Both the position numbers and the translations under genes were made by a program. The notes under the pieces were generated by a model. That model was not told where the DNA came from and did no database searches. It saw only the letters and a list, made by a program, of their open reading frames with translations. DNA of 64,000 bases from Rubrivivax sp. (GTDB lineage: Bacteria > Pseudomonadota > Gammaproteobacteria > Burkholderiales > Burkholderiaceae_C), in NCBI GenBank assembly GCA_027484825.1, contig JAIXSE010000021.1, forward strand, positions 1 to 64,000, in the 5' to 3' direction. This document shows positions 1 to 64,000 of the stretch, one piece after another. How positions within the stretch are numbered: position 1 is the stretch's first letter; the number at the start of each line of letters is the position of its first letter.

Positions 1-2645
<2,645 letters not shown>

Positions 2646-2664
2646 ACTGGCCTTATCCATTCCG

Positions 2665-2718
2665 CCGCCGCTGCTCAGCGCATCTCAGCGCACTTGAGCG
2701 GCAGCGGCGGTTTGTTTT
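2665..2718 (+). terminator. Intrinsic terminator after carB
   Basis: A 10-bp stem (CCGCCGCTGC at 2665-2674 with GCAGCGGCGG at 2701-2710) is followed by TTTGTTTT. The 26-nt loop is long, so efficiency is uncertain. It sits between carB and greA and separates the two transcripts. Confidence 0.6.
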
Positions 2719-2740
2719 GTAATTTCTAGGTTCACGACAC

Positions 2741-3217
2741 ATGGCCACGATCCCACTGACCAAGCGCGGCGCTGAAAAGCTCAAAGAAGAACTGCATCGA
2801 CTCAAGACGGTCGAGCGTCATGCCGTGATCAACGCCATCGCCGAGGCTCGCGCGCAAGGTGACCTGTCCGAAAACGCCGAATATGAAGCGGCCAAGGACA
2901 AGCAAGGCTTCATCGAAGGCCGCATCCTCGAGATCGAAGGCAAACTCGCGGCCGCCCAGGTGATCGACCCCTCCGAAGTGGATGCGGGCGGTCGCGTGGT
3001 GTTCGGCACCACCGTTGATCTGGAAGAAGAGGAAAGCGGCGCCGCCGTCACCTACCAGATCGTGGGCGACGACGAAGCCGACCTGAAGCAGGGCCTGATC
3101 TCCATCAGCTCACCGATTGCCCGTGCCCTGATCGGCAAGGAAGCCGGTGACGTGGCCGAGGTGCAAGCCCCGGGCGGCATCAAGCGCTACGAGATCGTCG
3201 ACGTCCGGTATCTGTGA
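2741..3217 (+). CDS. greA: Transcription elongation factor GreA
   Basis: Binds the RNA polymerase secondary channel and stimulates cleavage of backtracked RNA. The 158-residue protein has the family's usual length. The N-terminal coiled coil carries the conserved tip [20 protein letters not shown] (about residues 36-55), whose acidic residues act in the polymerase active site; the C-terminal half is the FKBP-like domain. The stop TGA overlaps the ATG of the next gene by one base, so the two are probably translationally coupled. Confidence 0.96.
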
Positions 3218-3666
3218 TGCTGGCGCGGGCGAGGGCGCTGCTGGCGGCGCTGTGGGCCGGTGAGCTGCTCACCGTGGCCTGGCTGGCGGCCCCCAATGCC
3301 TTTGCCACGCTGGAGCGCACCCAGGCCGGCCTGTATGTGGGCCGTCTCTTCGAGATGGATGCCCGCATCGCCCTGGCCGCCGGTGTCCTGCTGGTGATGA
3401 TGGAGCGGCGCCTGCAGCGGGATGGGCAGGTGGGCGGCTCCGTGATGGGCTGGGCCATGGTGCTGCCGCTGGTGGCGCTGTTCCTCACCGTGCTGGGCTA
3501 TTACGGCCTGCAGCCGCTGATGGAGTCGGCCAAGCAGGGGCTTGGGTCCTGGACCTTCCTGCAGCTGCATGCGGCCTCGATGGCGCTGTTTGCCCTGCGC
3601 ATGGTGGCGGTGGTGGTGCTGGCGTGGCGTGTGATGCCCAGGGGCGATGCCGCCAGGGCGCGCTGA
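3217..3666 (+). CDS. DUF4149 integral membrane protein
   Basis: A 149-residue hydrophobic protein with about four membrane helices, resembling the DUF4149 family of unknown function that follows greA in many betaproteobacteria. The ATG at 3217 overlaps the greA stop (TGATG); an in-frame GTG three bases earlier is possible but less likely. No catalytic motif is visible. Its co-transcription with greA looks conserved, but nothing here indicates a role. Confidence 0.85.
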   Translation: MLARARALLAALWAGELLTVAWLAAPNAFATLERTQAGLYVGRLFEMDARIALAAGVLLVMMERRLQRDGQVGGSVMGWAMVLPLVALFLTVLGYYGLQPLMESAKQGLGSWTFLQLHAASMALFALRMVAVVVLAWRVMPRGDAARAR

Positions 3667-3700
3667 AGTCACAGAAGCGCGCAGAATCTTCTGCACAAGC

Positions 3701-3734
3701 AAAAAAGGACGGTCATGGACCGTCCTTTTTTTTT
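3701..3734. terminator. Bidirectional intrinsic terminator between convergent genes
   Basis: GGACGGTC and GACCGTCC form a compact hairpin preceded by six A and followed by nine T, so it can end transcription in both directions. It separates the DUF4149 gene (plus) from yhbY (minus). Confidence 0.9.
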
Positions 3735-3756
3735 CGCCGTCAGGAAGAAGCGCTGT

Positions 3757-4233
3757 TCAGGAAGCGCTGGACTTCTTGACGCTGGTCTGGCGCGGCTTCT
3801 TGGCGCGCTTGATTTCCCCGCCCTGAGTCACGCGCTGGTTGCCCAGCACCTGGACCTTCTTGATCTGCGGGCGGTTGTTGCCGCTCTTGGAGAACTTGAC
3901 GATCTTGACCGTCTTGGGGGCGGGGCGGGCGTCCTCGCGCACCGCCTTTTCCTTCTCCGGCATCGGGCGCCACAGCACCAGCAGCTTGCCGATGTGCTGG
4001 ATGGGGGCGGCGTCCAGCGAGTCGGCCAGGGTGGCCAGGACGGCTTCGCGACCGTCACGGTCGTCGGACATGACACGCACCTTGATCAGGCCGTGGGCCT
4101 TCAGGGCGGCGTCCACTTCCTTGGTTACGGCCGGGGTGAGGCCGTCGGCGCCGATCATCACCACCGGATCCAGATGGTGGGCGTCGGCGCGTTTTTCCTT
4201 GCGCTGGGCAGGAGTCAGTTGAATAGCAGGCAT
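3757..4233 (-). CDS. yhbY: YhbY/CRS1-domain ribosome-assembly RNA-binding protein
   Basis: YhbY-family proteins associate with pre-50S particles. The protein starts [20 protein letters not shown] (ATG complement at 4231-4233), the usual family start; longer in-frame extensions were discarded because they would enter the divergent rlmE promoter region. Residues about 3-98 form the CRM fold, including the [12 protein letters not shown] loop. About 60 extra basic residues follow and probably bind RNA; many beta- and gammaproteobacterial homologues are shorter. It is divergent from rlmE, the arrangement seen in enterobacteria. Confidence 0.9.
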
Positions 4234-4410
4234 GGCGCGCATTATCCGTTGTCGGCGGCTTTCCGGTGCGGTGACAAGCCTCGGCAAGGGCGGTGCAGGG
4301 CGCCCGGGTCGTCGTGTGGTCACAACAGGGCAGGGCGTTCAGGCAAAATCGCGGTCCGTTGCATCGACGCCGGGTTCGGCGCCTGCAATCCCCGTATTGG
4401 CTTCCCCCTC

Positions 4411-5082
4411 ATGAAAATCGACACCAAAAGCAAGAAGGTCAACAAGGCGTGGCTGAATCAGCACGTGAATGACCCCTATGTCCGACTGGCCCAAAAAGAG
4501 GGGTTTCGCTCCCGCGCCGCCTACAAGCTCAAGGAAATCGATGAGGAATTCCAGCTGATACGTCCCGGGCAGGTGGTGGTGGATCTGGGGGCGTCGCCAG
4601 GCGCGTGGAGCCAGTACCTGCGCCGCCGTTTCGCGCCCAAGGAGGCGGGAGTGGGCGGGGCGGCTGCCGGGCAGCTCAACGGGCGCATCATCGCGCTGGA
4701 CCTGCTGGAGTTCGAGCCCATCGAAGGGGTCGAATTCATCCAGGGGGACTTCCGCGAAGACGAGGTGCTGGCCCAGCTGGAAGCCTCCCTGGGCGGTGCG
4801 CCGGTGGACCTGGTGGTGTCGGACATGGCGCCCAACCTCTCCGGCATCGCCGCCACCGACGCCGCCCGCATCGCCCACCTGATCGAGCTGGCGCTGGATT
4901 TCTCCGCGCGTCACCTCAAGCCCGAAGGGGCTTTGGTGGCCAAGGTATTCCACGGTGCGGGCTACGATGACCTGGTCAAAGCCTTCAAGGACCAGTTTCG
5001 GCGCGTCAAAACCGCCAAACCCAAGGCCTCGCGGGACAAATCCTCAGAAAACTTTCTGGTGGGCATTGGCCTGAAGCGCTGA
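4411..5082 (+). CDS. rlmE: 23S rRNA 2'-O-ribose U2552 methyltransferase RlmE (FtsJ/RrmJ)
   Basis: Methylates the ribose of U2552 in the 23S A-loop using S-adenosylmethionine. The start [20 protein letters not shown] gives 223 residues; an in-frame upstream extension to 3715 was rejected. The SAM-binding motif [15 protein letters not shown] is clear, and the K-D-K-E catalytic set is represented by [30 protein letters not shown] and SSENFLVG. A short Gly/Ala-rich insert (GVGGAAAG) after motif I explains the slightly larger size. It is upstream of ftsH as in E. coli. Confidence 0.95.
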
Positions 5083-5251
5083 GCACGGGTGCGCGGGCGG
5101 GCACATTCAGGGGCAAAGCCAGCAAAATCTGGCGAAATATGTCCAAAACCCTGATGAGATCGACGCAAAGGCCTCGAATCAGCCCCACCCAGTCCGGATG
5201 AACATGGCAATATCTATCAGCGGACATGGAATTGCCAATCAGGGGCAGGGA

Positions 5252-5279
5252 CTTGACTGTCCTAGAATCAACCCCATGT
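5252..5279 (+). promoter_or_regulatory. Candidate sigma-32 (RpoH) heat-shock promoter of ftsH
   Basis: CTTGACT at 5252-5258, a 13-nt spacer, then CCCCATGT at 5272-5279 closely matches the sigma-32 pattern CTTGAA-N(13-15)-CCCCATnT. The ftsH GTG lies about 70 nt downstream. FtsH is a heat-shock protein in enterobacteria, so the match makes biological sense. Confidence 0.7.
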
Positions 5280-5347
5280 AGCGTCCCAAGTCCTGCGCCT
5301 CGGAAGTTCGTCGCGGCTGCAGGGGACGTAAAGATGAAGGAGTCGCG

Positions 5348-7252
5348 GTGAACAATCAGTGGTTCTCGAAAGTGGCTGTATGGATGGTGATCGCCCTTGT
5401 GCTGTTCACCGTCTTCAAGCAGTTTGATCGCAGCGCAACGCAGGGGAATCAGGTCGCTTACTCCGACTTCCTCGACGATGTGCGTGCCAAGCGCATCAAG
5501 CAGGTGACCCTGCAGGAAGGGTCCAGCGGCACGGAGATCGTGGCGGTCAACTCGGAAGGCGCCAAAGTGCGCACGACGGCCACCTATCTGGACCGCGGCC
5601 TGATCGGTGATCTGATCAACAACAACGTCAAGTTCGACGTCAAGCCGCGCGAAGAGCCGTCGGTCCTGATGGGCATCTTGCTCAGCTGGGGCCCGATGCT
5701 GCTGCTGATCGCCGTCTGGGTGTACTTCATGCGCCAGATGCAGGGCGGCGGCAAGGGCGGCGCGTTCAGCTTCGGCAAATCGAAGGCGCGCATGCTGGAC
5801 GAAGCCAACAACTCCACCACCTTCGCGGACGTCGCCGGTTGCGACGAAGCCAAGGAAGAGGTCAAGGAGCTGGTGGACTTCCTCAAGGACCCGCAAAAAT
5901 TCCAGAAGCTGGGCGGTCGCATCCCTCGTGGCGTGCTGCTGGTCGGCCCTCCCGGCACCGGCAAGACGCTGCTGGCCAAGGCCATCGCGGGCGAAGCCAA
6001 GGTCCCGTTCTTCACCATCTCCGGTTCTGACTTCGTCGAAATGTTCGTCGGCGTGGGCGCTGCCCGTGTCCGCGACATGTTCGAGCAGGCCAAGAAGAGC
6101 GCCCCCTGCATCATCTTCGTGGACGAAATCGACGCGGTCGGTCGTCACCGCGGTGCGGGCCTGGGCGGCGGCAACGACGAGCGCGAGCAGACCCTCAACC
6201 AGATGCTGGTGGAGATGGACGGCTTTGACACCAACCTCGGTGTGATCGTCATGGCCGCCACCAACCGTCCGGACATCCTGGACCCGGCCCTGCTGCGTCC
6301 TGGCCGTTTCGACCGCCAGGTCTACGTCACGCTGCCGGATGTGCGCGGTCGTGAGCAGATCCTGAATGTGCATATGCGCAAGGTACCGGTGGGACAGGAC
6401 GTCCGTGCCGACATCCTGGCCCGTGGCACGCCCGGTTTCTCCGGTGCCGATCTGGCCAACCTGGTCAACGAAGCCGCCCTGTTCGCCGCCCGCCGCAATG
6501 GCCGCGTGGTGGACATGCAGGACTTCGAGAAGGCCAAGGACAAGATCATGATGGGCCCCGAGCGCAAGTCCATGGTCATGCCCGAGGAAGAGCGCAAGAA
6601 CACGGCCTATCACGAAGCCGGTCATGCGCTGGTGGCCCGTCTGCTGCCCAAGACCGACCCGGTCCACAAGGTGACGGTCATTCCGCGTGGCCGCGCCCTG
6701 GGCGTGACGATGCAACTGCCCGAAGGCGACCGCTACAGCATGGACAAGGAGCGCATGCTCTCCACCATCTCGGTGCTGTTCGGTGGCCGCATCGCTGAAG
6801 AAGTGTTCATGAACCAGATGACCACCGGCGCCAGCAACGACTTCGAGCGCGCCACGGCCATCGCCCGTGACATGGTCACCCGCTACGGCATGACCGACGA
6901 GCTGGGCCCGATGGTCTACGCCGACAACGAAGGTGAAGTCTTCCTGGGCCGCTCGGTCACCAAGACGACCAACATGTCGGAAGAGACCATGCGCAAGGTC
7001 GACAACGAGATCCGCAAGATCATCGACGACCAGTACAGCACCGCTCGCCGCCTGATCGAGGACAACAAGGACAAGATGCACGCCATGGCGACGGCGCTGC
7101 TCGAATGGGAAACCATCGATGCCGAGCAGATCAACGACATCATGGAAGGCCGTCCGCCGCGTCCGCCCAAGGACTGGACGCCGCCCACCAACAAGCCTGA
7201 CAACGGCGGCACGCCCGCTGTGACCACGGGCGGTGCGCACGCTGCGGCTTGA
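5348..7252 (+). CDS. ftsH: ATP-dependent zinc metalloprotease FtsH
   Basis: Membrane-anchored hexameric AAA+ protease that degrades misfolded membrane proteins and short-lived regulators. It starts at a GTG preceded by AAGGAG (5337-5342). The 634 residues show a first membrane helix (about 8-24), a periplasmic domain, a second helix (about 103-125), Walker A GPPGTGKT near 199, Walker B IIFVDEID, the second-region-of-homology [20 protein letters not shown], and the zinc site HEAGH near 421. The C-terminal tail is Pro-rich. All catalytic parts are present. A terminator follows before folP. Confidence 0.98.
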
Positions 7253-7293
7253 CCCTGGACAGAGATCGCTCACCGCGGATGCGGTAATCTCGC

Positions 7294-7325
7294 AAGGCCG
7301 GTTCTGATGAACCGGCCTTTTTCTT
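7294..7325 (+). terminator. Intrinsic terminator after ftsH
   Basis: AAGGCCGGTT (7294-7303) pairs with AACCGGCCTT (7310-7319), loop CTGATG, followed by TTTTTCTTTT. Its position also argues against the ATG at 7307 as the folP start, because that codon lies in the hairpin loop. Confidence 0.9.
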
Positions 7326-7339
7326 TTCCTCCCGTCCTC

Positions 7340-8188
7340 ATGAGCGCTCGTCAGATCTGGAAAACCACCCGCTTCGACCTTGACCTGTCGGAGCGTCCGC
7401 TGGTCATGGGCATCGTCAATGTCACGCCCGACTCGTTCTCGGATGGCGGCCAGCATGACGATCCGGCCCGGGCCATCGATTTCTGCGAGCGTCTGCTGGG
7501 CGAGGACGTCGACATCCTGGACCTGGGCGCCGAGTCCACCCGCCCCGGTGCTCCCAAAGTCAGCGCCGACGAGGAATGGCATCGGCTGGAGCCGGTGCTG
7601 CGAGCGGCGCTGAGCCTGGGCGTGCCGGTCTCGGTGGACACCAGCAAGACCGAGGTCATGCAGCGCGCCCTCGACCTGGGCGTGGACATCATTAACGACG
7701 TCATGGCCCTGCGGGACGAGGGGGCGGAGGTGCTGCTGGCAGGCCACGGCTCGGCCGGCATCTGCCTGATGCACATGCGGGGGGACCCGTCCACCATGCA
7801 GCAGCAGACGGCCTACACCGACGTGGTGGCCGAAGTGCGCGACTTCCTGCAGCAGCGGCTGGACAGCCTGGCGGCGCATGGCGTGGCACTGGATCGCATC
7901 ACGCTGGACCCCGGATACGGCTTTGCCAAGACGGTGGATCAGAACATTGCGCTGCAGCAGCGGCAGGCGGAACTGCTGTCGCTGGGCCGACCGCTGCTGG
8001 TGGGCTGGTCCCGCAAGAGCACCCTGGGCGCGCTCACCGGCCGCGCCGTGGACGAGCGGCTGAGTGCCAGCGTGGCCGCGGCCCTGGCCACCGTGGCGCA
8101 GGGCGCGCGGGTGGTGCGGGTCCATGATGTCGCTGCGACGGTGGACGCGCTCAAGGTCTGGCAGGCCTTCGTCAGACCAACGGCCTGA
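7340..8188 (+). CDS. folP: Dihydropteroate synthase
   Basis: Condenses p-aminobenzoate with dihydropterin pyrophosphate in folate synthesis; it is the sulfonamide target. I chose the ATG at 7340 (MSARQIWKTTRFDLDL, 282 residues) because the upstream ATG lies in the ftsH terminator. Signature motifs are GIVNVTPDSFSDGG (substrate loop), DLGAESTRPGA (loop 2) and the C-terminal SRKSTLGALTGR. It lies between ftsH and glmM, as in many proteobacteria. Confidence 0.96.
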   Translation: MSARQIWKTTRFDLDLSERPLVMGIVNVTPDSFSDGGQHDDPARAIDFCERLLGEDVDILDLGAESTRPGAPKVSADEEWHRLEPVLRAALSLGVPVSVDTSKTEVMQRALDLGVDIINDVMALRDEGAEVLLAGHGSAGICLMHMRGDPSTMQQQTAYTDVVAEVRDFLQQRLDSLAAHGVALDRITLDPGYGFAKTVDQNIALQQRQAELLSLGRPLLVGWSRKSTLGALTGRAVDERLSASVAAALATVAQGARVVRVHDVAATVDALKVWQAFVRPTA

Positions 8189-8250
8189 AAACCGGGCCCC
8201 GCATGGGCGACAATGAGCGTTCCCGATAGAACAATCAGAGGTTGCTCCCT

Positions 8251-9585
8251 ATGAGCCGGAAGTATTTCGGTACCGATGGAATCCGCGGTACGGTGGGCCA
8301 GACCCCCATCACCCCCGATTTCATGCTGCAACTCGGCCATGCGGTCGGTCGTGTGCTCAAGCGGAGTTATGCCAAACCCAGCGTGCTGATCGGCAAGGAC
8401 ACCCGCATTTCGGGCTACATGCTGGAGTCGGCCCTGGAAGCCGGCTTCGCCTCGGCCGGTGTCAACGTGCTGCTGACCGGCCCGCTGCCCACCCCTGGCG
8501 TCGCTTATCTCACCCGTGCACTGCGCCAGCATCTGGGCGTGGTCATCTCCGCCTCCCACAATCCCTTTGCGGACAACGGCATCAAGTTCTTCTCGTCCAA
8601 GGGGGAGAAGCTGCCGGACGCCTGGGAGCTGGATGTGGAAGCGGTGCTGGAAGAGTCCCCGGTCTGGGTGGATTCCGCCAGCCTGGGCCGCGCCCGTCGC
8701 CTGGACGATGCGCAAGGTCGCTACATTGAATTCTGCAAGGCCAGCTTCAGCACCGACCTGAGCCTGCGCGGCATGAAGCTGGTGGTGGATGCCGCCAATG
8801 GCGCGGCCTATCAGGTGGCTCCGTCGGTCTTCCACGAGCTAGGCGCCGAAGTCATCTCGATCGGCACCAAGCCGGACGGTTTCAACATCAACGACAAGGT
8901 CGGCGCCACCGCGCCGCAAGCCCTGGTGGCTGCGGTCAAGGAACATGGGGCCGATTACGGCATTGCGCTGGACGGGGATGCCGACCGGCTGCAGATGGTG
9001 GATGCCCAGGGGCGGCTCTTCAACGGCGACGAACTGCTGTTTGTCATGGTGGCCGACCGCCTTGCACGCGGCGAACGTGTCCCGGGCGCGGTCGGCACGC
9101 TGATGACCAACATGGCGGTCGAGCTGGCGCTGCGGCAGCGGGATGTTGAATTCGTCCGTGCCAAGGTCGGCGACCGTTACGTGCTGGAAGAACTGGCAAA
9201 CCGCGGCTGGCAACTGGGCGGGGAGGGCTCCGGCCACCTGCTGGCCCTGGACAAGCACACCACCGGCGACGGCATCGTCAGCAGCCTGCTGGTGCTGGAG
9301 GCGATTGCCCGCAGCGGTCGTCCGCTGGCCGACCTGCTGGAAGGCGTGACCCTGTTCCCGCAGACGCTGATCAATGTCCGTCTGCAGGCCGACCAGCAGG
9401 ACTGGAAGGCCAACCCCGCGCTGGCCCGCACCGAAGCCGAAGTGACGGCGGAGCTGGGCGACCGGGGGCGGGTGCTGATCCGCAAGTCCGGCACCGAGCC
9501 CTTGCTGCGGGTGATGGTGGAAGCCAGCGACGCCGATCTGGCGCGCCGCTGCGCCGAGCGGCTGGTTGAAGCCGTCAAGGGCTGA
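8251..9585 (+). CDS. glmM: Phosphoglucosamine mutase
   Basis: Converts glucosamine-6-phosphate to glucosamine-1-phosphate for peptidoglycan and LPS precursors. It starts [16 protein letters not shown] at ATG 8251; an in-frame TTG three codons earlier is unlikely. In its 444 residues the phosphoserine loop is [12 protein letters not shown], the Mg2+ loop is LDGDADR, and the C-terminal phosphate-binding loop is [12 protein letters not shown]. All functional motifs are present. It follows folP after about 60 bases and is probably in the same transcript. Confidence 0.97.
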
Positions 9586-9615
9586 CAGATCGGGCCGTCA
9601 TCGGCCACGCAGTCC

Positions 9616-9644
9616 AAAAAAAAGCGCCGGGTAAAGCCCGGCGC
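9616..9644 (-). terminator. Strong minus-strand intrinsic terminator with no annotated gene before it
   Basis: On the minus strand a perfect 8-bp GC stem (GCGCCGGG/CCCGGCGC, loop CTTTA) is followed by eight T. On the plus strand there is no T run after the hairpin, so it does not look built for glmM. It implies a leftward transcript from the glmM-pstS gap. Confidence 0.75.
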
Positions 9645-9790
9645 AATCGCATTGATGGTCTGGTGTTCGAGTTGTTGTTCGTGCTCTTCTGGCGCGAGCA
9701 GCGGTTCAGCGCTGCCGCCCTGGGGCGGTGAAGCCTTTCTGCCCCATCTCCCTTCGTTCTCTTGAACGTGCTTCCCGCCTGAGAGCTTAG
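9616..9790 (-). ncRNA. Candidate Pho-regulated small RNA (minus strand)
   Basis: Between a minus-strand PhoB-box-like repeat (about 9801-9829) and the strong minus-strand terminator lie about 170 bases without a convincing reading frame. The arrangement is what a PhoB-controlled small RNA divergent from pstS would look like. The 5' end is inferred from promoter geometry and the -10 element is poor. No RNA family was recognised. A short peptide gene cannot be excluded. Confidence 0.4.
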
Positions 9791-9798
9791 AAACCCAA

Positions 9799-9829
9799 GA
9801 TGACAGCCGGGTGAATCGAATATGACAAT
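9799..9829 (-). promoter_or_regulatory. Candidate minus-strand PhoB box
   Basis: On the minus strand the elements GTCAT, TTCAC and GTCAT recur at exactly 11-base steps (plus-strand TGAC at 9801, TGAA at 9812, TGAC at 9823), the spacing of tandem PhoB half-sites. It points away from pstS, toward the orphan terminator. Confidence 0.45.
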
Positions 9830-10038
9830 CGGCTGAGCGGGTCCCAGGCGCTCCGGAACCCCGTGCTTGGGGCGGTCCCCTGGCTCTTTCGGGCCGCTGG
9901 GCAACCCGGGCGCCCATCGGCTCTTAGCGCTGCTGGGCCGGGCGAGAGAGGGGGAGTCAACGTGGCAAAGTGCGCGCCCTTCGCCCTGCATGCCGGCGTT
10001 TGGGCGCATGCCGCCACCTCAAGCGGCTTCCGTCGGCA

Positions 10039-10076
10039 CTGTCATATCCGTCACTGTTGTGTCACATTCGGTTCAT
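10039..10076 (+). promoter_or_regulatory. Candidate PhoB box upstream of pstS
   Basis: Repeated GTCA-type elements occur at 10041 (CTGTCAT), 10050, 10061 and 10072 (TTCAT); the last three are spaced 11 bases apart as in Pho boxes. It lies 45-80 bases before pstS, whose expression is normally PhoB-dependent. Confidence 0.6.
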
Positions 10077-10118
10077 ACCATCCGTTCCGTTCGCCAACAA
10101 ACCTAGCGATAGGACTGA

Positions 10119-11159
10119 ATGACCATGAATCAACTCCGTGCTGGCCTGCTGTTCGCCGCTTGCGCTACCGTGTTCTCGGTGGCCCAGGCCCAGGAAGTGA
10201 CCGGTGCCGGTGCCTCGTTCCCGGCGCCCGTGTACACCAAGTGGGCCGACGCCTACAACAAGGCCACTGGCGTTCGCATCAACTACCAATCGGTGGGTTC
10301 CGGTGCCGGTATCAAGCAGATCCAGGCCAAGACGGTGGACTTCGGCGCCTCCGACGCTCCGCTGAAGGACGACCAACTGGCCAAGGACGGCCTGATCCAG
10401 TTCCCGACCGTCATCGGCGGCGTGGTGCCGGTGGTGAATATCCCTGGCGTGAAGCCGGGCCAGATCAAGCTGAACGGCCAGGTGCTGGGCGACATCTACC
10501 TGGGCAAGATCACCAAGTGGAATGACGCGGCCATCACGGCCCTGAACGCTGGCGTGTCCCTGCCGGACGCCCCCATCGCCGTGGTCCGCCGTGCTGACGG
10601 CTCCGGCACCAGCTTCCTGTTCACCAACTACCTGTCGAAGGTGAACGCCGAGTGGAAGTCCAAGGTCGGTGAAGGCACCTCGGTGAACTGGCCGGCCGGT
10701 GTGGGCGGCAAGGGCAACGAAGGCGTGGCCTCGTATGTGACCCGTCTGCCGAACTCGATCGGCTACGTGGAATACGCCTACGTCAAGCAAAACAAGATGA
10801 CCTACGTTCTGCTGAAGAACGCTGATGGTCAGACCGTCACCCCCAGCGACGACGCCTTCAAGGCCGCTGCTGCCGGTGCCAAGTGGAACGAATCGTTCTA
10901 CCAGGTCCTGACGGAACAGCCGGGCAAGGAAAGCTGGCCCATCACCGGCGCCACCTTCATCCTGATGCACAAGCAGCAGGAAAAGCCCGACACCGCCAAG
11001 GCCGCCCTGAAGTTCTTCGACTGGGCCTATGCCCAGGGCGACAAGATGGCCGATGACCTGGACTACGTGGCCCTGCCGGCCAGCGTGAAGGACCTGATCC
11101 GCAAGCAGTGGGCGGACAACCTGAAGGACGGTTCCGGCAAGGCGATCAGCCTGAAGTAA
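10119..11159 (+). CDS. pstS: Phosphate ABC transporter, periplasmic phosphate-binding protein PstS
   Basis: Captures periplasmic phosphate for the PstCAB transporter. Two ATGs (10119, 10125) share one weak AGGA; either gives a signal peptide ending near FSVAQAQ before [14 protein letters not shown]. The mature protein shows phosphate-loop residues GSGAGIKQ and the RADGSGTSF motif, the Ser/Asp/Arg-rich ligand-contact regions of the family. A terminator hairpin follows, so pstS mRNA can be made in excess of pstCAB. Confidence 0.96.
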
Positions 11160-11177
11160 ATCGGCACCCCTGAGTGC

Positions 11178-11210
11178 AGCCCGGTGTCCCCGAACGGTCA
11201 CCGGGCTTTT
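11178..11210 (+). terminator. Attenuator-like terminator between pstS and pstC
   Basis: AGCCCGGTG (11178-11186) pairs with CACCGGGCT (11199-11207) and is followed by TTTT. Partial read-through would give more binding protein than permease. Confidence 0.8.
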
Positions 11211-11297
11211 GCACAAGGGGCGACCGGGAACGGAGCCCGCCCCGGCGGCGGCGCTCCGTCAGAAGAGAAGCATCCAGAAGCAACCAGCGGAGGCCCC

Positions 11298-12323
11298 GTG
11301 GCCGCAATACTTCCAGCCAACTCCATCGACCGTCAGCGTGGCGATGAGCGCGTCCAGCCCCAGGGCCGACCGCCCGCGCGGCGTCGCGTCGCCCCCTGGG
11401 CGGACACCGTGTTCTCCATGCTCGCCCACGGCGCCGCCTGGCTGACTCTGGCCATGCTGGCCGGCATCATCCTTTCATTGCTGATGGGCGCCTCGCCGGC
11501 CATCAAGCAGTACGGCCTGGGGTTCCTGGTGAGCAGTGACTGGGATCCGGTGCAGGAGAAGTTCGGCGGCCTGGCCATGATCTACGGCACGCTGGTGACC
11601 TCCTTCCTGGCGCTGGTGATCGCGGTGCCGGTGAGCTTCGGCATTGCGCTGTTCCTCACCGAGCTGGCCCCGAACTGGCTGCGCCGCCCGCTGGGCATCG
11701 CCATCGAGCTGCTGGCGGCCGTGCCGTCGATCGTCTACGGCATGTGGGGCCTGTTCGTGTTCGGCCCCTTGCTGGCCAAGTATCTCCAGCAGCCGCTGCA
11801 AAGCCTGCTGGGCGGCGTGCCGGTGCTGGGCGCGCTGGTGTCCGGCCCGCCGGTGGGTCTGGGCATTTTGTCGGCCGGCATCATCCTGGCCATCATGATC
11901 ATTCCCTTCATCGCCTCCGTCATGCGCGACGTCTTCGAAGTCACGCCGGCGATGCTGAAGGAATCCGCCTACGGGCTGGGTTCGACCACCTGGGAAGTGG
12001 TCTGGCGCGTGGTGCTGCCCTACACCAAGACGGGTGTCATCGGCGGCATCATGCTGGGTCTGGGCCGCGCCCTGGGCGAGACCATGGCCGTCACCTTCGT
12101 GATCGGCAATGCCAGCCAGCTGAGCTCGCTGTCGCTGTTTGAAGCGGCCAACACCATCACCTCGGTGCTGGCCAATGAATTCGGGGAATCGGGTCCCGGC
12201 AGCCTGCATCAGGCGTCGCTGCTGTACCTGGCCCTGGTGCTGTTCTTCATCACCTTCGTGGTGCTGGCCTTCTCCAAGGTGCTGCTGAACAAGCTCAAGA
12301 AGAACGAAGGGACCCGCACATGA
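11298..12323 (+). CDS. pstC: Phosphate ABC transporter permease PstC
   Basis: Inner-membrane permease of the high-affinity phosphate transporter. I chose GTG 11298 ([17 protein letters not shown], 341 residues) because GGAGG sits at 11289-11293; the longer in-frame start at 11184 lies inside the pstS terminator. About six membrane helices follow, and the permease coupling (EAA-like) loop reads [20 protein letters not shown]. The end overlaps pstA by ATGA. Confidence 0.93.
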
Positions 12324-13180
12324 GCACCACCTCCGCTGGCCGCCTGGCCATGTACAACAAGCGCCGCCGCATCAACATCGTGGCGCTGTCGCTGTCGATG
12401 GGCGCCATGTCGCTCGGCCTGATCTGGCTGGTGTGGATCCTGTTCGAGACCATCACGCAGGGCGTGGGCGGTCTGAGCTGGGCCACCTTCACCCAGATGA
12501 CCCCGCCGCCCAATTCGGAAGAGGGCGGCCTGGCCAATGCCATCTTCGGTTCGCTGATGATGGTCTGCCTGGCCACCGTGATCGGTACGCCCATCGGGGT
12601 GTTGTCGGGTGTCTATCTGGCGGAATATGGCCAGAAGACCTGGCTGGGCAACAGTGTGCGCTTCATCAACGACATCCTGCTGTCCGCGCCCTCCATCGTC
12701 ATCGGCCTGTTCGTCTACAGCCTGATCGTGCTGCGCTTCCGGGGCTTCTCCGGCTGGGCGGGCGTGATGGCGCTGGCGCTGATCGTGATTCCGGTGGTCA
12801 TCCGCACTACCGAGAACATGCTGAACCTGGTGCCCAGCGCCCTGCGCGAAGCCGCCTACGCCCTGGGAACGCCCAAGTGGAAGGTCATCCTGACGGTGAC
12901 GCTCAAGGCCGCTCGCGCCGGCGTGCTGACCGGTGTGCTGCTGGCTCTGGCCCGCGTCTCCGGTGAGACCGCGCCGCTGCTGCTGACCGCCTTCAACAAC
13001 CGTTTCTGGTCCACCGACCTGAGCGGCCCGATGGCCAACCTGCCCAAGGTGATCTTCGACTTCGCCATGAGCCCCTACGAGAACTGGAAACAGCTCGCCT
13101 GGGCGGCGGTCTTCATCATCACCATCGGCGTGCTGATCCTCAACATCGCCGCGCGGGTGATGTTCAAGAACAAGCATTGA
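12320..13180 (+). CDS. pstA: Phosphate ABC transporter permease PstA
   Basis: Second permease subunit, pairing with PstC in the inner membrane. The 286 residues have about six membrane helices and the coupling loop [20 protein letters not shown]. The start overlaps the pstC stop by four bases, indicating translational coupling. The family's usual length is kept. Confidence 0.95.
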
Positions 13181-13241
13181 GCGGGTGTCCGCACCGCTGA
13201 CCCGAGACACCCCCATCCAACGAATTCAAGAGGCCCTGATC

Positions 13242-14027
13242 ATGGACGCCAAAGTCGATATGCCGGTGACCGAGCGCGCAAAGCTGTCGGTGAAAAACCT
13301 GAACTTCTATTACGGCAGCTTTCACGCGCTGAAGAACATCAACCTGGACATTCCGGAGAACAAGGTGACCGCCTTCATCGGTCCCTCGGGCTGCGGCAAG
13401 TCCACCCTGCTGCGCACCCTGAACCGCATGTTCGAGCTCTATCCGGAGCAGCGGGCCGAGGGCCAGATCCTGCTGGACGGGGAAGACATCCTCTCCAGCA
13501 AGGAAGACGTGTCGCTGATCCGTGCCAAGGTGGGCATGGTGTTCCAGAAGCCGACTCCCTTCCCGATGTCCATCTACGACAACATCGCCTTCGGCGTGCG
13601 TCTGTTCGAAACCCTCTCCCGCGTGGAGATGGACGAGCGGGTGGAATGGGCGCTGAAGAAGGCCGCGCTGTGGAACGAGGTCAAGGACAAGCTCAACCAG
13701 AGCGGCTCCGGCCTGTCGGGCGGTCAGCAGCAGCGTCTGTGCATTGCCCGCGGCATTGCCATCAAGCCTGAAGTGCTGCTGCTGGACGAACCCTGCTCGG
13801 CGCTGGACCCGATCTCCACCGGCAAGATTGAAGAGCTGATTCACGAGCTCAAGCACGACTACACCGTGGCCATCGTGACCCACAACATGCAGCAGGCCGC
13901 GCGCTGCTCGGACTACACGGCCTACATGTACCTGGGCGACCTGATCGAGTTCGGCCCGACCGCTGAGCTCTTCATGAAGCCCAAGCGCAAGGACACCGAG
14001 GACTACATCACCGGCCGCTTCGGTTGA
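13242..14027 (+). CDS. pstB: Phosphate ABC transporter ATP-binding protein PstB
   Basis: ATPase that powers phosphate import. ATG 13242 ([17 protein letters not shown]) gives 261 residues, close to the family norm; the upstream in-frame GTG at 13185 would add a tail with no similarity. Walker [13 protein letters not shown] signature [14 protein letters not shown], Walker [13 protein letters not shown] and the switch His (VTHNM) are all present. Confidence 0.96.
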
Positions 14028-14050
14028 TGGCCACACGATAGGAGATTCCC

Positions 14051-14758
14051 ATGACAGACAAGCATCTCTCCACCCAATTCGACGCCGAACTCAGCGGCAT
14101 CTCCACCCGCGTGCTCGAAATGGGCGGCCTGGTGGAGTCCCAGGTGGCGCAGGCCATTGAAGCACTGAGCACCTTCAGCGGCGACATCGCCAGCCATGTG
14201 CTCAAGCAGGAGGAACTGGTCAACACGATGGAAGTGGAGATCGACCGCGATCTCTCCACCATCATTGCGCGTCGCCAGCCGACGGCCCGCGACCTGCGCC
14301 TGCTGATCGCCGTGTCCAAGACCATTGCCAACCTCGAGCGCGTGGGGGACGAAGCGGCCCGCATCGCCCGCACGGTGCAACGCCTGATCAACACGGGCGT
14401 GTCCAGCCGACTGCGTCTGCCGATGGCCGACCTGTCCTATGAGGCCGAGCTGGCCATCGCCTCGCTGCGCAAGGCCCTGGATGCCTTCGCCCGCCTGGAT
14501 GTGGACCGCGCCCTGGAAGTGCTCAAGCAGGACGACCAGATCGACAAGGAATTCGACGGTCTGATGCGCAAGCTCATCACCTACATGATGGAAGATCCGC
14601 GCACCATCTCCTCCAGCATCGACCTGGTGTTCGTGGCCAAGGCCATCGAGCGCGTCGGCGACCATGCCAAGAACCTGGCCGAGGTCATCATCTATGTGGT
14701 CAAGGGAACCGACGTGCGTCACAACACGCCGGATGCCGTTGAAAACATGGTGCGTTGA
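14051..14758 (+). CDS. phoU: Phosphate-signalling regulator PhoU
   Basis: Links PstSCAB activity to PhoR/PhoB control and prevents excess phosphate uptake. The 235-residue all-helical protein carries two PhoU repeats with the metal-binding patterns ERVGDEAARIA (about residues 97-107) and ERVGDHAKNLAE (about 200-211). TAGGAG lies just upstream of the ATG. It sits between pstB and phoB. Confidence 0.96.
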   Translation: MTDKHLSTQFDAELSGISTRVLEMGGLVESQVAQAIEALSTFSGDIASHVLKQEELVNTMEVEIDRDLSTIIARRQPTARDLRLLIAVSKTIANLERVGDEAARIARTVQRLINTGVSSRLRLPMADLSYEAELAIASLRKALDAFARLDVDRALEVLKQDDQIDKEFDGLMRKLITYMMEDPRTISSSIDLVFVAKAIERVGDHAKNLAEVIIYVVKGTDVRHNTPDAVENMVR

Positions 14759-14775
14759 GAGAAGGGGACCCGCGA

Positions 14776-15477
14776 ATGAGCCGTATCCTGGTCGTTGAAG
14801 ACGAATCGGCGATTGCCGAGCTGATCTCCATCAATCTGCGTCATGCCGGTTTTGAGGTCACCCTCGCTGCCAATGCCGAGCAGGCGCAGCTGGAAGTGGA
14901 CCGGGTGCTGCCCGATCTGGTGGTGCTGGACTGGATGCTGCCGGGCCAGTCGGGCCTGGGCCTGGCTCGCGCCTGGCGCGGTGCCACCCGCACCCGCGAG
15001 CTGCCCATCATCATGCTGACGGCGCGTGCGGAAGAGGCGGACAAGGTGTCCGGTCTGGATGCCGGCGCGGACGACTACCTGACCAAGCCGTTCTCCACCA
15101 ATGAGCTGCTGGCCCGCATCCGTGCGGTGCTGCGTCGCAAGGCGCCGGAGGCGCTGGATTCGGCGGTGGACGTGGGCGGGCTGGTGCTGGACCCGGGCAC
15201 CCGTCGCGTCAGCCGCGATGGTGTCGAGGTCAAGCTGGGCCCGACCGAATTCCGCCTGCTGCATTTCTTCATGACCCATCCGGAGCGGGTGCACAGCCGC
15301 TCGCAGCTGCTGGACCGGGTGTGGGGCGACCATGTGTTCATTGAAGAGCGCACGGTGGACGTCCATGTGAAGCGCCTGCGCGAGGCGCTGGAGAAGGTCC
15401 AGTGCCAGCGCATGATCGAGACGGTGCGCGGCGCCGGGTATCGCCTGACTCAGCAAAGCAGCGCGCTGTCCGCCTGA
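14776..15477 (+). CDS. phoB: Phosphate regulon response regulator PhoB
   Basis: OmpR-family activator that binds Pho boxes when phosphorylated by PhoR. The start MSRILVVEDESAIAEL (ATG 14776) gives 233 residues. The receiver domain has the phospho-acceptor in LVVLDWMLPG and the conserved Lys in DYLTKPFS; the C-terminal winged helix includes RTVDVHVKRLREAL. Two candidate target sites lie upstream at 9.8 and 10.05 kb. Confidence 0.96.
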   Translation: MSRILVVEDESAIAELISINLRHAGFEVTLAANAEQAQLEVDRVLPDLVVLDWMLPGQSGLGLARAWRGATRTRELPIIMLTARAEEADKVSGLDAGADDYLTKPFSTNELLARIRAVLRRKAPEALDSAVDVGGLVLDPGTRRVSRDGVEVKLGPTEFRLLHFFMTHPERVHSRSQLLDRVWGDHVFIEERTVDVHVKRLREALEKVQCQRMIETVRGAGYRLTQQSSALSA

Positions 15478-15487
15478 GTCGCGTTCG

Positions 15488-16876
15488 ATGAGCTGGTTGT
15501 TGTCGCGAGTGCTGATGCTGGTGCTGGGCACCGGCATCGGCGGGTGGATCGGCTGGTGGCTGGGGCATTGGATGCTGGCGCCCCCGCTGGCGGCCGGTCT
15601 GGGGGCCGGCGTGGCCGTGTCGCTGATGGGGCTCTGGGATGCTGCCCGGGCACACCGTCTGGTGAACTGGCTGCGCGGCGATCAGGCGGAGGATGCGCCC
15701 CGGCTGGGCGGCATCTGGGGGGAAATCGCCTACCGGATGGAGCGGGGCCTGCGGGACCGCGAGCGCCGTTATGAGCGGGAACGCCAGCAGCTGGAGCAAT
15801 TCCTGCAGGCGATGGAAGCGTCGCCCAACGGGGTGATCCTGCTGGACGATCAAGACCAGATCCAGTGGTGCAACACCCTGGCGGCCGATCATTTCCAGCT
15901 GGATCCCCAGCGGGACAAGCTGCAGCGCATCACCAATCTGGTTCGATATCCTGCGTTCGTCTCTTATCTGCAGTCCCGGCAGTACAGCCATCCGCTGGCG
16001 CTGCAGAACTCGCGCGGCAAGGCGCATCTTCAAGTCTTGATGCGGGACTATGGCGTGGGCGGGGAATGTCGGCGGCTGATTCTGTCGCTGGACGTCACCG
16101 ACCGCGAGCGCAATGAATCGATGCGCCGGGACTTTGTGGCCAATGTGTCGCATGAGATCCGCACGCCGCTGACGGTGCTGTCGGGCTTCATCGAGACGAT
16201 GGCGAGCCTTCAGCTGACGGAGGCCGAGCGCAAGCGGGTGCTGCATCTGATGCAGCAACAGACGCAGCGCATGCAGACCCTGGTGGGTGACCTGCTCACG
16301 CTGGCGCAATTGGAAGGCAGCCCGCGTCCGGCGCCGGACCACTGGATTGGGCTGGATCCCTTGCTGGCGCGGATTGCCGCCGATGCGCGGGCGCTGTCGG
16401 CCGGGCGGCATGAGCTGGTCTGCGATCGTCTGACGCAGGTCGAGGTGGCGGGGGTGGAGACGGAGCTGCTCAGCGCCATTGCCAATCTGGTCAGCAATGC
16501 GGTGCGCTATACCCCGGAGGGCGGGCGCATCGAGGTGCATTGGCGCTGGCTGGGGGAGAAGGGCGGGGAGGTCTCGGTGGTGGACAACGGCCCGGGCATC
16601 GCGCGGGAACATCTGCCGCGGCTGACCGAGCGCTTTTATCGGGTGGACGGCAGTCGTTCACGCGATACGGGCGGCACGGGGCTGGGGCTGTCCATCGTCA
16701 AGCATGTGATCCAGCGCCATGGCGGCGAGCTGCGCATCGACAGCGAGCCCGGCAAGGGATCGGCCTTCCGGCTGCTGTTCCCGGCGACGCGTCTGCGGCT
16801 GGTGGATGCGCCGGCGATGGGGGAGGAATCCGCGCCGGCGATGCTGGCGTCACGCGAGGATGACGAGGCGGCCTGA
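15488..16876 (+). CDS. phoR: Phosphate regulon sensor histidine kinase PhoR
   Basis: Membrane histidine kinase that phosphorylates PhoB under phosphate limitation. The 462 residues show two N-terminal membrane helices without a large periplasmic domain, a PAS domain (about 95-200), HisKA with VSHEIRTPLTVLSGF (phospho-His), and an HATPase with VDNGPGI and TGGTGLGLSIVKHV. It starts 10 bases after phoB. The gene downstream is a nuclease remnant, not ppk or ppx. Confidence 0.95.
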   Translation: MSWLLSRVLMLVLGTGIGGWIGWWLGHWMLAPPLAAGLGAGVAVSLMGLWDAARAHRLVNWLRGDQAEDAPRLGGIWGEIAYRMERGLRDRERRYERERQQLEQFLQAMEASPNGVILLDDQDQIQWCNTLAADHFQLDPQRDKLQRITNLVRYPAFVSYLQSRQYSHPLALQNSRGKAHLQVLMRDYGVGGECRRLILSLDVTDRERNESMRRDFVANVSHEIRTPLTVLSGFIETMASLQLTEAERKRVLHLMQQQTQRMQTLVGDLLTLAQLEGSPRPAPDHWIGLDPLLARIAADARALSAGRHELVCDRLTQVEVAGVETELLSAIANLVSNAVRYTPEGGRIEVHWRWLGEKGGEVSVVDNGPGIAREHLPRLTERFYRVDGSRSRDTGGTGLGLSIVKHVIQRHGGELRIDSEPGKGSAFRLLFPATRLRLVDAPAMGEESAPAMLASREDDEAA

Positions 16877-16879
16877 CGA

Positions 16880-17364
16880 TGCGCTGTCATGGGGCGGGCT
16901 GCGCTGCAGCCCGAGCTGGTTGCCCCATAGAAGGAGCGCGCCGCTTCCGATTCGACGGATAGAAGACGAACGTAGGCTGACCAGGGGAGCGGGAAGGCTT
17001 TCGCCAGCGTTGGGAGATCGGGGGATTTGTCAGACAGCGTCTGATGAATCTGAGCGGGTGGCCAGCAGCGGTAGAAGTTGCGCATCTGCTGAAGATTGAC
17101 CACACCAAAGCCTCGTCCAAAGCGCGCGGACAAGTCGGCAGACAAACGTTTGAGCAGGGTCTGACCGTAGCCAGCACGCGTTTGCCCACCCTGATCAAAT
17201 TCAACAATGCGACGGCCAATTTCCCAATAACTGGCGGTCATCAGCGCGTTGACGCTGCGCGCTGCAGCAGAGCGCGCAGCGTTCAGCAGGGCAACGATAT
17301 CCCTATGGATGCCGCTGTAGTCAGTGGGCGTGGAGGGGAGGGAGCCTGTCAGGATTTCGCTCAT
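16880..17364 (-). pseudogene. Truncated YhcG/DUF1016 nuclease-family remnant
   Basis: The N-terminal DUF1016 domain is recognisable: MSEILTGSLPSTPTDYSGIH, then ASYWEIGRRIVEFDQGG, FGVVNLQQMRNFYRCW and LPWSAYVRLLSVESEAARSF. Intact members continue with a PDDEXK nuclease half, but here similarity stops near 16930 and the frame runs into phoR sequence. Just upstream on the same strand (17362-17465) is an open tail ending in GFSEIATPTYEVLA whose stop overlaps this ATG; it looks like the end of another lost gene. Together they mark an eroded mobile or defence module. Confidence 0.75.
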
Positions 17365-17465
17365 GCCAGCACCTCGTACGTCGGCGTCGCGATCTCGCTG
17401 AAGCCATGAAACTCGAAGCCGGGATTGTCAGTGTCCCGGTTCGCCGCTCCAATGCCAAAGGCGTG

Positions 17466-19118
17466 TCAGGGCGCCGGTCGCTGTAGCACGATGAAGCTGC
17501 CCGTGCGGTCCGTCGGGCGCCGCACGATGGCTTCGACCCGCCAGCCCGGGGGCGCCACCGGGGCGCCTTCGCCCTGGGCGATCAGACCTGCGTGGCATGA
17601 CGACGTCTCCAGCGGCTCGGTGGCGTCCACCTTCCAGTGGCCCTGGAACTCCAGCGCCGCCAGCACATGCAGCGGCACCCCCGGCGCGGCAATGCAGTCC
17701 ACCTGCGTCGGCAGATGGGCCCCGACGCGCTCCACCAGCGGCGAGTTGCTGCGAGCGTAGTTCAGCGGGTGCAGCCCCAGGGTCATCGCCAGCAGCCAGC
17801 TCAGTGCCACGCCGCCCGCCGGCAGCGCCAGGCTCTTCCAGATCGCGTGGCGGTGGCGTGCGGTGCGCCATCGCACCAGCCAGACCCAGGCCAGCGTACC
17901 CAGCAACGCCGTCACGAAGGTCAGCCAGCCGAATTCCGGCTGGTAGCCCTGCGCAAGGCGCCGCACGTTCGACAGGAACTTGGCCGGCCAGCCCAGTTGC
18001 AGGGCGCTGTAGTAGAGCCACAGGAAAATGGCGCCAGCGCTGAAGAAGAACACCGAGAACCAGTCCAGCAGCGCACTGGCACTGCGCTGGAAGGTCGGCA
18101 GCGCAAAGCTGGCCAGCACCGCCAGCGGCGGCAGCGCGAGCAGCAGGGCGCGGTCGTCCGCATCCATGAGCAGGCTGCACACCAGCGGGATGGCGCCGGT
18201 CAGGATGGGCACCGACACATGGCGGCGCTGCAGGTGGCCGCGCCAGCGCCACAGCGACCATAGGGCCAGCGGCCAGGCCGGCCAGCAGAACCAGCCCACC
18301 AGGCGCATCCACGCCCAGAGGCTTCGCCCATTGGCATCAATGCGCCAGGCCCAGCCGTGCATCGGCCACGCCACGGCCGCAGCCAGCACCACGGCGCCCA
18401 GCAGCCAGGGCACCAGCTTGCGGGCCTCTTCATAAATGGACCGATGGCTCAGCCAGAGAGCCCCCGCCGCCAGCGCCACCGCCACCGCAGGCGCGCCGCT
18501 GGTGGCCAGCACCGACAAGGACAGCAGCAAGGCCAGGCGCGACTTCCAGCGCCGGAACGGTGCCGCCGCCAGCGCATACATCAGCAGCGAAATGCCCACC
18601 AGTTGCAGGATCTCGGGCGTGGTCTCGTGGCCCAGCCGCAGCAGCCCGATGCTGGCGATCAGTGCCAGCAGGCTGCCATCGGCCATCGCGCGGGCGTAAT
18701 CCACCGCATGGGCTTCTCCGCCGAAGGCGAAAGCCACCGGCTGGGCCGCCTCAGTGCGGGCCAGATGCAGGCAGGTGTACCAGACCAGTGCCAGCACCGC
18801 CGCCAACAGCAGGCCAAAGGGAATGCGTGCGGCCGTGGACGGCTCCAGGAATGGCAGCAGCTTGATGAACAAGGCGCCGATCCAGTAGGGCAGCAGACCG
18901 CCTTCGGCGGGCAGGCCGGCGATGGCCGGTTGCGCCCAGGGAGCGTGGCCCTGGGCAATGCTGGCCATGAAACCAAAGGCCGACAGGTCGGCATTGCGCC
19001 ACGGGTCGCGGCCAAACAGGCCGGGAAGCACGTAGGCGGCGCACAGCAGCAACAGGGGCCAGCGCGGGATCGGATGGGCGCTTCGCTCGGCCACGACGGC
19101 CGGGGTGGGCAGATTCAT
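17466..19118 (-). CDS. ArnT-like (GT-C / PMT family) membrane glycosyltransferase
   Basis: A 550-residue protein with roughly ten or more membrane helices. The N-terminal loop after the first helix (LPGLFGRDPWRNADLSAFG) and PYWIGALFIKL resemble the acidic catalytic loop region of ArnT/PMT-type enzymes, which move sugars from polyprenyl-phosphate carriers. The last ~110 residues form a soluble periplasmic-like domain. The substrate cannot be told. Such genes recur near rho/trxA in related genomes as I remember them; the exact family is inference. Confidence 0.7.
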   Translation of the reverse strand: MNLPTPAVVAERSAHPIPRWPLLLLCAAYVLPGLFGRDPWRNADLSAFGFMASIAQGHAPWAQPAIAGLPAEGGLLPYWIGALFIKLLPFLEPSTAARIPFGLLLAAVLALVWYTCLHLARTEAAQPVAFAFGGEAHAVDYARAMADGSLLALIASIGLLRLGHETTPEILQLVGISLLMYALAAAPFRRWKSRLALLLSLSVLATSGAPAVAVALAAGALWLSHRSIYEEARKLVPWLLGAVVLAAAVAWPMHGWAWRIDANGRSLWAWMRLVGWFCWPAWPLALWSLWRWRGHLQRRHVSVPILTGAIPLVCSLLMDADDRALLLALPPLAVLASFALPTFQRSASALLDWFSVFFFSAGAIFLWLYYSALQLGWPAKFLSNVRRLAQGYQPEFGWLTFVTALLGTLAWVWLVRWRTARHRHAIWKSLALPAGGVALSWLLAMTLGLHPLNYARSNSPLVERVGAHLPTQVDCIAAPGVPLHVLAALEFQGHWKVDATEPLETSSCHAGLIAQGEGAPVAPPGWRVEAIVRRPTDRTGSFIVLQRPAP

Positions 19119-19204
19119 GCGCGTCTGTCTCGTTGTCGTTATCGGGGACGGGGCCGATCATGCCGCACTTGAAGCCCTGCGGTGACGATCTGGGCGGGCG
19201 GACA

Positions 19205-19233
19205 TGAAAAAAGGCAGCCGGTGAGGCTGCCTT
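19205..19233 (-). terminator. Intrinsic terminator of rpmE2
   Basis: AAGGCAGCC/GGCTGCCTT (19211-19219 with 19225-19233, loop GGTGA on the plus strand) ends in a T run on the minus strand. It is downstream of the L31 gene. Confidence 0.8.
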
Positions 19234-19321
19234 CTGGAGTAAGGGCAGCCGGTGAAGGCTGCCTTCTTGAGCAATGCGGTCCGAGGAGCCGCATGCCGGG
19301 TCGGTACAGCCGATGAGGCTG
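19211..19321. repeat. Three near-identical tandem hairpins downstream of rpmE2
   Basis: CAGCC-GGTGA-GGCTG type hairpins occur at 19211-19233, 19244-19263 and 19307-19321, with a fourth unrelated stem (ATGCGG/CCGCAT) at 19274-19294. Only the first has a T run. They look like duplicated copies of the terminator. Confidence 0.6.
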
Positions 19322-19331
19322 CTGACCTGAA

Positions 19332-19598
19332 TTACTTCTTGGTCGGGGTGAGCTTCGCAAACTTGTTGCGGAACTTCTCGACGCGACCGCCCAGGCTGTC
19401 CACGCTCTTCTGGGTGCCGGTGTAGAACGGGTGCGATTCGCTGGAGGTTTCCAGCTTGACCAGCGGCAGTTCGCGGCCATCGTCCAGCTTGATGGTGTCC
19501 TTGGTCACCACGGTCGAGCGGGTGATGAACTGGAAACCGTTGGACTGGTCCAGGAACGCGACGTCGCGGTAGTTGGGGTGAATGCCTTCTTTAGCCAT
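19332..19598 (-). CDS. rpmE2: 50S ribosomal protein L31, type B
   Basis: The start [20 protein letters not shown] gives 88 residues, the usual length of type-B L31. The zinc-binding cysteines of type A are absent, as expected for the zinc-independent paralogue, which in many bacteria replaces L31 when zinc is scarce. [20 protein letters not shown] is the family signature. No Zur site was recognised upstream. Confidence 0.95.
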
Positions 19599-19754
19599 TT
19601 TGGAAACCTCGCTGTGGTGCCGCCAGCCACATCGCACCGTGCGATGCACTTGTCGACAGCGGAAAAAGGGGGAGTATAGCGGAAAAGCATAGGCCGCCTC
19701 AATGCGTCAGGGGTGCTGCACACGCATCGTGGGCCAAGGCTGGCCGATCCATGC

Positions 19755-19780
19755 AAAAAGCCGCCCCAGAGGGCGGCTTT
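19755..19780 (-). terminator. Intrinsic terminator of rho
   Basis: GCCGCCC (19760-19766) and GGGCGGC (19771-19777) form a stem followed on the minus strand by T residues. It lies just downstream of the rho stop. Confidence 0.85.
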
Positions 19781-19814
19781 CGTGAAGTCTTGACGCCAAA
19801 GCGCCGGCTGAAAC

Positions 19815-21077
19815 TCAGCCGCCGCGACGCATCATGTCGAAGAAATCATGGTTGTTCTTCGACGACTTCATCTTGTCGAGGATGAATTCCATCGCCTCGA
19901 TTTCGTCCATCGGGTAGAGCAGCTTGCGAAGAATCCAGGCCTTTTGCAGGATCTCCGGCTTGAGCAGCAGCTCTTCACGACGGGTGCCCGACTTGTTCAG
20001 CAGGATGGACGGGTAGACCCGCTTCTCGGCCATGCGGCGATCCAGGTGGATTTCGCAGTTGCCGGTGCCCTTGAACTCTTCGTAGATCACCTCGTCCATC
20101 TTGGAGCCGGTGTCCACCAGGGCGGTGCCGATGATGGTCAGCGAGCCGCCCTCTTCGATGTTGCGGGCCGCGCCGAAGAAGCGCTTGGGGCGCTGCAGGG
20201 CGTTGGCGTCCACACCACCGGTCAGCACCTTGCCGGAGCTGGGCAGCACGTTGTTGTAGGCGCGGGCCAGGCGGGTGATCGAGTCCAGCAGGATGATCAC
20301 GTCCTTGCGCAGCTCCACCAGACGCTTGGCGCGCTCGATCACCATCTCGGCCACCTGCACGTGGCGGGCGGCCGGTTCGTCGAAGGTCGAGCTGATGACT
20401 TCGCCGCGCACAGTGCGCTGCATCTCGGTCACTTCTTCGGGGCGTTCATCCACCAGCAGCACCATCAGGTGAGCGTCGGGATAGTTGGCCGCGATCGAGT
20501 GGGCCAGATGCTGCATCATCACCGTCTTGCCGCTCTTGGGCGGGGCGACGAGCAATGCGCGCTGGCCTTTGCCCAGCGGGGCGATCAGGTCGATGATGCG
20601 GCTGGTGATGTTGTCATCGCCGCGGATGTCACGTTCCAGCTTGAACTGCTCTTTCGGGAAGAGCGGTGTCAAGTTCTCGAACATGATCTTGTGTTTGGAC
20701 TCCTCAGGCGTCAGGCCATTGACGCGGTCCACCTTGACCAGCGCAAAGTAGCGCTCGCCGTCCTTGGGCACGCGCACTTCGCCTTCGATCATGTCGCCGG
20801 TGTGCAGATTGAACCGGCGGATCTGGCTGGGGGACAGATAGATGTCGTCCGTCGAGGCCATGTAGCTGGTCTCGGGCGAACGCAGGAAGCCGAAGCCGTC
20901 CGGCAGGACCTCCAGAACGCCGTCGCCGAAGACTTGCTCGCCGGCTTTGGCGCGTTTTTTCATGATCGCAAACATCAGCTCCTGCTTGCGCATGCGAGCG
21001 ACGTTGTCGATCTCCAGTTCTTCGCCCATTTTGATCAGGGCGGAGACGTGAAGCGCCTTCAGTTCAGAAAGATGCAT
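19815..21077 (-). CDS. rho: Transcription termination factor Rho
   Basis: Hexameric RNA-dependent helicase that ends transcription. The start [17 protein letters not shown] gives the standard 420 residues. The N-terminal helical domain is followed by the cold-shock RNA-binding fold ([13 protein letters not shown]), Walker [10 protein letters not shown], Walker [17 protein letters not shown] and the R-loop near [16 protein letters not shown]. It is downstream of trxA with a long leader between. Confidence 0.98.
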
Positions 21078-21438
21078 GGGGTGACCCGGTCTGTCGTCCA
21101 GGACCTGCCAAGGCCAGGGACACAAACAACGGCGAGTCCAGGCGTCCCGCGGCGCTCCATGGAGGACTTCTCCATGCCGGACCCAGCGAACGCAAGGGAT
21201 GAAACCTTGGCGGTCGCCGGTCTGGTGGCTTCATGGGTCGTCGCAGGGCAGGGCGTGAAGACCTGCTTGCTTCGACTGGAAGCTGAGGGACATGCGGGAG
21301 CTTGGGCGCCGAGTCCACGCGCTCATCCGGGGTGCTTGCCGGGCCGTGCTTGAGAGCACGGACACCTGGCGCTCAACCCGGGGCGGGCGTGGTGGCAACA
21401 GGTCCGCAGGGGCGCTCGGCCCACTGCGGATGGAGAGA
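21078..21438 (-). other. Long rho leader / trxA-rho spacer, no gene seen
   Basis: About 360 bases between the trxA stop and rho start hold no convincing gene. A 7-bp hairpin (CCGTGCT/AGCACGG, 21344-21361) without a T run lies near trxA. Long leaders before rho are used in E. coli for Rho autoregulation; whether this one acts that way is inference. Confidence 0.5.
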
Positions 21439-21765
21439 TTATAGGTGGGCGTCCAGGAAGGACGTCAACTGCGCCTTGTTCAGGGCGCCAACCTTGGAGG
21501 CCACCAGTTGGCCACCCTTGAACAGCATCAGGGTCGGAATGCTGCGGATGCCGTACTTGGCGGCCACTTCGCGGTTGTCGTCCACATTCAGCTTGGTGAT
21601 GCTGATGCGGTCGGCAGACGACTGGGCCACTTCTTCCAGAATCGGCGCAATCATCTTGCAGGGGCCGCACCATTCGGCCCAGAAATCGACCAGCACGGGC
21701 TTGTCGGCTTGGATGACGTCGCTGTCGAAAGACGCGTCGGAGATGTGTTTGATCTGTTCGCTCAT
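21439..21765 (-). CDS. trxA: Thioredoxin 1
   Basis: Small dithiol reductase for ribonucleotide reductase and other proteins. The start [19 protein letters not shown] gives 108 residues; an in-frame extension upstream lacks similarity. The redox site is [14 protein letters not shown], and the cis-Pro motif is [12 protein letters not shown]. The trxA-rho order is common in proteobacteria. Confidence 0.97.
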
Positions 21766-21956
21766 GAAGGAGTCCTTGCTTGAAACCCGGTGGCTGGCCC
21801 GAGGCGGGGATCCAGGCACAATGATTCTTACACAAAGCCCTGAACCCGCTTGTCGAGTGGGTAGAAGACCCAGATATGGGTGTTGGCTGACAACTCAAGC
21901 GATCCGCCTCGTTCTTCCCCCGTTCCTCCCCCCTTTCTCTCCGCTGACCTGAATCT

Positions 21957-24758
21957 GTGAGCCCCTCCAGCGCCTCTTCCTTCCCTCCCTCACCGGATTC
22001 GCTGCCGCTCCATTCAGCAGGAGGTGTTGTGTCCGCGCCTCATGAGCGCATGGTGTCAGAAGTGGGCGCGGTACCGGTGCGGCCGCCGGACGAGACCTTC
22101 GCGCTGGACGCCGCCCACGCCAATGCCGCATTCTGGGACCGGCTGGCAGAGCGGGCCGCCGGCTGGCTGGAGGCCCGTCACCTGGCGCCGCGGGACGCCG
22201 TGCTGCTCTTGCCCTTCGCCCAGCATCTGGCTCCTGCGCGTCGCGCCTGGATGAAGCTCAGCCGTTGGCAGCCGCGCATCGAAACCACCCACAGTCTGGC
22301 GTCCGCCCTGGGGCCCAGTGCGCTGCCGCAGGCGCTCCAGCTGAGTTTTGATGCGGCGATTGATGCGCTGGCCGCCCGCCAGTTGCTTGGCGGCCAGTCC
22401 TGGGCCCAGGCATTGCGGCAGGAAGACCCGCGTGCGTTTGAGGCCGCCGTGCTGCGGCTGGTGGAGGCGGCTCACGCCTTGGCAAGGGCGGCGCAGTTGC
22501 TGTCGCCCGCCGGGCGGACGGTCTTCTGGTCCCAGGTGCGCGACACCGTGGCGGCCCAGAGCGGCGCCGGGCATCTGGAGCGCGCACTGTTGCTGGTGGC
22601 CCTGGAATGGGCGGCCTCCGACCCGCGCGCGCCAGCCACCGATGCGCTGTTTGAGCTGCGCCCGAGCGCCTGGCTGCATCTGCAGGCCGGCGGGCCGGAT
22701 CTGCTGGCCCAGGCCCTGCTGGCGTCCGCCGAGGCCGCTGGAGTGCCTTGTCTGCGCCTGAGCGCCGACCATCCGCTGGACGAGGCCTTCACCCATGGCC
22801 TGCCTGCGGCCCATCTGGAACAAGCCCTGTGCGACGATTTTGAGGACCTGGCCCAATGCAGCGCGGCTTCGGTGCTGGACCACCTGCGCAGCGGTCGCGC
22901 CCCGGTGGCCCTGATTGCACAGGACCGGGTCCTGCTGCGCCGCGTTCGCGCCTTGCTGGAGCGCCAGAGCGTGGGCATTGCCGACGAAACCGGCTGGACA
23001 CTCGCCACCACCGCCCCGGCCGCCCAGCTCATGGCCCTGCTGCGCGCGGTGCGGCGCGATGCGACGGTCGACGAGTGGCTCGCCTGGCTCAAGACACCGC
23101 TGGCCGCCAGCCTGTGCGAGCGCGCCGGGGGCGGGGCCTTGTCCGCACTGGAGGCGCGTTGCCGCCAGCGCGGCTGGTCGTCCAGCACCGCTGTCCGCGA
23201 AGACAAGCTGCCTCCGACGGCCGCGCGGCTGTGGAAGTTGGCGCGGGACGCGGTTGCCACGCTCCAGGCGGGCGGCGCCCGCAGCCTGGAGGACTGGCTG
23301 GAACTGCTGAAAACGCTGCTCAAGCGATTGGGGGCGGATGAGCGTCTGGCTGCCCAACCGGCCGGTGGCCCGCAATTGCTGGATGCGCTCTGGATCAAGC
23401 GCTCGCCCTGGCCTGGCTCGGCCCACGAAGCGGTGCTCAAGGAGACGACCCTCAGTGCTTCGGAGTTCACCGCCTGGGTCTCCGCCACCCTGGAGGCTGC
23501 GCAGTACGTGCCGCCGCTGCAGGGGGAATTGCAGGTGATGATCACCCCGTTGGCGCGCGCGATGCTGCGGCCCTTTGGCGCCGTCGTGCTGCCAGGCGCC
23601 GATGCGGCCACCCTGGGTCCGGTGCCGGCCGGGCCGGTGCTGGTCAGCGATGCGCTGGCCCGCCAGATCGGCCTGCCCACCATCGAGGACAAGCGCGCGG
23701 CCTTGGCCAGCCAGTTCACCCAGTTGCTTCGCGCGCCGGCGGTCACGCTGCTGCGCTGCGCCCATCGAGGCAGTGAGCCGCTGGCCGCGAGCCCGCTGCT
23801 GGACCGGCTGGACCTGGCTCGGCAGGCCGCCGGACTTGGTCCGCTGCCGCTGTGGCGGGATCCCCGGGTGGAGGTGGCCATCCCCGTGACGCTGCAGCGC
23901 CGCGCCAAGGCCCTGGCGCCCAACCGGTTGCCAACGGCGCTGAGTGCCAGTGCGGTGGAGTCCTTGCGGCAATGCCCGTATCAGTTCTTTTCGCGCGTGC
24001 TGCTGGGCCTTCGCGAGGTGCAGGAGCTGGATCAGCAGGCGGACAAGCGCGACTATGGCACCTGGCTGCATGCGGTGCTGCATCAGTTCCACTCCGAGCG
24101 GCTGACCCGCGCCGACGATGGGCTGAGCGACGAGGCCCGTCTGCACCAGGCGGCCCGGACCCAGATGCAGATGCTGGCGCTGTCTGAAGCTGAGTTCCTG
24201 CCGTTCTCCGCCAGCTTTGCACGCTTCGTGCCCGCCTATCTGGCGTGGCTGCAGGAGCGGACCGCGGAAGGTCAGAAATTCCTGCAAGGCGAGGTGGATC
24301 GAGAGGTCTATCCGTGGCGGGATGGCGAGTCGGTGCTGGCGCCTGTGCGGCTGAGAGGCCGCATTGACCGTATCGACCAAGGTCCGGACGGGCGCCGACT
24401 GATCGACTACAAGACCGGCAGCCTCAAGGGGCTCAAGGACAAAGTGGCGGACCCGCTGGAAGACACGCAACTGGCCGTTTACGCCACGCTCATGCAGGCC
24501 GGCGACGAGGCGGCGGGAGCCGCTCCAGCGGCGCTGCATGCCGCTTACCTGGCGCTGGACGATGCCAAGGGCATTGCAGCGGTCGAGCATCCGGACGTGG
24601 TGCGGACCGCCGCCGAGCTGGTGCACGGGCTGGGTGAGGATCTGCTGGCCATCCATCGCGGAGCGGCGCTGCCCGCCCTGGGTGAAGGGGTGGCCTGTGA
24701 GTATTGCGACATGCGCGGCCTGTGCCGCCGCGACGACTGGGAAGGAGCCGCGCCATGA
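21957..24758 (+). CDS. AddB-like PD-(D/E)XK exonuclease subunit
   Basis: The 933-residue protein resembles the inactive-helicase/nuclease subunit of AddAB double-strand-break repair enzymes. The C-terminal RecB-family nuclease includes ESLRQCPYQFFSRVLLG, YGTWLHAVLHQFH, LRGRIDRIDQGP and LIDYKTGSLKG (Asp and Lys of the DxK centre). Cysteines in CPYQFF and in CEYCDMRGLC fit the Fe-S staple of AddB. The start is uncertain: GTG 21957, or GTG 22029 or ATG 22050. The stop overlaps the next ATG, so the two subunits are translationally coupled. Confidence 0.85.
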   Translation: MSPSSASSFPPSPDSLPLHSAGGVVSAPHERMVSEVGAVPVRPPDETFALDAAHANAAFWDRLAERAAGWLEARHLAPRDAVLLLPFAQHLAPARRAWMKLSRWQPRIETTHSLASALGPSALPQALQLSFDAAIDALAARQLLGGQSWAQALRQEDPRAFEAAVLRLVEAAHALARAAQLLSPAGRTVFWSQVRDTVAAQSGAGHLERALLLVALEWAASDPRAPATDALFELRPSAWLHLQAGGPDLLAQALLASAEAAGVPCLRLSADHPLDEAFTHGLPAAHLEQALCDDFEDLAQCSAASVLDHLRSGRAPVALIAQDRVLLRRVRALLERQSVGIADETGWTLATTAPAAQLMALLRAVRRDATVDEWLAWLKTPLAASLCERAGGGALSALEARCRQRGWSSSTAVREDKLPPTAARLWKLARDAVATLQAGGARSLEDWLELLKTLLKRLGADERLAAQPAGGPQLLDALWIKRSPWPGSAHEAVLKETTLSASEFTAWVSATLEAAQYVPPLQGELQVMITPLARAMLRPFGAVVLPGADAATLGPVPAGPVLVSDALARQIGLPTIEDKRAALASQFTQLLRAPAVTLLRCAHRGSEPLAASPLLDRLDLARQAAGLGPLPLWRDPRVEVAIPVTLQRRAKALAPNRLPTALSASAVESLRQCPYQFFSRVLLGLREVQELDQQADKRDYGTWLHAVLHQFHSERLTRADDGLSDEARLHQAARTQMQMLALSEAEFLPFSASFARFVPAYLAWLQERTAEGQKFLQGEVDREVYPWRDGESVLAPVRLRGRIDRIDQGPDGRRLIDYKTGSLKGLKDKVADPLEDTQLAVYATLMQAGDEAAGAAPAALHAAYLALDDAKGIAAVEHPDVVRTAAELVHGLGEDLLAIHRGAALPALGEGVACEYCDMRGLCRRDDWEGAAP

Positions 24759-27700
24759 TGGCGGCTGGGGAGGGCTACCCCGATGGGGCGGGGCAGGAAG
24801 GTCTGGGGGGCGCTGAAGCCGGAGCCTCCGTCGCGGCCTACACACTGAACGAGGCCCCGGTCGCTCGCGAACGCTTCTATGCGCTGGCCTGCGACCCCGC
24901 CCGCAGTGTGGTGGTCGAGGCCTGCGCTGGCGCCGGCAAGACCTGGATGCTGGTGTCCCGCATCCTGCGCGCCTTGCTCGACGGCACGCAGCCGCAGGAC
25001 ATCGTGGCCATCACCTTCACCCGCAAGGCCGCCGGTGAAATGCGCGAGCGCCTGAACGAGTGGCTGCACGAGTTCGCGCACTGCGACCATGCCGGGCGTG
25101 TGCTCGCCCTGCGTCAGCGAGGGATGTCCGAGACCGACGCGCAGGCGCTGGCGCCGACGCTCGCCGGCTTGCAGCAGCGCTTGCTGCAAGGCGCACGGGC
25201 GGTTGAGATTCGCACCTTCCACGCCTGGTTCTCGCAGTTGCTGCGGGCGGCGCCGCTGGAGTTGCTGCAGGCGCAAGGCCTCTCACCTGAGCTGCAGTTG
25301 CTCGAGGATGAAAGCGATCTGATGCCCGAGCTGTGGCGTCGCTTTCATACGGCCGTGCTGGCGGATGCGGGCTTGCTGGCCGACTATGAATCCCTGTGCC
25401 TGACCCAGGGGCGCAACCGGCTCACCGGCTGGCTGATGTCGGCCTTTGCAAAGCGGGTGGAAATCCGCCTGGCGCATCAGTCCGGGCGCCTGCTGGAGAG
25501 CATGCCGGATGCGGCCGATGTGGCGCCGGAGTTCGCAGCCTATGACGATCCGATGCAGGCGTTCAGCCGCCTGCGGGCGGACCTCCAGGCGCAGGCGATC
25601 GTGCTCGGGGGCATGAAGGCTGCGGGTGCGAAGAAGGCCGCGGCGGCGGTGGAGCAGGCGCTGGCCCTGGACGATGTGCCCGCCCTGGCCGGTGTGCGTG
25701 CTGCGCTGTTCACCGCTGATGGCAAACCACGCAAGGCCCTGGGTGATGCGCCGGAGCTGATGCAGCTGCTGGATCAACTCACCCGGCTGCAGTTGGCGCT
25801 GGATCAACGGCAGGCCCGAATCTGGCATGTCCAGATGTGCGGTCTGGCCTTGGTGCTGCTGGACCAGTTCGAGCAACTCAAGCGCGAGCGCGGTCTGGTC
25901 GACATGAATGACCTGGAACGCGGCGCGCTGGCGCTGCTGGGCGATGCCGGATTGGCCGGCTGGGTGCAGGAGCGGCTGGACGCGCAGGTGCGGCATCTGT
26001 TGATCGACGAATTCCAGGACACCAGTCCGCTGCAGTGGCATGCGCTGTATGCCTGGCTGTCCGGCTATGTGGGGGCGGGCGGCGGGGCCAGCGGGCAGCG
26101 GCCGCCGTCCGTCTTCATCGTGGGCGACCCCAAGCAGAGCATCTACCGGTTCCGCCGTGCCGAGCCGCGGGTGTTTGCCGCCGCGCGGGACTTCGTGCGG
26201 GAAGGGCTGGATGGGGTCTTGCTGGCTTGCGACCACACGCGGCGCAATTCGCCCCAGGTGCTGGATGTCGTTAATGCGGTGTTTGAATCCGCGACGCTGG
26301 CGCAGCAGTACAGCGGCTTCCGTCCGCACACGACCGAGTCTGGCGACGGGCATCCGCTGGACGGGGTGTTTTATCTTTTGGATGAGGATGCGGAGGCGGG
26401 TGCGGACGCCGACGCCGACGTTGACGTTGACGGCGTCGATGCGGACGGCGGTGAGCCAGGCCATGACCGCGGCAAGGACACCCGCCATGCGGGCCTTGAT
26501 GGGGAGACCAGCCATCGAGGGGGCCAGGCGCGGGACCCGGACACCTGGCGTCCGAGTCTGACGGAACCCCGGCGCGAAGCAGAATTGCATCGCCGCGAGG
26601 CGGAGGCCTGCCGTATTGCCGATGCCATCGATGCCCTGCTCCAATCTGGCGAGTGCGAGCCGGGCGACATCTTCGTGTTGGCGCGCAAGCGCGACGGCCT
26701 GCGGGTGCTGGCGCAGACGCTGAAGTCCCGCGGCATTGCGCATGCGGCGCCGGAGGATATGGACCTGCTGGAAGCACCGGACGCGCGGGATCTGCTCGCG
26801 CTGCTGGATGTGCTGGCGTCGCCTGGGCATCACCTGTCGCTGGCGCATGCGCTGCGCAGTCCGCTGTTTGGGGCCTCGGAGTCAGACCTCCTGCAATTGG
26901 CGGCGATGGCGAAGGAGCCGATGCCCTGGCCGAGAGCTGAGGAGAACGGCGCCTTGGCGGAAGAGGCGGCGCAGGCGGCGCACGGCGAGCTCGATGCGCA
27001 GCGCGCGGCGGAGTCAGAGGCTTCAGCGGACAGGGACGCTTCTCCCACGGGGGCGAGCGATCTGCCGCCTGACTGGCATGACGCGGTGCCGATGGCCGAG
27101 GAAGCGGCTGAACAGACGGCCCTAGAAGCGGTCGAGCCATCGACTGAGCCATCGACTGAGCAAGCGGCCGAGCAAGCTGCCGAGGCCCTCGGGCTGAGTC
27201 GCGCGGATCAAGGGCGTGAGAGTGCGCAGGAGCCCAGAGGGTGGTGGGCGGCGCTCATGGCGGCGGACCCGTCGACGCTCAGTGCCGCGCTGCAGCGAGC
27301 GCAGTCACTGTTGCCCCGATGGGTGACGTGTGCCGTCGAGCGCAGTCCGCACGACCTGCTGGATGCGATCGTCGACGAGGGCGACCTCATGGCCCGCATT
27401 GCTGCGGTCGTGCCGCCCAGCGAGCGACGTGCACGTCTGCATGCGGTGGAGGCATTGCTGGCCTTGGCACTGGACCTGGATGGCGGACGCTACGCGGGGC
27501 TGTACGGATTTGTCCGCTCCCTGAAGCAGCGGGCACTGAAGCTGGCCGCGCCAGCGGAGCCGGAAGCCGTGCAGCTGTTGACGGTTCACGGCGCCAAAGG
27601 CCTGGAGGCCAAGGTCGTCATCTTGATGGACACGGAAGCTGGTCCCGCGCGGGCGGAATCGATGTCGCTGGCGGTGTCGTGGCCGGTGCAGGAGGCCGTG

Positions 27701-28843
27701 CCGCAGACCGTGGCGTTCCTGGTGTCTGAGAGTCGCCCGCCGGCCTCCTTGCAGCCGCTGCTGGAAGATGAGAAGGAGCAGCGTCAACGGGAAGAGCTCA
27801 ATGCGCTGTACGTGGCGCTGACACGGGCGCGGCATCGTCTGCTGATCAGCCGTACGCCGGCGCGACGTTCGAGCAGCACGGCGACATGGTGGGCGCGGTT
27901 GATGCCGCTGTCGAAGCCGCTGCCGAGGCCGAGGCCGTTGGTGGTGGGCGAGGGCGTGGTGGTGGACGGGAACACAGGTCGGGCGCTGGATGCCGGTCAA
28001 GGCAATGGCGCAGACGGTGCCGAGGGAGTCGCCGGCGGCGGTTTGTCGAACGTCCTCTATACGACCCACGGCGCCACCTCGCCGGTCCTCGCAGTTCTGA
28101 AGCAGTTGCCGCTCGCTCCGGCAAGGTCGTCATTGGTGGCGCCGGACGGCCGGGCTGCGAGTGTCGACAAGAGCCCGGGGGCTGGCGTGGGCGTGATCGG
28201 GGACGCTGCGGGAACTACGTCGCACGGTGTCGCTGGTGCTGGTGCTGGTGCTGGTGCTGGTGCTGGTGCTGGTGCTGGTGCGGCCCGCGTTGGCCCGAAC
28301 ACTGCGGGCGGCGCGCTGGGCCAAGGACCGGAGGTGGTCGACGACAGCGCCGCCCTGGGCGAGGCCCTGCACCGCGTCCTGGAATGGCATAGCGGGCCAC
28401 GGGGCCGCCAGCACACGCTGGAGCGTCTGATGGCGGCTGCCGCGCAGATGTATGGCCTGGATGCGCGGCGGGACGAGCGCCTGCAGCGCAGCGTCAAGGC
28501 CATTCTTGGCAGCGCGGCTTGCGCACCGTTCTTCGACCCCACGCGTCTGCGCTGGCAGGGCAACGAAGTCCCGTTGAGCTGGCGGGAGCTGGACATGCGC
28601 CTGGATCGACTGGTGTGCCTGCGCGGGGAGGGGGCCAACCCGGACAGGTGGTGGGTGCTGGACTACAAGCTGCACCCGGCGCCGCAGAACAATCAGGAGT
28701 ATGTGAGCCAGCTGTGGCGATACCGGGAGGCGGTGCGCGCACTGCAGCCCGGCGAGCCGGTGCGCTGCGCCTTCATCACCGGGCAAGGACGTCTGATTGA
28801 CTGCACAGCACAAGTTGCAGACAGATTCGATTTTGGGAGCTGA
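24755..28843 (+). CDS. AddA-like UvrD/RecB-type helicase-nuclease
   Basis: ATG 24755 overlaps the AddB-like stop (ATGA) and follows GAAGGAG. The 1362 residues show Walker A VVEACAGAGKT (about 52), motif Ia IRTFHAWFSQLL, Walker B LLIDEFQDTSP (about 416), motif III VGDPKQSIYRFRR, motif V LTVHGAKGLEAKVV, motif VI LYVALTRARHRLL and a C-terminal RecB-type nuclease (LGEALHRVLEW, LDMRLDRLV, VLDYKL). Together with its partner it probably resects DNA breaks for RecA loading. Unusual are an Asp/Val-rich insert (about 543-565), an Ala/Glu-rich insert (about 727-828) and an (Ala-Gly)8 run encoded by a hexanucleotide repeat. Confidence 0.9.
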   Translation: MMAAGEGYPDGAGQEGLGGAEAGASVAAYTLNEAPVARERFYALACDPARSVVVEACAGAGKTWMLVSRILRALLDGTQPQDIVAITFTRKAAGEMRERLNEWLHEFAHCDHAGRVLALRQRGMSETDAQALAPTLAGLQQRLLQGARAVEIRTFHAWFSQLLRAAPLELLQAQGLSPELQLLEDESDLMPELWRRFHTAVLADAGLLADYESLCLTQGRNRLTGWLMSAFAKRVEIRLAHQSGRLLESMPDAADVAPEFAAYDDPMQAFSRLRADLQAQAIVLGGMKAAGAKKAAAAVEQALALDDVPALAGVRAALFTADGKPRKALGDAPELMQLLDQLTRLQLALDQRQARIWHVQMCGLALVLLDQFEQLKRERGLVDMNDLERGALALLGDAGLAGWVQERLDAQVRHLLIDEFQDTSPLQWHALYAWLSGYVGAGGGASGQRPPSVFIVGDPKQSIYRFRRAEPRVFAAARDFVREGLDGVLLACDHTRRNSPQVLDVVNAVFESATLAQQYSGFRPHTTESGDGHPLDGVFYLLDEDAEAGADADADVDVDGVDADGGEPGHDRGKDTRHAGLDGETSHRGGQARDPDTWRPSLTEPRREAELHRREAEACRIADAIDALLQSGECEPGDIFVLARKRDGLRVLAQTLKSRGIAHAAPEDMDLLEAPDARDLLALLDVLASPGHHLSLAHALRSPLFGASESDLLQLAAMAKEPMPWPRAEENGALAEEAAQAAHGELDAQRAAESEASADRDASPTGASDLPPDWHDAVPMAEEAAEQTALEAVEPSTEPSTEQAAEQAAEALGLSRADQGRESAQEPRGWWAALMAADPSTLSAALQRAQSLLPRWVTCAVERSPHDLLDAIVDEGDLMARIAAVVPPSERRARLHAVEALLALALDLDGGRYAGLYGFVRSLKQRALKLAAPAEPEAVQLLTVHGAKGLEAKVVILMDTEAGPARAESMSLAVSWPVQEAVPQTVAFLVSESRPPASLQPLLEDEKEQRQREELNALYVALTRARHRLLISRTPARRSSSTATWWARLMPLSKPLPRPRPLVVGEGVVVDGNTGRALDAGQGNGADGAEGVAGGGLSNVLYTTHGATSPVLAVLKQLPLAPARSSLVAPDGRAASVDKSPGAGVGVIGDAAGTTSHGVAGAGAGAGAGAGAGAGAARVGPNTAGGALGQGPEVVDDSAALGEALHRVLEWHSGPRGRQHTLERLMAAAAQMYGLDARRDERLQRSVKAILGSAACAPFFDPTRLRWQGNEVPLSWRELDMRLDRLVCLRGEGANPDRWWVLDYKLHPAPQNNQEYVSQLWRYREAVRALQPGEPVRCAFITGQGRLIDCTAQVADRFDFGS
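28232..28279. repeat. Hexanucleotide tandem repeat (GCTGGT)x8 inside the AddA-like gene
   Basis: Eight perfect GCTGGT units encode Ala-Gly repeats in a linker before the nuclease domain. Because the unit is six bases, slippage would change length without a frameshift. Confidence 0.95.
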
Positions 28844-28858
28844 AAATGTGGCTACAAT
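28831..28858 (+). promoter_or_regulatory. Probable promoter of tRNA-Pro
   Basis: TACAAT at 28853-28858 is a good -10 and TTTTGG at 28831 a weak -35 with 16-bp spacing. The tRNA starts 13 bases later. The -35 lies inside the end of the AddA-like gene. Confidence 0.55.
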
Positions 28859-28870
28859 CTCATTCTTCGT

Positions 28871-28947
28871 CGGGGCGTAGCGCAGTCTGGTAGCGCATCT
28901 GCTTTGGGAGCAGAGGGTCGCGAGTTCGAATCCCGCCGCCCCGACCA
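28871..28947 (+). tRNA. tRNA-Pro (anticodon UGG)
   Basis: A 77-base cloverleaf: acceptor CGGGGCG pairs with CGCCCCG, anticodon stem TCTGC/GCAGA encloses TTTGGGA with anticodon TGG, T-loop TTCGAAT, and CCA is encoded. All stems pair. The prophage integrase lies 84 bases downstream, so the 3' part is the probable integration target. Confidence 0.97.
28905..28947. other. Probable attL (prophage junction in tRNA-Pro 3' end)
   Basis: Tyrosine integrases of tRNA-inserting phages recombine in the anticodon/T-arm to 3' end and rebuild the tRNA. The integrase beside the tRNA and the switch from host to phage genes place the junction here. The exact core cannot be set because the second copy (attR) is beyond 64000. 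Confidence 0.6.
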
Positions 28948-28956
28948 TCTATCTCA

Positions 28957-28997
28957 TTGAGCCGAAAGGGATTTCTCCTTCTCGGCTCAATTCTTTT
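28957..28997 (+). terminator. Intrinsic terminator after tRNA-Pro
   Basis: TTGAGCCGA (28957-28965) pairs with TCGGCTCAA (28982-28990) and is followed by TTCTTTT. It would end the tRNA transcript before the antisense integrase. Confidence 0.8.
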
Positions 28998-29030
28998 GTG
29001 GGCCCCGTTCTCTAACCTGGGGCCATGTCT

Positions 29031-30092
29031 CTAACGCGTCGCCTTCGTCCGGCGCGTCGTTTTGCCCCGCAGGTAGGCCGCCGTCTGGCTCTCAGTGGCG
29101 TGTCCGGCCAGCAGCCGGGCCTCCTTCATGTCGGCGGATTCTTCCTTCTCGGTGATGGCCTTGGCCCGCCAGTCATGGAAGTGCACATCTGCCACTTCGG
29201 CGCGGCGCAGCGCCCGCTTCCAGGCCGTCTGGGCGCCCGAGTAGGTGTACCGCTGACCATGCTTCTGGATGAACACCCACTGGGTTGCGCCAGGGCGCTG
29301 CAGCTTCATCTCCTTCAGCCGCCGGATCACGTCGCGCAGGGCAGGGGTCCACTCCACCAGCACGCGGGCGCCGGTCTTCCCTCGGACCTTCTGCGGCCGG
29401 AACCAGATCCCCTCCTCATGGACGTGGGAGGCGTCCGGCTCGCTCGCGTCGAACTCCCAGCGCAGGTCCAGCAGGTCCCCGATCCGCTGACCCGTCAGCA
29501 CCGCCATGTCGATCAGCGCCACGAGCATCGGCCCGGAGCGTGTCAGCTTGCCGTCATCCCCCACCATGGCCGCCTTCTTGATCCGCTCCATCTCCTCGTC
29601 CGTGATAAACCGATCGCGTGGGCGATAGCCGGCTGTCGGGATTGAGGCGACCGGATTCGTGCCGGCCGCTCGCCAGCCCTTGCGCTCTGCCAGCTTGAAG
29701 ATGGAGAAGAGCTGGGCCCGGTACAGGTCCCGCGTCCGCGGCGTGTCGCTGAAGTCTTCCAAGAAGGCGTCCACGTCCGGCGGCGTCACCTCGCTGGCCA
29801 GGAAGTTGGTGAACGACTTGGCAATGACGTCCGCGCGCCTGCGCTCGTCCACCTGGGTCTTCTCGCTGTGCGTGGCCATCACCTGCTGCTGCCATGCCGC
29901 CACAACTTGCGGCATCGCGTCCTTGGCCAGCGCAGTGCGGCCCAACTCCTTGGATAGCGCCAGCAGGAAAGCGGGAATGCCTTCACTCACGCGGCAGATG
30001 CGGATCCAAATCCGCTTCTTGCCCTCGGCGCGGACCAGGTAGTAACTGCCGTCCTTGATGAATGTGCCCCGGACGGGGCCCTTCTTGCTCAT
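29031..30092 (-). CDS. Phage tyrosine-type site-specific integrase
   Basis: Catalyses prophage integration and excision at tRNA-Pro. The start MSKKGPVRGTFIKDGSYYL (ATG at 30092) overlaps the upstream DUF4224 stop by ATGA; 353 residues. The catalytic set is visible: Arg in VLTGQRIGDLLDL (about 203), His/Arg in HFHDWRAKAI (about 305-308), His in LAGHATESQT (about 330) and the Tyr nucleophile in AAYLRG. It is the last gene of the leftward operon, as in lambda. Confidence 0.95.
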   Translation of the reverse strand: MSKKGPVRGTFIKDGSYYLVRAEGKKRIWIRICRVSEGIPAFLLALSKELGRTALAKDAMPQVVAAWQQQVMATHSEKTQVDERRRADVIAKSFTNFLASEVTPPDVDAFLEDFSDTPRTRDLYRAQLFSIFKLAERKGWRAAGTNPVASIPTAGYRPRDRFITDEEMERIKKAAMVGDDGKLTRSGPMLVALIDMAVLTGQRIGDLLDLRWEFDASEPDASHVHEEGIWFRPQKVRGKTGARVLVEWTPALRDVIRRLKEMKLQRPGATQWVFIQKHGQRYTYSGAQTAWKRALRRAEVADVHFHDWRAKAITEKEESADMKEARLLAGHATESQTAAYLRGKTTRRTKATR

Positions 30093-30343
30093 GCGGATTG
30101 CTTCGCTCGAATCAGCTTCGGGGGAATCAACTTCGGACGCTCGCGCGCCACCTCGCCGCGGCACACCGCCTCGAAGTGCGGACGCTCCAGCACCACGGCG
30201 CCGGCGCGCAGGTAGGCGCGATTGAACCCCCGTGCATGCAGCTCGCGCAGCTGATCCGCCGCCCGCTTGTACCGGGTCAGGTCCACCAGTTCGGACGGGG
30301 TCAGGATGAGCGGCGGGCGCTCGCCCTTGGGCTGGTCATCCAT
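30089..30343 (-). CDS. DUF4224 phage protein next to integrase
   Basis: From ATG 30343 (MDDQPKGERPPLILTPSELV) 84 residues match the DUF4224 pattern: LTRYKRAADQLRELHARGFN and a short basic end. Genes of this family commonly sit directly before phage integrases and may be excisionase-like DNA binders; that role is inference. It overlaps the integrase start by four bases. Confidence 0.8.
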   Translation of the reverse strand: MDDQPKGERPPLILTPSELVDLTRYKRAADQLRELHARGFNRAYLRAGAVVLERPHFEAVCRGEVARERPKLIPPKLIRAKQSA

Positions 30344-30722
30344 TCTCACGGCCCCCTTCCTGTGCTGCGATGGCGGCGTCGATGGCTGCGCGCGCGGTTG
30401 CGAATGGGCCATCAACCTTCCACTCGTTGCCCTCATGAATGCCCTGGAAGCCGTATGCCATGCGCTGCGTTTCGAGCCAGTCGAGACGCCGCGCATCCTG
30501 CCGCGCCTCATCCAGCGCCGCTAGCAGGGAGCGGATGGACTCCGGATCGAAGCCGTAGAGGCCACGAGTCTCGTATCCCTGCCATCCATTCGGCTTCGAC
30601 TGCACCATGAGGTGATGCTCCGCAGAGCAGTGCTGCCAACTCTGCTCACTGTCAAACCGGCACAGGCCAGACACCGGCCCGGCCTCCAGCGCCTCTCTGA
30701 TCTTTGTGATGTGGTCGGTCAT
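30336..30722 (-). CDS. Phage hypothetical protein
   Basis: A 128-residue protein starting MTDHITKIREALEAGPVSGL. A C-terminal segment with LLAALDEARQDARRLDWLE and AIDAAIAAQEGG is typical of small early phage proteins that vary widely. No motif gives a function. Both ends overlap neighbouring genes. Confidence 0.75.
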   Translation of the reverse strand: MTDHITKIREALEAGPVSGLCRFDSEQSWQHCSAEHHLMVQSKPNGWQGYETRGLYGFDPESIRSLLAALDEARQDARRLDWLETQRMAYGFQGIHEGNEWKVDGPFATARAAIDAAIAAQEGGRENG

Positions 30723-30883
30723 CGAATCCCCTTCACGGCATGGCCGTATCTCCAAGCGCGCAGCAGCTTGCGGCGCTGGCGTGCATTTCCACTTAGCGGC
30801 GGCGGATCTGTCACATCGGTTGCCATATCGTTCATCCAGTCTTCATACGACTGGCTGACCCATCTGGAGTACGCGTCGGTCAT
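30719..30883 (-). CDS. Small phage hypothetical protein (54 aa)
   Basis: Reading the minus strand from ATG 30883 gives MTDAYSRWVSQSYEDWMNDM and a basic C-terminus ending VKGIR. It overlaps the upstream gene by ATGA and the downstream start by ATGA, which fills what would otherwise be a gap in the operon. Function unknown. Confidence 0.75.
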   Translation of the reverse strand: MTDAYSRWVSQSYEDWMNDMATDVTDPPPLSGNARQRRKLLRAWRYGHAVKGIR

Positions 30884-31224
30884 CCTTGCCCTCCTTCAGG
30901 CATTGCAGCGGCGGCGGCCGCCCGGACAATTGCGCGGCGGGTTGCGGCGTTCAGATCTCCATCCTTGACCTCGGCGCCTCGGAAGACTTGGCCGTCTTCA
31001 TCACCAACAATCGTGGCGTCTATTCGCCGGACTCCGATGCAAACTTGCATCCCCAGCTTCACCGCCAGCCGCAGCGCGTCGCCATCGTCGGTGAGCGGGT
31101 TCCACAGCTTGTGATTGCTGGGGTCACTTTCATCCCACAGCCCGCCAGCACGCGCCGCATACGGACCAATCTTGATGCCAGCCGCTTTGGCGGCACGTTG
31201 CAAAAGTTCAAGGTCAGTTCCCAT
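30880..31224 (-). CDS. Phage hypothetical protein
   Basis: A 114-residue protein starting MGTDLELLQRAAKAAGIKIG. The layout (GLWDESDPSNHKLWNPLTDD, then an Ala-rich helix) is seen in many early phage proteins without assigned function. It overlaps both neighbours. Confidence 0.75.
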   Translation of the reverse strand: MGTDLELLQRAAKAAGIKIGPYAARAGGLWDESDPSNHKLWNPLTDDGDALRLAVKLGMQVCIGVRRIDATIVGDEDGQVFRGAEVKDGDLNAATRRAIVRAAAAAAMPEGGQG

Positions 31225-31447
31225 CGCTGCCTCCCTGGGTGCGTTGCTTGGCCCGCTCCCATGCCTGGACTTCGCGCGGCGTCATGAACGAGTAATCGTC
31301 ATTGCCACATGTGGGGCAGACGCTTTGCGTGACGCTGACGCCGCCCAGAGTTCCCGGCACCTTGGCCAGGTCGGTCTCGAAGCCGCGCCACTTGCAGCGG
31401 GTTCGGCCGCATCGGATCGGCGCGGTACCGTATTGAGGCAGTCCCAT
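31214..31447 (-). CDS. Small zinc-ribbon-like phage protein
   Basis: ATG 31447 (MGLPQYGTAPIRCGRTRCKW) gives 77 residues with two Cys pairs, CGRTRC and CPTCGN, that could hold zinc. The start overlaps the stop of the upstream gene (TGATG). Function unknown. Confidence 0.7.
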   Translation of the reverse strand: MGLPQYGTAPIRCGRTRCKWRGFETDLAKVPGTLGGVSVTQSVCPTCGNDDYSFMTPREVQAWERAKQRTQGGSDGN

Positions 31448-31956
31448 CACTCGCCTCCCTGGGTGGAGCGGAGGTCCTGGGCACCGGAGTTGCTGGGCCA
31501 AAAGAGTGCGGCCCCCTCGGGACTCACCACTGCTGTGTTCCAGCGTTCCACTACGGACGAGAAACCTGCCTCGACTGCATCCTGCTCGGAGAGATAGACG
31601 GTGAGCTTCCCTGGCACACAAGAGAACCGCGAGCAAGAGACACCTAGTGGGTACTCAATGATCCTCGGGGCAGCGCCGCAGAACGGGCAGCGCCGCAGGT
31701 TTGCCTCCTGAGCCAGCAATTCATGCACGCTCATGAGCCTGGGTGGCGACGCTGCTTCCGATGCAGGACTGGCGATCTGCTTGTGAACAGCGTGGCCATT
31801 CGCAGCGCAAGCAGTGCGGCGTCGAATGTACGCGTCCATGCCACCGTAAGCGGGGTGGTCCGTCGGTGGCCCATCGCCCCCATCTGCGCCGACACCCGTC
31901 CCCTCGGACCAAAAAAGCTCAACAAAATGGTCGTCTGCAATTTCACCCATTTTCAT
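31447..31956 (-). CDS. Lar-like zinc-binding phage protein
   Basis: The 169-residue protein has a C-terminal half resembling the Lar restriction-alleviation family: RRCPFCGAAPRIIEYPLGVS, a second Cys pair in SCSRFSC, and VERWNTAV at the end of the fold. Lar in Rac prophage eases EcoKI restriction, but most Lar-like phage proteins are untested. The N-terminal 75 residues are unassigned. Confidence 0.65.
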   Translation of the reverse strand: MKMGEIADDHFVELFWSEGTGVGADGGDGPPTDHPAYGGMDAYIRRRTACAANGHAVHKQIASPASEAASPPRLMSVHELLAQEANLRRCPFCGAAPRIIEYPLGVSCSRFSCVPGKLTVYLSEQDAVEAGFSSVVERWNTAVVSPEGAALFWPSNSGAQDLRSTQGGE

Positions 31957-33115
31957 TCTCCTGGGACTGGGTGGAGCGGAGGGCGGCGTCCGGATCGCTT
32001 GGAAGCTGTGCGGAGTCCACGTAGGCGTCCACCTCGTCGGAAGTGGCCACGCGATTTGGATTCAGTTGCCAAGCAAGAATGCGTCGGCATCGGCGATACC
32101 GTTGCGCGTCCTTCTTGTCCCGCTCCTGCTCTTCCGTGAGCGCAGGGGCGGCGGTGTAGAGCGCCAGCGTGAAATTGCCCTTGGGCGTGCGCCGAATCGG
32201 GATGTAGGTCCCGGACGCGTCATCAGGATCCACGATCCTAGGAATCTGCTTCGGGCTCATGTAGCCCACCGGCTGCGCAAGGGCGGCGGTGTCGATGTGG
32301 TCGAGGATTGCATCGGCCCGGGCGATCACTGCGTCCGCGTGGCCCAGCAGCTTGCCGCTCAAATCAGGCGCGTCCCGGCGGACCTTGATCAGCACCTTGG
32401 CGAGCGTGTCCCGTGTCTCTTCCAGCATCTCCACCAACGCCACCGGCTGTGCCGCCTGGGGTTGCGGGGTGGAGAGTGCTTCATCACTCAATTCCAGGAA
32501 GATCCGGCATTGCTCCGAAAGGCTGGGGCCGATGTCATCTCCGTGGTACGACAAAATTTCGCCGATCAGAGAAACCCCGTGCTTCAGACTAGATTGGATG
32601 GTCGGCATCTGGTCAGGCGTGCGCATATCAGGCTCTTCCTTCGCTTCGGCAGGGGCATAGCTGCCGTCCCGCAGAGACTGCGCATCCACCCCGGACCACG
32701 CTTTCGCGCCCTGCTCGGTCATGCGTGCCAGGGCGGCTTCGTCAATGTCGGTGGCAGGGGCGGGGGAGGCGCGGCCAGTCCGTGCGGCCGTGATGACCGA
32801 TTCCAGGTCGTCATAGGCGGCGTGGCCATTCCCGAATGTGTCGATGATGAAACGCATCAGGCGACGGTCGCCATTCGTGAGCGCGACACACGGCATTTCA
32901 TAGGGCAGCGCGGTCGAACCGTAGCCGGCAGGCACTGCCTGCGCTGCCAGAGCGGCGCAATACAGCGTCCATGCCGTCTGGACCTGCACGCGCTCATACT
33001 GCCCGTCGTCCTCGCGGTAGAACTGGGCCGGGTCCAGCATTGAGCTGGTCGGGTATGCGGCCACGTATGCGGCTTCGAACTGTTGCCGCAGTGTGGCTTG
33101 TGTGGTGTCGGTCAT
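31943..33115 (-). CDS. Phage hypothetical protein (390 aa)
   Basis: It starts MTDTTQATLRQQFEAAYVAA and contains AWTLYCAALAAQ, a phrase common in mosaic early phage proteins. The rest, including GYMSPKQIPRIVDPDDASG and a C-terminal EEQERDKKDAQRYR helix, looks like several small domains joined together. No catalytic motif is visible. It overlaps both neighbours. Confidence 0.75.
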   Translation of the reverse strand: MTDTTQATLRQQFEAAYVAAYPTSSMLDPAQFYREDDGQYERVQVQTAWTLYCAALAAQAVPAGYGSTALPYEMPCVALTNGDRRLMRFIIDTFGNGHAAYDDLESVITAARTGRASPAPATDIDEAALARMTEQGAKAWSGVDAQSLRDGSYAPAEAKEEPDMRTPDQMPTIQSSLKHGVSLIGEILSYHGDDIGPSLSEQCRIFLELSDEALSTPQPQAAQPVALVEMLEETRDTLAKVLIKVRRDAPDLSGKLLGHADAVIARADAILDHIDTAALAQPVGYMSPKQIPRIVDPDDASGTYIPIRRTPKGNFTLALYTAAPALTEEQERDKKDAQRYRRCRRILAWQLNPNRVATSDEVDAYVDSAQLPSDPDAALRSTQSQENENG

Positions 33116-33261
33116 TTCCGTCCTTCACTGGAGTTGCGGGCGGCGCACCAGTTGTGAGCCCAGTTGCAGAGGTTCTCGCGGGCGTGGCGTGGCTCGTAGC
33201 ACCAGCGCATGAGACCAGTCCATACGCTGCGGGCCAGCTTGATGTGTGGTTTTCCGTACAT
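33112..33261 (-). CDS. Small phage hypothetical protein (49 aa)
   Basis: ATG 33261 gives MYGKPHIKLARSVWTGLMRW, Trp-, Cys- and Arg-rich. It overlaps the next gene by ATGA. The upstream gene ends one base away. Function unknown. Confidence 0.65.
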   Translation of the reverse strand: MYGKPHIKLARSVWTGLMRWCYEPRHARENLCNWAHNWCAARNSSEGRK

Positions 33262-33262
33262 G

Positions 33263-33565
33263 TCATTCCCCTTTGATGCCGTTGGTGTGCCGGAAGCTCT
33301 CATTCCAAGCTGCGAATGCGGCCTGTCGCGGCGTCGTGAAAGTCTTCCGTTTGTGCGACCACCACACCGACCACGCACAGGTGCTGTCCGCAAGTGTTGG
33401 AGCGTCCACCGGCCCGCGTGCCTCTTGCTGGCGGTGGGCGGCGAGGGCTGACTTCAGGCCTGCTACGGCCTTTGCGTGTCCGTCGCGCGCTTTCCTGCTC
33501 ATGAAGCTGGTAGCGTTCTCCAGCACAAATAGCGCCTCCGCCAGTTGCTTCTGAATGTCGGTCAT
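33263..33565 (-). CDS. Phage hypothetical protein (100 aa)
   Basis: It starts MTDIQKQLAEALFVLENATS and ends in a segment (TTPRQAAFAAWNESFRH) common in early phage proteins. No functional motif is recognised. It is tightly packed with its neighbours. Confidence 0.7.
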   Translation of the reverse strand: MTDIQKQLAEALFVLENATSFMSRKARDGHAKAVAGLKSALAAHRQQEARGPVDAPTLADSTCAWSVWWSHKRKTFTTPRQAAFAAWNESFRHTNGIKGE

Positions 33566-33900
33566 GGGTGTGTCTCCCCGAAGCTGGCGACAACAGCCCG
33601 ATAGCAGGCTGTGACAGGGTCAGGGCCGCAGCCGCGACCCACCCACCTGTTGTTGAATGGCGCAGGATTTGGGCTGGGGAAGGTGCGAACGTCCGCGCTG
33701 ACCGTTGCTCGCCATTCCTCGATCCGGTCCCAGCCACCTGGGTTGCGATGGATGGTGTGGGGCGGCTGAATGGCGATCTGCTGGCTGGTGACGAGGTCCT
33801 CGAAGAGGGGTCGCTTGCAGAGTAGGCGTACCACAGCGTCCTCAAGAGCCTCTCCTTCGAGCATGCAGCGCGTCCAGAGGCTGTTTCGTTCATCGGTCAT
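33562..33900 (-). CDS. Phage hypothetical protein (112 aa)
   Basis: It starts MTDERNSLWTRCMLEGEALE and overlaps the next gene by ATGA. Residues near the C-terminus (GPDPVTACYRAVVASFGET) resemble DUF2591-like endings (GPT..AAMRA) but the match is weak. Function unknown. Confidence 0.65.
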   Translation of the reverse strand: MTDERNSLWTRCMLEGEALEDAVVRLLCKRPLFEDLVTSQQIAIQPPHTIHRNPGGWDRIEEWRATVSADVRTFPSPNPAPFNNRWVGRGCGPDPVTACYRAVVASFGETHP

Positions 33901-33903
33901 GTC

Positions 33904-34227
33904 TCAGTCCTTCTTGGTCAGGAGGGCGCGGAGTTCGGCTTGCACCTCGTCTTCGGCCCACTTGCACCACTCTTCGGTTTGCAGGTACATCACGCACCCA
34001 TCGCGGTTGACGCGGCGGTGAATGCTGGTGCTGACAGAGTTGCAAACCGAGATCGCTGATTGAATTCCCCGCTCCAATTCCTCAATGCGGGCGTGCTGGC
34101 GGCGGAGCATCTCCTGGGCCGCGAAACTGGTTCCGGGGTGATCGGCCAGTTCCAGCGCTTCGGACTTCTTGTCGGAGGCCAGTGGGGCGCTGAATAGAAT
34201 TGGTCGCTCTTTCAATGGAGTCTCCAT
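33904..34227 (-). CDS. Phage hypothetical protein with coiled coil
   Basis: METPLKERPILFSAPLASDK from ATG 34227 gives 107 residues with a central helix (MLRRQHARIEELERGIQSA). Its start codon shares CATG with the start of a plus-strand gene. There is no good ribosome-binding site for this ATG, so a later start (for example MLRRQH, 34041) is possible. Confidence 0.6.
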   Translation of the reverse strand: METPLKERPILFSAPLASDKKSEALELADHPGTSFAAQEMLRRQHARIEELERGIQSAISVCNSVSTSIHRRVNRDGCVMYLQTEEWCKWAEDEVQAELRALLTKKD

Positions 34228-34417
34228 GAACGAAAAATCACCACGGGGTGACGTGTTTGAAGAACGGGCGAAGCTGGTGCTGAAGGCCCACGCCATTCAG
34301 CAGATCCGGCTCGCTCGTGAGGTCCTGCAGAACGAAGGGATGCCGGAGACTGACGAGAACGTCCTGGGTGTCGCCCAGCTCCTGGCCACAAATCGGGTGG
34401 CGGAAAAAATCCGCTGA
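34226..34417 (+). CDS. Small counter-oriented phage protein A (63 aa)
   Basis: MNEKSPRGDVFEERAKLVLK from ATG 34226 is preceded by GGAG at 34217-34220. Strong GC bias at third positions supports coding. It lies on the plus strand inside an otherwise minus-strand operon, followed 15 bases later by another plus-strand gene. A TAGAAT at 34195-34200 could be its own -10. Function unknown; a moron or two-gene cassette is likely. Confidence 0.65.
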   Translation: MNEKSPRGDVFEERAKLVLKAHAIQQIRLAREVLQNEGMPETDENVLGVAQLLATNRVAEKIR

Positions 34418-34432
34418 CGGCCTGACGCCACC

Positions 34433-34633
34433 ATGGATGAAGAGTCGTGGAGCGCGGCGGTGCTCGCCGAGCCGACCGGCAGCGGGAAGTTCCGCCCGGT
34501 GCTGGTGGTGACGCGGCGTCAGGGCGATGAGGTCTCGGACGTCGCCATCCCACTGGATGGTGAGTACGCCAGCCGCCTGGCCGCCGAGGAGGCCGGGAAG
34601 GACGCGCTGGCAGCGATGGTCCGTCATGGCTGA
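34433..34633 (+). CDS. Small counter-oriented phage protein B (66 aa)
   Basis: MDEESWSAAVLAEPTGSGKF, then RPVLVVTRRQGDEVSDVAIP and an Ala-rich helix. It is second in a two-gene plus-strand cassette and overlaps the tail of the next minus-strand gene by ten bases. No family recognised. Confidence 0.65.
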   Translation: MDEESWSAAVLAEPTGSGKFRPVLVVTRRQGDEVSDVAIPLDGEYASRLAAEEAGKDALAAMVRHG

Positions 34634-34875
34634 GCGTCCTCGCGCAGGGCCTCGTCAATGGCCTCTCGCAGCGCCAGAAGGCTTGCGCGGGAATTGAGGG
34701 TGACGGTCTGGGCGGGCTCGTGTATGCCCTCATCCGTGCTCGCGGCCGATTGGATGATGAAGCTGGGCTCCCAATGCGGCGCCCTCGAGTCGGCTGGGTT
34801 GGGGCGCCGCCAAGAGGCGATGAGGCCGTGAAATGCCAGCGCCTTCGCGCCGACGATGAAGAGGTTGTTGCTCAT
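34624..34875 (-). CDS. Phage hypothetical protein (83 aa)
   Basis: It starts MSNNLFIVGAKALAFHGLIA and overlaps the gene before it by ATGA. The C-terminal helix reads SLLALREAIDEALREDAQP. It is convergent with the plus-strand cassette. Function unknown. Confidence 0.7.
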   Translation of the reverse strand: MSNNLFIVGAKALAFHGLIASWRRPNPADSRAPHWEPSFIIQSAASTDEGIHEPAQTVTLNSRASLLALREAIDEALREDAQP

Positions 34876-35057
34876 CTCTGCTCCTGCTGCCCCGGCATCA
34901 CCCAGGCGCTTCGTGTGTCGATACGGTCCCCGGTGGAGAGGTAGAGGGCGGCTGATTCGTCGTCCTCTTCCAGTTCGGGGGTGAGGGAGGGGAGGTCTTC
35001 CAGGTCCTCCCAGGGACGGGACTGGGCCCGCTGGCGGAAGCGGCGGCTGGCCATCAT
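34872..35057 (-). CDS. Small phage hypothetical protein (61 aa)
   Basis: MMASRRFRQRAQSRPWEDLE from ATG 35057, with an acidic centre (LTPELEEDDESAALYL). The start overlaps the stop of the upstream 55-residue gene (ATGATG), which decides it over longer extensions. Function unknown. Confidence 0.65.
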   Translation of the reverse strand: MMASRRFRQRAQSRPWEDLEDLPSLTPELEEDDESAALYLSTGDRIDTRSAWVMPGQQEQR

Positions 35058-35221
35058 TCCTCCTCGACCATCAGCTGGTCCGGGTAGGGCAGCGCTTCGC
35101 CAGCAAGCGAGTTGTCCGCGCCGAGACTGGACCCACCCATGTGGAACAGGGCCCATTCCTCCGCCTCGTCCAGCGTGGCATCGCCTGGGACCTCATAGAC
35201 AGCGGTGACGCGGATCTTCAT
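35054..35221 (-). CDS. Small phage hypothetical protein (55 aa)
   Basis: The minus strand from ATG 35221 reads MKIRVTAVYEVPGDATLDEA and ends LMVEEE before TGA. It overlaps both neighbours by four bases, filling the operon gap. The acidic protein has no recognised family. Confidence 0.75.
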   Translation of the reverse strand: MKIRVTAVYEVPGDATLDEAEEWALFHMGGSSLGADNSLAGEALPYPDQLMVEEE

Positions 35222-35631
35222 TCGCCACCTCGCTTCGGGTAGACCGTCACCACATCGACGTGACGTCCCATCGCCGGAGGCTGCTGGCTCTCCTGGTCAA
35301 TGCGGAGGATGAAGCCGGCGCGGCGCGCGCGGTGGGCCAGGTGCGTCGCGGCGGCATGCACATCGATCTCGGTGTCTACCGGGCCCTCAGTGGTGATGCG
35401 CACCTCGGCTTCCATGGCTTCGAAGTCAGCGCGACTTTCGGCCACGGAGTACATCCCCTGGAACTGGCGGCCGCTCGGGTTCGGCGACTTTGCGTCGCCG
35501 CAAATTCCGCTTCCGGCATGGTCCAGCAGGACGTAGACATGGTCTGGCTTGCCAAGGTAGCGGAACTGCGTCCCAAGTGGCGCGTCGATCAGGCGCATGC
35601 GGGTCCAGGCGCTCGTGGTGGCGGTGCTCAT
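35218..35631 (-). CDS. Phage hypothetical protein (137 aa)
   Basis: MSTATTSAWTRMRLIDAPLG begins a protein with a small beta-rich first half (TQFRYLGKPDHVYVLLDHAG) and an Ala-rich helix later. No function is recognised. It overlaps both neighbours by ATGA. Confidence 0.7.
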   Translation of the reverse strand: MSTATTSAWTRMRLIDAPLGTQFRYLGKPDHVYVLLDHAGSGICGDAKSPNPSGRQFQGMYSVAESRADFEAMEAEVRITTEGPVDTEIDVHAAATHLAHRARRAGFILRIDQESQQPPAMGRHVDVVTVYPKRGGE

Positions 35632-36026
35632 GACTCCCTCCGTGCCAGCATGGCGTCAGCCCAGGCGAAAGGCCACTGGAGGTAGCGTTCCCGCTCTATG
35701 TCCTTGGTCCAATTGATTCGGGATTTGCGTGCCTGTTCGCGCGCTTTTGCGTAAGCGATAAGTTCCGCGCTGCACTGCTCAGGCGCCCAATCCATCTTCT
35801 CGTCTCGCCAGTCCTTCTGATCTTCTTTGGTGAGGGAAGAGAACGGAGGGTCAGCAGGGTAGGCCGATGGCATCACCGGCTCAAACCAGGACTGGGGCTC
35901 AGCAGGGGCGTGAGCGATGAAGTAGTCGCGAAGCGACATTCCAGCGCTGCTCAGAATGAGCTGGCCATTGCCGTTGTTCTCTAGGACAGGGAAGGCGGAG
36001 CCGCCGTCATTGGTGGCGGCGCTCAT
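35628..36026 (-). CDS. Phage hypothetical protein (132 aa)
   Basis: MSAATNDGGSAFPVLENNGN, then GMSLRDYFIAHAPAEP and a C-terminal AWADAMLARRES. The GMSLRDYFI...DAML layout is shared by many phage early proteins of unknown function. It overlaps both neighbours. Confidence 0.75.
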   Translation of the reverse strand: MSAATNDGGSAFPVLENNGNGQLILSSAGMSLRDYFIAHAPAEPQSWFEPVMPSAYPADPPFSSLTKEDQKDWRDEKMDWAPEQCSAELIAYAKAREQARKSRINWTKDIERERYLQWPFAWADAMLARRES

Positions 36027-36304
36027 GCTGCACCGCCTTCCGCTTTGGCGACGGCGGCGCGGCAGAACTCCAGGTCCTCCAGCGACATGTTCAGAGAGTC
36101 GAAGCGGCAGCGCTTCAGGGCGGCCAGCAGATCTGGCGCAGCGGCGATCAGGTGCGCGACGTCCCTATCAAGCACGGCGGCGAACTGGATGCCGTCCTCC
36201 TCCACGATGGTGAGCAGGGACTGTCTATTTGCGGCTGGGCAAAGGTTCCCGTAGGGGCCGACCTCGAACAGCTCCCACGTCACTTGGCTGGTGGTCGCGC
36301 TCAT
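36023..36304 (-). CDS. Phage hypothetical protein (93 aa)
   Basis: MSATTSQVTWELFEVGPYGN, with HLIAAAPDLLAALKRC, a phrase found in many short phage proteins of unknown role. It overlaps the upstream coiled-coil gene and the downstream gene by ATGA. Confidence 0.75.
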   Translation of the reverse strand: MSATTSQVTWELFEVGPYGNLCPAANRQSLLTIVEEDGIQFAAVLDRDVAHLIAAAPDLLAALKRCRFDSLNMSLEDLEFCRAAVAKAEGGAA

Positions 36305-37770
36305 GCCGCCTTCTCCAGGCTCACCGCAGTACCCGCCGTCAGCAGCAGGTCAGCGCCGAGGTCGGTGAGGCGGATCAGGTCCGAGCGCTTGAACAGCATC
36401 GCGGCGCCGCGCTTGGTGCCATGCAGGCCCAGCGATGCCATGCCAGCGGCATCGATGGAGAACGGCTTGATGGCCGCGTTGATGTCGGCAATGCGCAGGG
36501 TCGGCTCTTCCACGAGGGTGGCGGTGGGCCGGCGGACCTGCGAGACCGGCTCGGCCACTGCCACGATGGCGGAGCGGACCGCGGCCGCTTCCTCTGCCTC
36601 TGCGGCTTGCTGTGCGGCCAGGGCCTCAGCCTCGCGGGCCAGCCGCGCCGACTCTTCCGCCTCTTCACGGCGCAGCGCCCCAGGCAGGGCCGCCTGCAGG
36701 TGCTCCAGGACCAGTGCGTGCTTCGCCTGGGCTTCCTCCAGGCGGTCGCCGAAGGTGTCCACGCTGGGGGCGTTGGCGGTGACGCGGGCGATGGCGGTGT
36801 TGATGGTTTCCGAGGTTTGCTGCTCGTCGTAAGTCAGCAGTTCGTCATACCGTGCGAAGCGGGCGGCCACGCGGGCCTGCCGCTCGGCTTCGGCCTGGGC
36901 GATGCGGTCGCGCTCCGCCTTCAGCGCGGCCAGCTCCTCCTCCATCTTCCGGCGCTCTTCGGCCAGGCGGGCTGCGGCCTCGGCCTGCTCGCGGGCAACG
37001 CGCTCGTTCTCCAGGCGCTGCGCTTCCAGGCGGGCGGCTTCATCGCGGCGGCGCTGCTCTTCAGCAAGACGCTCTTGTTCGATGCGTGCCGCCTCGGCTT
37101 CCTCCCACAGCTTCGCCTTCAGGGCCGTCTCCAGCTTTGCGATACCGGCGGCGATGGCTTCCTTTGCCTGAGGCAGCATCTCCTGGAACACATCCGGGTC
37201 GGGCAGGGTGGCGTGCATCTGCTCGGACAGCAGGCGGATGTCGTCGGACGTCTTGCCGCAGGCGATGATCACGTTCTGGCTGATCTCGGCAAGCGCTTCC
37301 TGGATGCGCATCACACGGGCGGCCTCGGCGGCGGCCTTGCGTTGGCGCTCTTCCTCGCGGCGGGCTTCTTCGGCCTTGATCTGCTGGTCCACCGGCTGCT
37401 CACCGGCTTCCAGCTGCGCGGTGATCCAGGCGGCGCGGGCGTCGATGTTCTTCCCCAGCGCCAGCAGCGGCGCCTTGGCCATCTTCCGCGCTTTCTCCAC
37501 CAGGATGCGAGGGCCGCGCCAAGCTGCCCGCGCCTCAATGGCATCCTTCATGCCCTTGGCAGTCTCCACCGGATAGACGGCGTCCTTCGGGAAGCGGGCT
37601 TCCAGTTCAGCCAGGCCGGCGGCCACGCGGTCGAACTCGTTCAGCGAGTTCTTCACGCGGTCCATGTCATCGGCGATGGCCAGAGCGTTCTGCTCCTTGG
37701 CAATGGTCACGGCCGGGGTGTCGGCCACCGGTTCTTCAAAGCCGGTGGAGTCGTCGAGGTCAAAGGTCAT
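36301..37770 (-). CDS. Large coiled-coil phage protein (489 aa)
   Basis: MTFDLDDSTGFEEPVADTPA begins a protein whose centre (about residues 130-400) is nearly all charged helix, rich in Glu, Arg and Ala (ARREEERQRKAAAEAARV). The N-terminal 110 residues resemble DUF1351-type phage recombination-associated proteins that accompany annealing or exonuclease genes; this link is tentative. It lies directly after the Rad52-like gene, which fits a DNA-recombination accessory. Confidence 0.65.
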   Translation of the reverse strand: MTFDLDDSTGFEEPVADTPAVTIAKEQNALAIADDMDRVKNSLNEFDRVAAGLAELEARFPKDAVYPVETAKGMKDAIEARAAWRGPRILVEKARKMAKAPLLALGKNIDARAAWITAQLEAGEQPVDQQIKAEEARREEERQRKAAAEAARVMRIQEALAEISQNVIIACGKTSDDIRLLSEQMHATLPDPDVFQEMLPQAKEAIAAGIAKLETALKAKLWEEAEAARIEQERLAEEQRRRDEAARLEAQRLENERVAREQAEAAARLAEERRKMEEELAALKAERDRIAQAEAERQARVAARFARYDELLTYDEQQTSETINTAIARVTANAPSVDTFGDRLEEAQAKHALVLEHLQAALPGALRREEAEESARLAREAEALAAQQAAEAEEAAAVRSAIVAVAEPVSQVRRPTATLVEEPTLRIADINAAIKPFSIDAAGMASLGLHGTKRGAAMLFKRSDLIRLTDLGADLLLTAGTAVSLEKAA

Positions 37771-37794
37771 TGCAATCTCCAGTTGAGGTGGCGG

Positions 37795-38556
37795 TCAGAA
37801 GGGCACGTCGTCTTCGTCCAGGTCGGGCGGCGGCGGTGCTTGTCGTTGGCGCGGCGCATGGCCGGTGCTGGCGGGTGGGGCAGGGGGGCGCTTGGCGGTG
37901 GCCATCTTGTTGGCGTGGGCTACTAAGAAGTCGGCCTCTGCCTCCTGGTCGCCGCGGGCCCGCGCTTCATCAATCGCGGCAGCCAGGCGGGCCTTCAGTT
38001 CGCCAACAGTGGGCGCGTCATAGATCCCGGTAATGGCGGCTTGATACCAAGCGTCACGCTCACTGCCACCGCCGTGGATGTCAGCCTTGCTCCACAGCTC
38101 CAGCGCCAAGCCGAAGCGGAGGGCTGCATTGCGCAGTGCATCGCCGATCACCTCCTTCTCGCGGGAGCCGGCGTCCATGTGTGCCTTCCGGTCCGCGTGG
38201 CCGTACCCCAGTCGCGTGATGCCGCACACGGTCAGCTTGATCCACAGGCCGCCGCTCTCGTCGAACTTCGGCAGGCCGTCCGCGGTGTAGCCCATCGGCT
38301 CCCAGTTCCAGTGCGGGTCTGCGTCCAGCAGCAGGTGAGTCGCGGCCGCATGACCAACATAGTCAAGGTGGCGCACCTTGGCGTGGTGCCAGCCGCCGCA
38401 GACGCTGCATGTGATCTTCTGATCAGCCGGGCACTCGTTCTGCGCCTTCGTGGCTTTGGGAAGCTTGCTGATCATGCGCTCCGGCACCGGCTCGCGGAGC
38501 AGGGCAAGCCCGCTCGGTCTCACAGCTTCGCCTGCAGGCGTTGTCGCTGCATTCAT
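37795..38556 (-). CDS. Rad52/Rad22-like single-strand annealing protein
   Basis: The 253-residue protein contains VIGDALRNAALRFGLALELW, the Rad52-type signature helix, and GLWIKLTVCGITRLGYGHAD before it. A CSVCGGWHH Cys pair lies N-terminal. The tail PPPDLDEDDVPF mimics the acidic SSB C-terminus that recruits DNA-processing proteins. It probably promotes strand annealing in phage recombination. Confidence 0.8.
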   Translation of the reverse strand: MNAATTPAGEAVRPSGLALLREPVPERMISKLPKATKAQNECPADQKITCSVCGGWHHAKVRHLDYVGHAAATHLLLDADPHWNWEPMGYTADGLPKFDESGGLWIKLTVCGITRLGYGHADRKAHMDAGSREKEVIGDALRNAALRFGLALELWSKADIHGGGSERDAWYQAAITGIYDAPTVGELKARLAAAIDEARARGDQEAEADFLVAHANKMATAKRPPAPPASTGHAPRQRQAPPPPDLDEDDVPF

Positions 38557-38597
38557 TGCTCTCTCCGTTGAAAGGGGTGTGCTCGGTGCCGCCGGGC

Positions 38598-39137
38598 TCA
38601 GTAGGGCTTGTTGACCTTGCCCTGGTCCTGAAGGCTCTTGACGTGGAAGAGCTCGTTGAGCATGGAATCCATCTGGGCCGCAAGCTGATTGCGCAGCCCG
38701 TCTTTCAACGCCCCAGTGACGTTTAGGGCGTCTTGCTTGAGCTTCTCGGTGAAGTCCTTGGCGCAGATCTGCATCATCAGGAAGTCGGCGCGGGTGACGG
38801 TGTTGTAGTCACTGTTCGTAGGGGCGCCATTGCGGTCCACCTTCTGCTGCCAGTAGTCCTTCACGCGGCGCTCCAGTTGCGCCGCCAAGGTGGTTTTCTC
38901 TCCGACAGGCTGTCCGAACGAGTTGACGGGCTGGTACTCCGCCGAGAACCCGGCCGTGATCGCTGCATCGATTGATGCGTTGATCTGCGCATTCAGGCGC
39001 TCGCTGAACATCTTGTTCAGCCGCTGTTCGACCCCACTGCTGACGATGGCGGACAGGTCGTCACTGTCCCTCAGCAGTTCGTCGGTCGCCTTCTCGATGA
39101 TGGCCTTCTTGAGGTCGTCTTCGCTGATGTTGAGCAT
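38598..39137 (-). CDS. Phage hypothetical protein (179 aa)
   Basis: ATG 39137 (MLNISEDDLKKAIIEKATDE) is preceded by CGGAG. The mostly helical protein has an acidic start and a central segment VGEKTTLAAQLERRVKDYWQ. No family is recognised. About 165 bases without a convincing gene separate it from the next small gene upstream. Confidence 0.75.
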   Translation of the reverse strand: MLNISEDDLKKAIIEKATDELLRDSDDLSAIVSSGVEQRLNKMFSERLNAQINASIDAAITAGFSAEYQPVNSFGQPVGEKTTLAAQLERRVKDYWQQKVDRNGAPTNSDYNTVTRADFLMMQICAKDFTEKLKQDALNVTGALKDGLRNQLAAQMDSMLNELFHVKSLQDQGKVNKPY

Positions 39138-39303
39138 GTTTTCTCCGTGATTCAGGTTGGTTGGTGAGGCGGGCCGGTGCTGATTCCCGGCACAAGGTGG
39201 GGCGCCGTTTTTCATGGCAGCCGGACATGCCGGCCTAGGAGGTCTTTCCACGCTGGTTCGCGTCCATACCCCGCGCATCAGCCTGCGCATTCCGCCCCGT
39301 TGA

Positions 39304-39426
39304 TCAGGTCAGGATGGCCGGCAGTGCCAGCACCATCACAATCACCAGCGCCGCCAGGAACTGAGCGCCGATGCGTGTGATCTCTCCGAGGGATTCGGAG
39401 GCGATGGGGTCAAGGTCTTCGCTCAT
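39304..39426 (-). CDS. Small membrane phage protein (40 aa)
   Basis: The minus strand from ATG 39426 reads MSEDLDPIASESLGEITRIG then AQFLAALVIVMVLALPAILT, a single membrane helix at the C-terminus. It overlaps the upstream gene by ATGA. Function unknown. Confidence 0.6.
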   Translation of the reverse strand: MSEDLDPIASESLGEITRIGAQFLAALVIVMVLALPAILT

Positions 39427-39677
39427 TGCAGGAGCCCCAGGCGGCCAGCGATGTGAAGGAGGGCCAGGGCGGCGATGCCGACACCGGCCATGCGGCCGAT
39501 CACCGTCCAGTACCCTGGCTCATCGGGCTCCGCTTGGTAGACCGCTTCAGGCCGGTCCAGCTCACCCGGGCAGGTGTCGCAGACCCCGGCGCGTTCCTCG
39601 CGGCGCAACTGGCGAGCCATGAGGGTGGGGATCCGGCGGCCCTGCTGGTCCAGACCGATTGCGATGTAGCCGCTCAT
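39423..39677 (-). CDS. Phage protein with C-terminal membrane helix (84 aa)
   Basis: MSGYIAIGLDQQGRRIPTLM starts a protein with a CDTC pair and a C-terminal hydrophobic stretch (GVGIAALALLHIAGRLGLL). The start is preceded by GGAGG and coupled by ATGA to the gene before it. Function unknown. Confidence 0.7.
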   Translation of the reverse strand: MSGYIAIGLDQQGRRIPTLMARQLRREERAGVCDTCPGELDRPEAVYQAEPDEPGYWTVIGRMAGVGIAALALLHIAGRLGLLQ

Positions 39678-40012
39678 GCTGCCTCCGGGGTGGTGGGGGC
39701 TGTGGCGATCTGCTGCAGGCGGTCATGCAGGTCCAGGTTCCCGATGCGCAGCAGGCGCTCGTCTTCGATCTGGCGACGAATGCTGCGCACCCGTTCCTCT
39801 TGTCGGCTGAGATCGGCCTGCAGCGCATCGCGAAGCTGCTTCGCTTGGATCGATCGCTGCAGAATCGCGTGCCGAGAATGCCGTGAACGCGTGGCTGCAG
39901 CCTGGGCCATCAATTCCACGTATTGGCCGTGAGCCTGATTGGCTTTCTCGACGAGAACGCACAGCGCTCCCTGCTCTGCGGCCAGGTCCTCTTGAAGGGT
40001 GGTGACTTCCAT
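39674..40012 (-). CDS. Coiled-coil phage protein (112 aa)
   Basis: MEVTTLQEDLAAEQGALCVL is followed by continuous charged helix (LRDALQADLSRQEERVRSIR). It ends in the junction GGAGGCAGCATGA that serves the next gene. Function unknown. Confidence 0.7.
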   Translation of the reverse strand: MEVTTLQEDLAAEQGALCVLVEKANQAHGQYVELMAQAAATRSRHSRHAILQRSIQAKQLRDALQADLSRQEERVRSIRRQIEDERLLRIGNLDLHDRLQQIATAPTTPEAA

Positions 40013-40022
40013 GTCTTTCTCC

Positions 40023-40235
40023 TCAGACCACTTGGGAGGTCAGCCACTCTTCACAGGCGGCCTTCGCGCTGGCGACGTCGGAGAACTTCTGCTTCCGAGC
40101 GTCGAAACGGATGGGGTAGGTGTTGAAGGTGGCTTGGGCGAATCCATCGTGCGCAACGACCGTCGCGTAGGACTTCTTGCCCGGCTGGCTGAGGTGCTCG
40201 CAGCCGTGGAAGGGCGGGGACCAGATGTTGCTCAT
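40023..40235 (-). CDS. Small phage hypothetical protein (70 aa)
   Basis: MSNIWSPPFHGCEHLSQPGK from ATG 40235, with FDARKQKFSDVASAKAACEE at the end. No family recognised. It is second in the P_L operon. Confidence 0.7.
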   Translation of the reverse strand: MSNIWSPPFHGCEHLSQPGKKSYATVVAHDGFAQATFNTYPIRFDARKQKFSDVASAKAACEEWLTSQVV

Positions 40236-40242
40236 GGCCGCC

Positions 40243-40404
40243 TCACAGAGCCGACTTGGCTGCGAAGTGAACCGCCTGAGCTCGGGCACGGCGCGATGCC
40301 GCACGACCCGCCTTCGGCAGTACGATGGTCGGGAAGCCCAGCGGATTGGCGCGGCGTGCCTGCTGCGCCTTCTTCGCTGCTTCGAAGCTGTGGAACTGTG
40401 CCAT
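40243..40404 (-). CDS. First gene of the P_L operon, small basic protein (53 aa)
   Basis: The minus strand from ATG 40404 gives MAQFHSFEAAKKAQQARRAN, LGFPTIVLPKAGRAASRRAR and ends FAAKSAL. AGGAG sits upstream. Being small, Arg-rich and first after P_L, it is in the position of lambda N, but no N-type boxB hairpin was identified, so a role in antitermination is speculation. Confidence 0.65.
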   Translation of the reverse strand: MAQFHSFEAAKKAQQARRANPLGFPTIVLPKAGRAASRRARAQAVHFAAKSAL

Positions 40405-40443
40405 CTCGGTTCTCCTGAACGCGTTGAGGGATGCGTTAGGTGA

Positions 40444-40472
40444 ATATTAGGTGCACCTTATCTGACAGTCAA
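40444..40472 (-). promoter_or_regulatory. Leftward early promoter P_L
   Basis: On the minus strand TTGACT (complement of 40467-40472), 17 bases, then TAATAT (complement of 40444-40449): near-ideal sigma-70 spacing and sequence. Two repressor operators overlap it. It drives the whole leftward operon ending at integrase. Confidence 0.85.
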
Positions 40473-40485
40473 TAGGTGTGCCTAA
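40447..40485. promoter_or_regulatory. Left operators O_L1 and O_L2
   Basis: TTAGGTGCACCTTA at 40447-40460 overlaps the P_L -10/spacer; a second copy (ATAGGTGTGCCTAA, 40472-40485) touches the -35. Their centres are 25 bp apart. A further half-site TTAGG lies at 40436. They share the palindrome found beside the repressor gene. Confidence 0.8.
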
Positions 40486-40505
40486 TAAAAGTGAGGGAGG
40501 CTCGA

Positions 40506-41045
40506 ATGTTGATTAGGCGAATTGCCTTAGCGATTGCGCTTGGCGCAGCGGTCGGCTGCTTGCCGACTGCTGCTCAAGCTCAGGCGAAAGTGTTTGGGCT
40601 TGACTTGGGTGAACCGCTTCCCGTCCTACCGAAGTGCCCAAGAGATCCGGCGCTGTCGGCCCGCGACATGTGCGTGTGGTCCTCTAGTGGATCGACGTGG
40701 GTAAGCCAACCGCCAGGACGGTATCCAGCGTGGGCGGACTACGTGGCCATGAGGCTGACGTTGGGCAAAGATCGCCGCGTGGATCACATTGCGATGCGAC
40801 TGCACTCGGGAACCAGACCAGAGCCTGTGGCTGCGAGTCTCACCACGAGGTTTGGCAAGCCGGAGTTGGCTCACCAGGAGCCCGGCTTCAGCGTCTGGCG
40901 CTGGCGGGGGGAGGGCATCGGTGCAGCGCTGCTGTGCTCATCCGAATGCAGCCTCGAATTTGTCTCCGCCCGAGCGATGAAGGAGCGGGATGACGGGGCG
41001 GCAGCGCGCCAGAAGGCGGATGCTGCCCGTTCTCTTACCCCGTAA
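40506..41045 (+). CDS. Exported protein of unknown function next to immunity region
   Basis: ATG 40506 is preceded by GGGAGG. MLIRRIALAIALGAAVGCLP plus TAAQAQA is a clear signal peptide; the mature ~155 residues have Cys residues (KCPRD, MCVW, CSSECS) that could form disulfides, in keeping with the periplasm. It points away from P_L and may be expressed in the lysogen. The position (between O_L and the repressor) is where lysogenic conversion genes sit. No family recognised. Confidence 0.75.
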   Translation: MLIRRIALAIALGAAVGCLPTAAQAQAKVFGLDLGEPLPVLPKCPRDPALSARDMCVWSSSGSTWVSQPPGRYPAWADYVAMRLTLGKDRRVDHIAMRLHSGTRPEPVAASLTTRFGKPELAHQEPGFSVWRWRGEGIGAALLCSSECSLEFVSARAMKERDDGAAARQKADAARSLTP

Positions 41046-41108
41046 CTCCCCGGCGACGCTGCAAGTACTGATCAAGCCGGGATGGCCATTGTCAGCTGCT
41101 TCGGCGTC

Positions 41109-41729
41109 TCAGCCCTCGCGCCACTTCATGACCGCGAGCACCTTCAGGCCATGCTCTACGCTATCCAGCGAGCCGAACACCTCACTGGTTGCAATCGCCC
41201 GCCAGTGATCCCCTCGGACCTGTGCGTAGCGCCGGATGAAGCGGTTTCCATCCTTGTCTTCAACCAGGACCGTCTTGCCCGGCGCTGCTCTGTCGGAGCG
41301 CTCGAAGATCAGTCCTGTCCCTCTCTCGATAAACCCTGCCAACGCGTCATCTGGCATCGCCACCGTGAAGCGTTCTGGCACCTCTCCCAGGGTCATCAAA
41401 TCCTCCCACTTTGTTGTAGGAGGTACTGTAATTTCATACAGGCTCATGGAGTGAGCTACCTCACCTCCATGATCGGGTACCGCACTCGATGAAAGCATCG
41501 GGCCAGCACCGGAGTTGAGCCACTCGGCGCGCACACCGAGGAACTTCGCGGCTTTGAGTGCTGTGTCGCCCTTCAGTGATTTGGTCTCGCCGGAGAACCA
41601 GGCGCTGACCGACGGGGCTGAGACGCCGACGTAGTTGGCCAAGTCTCTCTGCGTGACGCGCTCACCGGGGCTGCTCATAGCGCGGCGGTGCAGGAGGGCA
41701 GCCTCCATGCGCTCTTTTAGGGTGCTCAT
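41109..41729 (-). CDS. CI-like phage repressor with altered S24 protease domain
   Basis: The 206-residue protein has an N-terminal HTH (VTQRDLANYVGVSAPSVSAW, about 26-45) and a C-terminal S24/LexA-like fold. In autocleaving relatives the catalytic Ser is in a GDSM-type motif and Lys in VKRL; here the matching segments read MPDDALAGF (about 125-133) and FIRRY (about 164-168). It faces the Cro-like gene across three operators, so it is the prophage master repressor. Its own start lies beside operator O_R3. Confidence 0.85.
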   Translation of the reverse strand: MSTLKERMEAALLHRRAMSSPGERVTQRDLANYVGVSAPSVSAWFSGETKSLKGDTALKAAKFLGVRAEWLNSGAGPMLSSSAVPDHGGEVAHSMSLYEITVPPTTKWEDLMTLGEVPERFTVAMPDDALAGFIERGTGLIFERSDRAAPGKTVLVEDKDGNRFIRRYAQVRGDHWRAIATSEVFGSLDSVEHGLKVLAVMKWREG

Positions 41730-41731
41730 AG

Positions 41732-41792
41732 TTCGGTAAGCCTAACTAAAAAGAGTTAGGTGCACCTTGACATTGAAGTTAGGCACGCCTAC
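41732..41792. promoter_or_regulatory. Right operators O_R3, O_R2, O_R1
   Basis: Three copies of the palindrome: TTCGGTAAGCCTAA (41732-41745), TTAGGTGCACCTTG (41756-41769) and TTAGGCACGCCTAC (41779-41792), with centres 24 and 23 bp apart. The geometry matches the lambda right operator: one site near the repressor start, two over P_R. Confidence 0.85.
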
Positions 41793-41795
41793 TAT
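41767..41795 (+). promoter_or_regulatory. Rightward early promoter P_R
   Basis: Consensus TTGACA (41767-41772), 17 bases, TACTAT (41790-41795). The expected transcription start is at or within a few bases of the Cro-like ATG at 41802. Confidence 0.88.
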
Positions 41796-41801
41796 CGCGG
41801 C

Positions 41802-42047
41802 ATGCATCACCACTCAGCCCTCATCGATTTCCTCGGCGGCACCAATGCCGTCGCGGCCCTGGTCGGCATCAAACCACCCAGCGTGACTGAGTGGCGCGAG
41901 CGCGGAATCCCACGCGGCCGGCTCATTGAGCTTGCGCCCGTTGCGGAGTCTCGCGACGGCAGCCAGTGGACACGGCGAAGCCTGTTCCCCGATGACTTCC
42001 AAACCATTTGGCCAGAGCTTCGGGAACCCACAGCGCAAGAGGCATAG
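41802..42047 (+). CDS. Cro-like YdaS-type HTH regulator
   Basis: MHHHSALIDFLGGTNAVAAL and VGIKPPSVTEWRERGIPRGR form a Cro/YdaS-type helix-turn-helix; 81 residues. It is first in the rightward operon, so it should antagonise the CI-like repressor. The ATG lies only seven bases after the P_R -10 and no ribosome-binding site precedes it, suggesting a leaderless message. Confidence 0.85.
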   Translation: MHHHSALIDFLGGTNAVAALVGIKPPSVTEWRERGIPRGRLIELAPVAESRDGSQWTRRSLFPDDFQTIWPELREPTAQEA

Positions 42048-42060
42048 GCCCATGCCCGCA

Positions 42061-42282
42061 TCACTCCCTCAGCTCGCGCAGGCGCTGCATGTATTCCTCG
42101 CCATGCGCCTTCGCGACCTGCTCCTTGATGCGGCAAATCCAGAACGTGAGAGAGGCCCCCGCCTTCTCCCACTCCGAGATCCCTCCCACCTCAGATCCCA
42201 TCCGCGTCATGACGCCGCGGCTGCCTGAGGTTTTTCCCCGGGCCTGACCGCCCGGGGGTTTTTCTTCGTGCTCCCTGTCCAT
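42061..42282 (-). CDS. Possible small antisense protein between Cro- and CII-like genes
   Basis: MDREHEEKPPGGQARGKTSG opens a minus-strand frame with strong third-position GC and a protein-like end (FWICRIKEQVAKAHGEEYMQ). It is convergent with the Cro-like gene and divergent from the CII-like gene, and the terminator hairpin lies in its 5' part. No good ribosome-binding site; a shorter start at 42211 is possible. It could be a moron or a chance frame. Confidence 0.4.
   Translation of the reverse strand: MDREHEEKPPGGQARGKTSGSRGVMTRMGSEVGGISEWEKAGASLTFWICRIKEQVAKAHGEEYMQRLRELRE
42236..42263 (+). terminator. tR1-like terminator between Cro- and CII-like genes
   Basis: CCCCGGGC (42236-42243) pairs with GCCCGGGG (42250-42257), loop CTGACC, followed by TTTTT. 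Same position as tR1 in lambda, so downstream expression would need read-through or antitermination. Confidence 0.8.
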
Positions 42283-42352
42283 GGTCGGAACTTTGGAACA
42301 GGGATTGATTTGGATCAAAGCAGCGTTGGGCTGCATTTGCTGAGGACAAGAA

Positions 42353-42829
42353 ATGGACCTGACACGAGCCCTTCAGAGGATGGTGCGGCGGTTCCCTGGT
42401 GGGACCAATGCACTGGCAGCAATGCTGGACATGAGCCCCACGACGCTCTTGCACAAGGCCAGTCCGACCGATGCCCGACAGTGGTTCAGCCCGGAGGAGT
42501 GCCTTTCGGTCACCGAGGCCACGGACGACAACGACTTCCTCAACGCGCTGTGCACCGCCCGCGGCGGCATGTTCATGCCGGTGACGGCCGACCTGCAGGG
42601 CTTGGTGGACGGCGACTTGGTGAACGTCATGCGGGAGGCCTCGCAGTTCATCGGCAAGCTGGCCGACGCGCGCTCCAAGTCGAGCCCCGGCGGCGAGGAC
42701 ATCACCGCCAACGAACTCGCAGCGATTGAAGCGGAAGGCGCCGACGCAATCGCTGCCATTCAGGAGGCGATCCGCCGCGCACGTGCCGAACACGACTCGT
42801 CCAAGCCGCGCCACTTGCGGGCCGCATGA
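42353..42829 (+). CDS. Phage regulatory CII-family protein
   Basis: The 158-residue protein starts MDLTRALQRMVRRFPGGTNA with MLDMSPTTLLHKASPTD as the HTH and WFSPEECLSVTEATDDNDFL, the layout of the P2/P22-like 'CII' regulatory family. The C-terminal third is helical. It is the first gene after the tR1-like hairpin, so it probably controls the lysis-lysogeny choice. Confidence 0.8.
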   Translation: MDLTRALQRMVRRFPGGTNALAAMLDMSPTTLLHKASPTDARQWFSPEECLSVTEATDDNDFLNALCTARGGMFMPVTADLQGLVDGDLVNVMREASQFIGKLADARSKSSPGGEDITANELAAIEAEGADAIAAIQEAIRRARAEHDSSKPRHLRAA

Positions 42830-42838
42830 GGGGCAGCA

Positions 42839-43123
42839 ATGACGATCTATTCACGGCGCCAGATCACGGCGCATTACCGCGAGCTGATCAAGACCTCGCC
42901 GCGTGTCCACGCGATCCAAGAGACTGCATCCAAGTTCGGCCACAGCGCCGCGACCGTCGAGCAGGTGATCACGCAATCCGCCGTGACGGCCTTCCTGCAC
43001 GCCCTTGGGCTGGACGGCGCGCCGGCCTCTGCAGTTCTGAAGGCTGCCGCGGATGCCTTCGGCCTCAGTGCCGACGAGCTGATGACCGCGGTCGAAGCAC
43101 AACGCGAATCCATGGAGGCCTGA
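42839..43123 (+). CDS. Phage hypothetical protein (94 aa)
   Basis: MTIYSRRQITAHYRELIKTS; an all-helical protein with HSAATVEQVITQSAVTAFLH. No family recognised. The stop is directly followed by the rdgC ATG. Confidence 0.7.
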   Translation: MTIYSRRQITAHYRELIKTSPRVHAIQETASKFGHSAATVEQVITQSAVTAFLHALGLDGAPASAVLKAAADAFGLSADELMTAVEAQRESMEA

Positions 43124-44290
43124 ATGCTGAAGCAACTCATCGTCTATCGCATCGGCAAGGACTGGGAGCCGAATGCACACCTCTTCCTGGATTCGCTTGA
43201 GCGCGAGACCTTTGAGCCCTGCGGCCCGACCCAGGCGCTGTCCGCCGGCTGGGTGCCGCCGCGGGGAGAGCAGGGCGCTCCACTGCTGGAGCAGGTGGAC
43301 GGCCACTGGCTGCTGACCCTGCGGCTGGAGAAGCGGATCCTCCCGGCCAGCGTGGTGCGCGAGCACACCGAGGAGCGTCTGGACCAGATCGAAGACGAGA
43401 CCGGACGGCGGCCGGGGAAGAAGCAGGCGAAGGACGTGGCCGAGCAGGTCACCCTGGAGTTGCTGCCGCGTGCCTTCACTACCCAGTCCCACCTCAAGGT
43501 CTGGATCTCGCCGGCCCAGCGCCTACTGATGGTCGAAGCCTCCAGCATCGGCAAGGCGGATGAACTGATCACCCTGCTGGTGAAGGCGGACCCGTCGCTC
43601 AACCTGCACCTGCTGCAGTCGGCCCAGGCACCGGCGGCATGCATGGGCGCCTGGCTGATGGACGGCGTGCCGCCGGAGGACTTCACGATCGATCGCGACT
43701 GCGAACTGAAGGCCGCCGACGAGATGAAGTCAGTGGTGAAGTACGGCCGGCACAACTTGGATACCGCGGACCTCAAGGCGCACTTGGCGAGCGGCAAGAT
43801 GCCGACCCGCCTGGCCATGACCTGGAAGGAGCGGATCTCCTTCACCCTCACCGACACCCTGCAGATCAAGGGCATCAAGTTCCTGGACGTGGTATTCGAC
43901 GGCCGGGACAAGCCTGCGAAGGACGAGGCCTTCGACGTGGACGCCGCGCTGGCGACCGGTGAACTGTCGCAGCTGATCCCGGCGCTGATCGAAGCACTGG
44001 GTGGGGAACTGGACTTCATCGGGCAGTCCCAAAAGATTGCCGCCGCACATGCGCCGGCCCCAGCTGCGCAAAAGCCCGCCTCGCTGCCTCAGCCGTCCCC
44101 GCCGCTGCCCGAGCTGATGGCGCTTGGGCGCGAGCGTGGCTACCTCACGGTTCAGCTGATCGCGGGCACCTTCGGGTTACCGGAAGAGCGTGCCAAGGGC
44201 GTGATCGAAAGCCTCCAGGCGGTGGAAATCGTGGGCATATCCAACAGCGCCGGCCGCTACCCGCTGCTTGAACGGGAGCACAGCGAATGA
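43124..44290 (+). CDS. rdgC: RdgC recombination-associated protein with C-terminal extension
   Basis: RdgC forms a DNA-encircling dimer that limits RecA. Residues 1-305 follow the family (MLKQLIVYRIGKDWEPN, SAGWVPPRGEQ, RILPASVVREHTEERL, MTWKERISFTLTD). Typical RdgC ends near 303 residues; here a Pro/Ala linker and about 60 extra residues follow (LMALGRERGYLTVQLIAGTF, then VEIVGISNSAGRYPLL) that look like a winged helix. It lies in the early rightward operon with replication and recombination genes. Confidence 0.88.
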   Translation: MLKQLIVYRIGKDWEPNAHLFLDSLERETFEPCGPTQALSAGWVPPRGEQGAPLLEQVDGHWLLTLRLEKRILPASVVREHTEERLDQIEDETGRRPGKKQAKDVAEQVTLELLPRAFTTQSHLKVWISPAQRLLMVEASSIGKADELITLLVKADPSLNLHLLQSAQAPAACMGAWLMDGVPPEDFTIDRDCELKAADEMKSVVKYGRHNLDTADLKAHLASGKMPTRLAMTWKERISFTLTDTLQIKGIKFLDVVFDGRDKPAKDEAFDVDAALATGELSQLIPALIEALGGELDFIGQSQKIAAAHAPAPAAQKPASLPQPSPPLPELMALGRERGYLTVQLIAGTFGLPEERAKGVIESLQAVEIVGISNSAGRYPLLEREHSE

Positions 44291-44508
44291 CCGCCGCGCT
44301 CACCGACACCCAGACCAAGGTCCTGGCCTACGTCCGTGAATACCAGCGCGAGAACCAGACCTGTCCAACCCGCGCCGAAATGACCAAGCACTTCGGCTGG
44401 GCCTCACCCAACGCAGCGCAGGCCCACCTCAAGGCCCTTGAGCGCAAGGGCGCCATCCGCATCGGAACCAACAAGGCCCGCGCCATCTTCGACCTGGAGA
44501 CCGTATGA
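44287..44508 (+). CDS. Stand-alone LexA-type HTH protein (73 aa)
   Basis: MTAALTDTQTKVLAYVREYQ, CPTRAEMTKHFGWASPNAAQ and LKALERKGAIRI match the N-terminal DNA-binding domain of LexA, but there is no protease half. It could bind SOS-type or phage operators; this is inference. It overlaps rdgC by four bases. Confidence 0.8.
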   Translation: MTAALTDTQTKVLAYVREYQRENQTCPTRAEMTKHFGWASPNAAQAHLKALERKGAIRIGTNKARAIFDLETV

Positions 44509-44759
44509 GCACTACGACGCAAAAGTACGTCCGCCACTCAAACCTCGGATTCATCCTTTGGCCCAAGACTGACGCACTGTGGCATGAGCACATGGGCCGA
44601 CTGTTGACCCGTGTGCCCGGAAAGATCATGTCCGCCGGCTTCGCGGATGTGCAGGGTGGGACAGCCCGCTGCTTTGGGCGCTCCGAAAGCCTGGACATGG
44701 ATAGCGATCCGAGCGACAGCGTGGCGCTGGCTTTGCAACTTGGTTTGGAGACCGTATGA
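44505..44759 (+). CDS. Phage hypothetical protein (84 aa)
   Basis: MSTTTQKYVRHSNLGFILWP; WHEHMGRLLTRVPGKIMSAG and GRSESLDMDSDPSDSVALAL follow. A conserved-looking phage protein of unknown role that recurs near replication genes. Overlaps both neighbours. Confidence 0.7.
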   Translation: MSTTTQKYVRHSNLGFILWPKTDALWHEHMGRLLTRVPGKIMSAGFADVQGGTARCFGRSESLDMDSDPSDSVALALQLGLETV

Positions 44760-44866
44760 GCATCCCGACACCACGCGAGCCGGAAGACCGCTTCCGTTTT
44801 CCCGTCCCGGCGCCCGCACCGGCTCCGGCCCCACAACCCCAGCAGCCGCAGGGGGCGAAGCGGTGA
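44756..44866 (+). CDS. Pro-rich small phage protein (36 aa)
   Basis: Starting at ATG 44756, MSIPTPREPEDRFRFPVPAP continues with Pro/Ala/Gln residues to QGAKR. Its stop overlaps the GTG of the methyltransferase (GTGA). It may mainly serve as a coupling frame. Confidence 0.5.
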   Translation: MSIPTPREPEDRFRFPVPAPAPAPAPQPQQPQGAKR

Positions 44867-46461
44867 CCACATTCGGATCCGTCTGCTCAGGCATTGAAGC
44901 CGCGAGCGTGGCCTTTCACCCGCTGGGCTGGCGTGCCGCCTGGTTCAGTGAGATTGAGGCCTTCCCGTCTGCCGTGCTGGCTCATCACTACCCGGAGGTG
45001 CCCAACCTCGGCGACATGACGAAGATCGCCAAGGCGGTGCTGCTGGGGGAAGTGCACGCCCCTGACATCCTCTGCGGCGGCACGCCGTGCCAGGCCTTCA
45101 GTGTGGCAGGCCTGCGCGAATCGCTCGCCGACGACCGCGGCAATCTGACTCTCAAATTCGTGGAGCTTGCTGATGCAATTGACCATGTTCGAGGTATGCG
45201 AAGAAAGCAGCCCGCCACCGTCTTCTGGGAAAACGTCCCCGGTGTCCTCTCGACCAAAGACAACGCCTTCGGGTGCTTTCTGGCAGGCCTTGCCGGAGAA
45301 GATGAGCCGCTGGTCCCACCAGGGGGCAAATGGGCGAACGCTGGTGCTGTGTATGGACCCAAGCGGGCAATCGCTTGGCGGACCCTGGACGCCCAATATT
45401 TCGGACTGGCCCAACGACGCCGCCGTGTGTTCGTTGTCGCAAGTGCTCGAAAGGGGTTCGATCCCGCAACGGTTCTTTTTGAGTGGGACGGCCTGCGCCG
45501 GGATTCTGCGCCGAGCCGAGAAGAGGGGGAAGAAACTGCCGCCACCCTTGATGCACGCGCTGAAGGCGGTGGCTTCCCCGGAACCGATGGAGCTTGTGGA
45601 GGGCACGTCCAGCCCGTCGCAAGTGGAAGCCGACACAACAGCCACTGGAATGGTGGGCCGCACCCACCTCTAACGCAGGCCTCCCAAGCTCGTGCCGGTG
45701 GTATTGGAGCCAGCAATCAAGAGATCTTCGAGCAGGGCGGCGCCGGGTTGGTGCGTGCTTATGGTGGCAACCGCACCAGCGGGCCGATCGAAGTCAGCCC
45801 CGCGCTCCTGGCTCAGCCTGGCAGCGGGTGGAAGGGCGACTTTGAGAGTGAAGCGTTTCTGGTGCAGCCGACTCATACGCTGCGCGGAGAGGGTTTCGAC
45901 GCCAGCGAAGATGGGACCGGGCGCGGGACCCCGCTGGTGCCTGTCCTCGGGTTCAACGCGCATTGCGCTGAAGAGGAGATTCGGCAGCAAGGTCTTGGCC
46001 CGGGATCTGCAGCGCTGCTGCGCGCGCTTGCTGAAAAGGATGACGCCGCTTCGGCAGCGATTGCGCACGTTGACATCATGCCAACGATGACCTGCGGTGG
46101 CGGCCACGAGGCAAGCCACAGCCAGGTCAGTGGCCAGATGCGGGACCAGTTCATGGTACCGACCTCTGCAATGCAAGTGCGCCGCCTCACGCCCCGCGAA
46201 TGCGAGCGGCTGCAGGGCTTTCCTGACGACTACACGCTTATCCCGTGGCGGACCTATCAGGAAGCCGCCCGCAAGGGCGCCAGCTATGAAGGACTGCTGC
46301 ACCAGCGCGGCATGACACTGCGTGGCCCAAGCAGGGAAGAGTGTCCAGACGGACCCCGCTACAAGGCCCTCGGCAACTCCTGGGCCGTTCCGAACGTTGC
46401 CTGGATTGGCCGCCGGATTGACGCCGCCCTTCGTTCACTTGAGCTCGCGGAGGCCGCATGA
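44863..46461 (+). CDS. C5 DNA cytosine methyltransferase
   Basis: GTG 44863 gives MTTFGSVCSGIEAASVAFHP (motif I). Motif IV is GGTPCQAFSVAG with catalytic Cys at about 76, motif VI FWENVPGVL, motif VIII LAQRRRRVFVVA, and motifs IX/X RRLTPRECERLQGFPDDYT and YKALGNSWAVPN. The 532 residues are longer than HhaI-type enzymes; residues about 210-400 are a variable stretch, part of which overlaps another gene. Phage-borne enzymes of this type protect DNA against host restriction. The target sequence cannot be read. Confidence 0.92.
   Translation: MTTFGSVCSGIEAASVAFHPLGWRAAWFSEIEAFPSAVLAHHYPEVPNLGDMTKIAKAVLLGEVHAPDILCGGTPCQAFSVAGLRESLADDRGNLTLKFVELADAIDHVRGMRRKQPATVFWENVPGVLSTKDNAFGCFLAGLAGEDEPLVPPGGKWANAGAVYGPKRAIAWRTLDAQYFGLAQRRRRVFVVASARKGFDPATVLFEWDGLRRDSAPSREEGEETAATLDARAEGGGFPGTDGACGGHVQPVASGSRHNSHWNGGPHPPLTQASQARAGGIGASNQEIFEQGGAGLVRAYGGNRTSGPIEVSPALLAQPGSGWKGDFESEAFLVQPTHTLRGEGFDASEDGTGRGTPLVPVLGFNAHCAEEEIRQQGLGPGSAALLRALAEKDDAASAAIAHVDIMPTMTCGGGHEASHSQVSGQMRDQFMVPTSAMQVRRLTPRECERLQGFPDDYTLIPWRTYQEAARKGASYEGLLHQRGMTLRGPSREECPDGPRYKALGNSWAVPNVAWIGRRIDAALRSLELAEAA
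45173..45673 (+). CDS. Dual-frame phage protein encoded inside the methyltransferase gene
   Basis: A 166-residue frame, +1 relative to the methyltransferase, starts at ATG 45173 with GGAG at 45162-45165. It contains NISDWPNDAAVCSLSQVLE and TACAGILRRAEKRGKKLPPP, phrases I recall from stand-alone phage proteins of unknown function, which argues it is real and not a shadow. Both frames appear to be used. Confidence 0.65.
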   Translation: MQLTMFEVCEESSPPPSSGKTSPVSSRPKTTPSGAFWQALPEKMSRWSHQGANGRTLVLCMDPSGQSLGGPWTPNISDWPNDAAVCSLSQVLERGSIPQRFFLSGTACAGILRRAEKRGKKLPPPLMHALKAVASPEPMELVEGTSSPSQVEADTTATGMVGRTHL

Positions 46462-46736
46462 GCTGGTCGGCTTTCGGCTTTTTGGATGAAAGCACCAAAG
46501 TACGTAGATCAACCGAGGGAGAGTCCGTGTCCCCATTCAGCCCCAACTACGTCCCGGTCATGCCCGGGCCCACCAAGGCGGAGCGCGCAGGCGCTGCTTC
46601 TGGCCGGAAGCTGTCCGCCCTCAATCAGGCCAAGATGGACCGCTTCGGCCCGTCCCCGGCGCCGACCCGCACCGCGGAGCAGAAAAGGGCGGACCTGGAG
46701 AAGGCCCGCGCCATCCGGGCTGGAAGGAGGGTGTGA
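46458..46736 (+). CDS. Phage hypothetical protein (92 aa)
   Basis: MSWSAFGFLDESTKVRRSTE; a basic protein ending LEKARAIRAGRRV. It overlaps the methyltransferase stop by ATGA. An internal start at VSPFSPNYVPVMPG is possible. Function unknown. Confidence 0.6.
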   Translation: MSWSAFGFLDESTKVRRSTEGESVSPFSPNYVPVMPGPTKAERAGAASGRKLSALNQAKMDRFGPSPAPTRTAEQKRADLEKARAIRAGRRV

Positions 46737-47026
46737 TGCACCACGACACTGCGGAAACGTCGCGCCGCGCGTACTACCAAATCGCCCAGGTGGACCTTTG
46801 CGCCAGCGAGCGCAAGGTGCTGCAGGCGATGGAGGTGGGCCAGCTCTACACCCGCCGGCAGCTGGAGCAGCTGACGTCGATGCGATCCGGACCGGTATGC
46901 GGCCGGGTGCACGCCCTGATCGAAAAGGGCCTCATTGAGGTGGTGGGGGAGAAGCTGTGCCCGGAATCTGGCCGGCCGGTTGAGGCCCTGCGCCTGGTGG
47001 CCCAGCAACTGGAGCTTGCCCTGTGA
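46736..47026 (+). CDS. Winged-helix-like phage protein (96 aa)
   Basis: ATG 46736 overlaps the previous stop (TGATG). LYTRRQLEQLTSMRSGPVCG and HALIEKGLIEVVGEKLCPES fit a winged-helix DNA binder. It directly precedes the replication genes. Confidence 0.65.
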   Translation: MHHDTAETSRRAYYQIAQVDLCASERKVLQAMEVGQLYTRRQLEQLTSMRSGPVCGRVHALIEKGLIEVVGEKLCPESGRPVEALRLVAQQLELAL

Positions 47027-47886
47027 TCGTCGATCCTGACTTCCTGGACCACTGGCGCACCGGCTGGCTCATTGAAGAGCTGGGAGGGGACAAGTTCGCG
47101 CCGTTCTACCTGCTGCGCCTGTGGGGTCACTGCCAGACCCGCAAGGCCACTCGCTTCGACATACCGCCCCAGGGTCTGAAGGGAATCTGCAAGGCTGAGT
47201 GCGCCGCTGCCGACCTGGAGCGGGCGCTGATCACCTGCGGCTATCTGGCGCGCGACGGCGAGACCGTTGAGGTCCTGAAGTGGGCGGAGCAGAACGCCTC
47301 GCTCATGGCCGCATGGGACAACGGATCGAAGGGTGGAAGGCCCAAAAAGAACCCGCAGGAAACCCATGGGAAACCCACTGGTAACCCACCGGCAACCGCT
47401 GGGCAGGCCACGGGCAACCCAGACGAAACCGATAAGACAAGAGAAGATAAGACAGGAGAAGAGGGGAACAAAACCCCCGCCGCTGGCGCGCCGGGACCGA
47501 GTGCTCCTTGCTCCGCCGGCAAGGGCTACAGCGCCGACTTCGAAGCCGCCTGGTCGGAATACCCGGCCCGTGCCGGCGGCAACAGCAAGGCCGACGCGTT
47601 CAAGGCGTGGGAGGCTCGCCTCAAGTCCGGCGCGACGGTGGACGAGCTCACGGACGGTGTGAGGCGCTACGCCCGCTTCGTCGAGCTTTCCCGCACTGAG
47701 CCTCGCTTCGTCAAGCAGGCCGCCACGTTCTTTGGGCCAGGCCTGCACTACCAAGACCCGTGGACCCCCCCAGTGATTCCGGCACACCACGCTGGAGGCC
47801 CTGCGCCTGTTTCCCGCCAGTCCGCCCTTGAGTCCCGGAACGCTGCCACGGCGGCCCGGGTGCTGGAGAAGCTGAATGCACACTGA
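47023..47886 (+). CDS. Phage replication-type DNA-binding protein
   Basis: 287 residues: an N-terminal domain (GDKFAPFYLLRLWGHCQTRK), a Lys/Pro/Asn-rich linker (KKNPQETHGKPTGNPPATAG) and a C-terminal domain FEAAWSEYPARAGGNSKADA with RFVKQAATFFGPGLHYQDPW, which is common in phage O-like origin-binding or helicase-recruiting proteins. The assignment comes from layout and position. Confidence 0.65.
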   Translation: MIVDPDFLDHWRTGWLIEELGGDKFAPFYLLRLWGHCQTRKATRFDIPPQGLKGICKAECAAADLERALITCGYLARDGETVEVLKWAEQNASLMAAWDNGSKGGRPKKNPQETHGKPTGNPPATAGQATGNPDETDKTREDKTGEEGNKTPAAGAPGPSAPCSAGKGYSADFEAAWSEYPARAGGNSKADAFKAWEARLKSGATVDELTDGVRRYARFVELSRTEPRFVKQAATFFGPGLHYQDPWTPPVIPAHHAGGPAPVSRQSALESRNAATAARVLEKLNAH

Positions 47887-48526
47887 CGAATACCCCAAGT
47901 TCCTTGAGGTCCTGGCCGGCGTCCATGACTTCTACGGCAAGGACATGTCCGACTTCGCAGCCGAGCTGTGGCTTGAGGCCATGCGGACATTCGACCTGCA
48001 TCAGGTGTCCAAGGCGCTGTCCGGGCACCTGATGGACCCTGATCGGGGTCAATTCATGCCGAAGCCCGCAGACATCGTCCGGCAACTGCAGGGCACCCAG
48101 ACCGATCGCGCACTGGTGGCGTGGGGGAAGGTGACGGCGGCCATCGGCCAGGTCGGCGCTTACACGGACGTGGTGTTCGATGACCCGCTAATTCACCTCT
48201 GCATCGTGGACGCCGGAGGGTGGCCGAAGGTCTGCCGAACGACCTATGAGGAGCAGAGCTACCTTCAGCACCGTTTCTGCGAGGCGTATCGGGCCTACGC
48301 TCGCCGCGGAGACCCGGGTGAATACCCAGCCCGCCTGACGGGCGCCGGAAGCGGTGCGGACGATTTTGCGAAGCGGGGCATGCTGCCGCCGCCGCCCACG
48401 CTGGTGGGGGACAAAGCGCTGGCTCGGCAGGTCCTGGCCGGCGGGAGTGCACTGCGCCTCGCCGCGACGCCGGCAGCAGTGGCGCTTCCCGACCTGCGGC
48501 CATCCCGTCCGAAGGTGGCCGCATGA
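47876..48526 (+). CDS. DUF6475-type phage protein, probable replication helper
   Basis: MHTDEYPKFLEVLAGVHDFY begins a conserved phage family: QFMPKPADIVRQLQGTQTDR, VVFDDPLIHLCIVDAGGW, and a tail ending in alpha-helix. It follows the O-like gene, the position of a helicase loader (lambda P). The role is inference. Confidence 0.75.
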   Translation: MHTDEYPKFLEVLAGVHDFYGKDMSDFAAELWLEAMRTFDLHQVSKALSGHLMDPDRGQFMPKPADIVRQLQGTQTDRALVAWGKVTAAIGQVGAYTDVVFDDPLIHLCIVDAGGWPKVCRTTYEEQSYLQHRFCEAYRAYARRGDPGEYPARLTGAGSGADDFAKRGMLPPPPTLVGDKALARQVLAGGSALRLAATPAAVALPDLRPSRPKVAA

Positions 48527-48750
48527 CCGCCGCGCTCCACGCCTGCCAGGGCGGCTGGTGCGCCCGCCGCGAGTTCTGCGCGAACTACCACCACGGGCTG
48601 GTGCCCGCCGGCGAGGCGCCGAGCGATCGGCTTTGCGACCGTGGCAATGACGGCCAATCCGAATGGGCCCTGGTGGTCCAACTTCATCACATCGAGATCC
48701 CACAGACAGGAGAGCCCCATGATGGCTGGAAGCAGGAAGCGTCCGCGTGA
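48523..48750 (+). CDS. Cys-rich small phage protein (75 aa)
   Basis: MTAALHACQGGWCARREFCA gives three closely spaced Cys (C-x4-C-x5-C) plus one later, a possible small zinc module. It overlaps both neighbours. Function unknown. Confidence 0.65.
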   Translation: MTAALHACQGGWCARREFCANYHHGLVPAGEAPSDRLCDRGNDGQSEWALVVQLHHIEIPQTGEPHDGWKQEASA

Positions 48751-49276
48751 GGCGTGGATGCAGGCAGTGCATTGCCTGATTGAGACGGTCGGCGACTGCC
48801 GTGAGTGGCAGGGCCGTATGTCCGGAAAGACCCCCGTGCATTCCGCGCCGGCAGGCTTCGCGTTCGAGGGTAGCAAAGCCGGGGCCACGGGGGTGCGTGG
48901 CCTGATTTACGAGGAGCGCCACGGCACGCGTGTGCCCACTGGCCATGTGATTCGTATGCGATGCCGGAATGATCGGTGCTGCGCCATAGAGCACATGATG
49001 GTTATGACCATCGCTGAATCGGTTCAGGAAATGTCCCGCCGCGGCGAGCTGCAGACCCTGAAGGCGCAGCCGGGCCGCCTGCTGGCTGCCCGGAACCGGC
49101 CGACCAAACTGACGATGGAAATCGCCAGGGAGATCCGGCTGAGCACCAACAGCATGACAAAGGAGGCGGCTCTGCGCGGCGTCACCCGTCAAACGATTGG
49201 ACTGGTTCGGGCAGGGAAGCTGTGGCCCGAGGCTGCCAACGGCGCGAGCGTATTCAGTTGGAGGCCTGCAGCATGA
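48719..49276 (+). CDS. HNH-endonuclease-related protein with C-terminal HTH
   Basis: ATG 48719 after AGGAG gives 185 residues. GHVIRMRCRNDRCCAIEHMM resembles the HNH core (usually H-x-C-D-N...C-x-P-x-H), but the first His is replaced, so activity is doubtful. The end (LTMEIAREIRLSTNSMTKEA, RGVTRQTIGLVRAGKLW) is the HTH that accompanies homing-type HNH nucleases. It may be a domesticated homing endonuclease acting as a DNA binder. Confidence 0.65.
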   Translation: MMAGSRKRPREAWMQAVHCLIETVGDCREWQGRMSGKTPVHSAPAGFAFEGSKAGATGVRGLIYEERHGTRVPTGHVIRMRCRNDRCCAIEHMMVMTIAESVQEMSRRGELQTLKAQPGRLLAARNRPTKLTMEIAREIRLSTNSMTKEAALRGVTRQTIGLVRAGKLWPEAANGASVFSWRPAA

Positions 49277-49746
49277 GAAAGCGAAGCAGCTACCGTCCCC
49301 GCGGCGCCAACCCCAAGGCCCACATCATGGCCATGCAGGGCGCGATGAAGTTGGGACGCGACGATCAGTTGATCATTGCCGGGCGGGTGTCCGGCGCCGT
49401 GGACGCGGCGGGGCAGAGCCTGGCCACCCAAGAGCAGTGGGGCCACATCTTCGACGCCCTGAACATGATCGAGGCCCTGGCCCACCTGGGGCTGGTCCAG
49501 GACTCCGCAGAGTTCGTCCAGGCGCACCAGGCCAACATCGTCCAGATCCTCAACCGGAAGAAGTCCACCGGCTCCGCCACCCTTCGAGCCGAAGAACTGA
49601 AGCAGCTGCATGACCTGTCCGCCACCTGGGCCCAGGTGCTGGCGGTGGTCACCCACAACGAGTTCTTCCACGCCCAGGAGCGCGTGATCCGCAAGACGGT
49701 GAACGCGGCCAACGACCCGAGCGTCACCGTTATGGAGGCAGCATGA
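49273..49746 (+). CDS. Conserved phage protein (157 aa)
   Basis: MRKRSSYRPRGANPKAHIMA starts a family common in phage nin-like regions; residues 70-95 (WGHIFDALNMIEALAHLGLV) and EFFHAQERVIRKT are characteristic. It ends in VNAANDPSVTVMEAA, the recurring junction. Function unknown. Confidence 0.75.
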   Translation: MRKRSSYRPRGANPKAHIMAMQGAMKLGRDDQLIIAGRVSGAVDAAGQSLATQEQWGHIFDALNMIEALAHLGLVQDSAEFVQAHQANIVQILNRKKSTGSATLRAEELKQLHDLSATWAQVLAVVTHNEFFHAQERVIRKTVNAANDPSVTVMEAA

Positions 49747-50255
49747 GCATGCACTTCGTCTGGGGCTACATGCCCAACATCGCCGAGGGCAAGGACAAGA
49801 TGCTGCACTTCTGGCGGCAGATGTCCTCCCTCATGCGGGCCCGCCTGGAGGGCATGGCCGTCGTCGCGTACTTCCCGCAGACCCGGGCCCAGCAGAACAC
49901 CTACAACTCCGCCCTGCAGGACCTGGCCGATCAGTTGCCCCTGGGGGGCGAGAAGCGCTCTGCGATCGTCTGGAAGCGCTTCATGCTGGCCACCCTCTAC
50001 GAGCACACCCGGCACGATCCGCAGTTCGTTGAGGAGTGGAAGGCGATCGATCCGGTCCTGTTGCCGGACATGGATGGCGACGGCCTGCACCTGATCGCCC
50101 TCAGCACCAAGCCACTCACCCGGGAGCTGGCCGGGATCTTCCTGAACCTCTGCCACTCCTACGGGGATGACCACGGGGTGAAGTGGAAGCCGCAGAGCCT
50201 GGGCCGCCAAGAGGCCGCCAACGACGCCAGCGCGACGCAGAGGGAGGCAGCATGA
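49743..50255 (+). CDS. ninB: NinB-like recombination protein
   Basis: 170 residues. The C-terminal half, WKRFMLATLYEHTRHDPQF, LLPDMDGDGLHLIALSTKPL and HSYGDDHGVKWKPQ, follows the NinB (Orf) pattern; lambda Orf binds single-stranded DNA and helps RecF-type mediators. It sits just before NinG. The N-terminal ~50 residues are less conserved. Confidence 0.75.
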   Translation: MSMHFVWGYMPNIAEGKDKMLHFWRQMSSLMRARLEGMAVVAYFPQTRAQQNTYNSALQDLADQLPLGGEKRSAIVWKRFMLATLYEHTRHDPQFVEEWKAIDPVLLPDMDGDGLHLIALSTKPLTRELAGIFLNLCHSYGDDHGVKWKPQSLGRQEAANDASATQREAA

Positions 50256-50470
50256 TTGTGATGCAAGTCGTGTTCACGCTCATGGCGCTGCTCTATGCCA
50301 CCCTCTACTGGCTGACTGGCGAACCCGAAGGATGGGAAGTGCTGATGAGCCATAGGTCGCAAGACCGCATCGCCGCCGGTTGGACGCGCGTCAAGTGGAT
50401 GGGTTGGTGCATGGTCTGCTTCTTCGATGCCTTGCTTTGGCCCGAAGTGTGGGAGGCGCTGACGAAATGA
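50252..50470 (+). CDS. Small membrane phage protein (72 aa)
   Basis: MIVMQVVFTLMALLYATLYW is a membrane helix; WMGWCMVCFFDALLW is a second hydrophobic stretch. It starts at the GGAGGCAGCATGA junction and overlaps ninG. Function unknown. Confidence 0.65.
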   Translation: MIVMQVVFTLMALLYATLYWLTGEPEGWEVLMSHRSQDRIAAGWTRVKWMGWCMVCFFDALLWPEVWEALTK

Positions 50471-51129
50471 AGCGCTCAACGCCACTCAAGCGGACCCCAT
50501 TCAAGGCCAAGCCGCCGGAGGCTGGCCAGCAGCCCGGCAAGAAGCCGGTGAAGTGCAAGGCGCCTGGCTGCCAGAACCGGTTCGTTCGCCGGTCGATGAC
50601 CCACAAGGCTTGCGGGCCGGATTGCGCGGAAGCGCTGGTGGCGGCAGATCGCGCCAAGGAAGCCGCTCGGGCCCAGCGCGCTGCGGACCGTGCACACCGG
50701 GAAGCCCTGGCCGACATCAAGCCCCTGAGCCACTGGCTCAAGGCCACCGAGCGGGTGGTGAACCGCTACGTCCTGGTCCGGGACCGCAAGCAGCCCTGCA
50801 TCAGCTGCGGCACCTACGACACGGTCCAGTGGGAGGCCGGCCATTTCAAGTCCGTTGGCGCCCATCGCGAGATGCGCTACCTTGCCGCCAATATTCACAA
50901 ACAATGCCACCACTGCAACGTGAACAAGAGCGGCAACCTCCACGGATACCGCGCCGGCTTGCTGGCTCGGTACGGCCAGGCCCTGCTTGACCAGCTCGAC
51001 TCTCCGCACCCACCGCTGGACCACACACGCGAGAGCCTGGCGGAGATCCGCCGGCAGTTCGCCGCCATGACCCGGGCGCTGGAGAAGTCGGCCGCAAATG
51101 ACCACGCGCCATTCCATCGTGCAGCCTGA
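50467..51129 (+). CDS. ninG: NinG/Rap recombination protein
   Basis: Rap of lambda is a structure-specific nuclease that resolves branched DNA. The 220 residues have MKRSTPLKRTPFKAKPPE at the start, a zinc pair C-x4-C plus C-x3-C (KCKAPGCQNRF, ACGPDC), the WLKATERVVNRYVLVRD helix, and CISCGTYDTVQWEAGHFKSV with CHHCNVNKSGN, the NinG signature. The normal C-terminus seems replaced (see the finding on the tail duplication). Confidence 0.95.
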   Translation: MKRSTPLKRTPFKAKPPEAGQQPGKKPVKCKAPGCQNRFVRRSMTHKACGPDCAEALVAADRAKEAARAQRAADRAHREALADIKPLSHWLKATERVVNRYVLVRDRKQPCISCGTYDTVQWEAGHFKSVGAHREMRYLAANIHKQCHHCNVNKSGNLHGYRAGLLARYGQALLDQLDSPHPPLDHTRESLAEIRRQFAAMTRALEKSAANDHAPFHRAA

Positions 51130-51159
51130 CAATCTGTGAAACCAACGAGAGGAAGCGAA

Positions 51160-51465
51160 ATGCTGCTGATTAGATTCAATGTCTGGTTTGGGCCGTCGCG
51201 CCATGCGAAGGCGACCAATGAGGGTCAAATCGCACAGCGTGTTGACCTGGAGGCGTACGCCACGCGCCTAAGCCTTTCGGAAGCTATACGACGCGTGCGA
51301 GCCTATGAAGAGGCTTTTCGGATTCGATACAGAGAGGTGTCCGCTGTGGTCTTTTCTCTGATTGGCGTGGACGAAATAGACAACCTTGATGATGCAACAC
51401 TAGAGATCGCCCGCGTCCGGCTGATAGAGAGCCTTCCGATGGATCCGGAGCAAATTGGGTTGTGA
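51160..51465 (+). CDS. Phage hypothetical protein inserted after ninG (101 aa)
   Basis: ATG 51160 (MLLIRFNVWFGPSRHAKATN) follows GAGAGGAAG; GTG 51136 is an alternative. Codon use is less GC-rich than the neighbours. A ninG-tail-like sequence lies on each side. No family recognised; probable moron. Confidence 0.65.
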   Translation: MLLIRFNVWFGPSRHAKATNEGQIAQRVDLEAYATRLSLSEAIRRVRAYEEAFRIRYREVSAVVFSLIGVDEIDNLDDATLEIARVRLIESLPMDPEQIGL

Positions 51466-51532
51466 GTGCACAGCAGCCAAATCGAGCGCTGGAGAAGGGC
51501 GCCGCCAACGATCCCAGCATGCAGGAGGCCGC

Positions 51533-52024
51533 GTGATCCGGTGCCCGAAGAAGAAGCCGGCGCGTCGGCAGCGCCAGCGCGTTGACCGATTGGCCCCGCC
51601 GAACAAAAGCATGCCGGGGCGAAAGTTCCGCGTGTACCCGGAGCCAGGAAGGCCACATGTAGTGGAGGTGCACGTCGCACGCAACTCCCGCCACATGCGG
51701 GAGGACATCCGGCGGCTCTACGACCCCAAGTGGTCATGCACCAGGACCGAGGGGATGCTGGCTTCGTGGCGCAGCAAGATCGACCGGCGGCCGGTGATAC
51801 GGCCCGGCCAGGTGGTGGCCCGCATGTTCCTGAACGTGCAGGCGCTTCGCCGGCGGCCCGGTGAGATCGTCAGCCACGAGTGCACGCACGCTGGCATGGC
51901 CTGGGCCCGACTGCGCCGCGCCAACCTCCGCTTCATGGAAGGGGAGGAGGTGCTGTGCTACGCGGTGGGGCGGATGGTCGAGCAGGTCAATCGGTGCCTC
52001 TACACAATGGGCGCTTTCCGTTAA
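51533..52024 (+). CDS. HExxH metalloprotein of the nin-like region
   Basis: GTG 51533 after AGGAGG gives MIRCPKKKPARRQRQRVDRL, 163 residues. IVSHECTHAGMAWARLRR contains an HECTH zinc-protease-type motif with a downstream Glu-rich helix (MEGEEVLCYAVGRMVEQ), the usual third ligand position. A zinc peptidase-like fold is likely; substrate unknown. It overlaps the antisense gene by four bases at its end. Confidence 0.7.
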   Translation: MIRCPKKKPARRQRQRVDRLAPPNKSMPGRKFRVYPEPGRPHVVEVHVARNSRHMREDIRRLYDPKWSCTRTEGMLASWRSKIDRRPVIRPGQVVARMFLNVQALRRRPGEIVSHECTHAGMAWARLRRANLRFMEGEEVLCYAVGRMVEQVNRCLYTMGAFR

Positions 52025-52665
52025 GCGGATAGGCTTTCGTCTCGCGGGTAAAGCAGCGTCCTAAAAGCTGCCTCAAGAGAACGGATTGATTTCTCGACCT
52101 CAACCAAGAAGTATTGTGAGCAAGCCCGCCAGTTTTCGGATTTCTGCCTGATCAAATCTTGTGGTGCGAATTCGTCGATTTGTTGATAGCTGGCGAATGA
52201 CATGATTTGTGCCTGCATTTCCGCCAGTAATTCAAACAGTGGCACACAAGTATTCTCAGGAAGATAAATTCGATTTTTCTCAAAGTAATGAGTCAGCTGA
52301 ATACGCAAGTCATCGGCTTTTGCGAGCTGCTCCAAGGGCGGTGGCGCATTTACGCTTCGAAAAACTGCTGTGGCTTGGCTCGCCTCAATTCTTAGCTCTA
52401 CAAGGTATGAATGAAGCTTTTCGATAACATCGGCGCGCCGCTCTTGAAGCTTCGAAAACGTCACTTGATGTTCCGTTGTGGCGCGGGCAAGAGAGGCTTT
52501 TAGTCTCTCGGTTGAAATTGCTTCGGCCGCTTTTAGTTGAGATTTGAAGGTTTCAACATCCTTATCAAGCCAATGTTTGACGATCGACTTAAACAAGAGT
52601 GCAAGGGCCGCCAAGAGTGTTGCGGTGCCACCGAATGCTGCGAGAAAAGTCTGCCATGCTTCCAT
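52021..52665 (-). CDS. Membrane-anchored coiled-coil protein, antisense moron
   Basis: 214 residues: a single membrane helix (GTATLLAALALLFKSIVKHW) then charged helix (LKASLARATTEHQVTFSKLQ) and a C-terminal helical domain. The gene is visibly more AT-rich than its neighbours and points against the rightward operon, a typical moron arrangement. It has its own upstream spacer (52666-52939). Unknown function; a lysogen trait or anti-phage function is possible. Confidence 0.8.
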   Translation of the reverse strand: MEAWQTFLAAFGGTATLLAALALLFKSIVKHWLDKDVETFKSQLKAAEAISTERLKASLARATTEHQVTFSKLQERRADVIEKLHSYLVELRIEASQATAVFRSVNAPPPLEQLAKADDLRIQLTHYFEKNRIYLPENTCVPLFELLAEMQAQIMSFASYQQIDEFAPQDLIRQKSENWRACSQYFLVEVEKSIRSLEAAFRTLLYPRDESLSA

Positions 52666-52939
52666 TTGTTGTGCCTATAGAGTCGGGGGAAGAATCACAT
52701 CGGCGGTGCCGAGGTTATTTAGATGCGGCGCAATCGAAGGTTATCCGAATATTGGTTGTGCTCAAAATCGCAAATGCATTTAGGGTCCGGGTTGACGTCA
52801 AGTAGTGACACCACCATAATGCTACCTGCGTCCCGCTACTCAATAAGACTGCATAAGGCCGAAGCGGCGGCCCCTGGATGGGAATCCAACACCTCGCTCT
52901 TCACTGAGACGAGGCCGAATTCCGTCATTGCGGGGCGCC

Positions 52940-53647
52940 ATGAGCATCACCGAAGAGCGATACGCGCGGGCCACCAGGTCCAGCCATCTTGAAGTCAACG
53001 CCGAGCAGCGCGGGGACATCGACACCATCATTGCAGCAGGCACCGCCGATTCGCTCGGCGTGATGCTCTGCCGCCTCCGCGCCGAGTTCGACGCGATCCA
53101 TCCCACCGAGGTGGCCCAGGCCGCCGACAGCCTGACCGCCCGTGTGCTGGTGCTGATGAACCTCCGCAGCCTGCGGACGGTCACAGAAGCGCTGATCGAG
53201 TTCTCCCTCACCCAGTCCCTGCGCCGCGGCGTTACCGATCCGGCGGCAGCCCCGCGGGCGGAGCTCAAGGCGCTCACCGCGAAGTTGGCGGAGCAGATGG
53301 AGCGCGAGGAGCGCTTCGCCCTGATCGCCGAGCATGCCGCCAAGTGCCGGGAGGTCGCTGACGCGGCCCTGGCCCACCGCGAGCGCGTCACGGCGATGGT
53401 CGGGAAGGTGGTGGACTTCTGGGTTGACCGCCTGTGCCACCACTGCGACGGCCGGGGCTTCAACGGCGGCCGCGGCAAGCCGCAGATCCTCTGCTCCCAT
53501 TGCAAGGGCACCCGCCACCGCCGCCGGCCCCAGCTCCACAAGGACCAGGACCTCCACGGCTTCGGCCTTTGGCTGCTGAACGTCATGGACTCCAAGGCCA
53601 ACGGCGCCATGGGGAAGATCAACCGCAAGACCCGGAGCTACGCATGA
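52940..53647 (+). CDS. Candidate Q-like late antiterminator
   Basis: ATG 52940 (MSITEERYARATRSSHLEVN) gives 235 residues. A double Cys motif, CHHCDGRGFNGG and CSHCKGTRHRR, resembles the zinc finger of phage Q antiterminators, and the gene lies after the nin genes, the Q position. The N-terminal two-thirds are helical. Antitermination is inferred from the finger, position and downstream terminators. Confidence 0.45.
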   Translation: MSITEERYARATRSSHLEVNAEQRGDIDTIIAAGTADSLGVMLCRLRAEFDAIHPTEVAQAADSLTARVLVLMNLRSLRTVTEALIEFSLTQSLRRGVTDPAAAPRAELKALTAKLAEQMEREERFALIAEHAAKCREVADAALAHRERVTAMVGKVVDFWVDRLCHHCDGRGFNGGRGKPQILCSHCKGTRHRRRPQLHKDQDLHGFGLWLLNVMDSKANGAMGKINRKTRSYA

Positions 53648-53853
53648 GCCACGACAAAAACGCCGTTGGCGAGGCGAGCGCAGCCATTGCTGAGATCCTG
53701 ACCAAACTGGAAAGGGCGACCGGGCGGCCAGTGCTTGGAGTTGACCTCTCTTCAGTCGCTCACCGACCGCTCGACCTTCGCGGCTCTATGGTGGTCGATC
53801 GCGTGGTGGCGATTGAGCTCGGCGCACGCACTGGCGACAACTGGAGGGCATGA
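53644..53853 (+). CDS. Phage hypothetical protein (69 aa)
   Basis: MSHDKNAVGEASAAIAEILT, then VLGVDLSSVAHRPLDLRG. Overlaps both neighbours by ATGA. Function unknown. Confidence 0.65.
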   Translation: MSHDKNAVGEASAAIAEILTKLERATGRPVLGVDLSSVAHRPLDLRGSMVVDRVVAIELGARTGDNWRA

Positions 53854-54062
53854 AGATGAATAGCCTGAAAACTTGGCTGGTGGACAACCTGATCCCCATC
53901 CTGGCGATGATCGCCATGGCGACATGCGTGTTCACGATGCTTATGGGCTTGGTGCGGAACTGGGATGAAAGCCGCGAGCGAGGGGAGGCATTCGCCGCAG
54001 CTTGCAAGGAGGCTGGCGGCACGCCGGTCCACGACGGGCGCCAGATGGCGTGCATCAAATGA
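53850..54062 (+). CDS. Small membrane protein (70 aa)
   Basis: MKMNSLKTWLVDNLIPILAM starts one membrane helix (ILAMIAMATCVFTMLMGLV) followed by a soluble end with two Cys. A small membrane protein here could be a lysis component, but this is only position. Confidence 0.65.
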   Translation: MKMNSLKTWLVDNLIPILAMIAMATCVFTMLMGLVRNWDESRERGEAFAAACKEAGGTPVHDGRQMACIK

Positions 54063-54238
54063 GGAGGCCCGGCGACCTCCCGGCCCAGGCCTTCGCCGCC
54101 TGCTTCTTCCTCACCATGATCCTGCTGGCCACTCCGGTGGTGGTGTTCCTGCTGCTGGCCGAGGGCTGGCGTGGACTGTCCTACCACTGGCACTGCAACT
54201 CTCAACGGAGGATGAATGACGAAATACCGCGTCGATGA
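54059..54238 (+). CDS. Small membrane protein (59 aa)
   Basis: MRRPGDLPAQAFAACFFLTM; one strong membrane helix (FFLTMILLATPVVVFLLLA). It overlaps the previous gene by ATGA and extends into the start of the next gene. Function unknown. Confidence 0.6.
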   Translation: MRRPGDLPAQAFAACFFLTMILLATPVVVFLLLAEGWRGLSYHWHCNSQRRMNDEIPRR

Positions 54239-54560
54239 ACTGGATGGTGAACTGCTTGACATGGCTGTTGCCCGAGCCGAGGGAATCGAAGGCTACGTGG
54301 CCGACGTCTACGGCCCTGGCAGCTTTTCGCGCAGCCTGGCAGCCGGAGGGGCAATCATTGAGCGTGAGGGGATCGCAACTTGGCGGGCTGGTGAGTCGTG
54401 GCGAGCAGCGGTCCCGGATGAGCCGGAGCATGGGTATTACCACCCAGGCAATGAAATCATTGACTGCGGCGGAAGCGATGGCATCAGCGGTCCGACTGCA
54501 ATCGTTGCAGCCATGCGTGCCTGGGTCTCATTCAAACTCGGTCCGGTAGTGGATCTCTGA
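54216..54560 (+). CDS. NinX/DUF2591 family phage protein
   Basis: MTKYRVDELDGELLDMAVAR with GGAIIEREGIATW and GPTAIVAAMRAWVSFKLGPV match the DUF2591/NinX layout; 114 residues. GGAGG precedes the ATG. Family function unknown. Confidence 0.85.
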   Translation: MTKYRVDELDGELLDMAVARAEGIEGYVADVYGPGSFSRSLAAGGAIIEREGIATWRAGESWRAAVPDEPEHGYYHPGNEIIDCGGSDGISGPTAIVAAMRAWVSFKLGPVVDL

Positions 54561-54683
54561 CGAAAACACCACAAACCCAACACGGCTTCCAATTCTTCCG
54601 TTAGACTTGGCGCACTAGACCGCCAACCATCGCCAATCAGCGTCTGTGACGCTCAATCCGGCCAGACCGGAAGCACCAGATGG

Positions 54684-54697
54684 TTAGGCACGCCTGA
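54684..54697. promoter_or_regulatory. Stray repressor-operator match
   Basis: TTAGGCACGCCTGA matches the first 12 bases of O_R1 (TTAGGCACGCCTAC) exactly, 13 kb away from the immunity region and inside the candidate RNA. Confidence 0.5.
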
Positions 54698-55142
54698 ACA
54701 CAAGGCTCGATAGCCTGGGCGGCGAAAGGTGCAAGTGTCACGCTCGCGTGGCAGTCGTAAGTCACTCGAATAACCGGCCCAGTGAGAGGGCGCTAATGGC
54801 AAGCTACTGGCCTGGCACTCCGGAAAGACGGGGACCTTCACACATGCCAATCGAAGCGAGCCGTGCACGAGCCGCTTTCGGCGCTGCGACCACTGAACCC
54901 GGCGCAGCAGTAACGCGATCCGAGTGATTCGGATGGGCCCGGTTGGCAGTTGTGAGGGTGAGGAACCTGAGGGCGCCTGCAGCGCCGTCCGGGGATTCTT
55001 CCTCGCAGAGAGGTATAGCCTGACCGCTGCTGGATCGTCTGTCCGGCGCCGATGGTGAATACGGTCTGACCGCGCCGCTACCTTGAGAAGGCGTGCGGGG
55101 ACTGACGAACTCCCCGCGCGCCAAGTGGTCGAAATACCCCCA

Positions 55143-55173
55143 AGCCCGCCCGGCTCATGCTCGGCGGGCTTTT
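55143..55173 (+). terminator. Strong terminator ending the candidate RNA
   Basis: AGCCCGCC (55143-55150) pairs with GGCGGGCT (55163-55170), followed by TTTT. Same logical place as the tR' terminator in lambda late transcription. Confidence 0.85.
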
Positions 55174-55175
55174 CT

Positions 55176-55707
55176 CATTCTGCGATCAACGGGGGAGAGC
55201 TCCCTGCGCCCAAAGGGCTTCGGCCTGAGTGAAACATGAGACTGCCCCCGCCCATGAGGGTGGGCCAAGGGGCGGCACAGAAGGGCACACAGTAACTCCC
55301 CCACCCAATCTGGTCCCCACACGCGGGCCGGAGACGCCATGACCTGCTGGTGGCGTCTGGCATCGACAGCAGGACCGGCTACCCAGGGCGACGCGTGCAG
55401 CCGGGCGCGCATTCTCCAGCCCGATCAAGTCGCACACGTACAGGCCTTGAACGCCGGGTGCCGGCAGGACCGCAGCAATGCGCATACCGCCGAACCAGCC
55501 CCGTCGAATGAGTCAGCGCCTCGCCTAGCGCAAACCAACCCTGCCGTAATGGCGCCGGATCGAGTAACCGGCATCCTCAAAGCCCGGCCGCGTGACCTCG
55601 CCATCCGCGCGCACTTCATGAATCGGTCGCTTGTCGGCCGGGCACCTCGTCTCCGCTATGGCCAGGACCTCCAGCGGTGAGCCGCCGCGACCAACTGAAA
55701 GCACCCG
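55176..55707. other. Gene-poor spacer before the late genes
   Basis: About 530 bases with no convincing gene. An 8-bp hairpin AGACGCCA/TGGCGTCT (55332-55339 with 55351-55358) is the clearest structure. A plus-strand frame from 55339 to 55680 has no protein-like features and was not called. It could be a second structured element or remnants of lost genes. Confidence 0.5.
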
Positions 55708-55998
55708 ATGAAGAATCGTCCTGTGTTCGTGATGTTCGCCGTGGCCGCCATGGCTGCTGCTGCCTCCGCCGTCCAGGTGGTGGCCACCTCCGTCCGCGCC
55801 GTGTACCGGCTGGCGATGGACTATCTGCGCTTCCGCGCCTTCGCTGCCGCGGCCGTGGACGTGGCTTCCAGAAAAGCCACGGTGGCCCATCTGGCCGCCC
55901 ACACCAAGCTGAAGGCAGCCTGCCGGTACCGGGCCCGCCAGGAGTGCCGCGACACCCCCACGCTCACCGACAGCTGGCGGATGTGTCCGAGCGTCTGA
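55708..55998 (+). CDS. Small membrane or exported phage protein (96 aa)
   Basis: MKNRPVFVMFAVAAMAAAAS is a hydrophobic start that could be a signal or anchor; the rest is Ala/Arg-rich helix with two Cys. There is no good ribosome-binding site. It lies directly before the terminase genes. Moderate confidence that it is a gene; function unknown. Confidence 0.55.
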   Translation: MKNRPVFVMFAVAAMAAAASAVQVVATSVRAVYRLAMDYLRFRAFAAAAVDVASRKATVAHLAAHTKLKAACRYRARQECRDTPTLTDSWRMCPSV

Positions 55999-56249
55999 CA
56001 TGTGAAGCAGGGCCGCCTCGTGCGGCTCTTTGCATTGGGCCCCACACGGACCCAGCGCAAAGGGAAGCGCCAGCATTCACCACTCAGCAGACCAGTGGCC
56101 GGCCAGGCGCAAATGTGGCCGGATAGCTCCCGCGATGCGCTGCCCGACGCGAAAGAAATCTGACTCGGCAGCGGAAGGCAGTCACCCAGCGGCGCAACAA
56201 GTGCCGTAAGTCCTCATGGGTGACACCAGTCCGAGGGAAGGGATCGGAC

Positions 56250-56870
56250 ATGACCGAAAAGCGAAAGATCGACTGGGAGGCCATCGAGGCTGACTGGCGA
56301 GCAGGGGTCAAGACGAAGCAGCAGATGTCGATCGAGCACGGAGTGTCCCGGGCCGCGATGGACAAGCGCTTCGCCAAGCTGGGGATCGAACGAGACCTCC
56401 GGGAGAAGATCCAGGCCAAGGCCGAAGCGCTGGTTACACAGGCTGAGGTTACAGCCAAAGTTACAGGCGCCACCAGTGCAACCGAAGCGGCCATCATTGA
56501 GGTGAACGCGACGGTGCTGGCTGGTGTCAGGCTGGCGCACCGAACGGACATTGCCCGCTTCCGCCGGCTCTGCCTGAGCATGCTGCAGGAGCTGGAAGCC
56601 GAGACCGCTGACCTGGACCTCTTCCGCGAGCTGGGCGACATGCTCAGGCGCGAGGACGACAAGGGCCAGGACAGAAGGAATGACCTCTACCAGAAGGTCA
56701 TCAGCAGCGCCGGCCGGATCGACAGCCTCAAGAAGCTGTCCGAGACGCTGAAGCATCTGATCACCCTTGAGCGTGAGGCTTACGGGATCGCAGCGGTCGA
56801 AGACAAACCGGCAGGTGGTGATGACATGGTGGCCACGCTGTCCAAGCTGATTGAGAAGCTGCCGGGATGA
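56250..56870 (+). CDS. Terminase small subunit
   Basis: MTEKRKIDWEAIEADWRAGV with an HTH (KQQMSIEHGVSRAAMDKRFA) and a long helical second half fits small terminase subunits that recognise packaging sites. 206 residues; the stop overlaps the large subunit by ATGA. Confidence 0.85.
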   Translation: MTEKRKIDWEAIEADWRAGVKTKQQMSIEHGVSRAAMDKRFAKLGIERDLREKIQAKAEALVTQAEVTAKVTGATSATEAAIIEVNATVLAGVRLAHRTDIARFRRLCLSMLQELEAETADLDLFRELGDMLRREDDKGQDRRNDLYQKVISSAGRIDSLKKLSETLKHLITLEREAYGIAAVEDKPAGGDDMVATLSKLIEKLPG

Positions 56871-58186
56871 GCACGGGAAACCTGCTGCTCGATCGGCAGT
56901 TGGCCCGCTGGTACGAACTGAAGGATCACCCGGTCCAACTGGCCCTGATTGAAGCTGTTCCCAACGGGGTGCGGTTTCCGCTGGTGCCAGCCGGCCGCCG
57001 AAGCGGCAAGACCGAGCGGTTCAAGCGTTTCCTGGTGAAGCAGGCCAATCGCGTGCCGGGCCCGTACTTCGCGGCGGCGCCTACGCACGATCAGGCCAAG
57101 AAGATCTTCTGGGATGACCTGAAGGCCTTCTCACTCTCCTGCCTGCACCCGCGGCGGCCCAGCGAGTCGGATCGGATCATCTTCCTCCCCAACGGGAGCG
57201 AGATCCATGTGATCGGGCTGGACAAGCCGCAGCGGATCGAAGGTATCCCGTGGAAGGGCGGGGGGATTGACGAGTTCGCGGACGTGAAGCCGGACGCATG
57301 GGAGGCCAACATCCTCCCGGCGCTGAACACGGTCAACCCGCTGGACCCTGACTATCGCGCCTGGTGCTGGTTGCTGGGCGTGCCGGACGGGCTGAACCAC
57401 TACTACGACCTGTGCTCCAAGGCGGAGACGGGCGTTGATCCAGCCTTCCAGGTCTTCCACTGGAAGTCGGCCGAAATCCTGCCTCCCGATGTGATGGCCG
57501 CCATGAAGCGGGCCATGTCGGAGAAGCAGTTCAAGCAGGAATTCGAGGCTTCATTCGAGACGGCCGGCGGCCGAATCTATGAGGACTACTCGAAGGAGAA
57601 CCACACGAGCGAGCGCATCCTGCCTCACGAGCAGCTCATGTGGATGCATGACCAGAACTACACCCCTCTGTCCTCGGCGGTGGGGGTTCGGCGTGGTGAA
57701 AGCCTGTTCCTGCTGGATGAGATCGTGCTGACCAGTGCGGTGTCGAAGCAGTCGGCGCAGGAGTTCGTGGAGAAGTTCAAGGACCACAAGAATCGCAACG
57801 TCCTGATCTATGGCGATCCCGCTGGCCAGGCTGGCGAGAAGCACGGCCATGCATCGGACTACACCGACATTGAGGGCGTGCTCCGGGCTCACGGCTGGAC
57901 CTACACCCGCAAGGTGCGTCCCGCCCACCCGGCGATCAAGGACCGACAGAACGCGGTCCGCGCCAAGATCAAGACGGCAGACGGCCAGCGGTCGCTGTTC
58001 GTCAACCCAGTCACAGCGAAGTGGTGTGACAAGGGCCTCGCAACGGTCCAGCTCCAGGAAGGCTCCACCTTCCAAGAGGACCAGAAGAACAAGTATCAGC
58101 ACATCACGACCGCAATCGGCTACTGCGTAGACCGTGAATGGCCGTGCATCCGCCGCACCGCAACGGTCGGTGAACTCCGGATTTAG
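56867..58186 (+). CDS. Terminase large subunit (packaging ATPase/nuclease)
   Basis: Pumps DNA into the procapsid and cuts it. The 439 residues have Walker A PAGRRSGKT, Walker B GGGIDEFADV, and a C-terminal nuclease region (IYGDPAGQAGEKHGHASDYT, with acidic residues). The family's usual length. It is coupled to the small subunit and followed by the portal gene. Confidence 0.95.
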   Translation: MSTGNLLLDRQLARWYELKDHPVQLALIEAVPNGVRFPLVPAGRRSGKTERFKRFLVKQANRVPGPYFAAAPTHDQAKKIFWDDLKAFSLSCLHPRRPSESDRIIFLPNGSEIHVIGLDKPQRIEGIPWKGGGIDEFADVKPDAWEANILPALNTVNPLDPDYRAWCWLLGVPDGLNHYYDLCSKAETGVDPAFQVFHWKSAEILPPDVMAAMKRAMSEKQFKQEFEASFETAGGRIYEDYSKENHTSERILPHEQLMWMHDQNYTPLSSAVGVRRGESLFLLDEIVLTSAVSKQSAQEFVEKFKDHKNRNVLIYGDPAGQAGEKHGHASDYTDIEGVLRAHGWTYTRKVRPAHPAIKDRQNAVRAKIKTADGQRSLFVNPVTAKWCDKGLATVQLQEGSTFQEDQKNKYQHITTAIGYCVDREWPCIRRTATVGELRI

Positions 58187-58190
58187 GCTT

Positions 58191-59600
58191 ATGGCAGACG
58201 TCTCCACACCATCACAAGAGGTCATGCAGATGTCTCCCAGCTGGGAGCTTTGCGCCTCGCTGCTGGGTGGCACTACCGCCATGCGCGAAGCCGGGGAGCG
58301 TCACCTGCCGAAGTGGCCCAACGAAGACGAGAAGGCCTACAAAACTCGCCTGTCGGTCGCGGTTCTGTTCCCGGCCTTTGGCCGCACCGTTACCACGCTA
58401 GCAGGCAAACCGTTCTCCAAGCCCCTGACGCTGGATGACGACGTGCCGGAGACCATCCGGAAGATGTGCGAGGACATCGACCTGCAAGGTCGGAACCTTC
58501 ATACCTTCGCAGCGGATGTGATGGAGACGGCGCTGGCGCTGGGCCAAACCGGCATCCTGGTTGACTTTCCCCGCAAGTCGGAAGAGGTGCGAACCTTGGC
58601 CGATGAGCGGGCGCTGGGTCTGCGTCCCTATGCCCTGGAGATCAAGCCCCATCAGCTGCGCGGCTGGCGTGCGGCCTACATGAACGGAAAGTGGGTGCTG
58701 CTGCAGCTGCGCTTCTGTGAATGGGTTGAAGAGCCTGACGGCCCGTTCGCCACCAAGAAGGTGGAGCAGATCCGCGTGCTTTCTCCTGGCGCATGGGAGA
58801 CGCACCGCAAGAATGAGCGGGACGAGTGGGTGCTGTACGAGGACGGCACCACGACGCTGGACTACATCCCATTCCTGGTGGTGTATGGCCAGCGGACTGG
58901 CTTCATGCTGTCAAAGCCGCCGTTGCTTGAACTGGCGCACCTGAACGTCGCCCACTGGCAGAGTGCCAGCGACCAGCAGACGATCCTGCACACGGCACGC
59001 GTCCCCATCCTGGCTGTGTCGGGCATTGAGGAAGGCTCAAACTTCAAGCTGACCGTAGGTGCGTCCGCTGCGGTCTCCCTTCCGCCAAATGGCGACATGA
59101 AGTACGTGGAGCACACCGGCGCGGCAATCAAGGCGGGAGCCGATGACCTCAAGGATCTCGAAGAGCGCATGCGCCAGGCCGGCGCCGAGCTGCTGGTGCT
59201 GGATCAGAAGATCACCGCCACCCAGGTGAGCACCGAGAACGCGGTGGGCATGTGTGCGCTGCAGCGGATCGTGCAGGGCCAGGAAGACGCCATCGACGCC
59301 ATGCTCCAGACCTTTGCGGACTGGATCGGCGAGAAGCAGGGCGGCCACTGCAAGATCTTCAACGACTTCGGTGCGGCTACGCTGAGCGACGCTCAGGCCC
59401 AGTTGATCAAGGACTTCGCTGCCGCCGGCATGCTGTCCAAGGAGACGGCATTCCACGAGATGCAGCGCCGCGGCACGATCTCGCCAGACCTGAAGTGGGA
59501 AGACGAGAAGGATCGCATTGACGCAGAGGGTCCGCCGCTGGGCTCGCTGGGTGTGGAGGGCGGCATGAACCCGCCAGCACGCAATGCCAACAGCCAATGA
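58191..59600 (+). CDS. Portal protein (DUF4055 family)
   Basis: MADVSTPSQEVMQMSPSWEL; the pattern HLPKWPNEDEKAYKTRL, AFGRTVTTLAGKPF and the late KITATQVSTENAVGMCALQR is DUF4055, a portal-type family found between terminase and minor head genes. The 469 residues form the DNA entry ring. Confidence 0.88.
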   Translation: MADVSTPSQEVMQMSPSWELCASLLGGTTAMREAGERHLPKWPNEDEKAYKTRLSVAVLFPAFGRTVTTLAGKPFSKPLTLDDDVPETIRKMCEDIDLQGRNLHTFAADVMETALALGQTGILVDFPRKSEEVRTLADERALGLRPYALEIKPHQLRGWRAAYMNGKWVLLQLRFCEWVEEPDGPFATKKVEQIRVLSPGAWETHRKNERDEWVLYEDGTTTLDYIPFLVVYGQRTGFMLSKPPLLELAHLNVAHWQSASDQQTILHTARVPILAVSGIEEGSNFKLTVGASAAVSLPPNGDMKYVEHTGAAIKAGADDLKDLEERMRQAGAELLVLDQKITATQVSTENAVGMCALQRIVQGQEDAIDAMLQTFADWIGEKQGGHCKIFNDFGAATLSDAQAQLIKDFAAAGMLSKETAFHEMQRRGTISPDLKWEDEKDRIDAEGPPLGSLGVEGGMNPPARNANSQ

Positions 59601-60696
59601 GTGGATCGCCGACGAGTCGGTAGCCCACGCGATTGACCTGGTGCACTACGGCAATGGGGTTGTCCGGCGGATGCTGGCCATCCTGAACCGGGCGGACGCC
59701 AGCTTGACCTTCCAGCTTCAGGATGCACTGGAACAGCTGGATGCCGGATCGTTCACCGTGCAGCGGCTGGAGGCGCTGTTGTCGTCGGTCCGGGCGCTCA
59801 ACTCCCAGGTCTATGACCAGATGATCCAGGCGCTGAACCTGGAGCTGTCAGGCCTGACGGATTCGGAGGTCAGCTTCCAGCGCGACCTTCTGACCCACCC
59901 GCTCCCTCAGGAGGTGGTGGCCCAGTTCAATACCGTGAGCATCGAGCAGGTGCACGCGGCGGCCATGGCCCGGCCTTTCCAGGGGCGGCTCCTGAGCGAG
60001 TGGGGCCAGAGCATTGCAGCAGACCGCATGGTTCGCATCCGCGACACCGTGCGGATGGGATTTGTGGAAGGGAAGCCGGTCCAGCAGATCGTCCGGGACG
60101 TGCGGGGCACCAAGGCCCAGAACTACCAGGACGGCGTGATCGAGATTGACCGGCGGCACGCGGAGACGATCGTCAGGACGGCAGTCAGCCACACGGCAGG
60201 CTACGCCCGAGATCAGGTGCTGGCCGCGAATGCGGATCTGGTGAAGGCGGTCATGTGGCGGTCCACCCTGGACAGCCGCACGAGCCAGCCTTGCCGGCTC
60301 CGCGACGGCTGCAAGTACGGCCTGGAGGATCACAAGCCCATTGGGCACAAGTTGCCCTGGGGCGCGGGCCCCGGCCGGTTCCACTTCAATTGCCGCTCCA
60401 CCTCGGCGCCGGTGCTCAAGAGCTGGCAGGAGCTCGGCGGCGAGGATGTGGCGGACTGGACCCAAAGCCAGCGGGCCAGCATGGACGGCGCGGTGCCGGC
60501 AGACACGACCTATGCGGAATGGCTGGCCAAGCAAAGCGCGGCCCGGCAGGATGAGATCCTGGGACAGGCCCGGGGTCGGTTGTACCGCGAGGGCGGGCTG
60601 GACCTCCAGCAGTTCAGCAACAACAAGGGAAAGCTGCTGACCCTCCAGGAATTGAGAGCCCGCCAGCCTGCCGCATTCAAGGCTGCCGGCCTATGA
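59584..60696 (+). CDS. Minor head protein (SPP1 gp7 / Mu F-like)
   Basis: 370 residues. The C-terminal domain has TIVRTAVSHTAGYARDQVLA, LDSRTSQPCRLRDGCKYGLE and GPGRFHFNCRSTSAPVLKSW, the SPP1 gp7 signature with its Cys/His cluster. It overlaps the portal stop. Acts inside the head during assembly or DNA ejection. Confidence 0.92.
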   Translation: MPTANEWIADESVAHAIDLVHYGNGVVRRMLAILNRADASLTFQLQDALEQLDAGSFTVQRLEALLSSVRALNSQVYDQMIQALNLELSGLTDSEVSFQRDLLTHPLPQEVVAQFNTVSIEQVHAAAMARPFQGRLLSEWGQSIAADRMVRIRDTVRMGFVEGKPVQQIVRDVRGTKAQNYQDGVIEIDRRHAETIVRTAVSHTAGYARDQVLAANADLVKAVMWRSTLDSRTSQPCRLRDGCKYGLEDHKPIGHKLPWGAGPGRFHFNCRSTSAPVLKSWQELGGEDVADWTQSQRASMDGAVPADTTYAEWLAKQSAARQDEILGQARGRLYREGGLDLQQFSNNKGKLLTLQELRARQPAAFKAAGL

Positions 60697-60703
60697 TTAG
60701 GGC

Positions 60704-60946
60704 GTGACGCTGAAACTCGTTCCGCCCGGTGCCAAGCCAGAAGAGACGCCCGCCGACAAGGTGCGGCGCCGTGTCGCCGCGCTGGCCCCGCGCCACCTGC
60801 TGACCTGCCGCAAGTGTGGCGGCAGCGAGTTCATCGAGACCAGGGTGGGGGTGGAGAAGAGCCCAGCCGGGAAACCGGTCGGGGGAACCAAGACCCTCAT
60901 CTGCATGCCCTGCATGTTCCTGCGCAAAGAGCGCGTAGAAGCCTGA
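60704..60946 (+). CDS. Zinc-ribbon phage protein (80 aa)
   Basis: GTG 60704 gives MTLKLVPPGAKPEETPADKV. Two Cys pairs, LTCRKCGGSEF and ICMPCMF, form a probable zinc ribbon. Function unknown. Confidence 0.7.
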   Translation: MTLKLVPPGAKPEETPADKVRRRVAALAPRHLLTCRKCGGSEFIETRVGVEKSPAGKPVGGTKTLICMPCMFLRKERVEA

Positions 60947-60964
60947 CCCCAGGCACCCAACACG

Positions 60965-60988
60965 AAGCCCGCCAGTGAGCGGGCTTTT
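60965..60988 (+). terminator. Terminator-like hairpin in the late operon (1)
   Basis: AAGCCCGC/GCGGGCTT with TTTT after it. Confidence 0.75.
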
Positions 60989-60997
60989 CCGTTTCTG

Positions 60998-61028
60998 AGC
61001 CGCCCCGGGCAACCGCGGGCGGCTTTTT
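60998..61028 (+). terminator. Terminator-like hairpin in the late operon (2)
   Basis: AGCCGCCC/GGGCGGCT with TTTTT after it, in tandem with the previous hairpin. Confidence 0.75.
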
Positions 61029-61113
61029 CACGCCCTGACGCGGATGCCGAGGGGAGACCGGGCCGGATGGCCCATCCGCCCGCAGGTGGATGCCTGCGAA
61101 AGAAAGACTCACC

Positions 61114-61902
61114 ATGCCATTCAAACTCGACGCCAACGGAAACATCGTCACCCAGGAAATCGGCGGCCAGAAGCTGCCCGTGTTCGTCCACCCGGACGGC
61201 AAGGAGGCACCCTTTGACGCTGACTCGACCATCTCCACCATCGGCCGCCTCAATGGCGAGGCCAAGAGCCACCGGGAGCGCGCGGAAGCCGCCGAAGGCC
61301 AGCTCAAGGGCTTTGCTGGTATCACCGATCCGGCCGCAGCGCTCAAGGCGTTGAGCCTGGTGAAGAACCTGGACGAGAAGAACCTGATCGCCGCCGGCGA
61401 CCGGGACAAGGCGGTGACCGAGGCCGTCAAGAGCGTCGAAGAAAAGTATGCGCCCATCGTGAAGGAGCGCGATGACCTGCAGGGCCAACTGAACAACCAC
61501 CTCATTGGCGGCGTGTTCTCCGGCTCCAAGTTCATCGCCGAAAACTTCGCTGCAGGCGGCCCCGCCGGCGTTGAGATCGCCCGCGCCCTGTTCGCCAACA
61601 AGTTCAAGGTGGAGAACGGGAAGCTGGTGGCCAAAGGCCCGGACGGCCAGCCGATCTATTCCCGCACTCGCCACGGTGAGCTCGCCGATGGCGAGGAGGC
61701 CCTGCAGATCCTGGTGGACTCGTACCCCCACAAGGCACACCTCCTGAAGGGCTCCGGCGCTTCGGGAGGCGGCGCCCAAGGCGGTGGCGGTCAAGGCGGC
61801 AAGCGGACTTACACCCGCGCCCAGTTCGATGCACTGCCACCCGCCGAACGCATGACGGTCTCCCAGGCCGTTGGCAAGGGCGAGGCTGCGCTGACCGACT
61901 GA
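61114..61902 (+). CDS. Scaffold protein (DUF6651-like)
   Basis: ATG 61114 (MPFKLDANGNIVTQEIGGQK) gives 262 residues. A central coiled coil (ERAEAAEGQLKGFAGITD), GVFSGSKFIAENFA and a Gly-rich C-terminus fit phage scaffold proteins that guide coat assembly, and the position directly before the coat gene agrees. Confidence 0.8.
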   Translation: MPFKLDANGNIVTQEIGGQKLPVFVHPDGKEAPFDADSTISTIGRLNGEAKSHRERAEAAEGQLKGFAGITDPAAALKALSLVKNLDEKNLIAAGDRDKAVTEAVKSVEEKYAPIVKERDDLQGQLNNHLIGGVFSGSKFIAENFAAGGPAGVEIARALFANKFKVENGKLVAKGPDGQPIYSRTRHGELADGEEALQILVDSYPHKAHLLKGSGASGGGAQGGGGQGGKRTYTRAQFDALPPAERMTVSQAVGKGEAALTD

Positions 61903-61927
61903 TCCCCTTCCAACTCCCCAAACCACG

Positions 61928-61949
61928 GCCCGCCTTGTGCGGGCTTTTT
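61928..61949 (+). terminator. Terminator-like hairpin between scaffold and coat (3)
   Basis: GCCCGC/GCGGGC with TTTTT after it. Confidence 0.75.
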
Positions 61950-61970
61950 CATTTCTGAAAGACCCGCACC

Positions 61971-63128
61971 ATGCCCGTCAATTCGATCACCTCTCTGATC
62001 CCCGACATGTACAACGCGCTGGACGTCGTCTCGCGCGAACTGGTGGGTTTCATCCCGTCCGTGTCGGCTGACATGACCTTCGAGCGCGCCGCCGTGGGCC
62101 AACAGGTCCGCAGCCACGTTGCGCCGTCCGCGACCGCCACGGACATCACCCCCAACGTGACGCCGCCCGATGACGGTGAGCAGACCATCGGCAACACCGC
62201 CATGACGATCCAGAAGGCTCGTCGTGTGCCGGTGCGCTGGAACGGTGAGCAGTCCCTCGGCCTGAACAACGGCGGTCCTGGCCGGCGCAACATCATGCGC
62301 GACCAGTTCGCCCAGGCGATGCGCACCCTGGTGAACGAAGTGGAGGCCGACCTGGCCGGTCTGCATCTGTTCGCGTCCCGCGCCTATGGCACTCCCGGCA
62401 CCACGCCTTTCGGCGTGACCGATGACTTCACCGATGCATCGGAAACCCTGCGCATCCTGAAGGACAACGGCGCTGGCACGGCCGACCTGCAGATGATCAT
62501 CAACACTGCGGCCGGCGCCCGCTTCCTGGGCAAGCAGGTGCGTGTGGATGCACAGGGCACGGACTCGATTCTGCGTCAGGGCATCCTGCTGCCGACCACC
62601 GGCTTCAACCTGCGCGAGTCGGCCCAGATCGTGACCTTCAACAAGGGCACCTCTGCGAGCTCCACCACCAACGCCACCGGCTATGCCGTGGGCGCCACGG
62701 TGATCACGCTGGCCGCTGCCGGCACCGGCTCGATCCTGGCGGGTGATGTGGTCCAGTTCGCCGGCGACGCGAACAAGTACGTCGTGGCTTCGGGCGACGC
62801 GAGCACCGCCGACGGCGGCACCATTACCCTGGCCGCCCCCGGCCTGCGCCAAGCTCTGCCGGCCGCCGCCACCGCCATCACGGTGCTGGCGACCTCCGCA
62901 CGCAACATGGCCTTCCGCCGCGGCGCCATCGCCCTGGCCACCCGCGCACCGGCACTGCCGGAAGAGGGCGATTCGGCCGATGACCGCCAGATCATCACCG
63001 ACCCGCGCAGCGGCCTCTCGTTCGAAGTGGCCATGTACAAGCAGTACCGCCAGGTCCAGTACGAGATCTCTCTGGCCTGGGGCGTGAAGGCTGTGAAGCC
63101 GGAACACATCTCGCTGCTGCTGGGTTAA
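61971..63128 (+). CDS. Major capsid (coat) protein, P22-like
   Basis: 385 residues. MPVNSITSLIPDMYNALDVV, FIPSVSADMTFERAAVGQQV, KARRVPVRWNGEQS and YKQYRQVQYEISLAWGVKAV fit the P22 gp5-like HK97-fold coat family. An insertion (about 230-300) rich in Ala, Gly and Thr probably forms the telokin-like I domain. Makes the icosahedral head. Confidence 0.88.
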   Translation: MPVNSITSLIPDMYNALDVVSRELVGFIPSVSADMTFERAAVGQQVRSHVAPSATATDITPNVTPPDDGEQTIGNTAMTIQKARRVPVRWNGEQSLGLNNGGPGRRNIMRDQFAQAMRTLVNEVEADLAGLHLFASRAYGTPGTTPFGVTDDFTDASETLRILKDNGAGTADLQMIINTAAGARFLGKQVRVDAQGTDSILRQGILLPTTGFNLRESAQIVTFNKGTSASSTTNATGYAVGATVITLAAAGTGSILAGDVVQFAGDANKYVVASGDASTADGGTITLAAPGLRQALPAAATAITVLATSARNMAFRRGAIALATRAPALPEEGDSADDRQIITDPRSGLSFEVAMYKQYRQVQYEISLAWGVKAVKPEHISLLLG

Positions 63129-63155
63129 TCCCCGGTCATCCACTTCAACCACCGC

Positions 63156-63186
63156 AAGGGCGGGGCCTCACGGCTCCGCCCTTTTT
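63156..63186 (+). terminator. Terminator-like hairpin after the coat gene (4)
   Basis: AGGGCGG/CCGCCCT with TTTTT after it. Confidence 0.8.
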
Positions 63187-63204
63187 CACATCTGAGGTCA
63201 TCAC

Positions 63205-63372
63205 ATGCCCGAAACCATCAAGGTCAAGCCCTGGGGTCAAGACCAAGGCGACTTCGTCCTGATCAACAAGGACGACTTCAACCCCGAAGTGCACGAGCTG
63301 CTGGAGCCCAAGGCTGAAGAGAAGCCCGCCGGCCGCAAGCCCAAGGCTGCCGCCGAGCAGCCCGCCACCTAA
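63205..63372 (+). CDS. Small phage structural-region protein (55 aa)
   Basis: MPETIKVKPWGQDQGDFVLI and a Lys/Ala/Pro-rich end (KPAGRKPKAAAEQPAT). Small genes here are often head-completion or decoration helpers. Function unknown. Confidence 0.75.
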   Translation: MPETIKVKPWGQDQGDFVLINKDDFNPEVHELLEPKAEEKPAGRKPKAAAEQPAT

Positions 63373-63396
63373 CTCAAGCACAAGAAGGTCCTCGCC

Positions 63397-64000
63397 ATGC
63401 CGACCATCAGCCAAGGCGCCCCCGCCTATTTCTTGACTCTCGAAGCCGGGAATGTGCTCACCGTCGCGGCTGATGCCATCAGCATTGGTGTGCTTCGGAC
63501 CTATCCCACAACCGTTGGCGGCGAGGCGTCTGAGTCGGCGCCGATCGCGCCCGGCCAGACGATCACCAAGGGGCCGTTGCTGTCGCCCGCCCGCTATTGC
63601 ATCGAAGCGGTCAGTGGATCGATTCAGTATTCCATCGACAAGAGTTCTGGGGCCGCAGGTGGCGGCGTTGGCGGTGGGGCTGTCGCTGTGGAACAGTCTG
63701 CCAACCAGGTCATCGCCGCCGCGTCTGCCCTGAACTTCGGCGGCGGTCTGGCGGTGTCCGCTGCAGGATCGAAGGCGACGGTGCAGTTCACACCGCAGTC
63801 GATCGTCACTCCCCCCGGTGTCTCTGGAATCTCTGGGTACTCGGGCTATCGGCCTTTCGCATCCCCTCGCGAGACTGCGCCGCCGGTCGTTGGCTACCCG
63901 AGGCGGAAGAACCTGGCGACGTTCTTCAGCCCCACGTCGGTCAACACCGTCATCAACAGCGGCAATATCAGCGTCACCAGCGACTACACCGACCCGTTCA
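63397..64000 (+). CDS. Phage structural protein, 3' end beyond window
   Basis: ATG 63397 (MPTISQGAPAYFLTLEAGNV) stays open for 201 codons to the window edge. A beta-rich first domain and a collagen-like SGISGYSGYRP piece suggest a head-decoration, tail-fibre or receptor-binding protein. Which one cannot be told. Confidence 0.7.
   Translation, partial: MPTISQGAPAYFLTLEAGNVLTVAADAISIGVLRTYPTTVGGEASESAPIAPGQTITKGPLLSPARYCIEAVSGSIQYSIDKSSGAAGGGVGGGAVAVEQSANQVIAAASALNFGGGLAVSAAGSKATVQFTPQSIVTPPGVSGISGYSGYRPFASPRETAPPVVGYPRRKNLATFFSPTSVNTVINSGNISVTSDYTDPF

Follow-up and report, generated by a model that had tools for sequence, protein, structure and literature searches.

Sequence analysis points to a modular family of structured phage RNAs upstream of the terminase genes of a Rubrivivax prophage

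We analyzed a 64,000-nt stretch of DNA from Rubrivivax sp. (contig JAIXSE010000021.1), hereafter referred to as the window, in which a prophage carries a gene-poor region ahead of its late genes. The candidate RNA, its parts, and the protein genes of the window named below lie on the + strand. The last gene upstream of the region belongs to the NinX family (54216..54560; PF10765, P22 NinX family), and the small and large terminase subunits are encoded downstream at 56253..56870 and 56867..58186. Between them lies the candidate RNA (54565..55175), which spans ~600 nt with approximate ends; the coordinates first proposed for it are correct, the upstream gene stopping at 54560. A preliminary description placed a terminator directly before the late genes. 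The terminator is present, but the gene-poor stretch runs on past 55175, given that the terminase genes start only at 56253. Within this remainder, a clear counterpart of the frame at 55708-55998 exists in the close relative described below. A consensus scan of 54400-56300 found no sigma-70-like promoter, and we note that host promoters may differ from the consensus.

Among 16 genomes of the genus, a DNA-level match was obtained only in the window's own genome and in one other, G011 (locus L005; loci carrying related sequences are given L numbers throughout). The G011 counterpart sits at the equivalent place and has a similar length from a shared 5′ piece to the terminator, with a diverged middle. 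When six-frame peptides of 54561-55180 were compared to the homologous G011 stretch, no conserved reading frame was seen. The best of the matches (E 3e-7 to 6e-5) fall without exception on the conserved terminator, in several frames and on both strands, and the next is a 15-residue match (E 7e-4) in the 5′ piece, which is conserved as DNA. A conserved frame had been named in advance as grounds for rejecting an RNA; its absence favors one and agrees with the initial impression that these ~600 bases hold no credible gene.

The stretch had also been described as rich in hairpins, and its predicted folding is far better than that of shuffled sequence: the minimum free energy of 54565-55175 is -272.2 kcal/mol, compared to a shuffle mean of -240.2 kcal/mol (sd 5.5, n=20; z -5.8), with 0 of 20 shuffles as good. 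By direct reading, two hairpins are apparent in the 5′ domain. The first, AGCGTC-TGT-GACGCT (54639..54653), is found in G011 with a loop change; the second, TCCGG-CCAGA-CCGGA (54657..54671), reads GCCGG-CAAGT-CCGGC in G011, which amounts to one compensatory pair in a comparison of two sequences only. At the 3′ end, our own scan located an intrinsic terminator, GCCCGCC-(12)-GGCGGGC-TTTT (55144..55173), that is near-identical in G011. Its 7-bp stem is all G+C (55144-55150 with 55163-55169) and is followed by TTTTCT (to 55175), which bears out the strong terminator claimed for this end. A consensus terminator scan with a loop limit of 8 reported no terminator in this region of the window, the actual loop being 12.

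Three observations concern the DNA 3′ of the RNA. The segments 55136-55310 and 55539-55647 are 95-96% identical to G011 though the RNA itself has diverged, and they may represent a packaging site or another conserved element. A hairpin at 55554-55572, GCCGG-ATCGAGTAA-CCGGC, is built like hairpin C of the related RNAs (see below); G011 has it too, with 1-2 bases changed in its vicinity, as does L171 ahead of its terminase gene. Right before the terminase genes, a conserved block at ~56075-56140 contains CAGTGGCCGGCCAGGCGCAAATGTGGCCGGATAGCTCCC; it is kept in G011 and diverged in L172.

The core of the RNA (54813-54961) consists of a hairpin of the form GRCA-N5-GARAGA-N5′-ACC, which we call HP-A, and a long helix, P2, that closes in UGAUGG-UGA. 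This arrangement recurs in dozens of phage contigs. HP-A of the window is GGCA-CTCCG-GAAAGA-CGGGG-ACC (54814..54836), and P2 is formed by a 5′ arm at 54835..54853 and a 3′ arm at 54940..54958, which is followed by UGA. The internal-loop form of the helix in the window, CACACAUG / CAGUUGUG, is also that of L035, L077, and L092. Between the arms, the insert is freely exchanged among copies, which carry either simple hairpins or tRNA-like folds. The GGA loops suggested a CsrA sponge, a reading that we set aside because the conserved HP-A loop with its flanks is longer than the CsrA GGA motif.

Using the best-conserved middle piece as the query, we retrieved 62 IMG/VR stretches, and a looser pattern (GRCA-N4-GGARAGAC-N4-AYCNTCA) retrieved 66. 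This pattern makes no demand on pairing, apart from one pair that it fixes, and the full 5-pair HP-A stem is present in 56 of 61 distinct matches; 44 of the 61 have a P2 score of at least 20. A wider collection comprises 89 distinct complete hairpins, of which 56 reach a P2 score of at least 20 and 33 lack a strong P2. In the corresponding control with shuffled downstream sequence, best scores average 12.3, and at least 1 of 20 shuffles reached 20 in 29 of the 89 loci.

From the 56 distinct copies that reach this P2 score, we aligned 42 (alignment A2) and left out 14 for long inserts, near copies, odd arms, or a position near the locus end. In A2, 97.1% of cells are paired compared to 69.2% after shuffling, a percentage inflated by the choice of rows for a complete HP-A and a good P2. 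The alignment contains 203 double-change cells, compared to 55.0 in shuffled alignments and at most 51 in slid controls, and its covariation is 0.736, compared to 0.197 for shuffles and at most 0.162 when the partner is slid by 1-3 columns. Within HP-A, two-sided changes are seen at 4 of the 5 pairs. G-U cells (30) far outnumber A-C cells (7; other mismatches, 16), as they do in a further count (27 and 4), which argues for an RNA and for the + strand. A terminator is found downstream in the sense orientation, within 350 nt, in 12 of 47 copies; the antisense downstream count is 1, and the upstream counts are 0 and 2.

These data bear on two explanations that involve no functional RNA. Inverted repeats acting at the DNA level in packaging, recombination, or protein binding would suit a location upstream of terminase genes, but the excess of G-U over A-C pairs on the + strand, terminators that are mostly downstream and in sense (12 of 47 copies compared to 1, 0, and 2), and related copies away from terminase genes make such an element very improbable. 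Decaying intergenic sequence that folds by chance, to which the low identity to G011 in the middle of the RNA might point, deserves practically no credence in view of the z score of -5.8, the covariation, and the match to a covariance model.

This model, R2, was built from 40 copies without the window or G011, and it matches 54813-54961 of the window at 65.3 bits (E 3.5e-16) and G011 at 58.7 bits. A second model, R1, gives 72 bits for the window, which is part of its training set along with G011, Xanthomonas phage FoX2 (L121), and L115. Some circularity remains, as the window and G011 were the original source of the HP-A search pattern, though not of P2. The window contains both defining elements of the HP-A/P2 family, the GRCA-5bp-GARAGA-5bp-ACC hairpin and a long P2 closed by UGA. 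At the level of sequence, we regard the core fold, the strand, the family, the terminator, the place between the nin genes and the terminase genes, and, for a related 3′ domain, the position between Q and holin in HK620 and HK633 as established, and 54565-55175 is almost certainly a structured RNA of a family that is not in Rfam.

In many copies, P2 and its UGA are followed by hairpin B (AUGCGC-AGGCUGAU-GCGC), a spacer, and hairpin C (GCCGG-AGAUCAGCA-CCGGC), after which CACCAUCA follows at once. The loops of hairpins B and C are complementary to each other. CACCAUCA is complementary to UGAUGGUG, the strand from which the base of P2 is made as well, so that the helix resulting from this pairing, P3, would compete with the P2 base. 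An exact 8-base P3 complement lies within 270 bases downstream in 16 of 56 copies, compared to 0.28 expected from shuffles; 52 of these copies had been chosen only for HP-A and P2, and 4 for a model match. In 3 of the 16, the strand itself is changed (UGUUAGUG, UGAUGGUC, and UGUUGGUG). The exact partner is absent from 40 of the 56 copies, and a P3 search that allowed wobble pairs did no better than shuffles. Further changed P3 strands are UUGUGAUG/CAUCACAA in phage P1 and UGCAGAUG/CAUCUGCA in L197, and changed B/C loop pairs were found by the search without a loop condition (GGUGA/UCACC in L130 and UUGC/GCAA in L149).

For a second alignment (A3), 22 rows were picked by eye, 20 from the 42 rows of a loop-motif search and 2 from the 37 distinct rows of the search without a loop condition. 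Both searches required P3 (at least 7 of 8 pairs) and hairpin C pairing, and hairpin B was not required; the search without the loop condition gave 27 matches in shuffled sequence and is hence unspecific by itself. The 22 hand-picked copies contain 33 double-change cells, compared to 5.8 in shuffles and at most 11 in slid controls, an excess that overstates P3 and hairpin C because their pairing was a condition of the source searches. Covariation in homologs, which the preliminary description had proposed as a check, is thus found both in A2 (203 double changes compared to 55.0) and, with that reservation, in A3.

The 3′ domain of the window is divergent, and hairpins B and C were not recognized in it. 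The middle strand UGAGGGUG (54953..54960) would be common to P2 and the proposed P3, and a candidate 3′ strand of P3, UACCCCCA (55135..55142), makes 7 of 8 pairs, a weak match that, taken alone, is no better than chance. In G011 the 3′ domain is present: where the window has its P3 candidate, G011 shows hairpin C and a loop match of 4 bases. Energies were computed for 8 copies, and in 6 of them 0.1-2.6 kcal/mol separates P3 from the base of P2; larger gaps occur in L023 (6.3 kcal/mol, P3 favored) and in the window (5.8 kcal/mol, P2 favored).

That P2 and P3 have a strand in common suggests an exchange during or after transcription. Such an exchange could act in cis, in an antitermination or attenuation leader where it decides whether polymerase passes through the terminator into the late genes. 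The sense terminators downstream of 12 of 47 copies, the similar energies in 6 of 8 computed copies of two helices that use one strand, and the repetition of HP-A-like hairpins in one leader region of phage BUCT708 are what a leader of this kind would lead one to expect. On the other hand, no terminator is recognized within 350 nt in 35 of the 47 copies, some copies come after operons or adjoin tRNA genes, and P3 of the window is weak, and we consider a cis-acting role of this kind unlikely.

The distribution of the family is broader than late leaders. Of 50,697 phage records searched by blastn with the L044 RNA, 67 gave a match, in no case extending over 80% of the query, and the L115 RNA had no match in named phages. 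In HK620, the 3′ domain (16095-16186 of the record; L164 2998-3089) sits between the genes for Q and holin. It follows Q, the annotated pR′, and the annotated qut, and it precedes the late terminator annotated as tQ. HK633 has a related 3′ domain between its Q and holin genes; its leader is identical to that of HK620 over 1021 bases, and the two therefore count as one independent case. P1 carries two units, near tRNA-Asn and tRNA-Thr, Escherichia phage swi2 carries one adjoining tRNA-Met, and phage ep3 carries one that was seen by eye. The core in FoX2 is located near an annotated tRNA-Leu, after the tail genes, and Klebsiella phage ST11-OXA245phi3.2 matches R1 at 29.3 bits. R1 misses the copies in HK620, HK633, P1, swi2, Axy04, and ep3, which have the 3′ domain or other parts in common with the family, and not HP-A.

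With the window's own genome included, R1 matches were obtained in 11 of 399 genomes of the taxonomic family (E up to 0.001) and in 6 of 398 genomes of the phylum (E up to 1e-5); in the phylum set, 5 of 6 other matches are only 24-47 nt long and represent the hairpin without P2. Carriers include an Acidovorax contig of 213,638 bases. Among 58 IMG/VR loci with relatives of the terminase, 9 of which hold less than 1.5 kb upstream, R1 matches lie within 1.5 kb upstream in three (L192, L179, and, weakly, L183), and in L197 this upstream interval holds the 3′ domain. It follows that a position in a late leader, although common to the window, G011, and HK620, is not obligatory, since copies occur elsewhere (e.g., in L156) and few lie upstream of terminases.

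Several individual loci deserve mention. L156 contains two convergent units, at 3594-3720 (+) and 4045-4184 (-), after a gene of lysozyme-like appearance. In Stenotrophomonas phage BUCT708 (L122 5006-5580), several HP-A-like hairpins without P2 are present in one leader near regulator genes, and HP-A may accordingly work alone, perhaps as a protein site. In a Clostridia assembly (L133 6412-6558, -), HP-A directly precedes a tRNA-like stretch, 18 bases past a predicted frame. Four of the RNA-bearing contigs (L130, L109, L138, and L040) also contain, at another position, the Rfam motif Burkholderiales-2 (RF02917). A possible E. coli origin of L015 was checked, and no match was obtained.

A link to tRNAs is apparent in both the inserts and the surroundings of the related RNAs. 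Four P2 inserts exceed the Rfam tRNA score of 29, each in a match that spans ~120 nt (L017, 48.4 bits; L064, 44.9; L059, 43.0; L040, 40.9), and tRNA genes are located near the RNAs of P1, swi2, L081, L160, and L197. Overall, 5 of 55 copies have a tRNA gene no more than 1 kb away, compared to 29 of 1100 randomly chosen positions. In the close terminase relative L171 (85% identity), the stretch upstream of the terminase gene has tRNA-Thr, tRNA-Met, and tRNA-Asn instead of the RNA. The four inserts, the tRNA genes of L171, and the count around the 55 copies would suit a precursor that carries or releases tRNAs or tRNA-like decoys, with P2 as an extended acceptor stem, P3 freeing the leader for processing, and a window copy that has lost its tRNA. 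ARAGORN, however, called a tRNA in none of the four inserts; Rfam saw no tRNA in the insert of the window, whose sole tRNA is at 28871, or in the other scanned inserts; and HP-A and P2 are conserved even where no tRNA is present. A precursor function thus appears rather improbable to us. More generally, the tRNA-like inserts and the positions in tRNA islands favor a role with tRNAs or translation.

The preliminary description offered two readings of the locus, a discrete large phage RNA and a leader similar to lambda 6S RNA that is acted on by a Q-like protein. The first is strongly supported by the covariation in homologs, the strand bias of G-U over A-C pairs, the 3′ terminator, and the lack of any Rfam match apart from the distant tRNA. 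The second is supported indirectly, as regards a late leader. A related 3′ domain does lie between Q and holin genes in HK620 and HK633, and the window has the intrinsic 3′ terminator before the late genes (terminase from 56253) that characterizes lambda-type late leaders. As for Q, the candidate is a 239-aa protein with a CxxCxGxG zinc ribbon (52928..53647), whose matches to the PHROG family 'anti-termination protein Q-like' are weak only (E 0.18 and 1.3), as are those of its G011 counterpart (E 0.71 and 0.93). Pfam and NCBIfam each give a weak match to a DnaJ-type zinc ribbon. No tblastn match was found in phages, no relative by peptide patterns in IMG/VR, and no match to PDB sequences at E up to 1; AlphaFold on the single sequence gave a mean pLDDT of 48.2, too poor for a structure search. 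According to PMC7873438, lysogens transcribe the pR′-tR′ region, with termination, and in Stx phages a stable sRNA results. By analogy, we lean towards the RNA being a late leader that would exist as a free RNA in the lysogen.

Taken as a whole, 54565-55175 is probably a ~600-nt noncoding RNA gene that represents a modular family of phage RNAs in the window, and we extend this judgment to the following model of its action. The RNA would be transcribed from a promoter near its 5′ end. In the lysogen, transcription would stop at the terminator near 55170-55175, as in pR′-tR′ leaders, and a free structured RNA would accumulate; upon induction, antitermination or read-through would turn the RNA into the leader of the late mRNA. 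Less surely, P2 may form first, with P3 then invading its base and so opening or closing the P2 domain. Also less surely, the RNA could have a trans-acting role as a scaffold or a mimic of tRNA, in the manner of other phage tRNA-island RNAs, and we regard this part of the model as tentative.

We would put forward equally cautiously, as a speculation, that the family constitutes a widespread and undescribed phage RNA machine. In such a machine, a tRNA-like or otherwise exchangeable domain would be held by P2 and gated by the P3 exchange and a loop-loop pseudoknot; the RNA might be made abundantly in lysogens from the late promoter and, working in trans, target the translation or tRNA machinery of the host (e.g., as a decoy for tRNA-cutting defenses) or form RNA-only assemblies.

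Few large structured phage RNAs are known, and GOLLD and ROOL, which are also found near tRNA islands, are without a settled function. With units in a laboratory phage, P1, the question can be taken up directly in E. coli K-12, and part of the sequence that is annotated as empty late leader or tRNA island becomes an object open to probing.

With respect to known families, Rfam gave no gathering-score match in the window other than the tRNA, and at E up to 5 nothing for GOLLD or ROOL (presumably RF02032 and RF03087, respectively) was returned in 54400-56260, which indicates that the RNA is neither of these. A permissive search of the window returned sX13, Bp2_287, and two others, all far below their cut-offs. 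In the relatives (sets of 15 and 18 loci), only tRNAs and Burkholderiales-2 reached the gathering score, and a permissive search of L044 600-1200 gave no match. The judgment that the RNA could not be assigned to GOLLD, ROOL, or a known class is upheld by the Rfam search of the window, which matched none of them except for the distant tRNA. Hammerhead-like letters in L045 (~4300-4560), upstream of an HP-A unit, were discarded as a candidate; Rfam does not call a hammerhead. We found no prior description of an HP-A/P2 RNA in the open literature, and the family has apparently not yet been described, with the reservation that an earlier description may exist, as most subscription papers were outside the scope of the literature search.

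Among the systems that invite comparison, the lambda 6S RNA is a short late leader, and the HK022 put RNAs are structured phage RNAs upstream of terminators that decide polymerase read-through. Like the put RNAs, to which we liken it by description only, the RNA of the window is a structured phage RNA upstream of a terminator; unlike them, the HP-A/P2 family occupies a wider range of places. With the lambda 6S leader and the pR′-tR′ RNA that gives StxS, a processed Hfq-binding sRNA according to PMC7873438, it has in common a position between the presumptive late-promoter side and the terminator before the late genes, whereas it is several hundred nt long and structured and has relatives outside late leaders. 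GOLLD and ROOL are presented in PMC12286853 as large structured noncoding RNAs of phages and prophages that are often near tRNA islands, sometimes have tRNAs in a linker, and are of unknown function, and a role with tRNAs or translation is raised there for them as well. The HP-A/P2 RNAs resemble them as structured phage RNAs that in some cases lie near tRNA genes and sometimes have a tRNA-like fold inserted; they differ in having no Rfam match to these models in the window or the scanned relatives and in being built on a small core unit with an exchangeable insert and a strand shared by P2 and P3. Finally, as in phage tRNA islands, tRNA genes accompany the related RNAs of P1 and swi2 and precede the terminase gene of the close relative L171, but the parts that are conserved are HP-A, P2, and the loop-loop domain rather than a tRNA.
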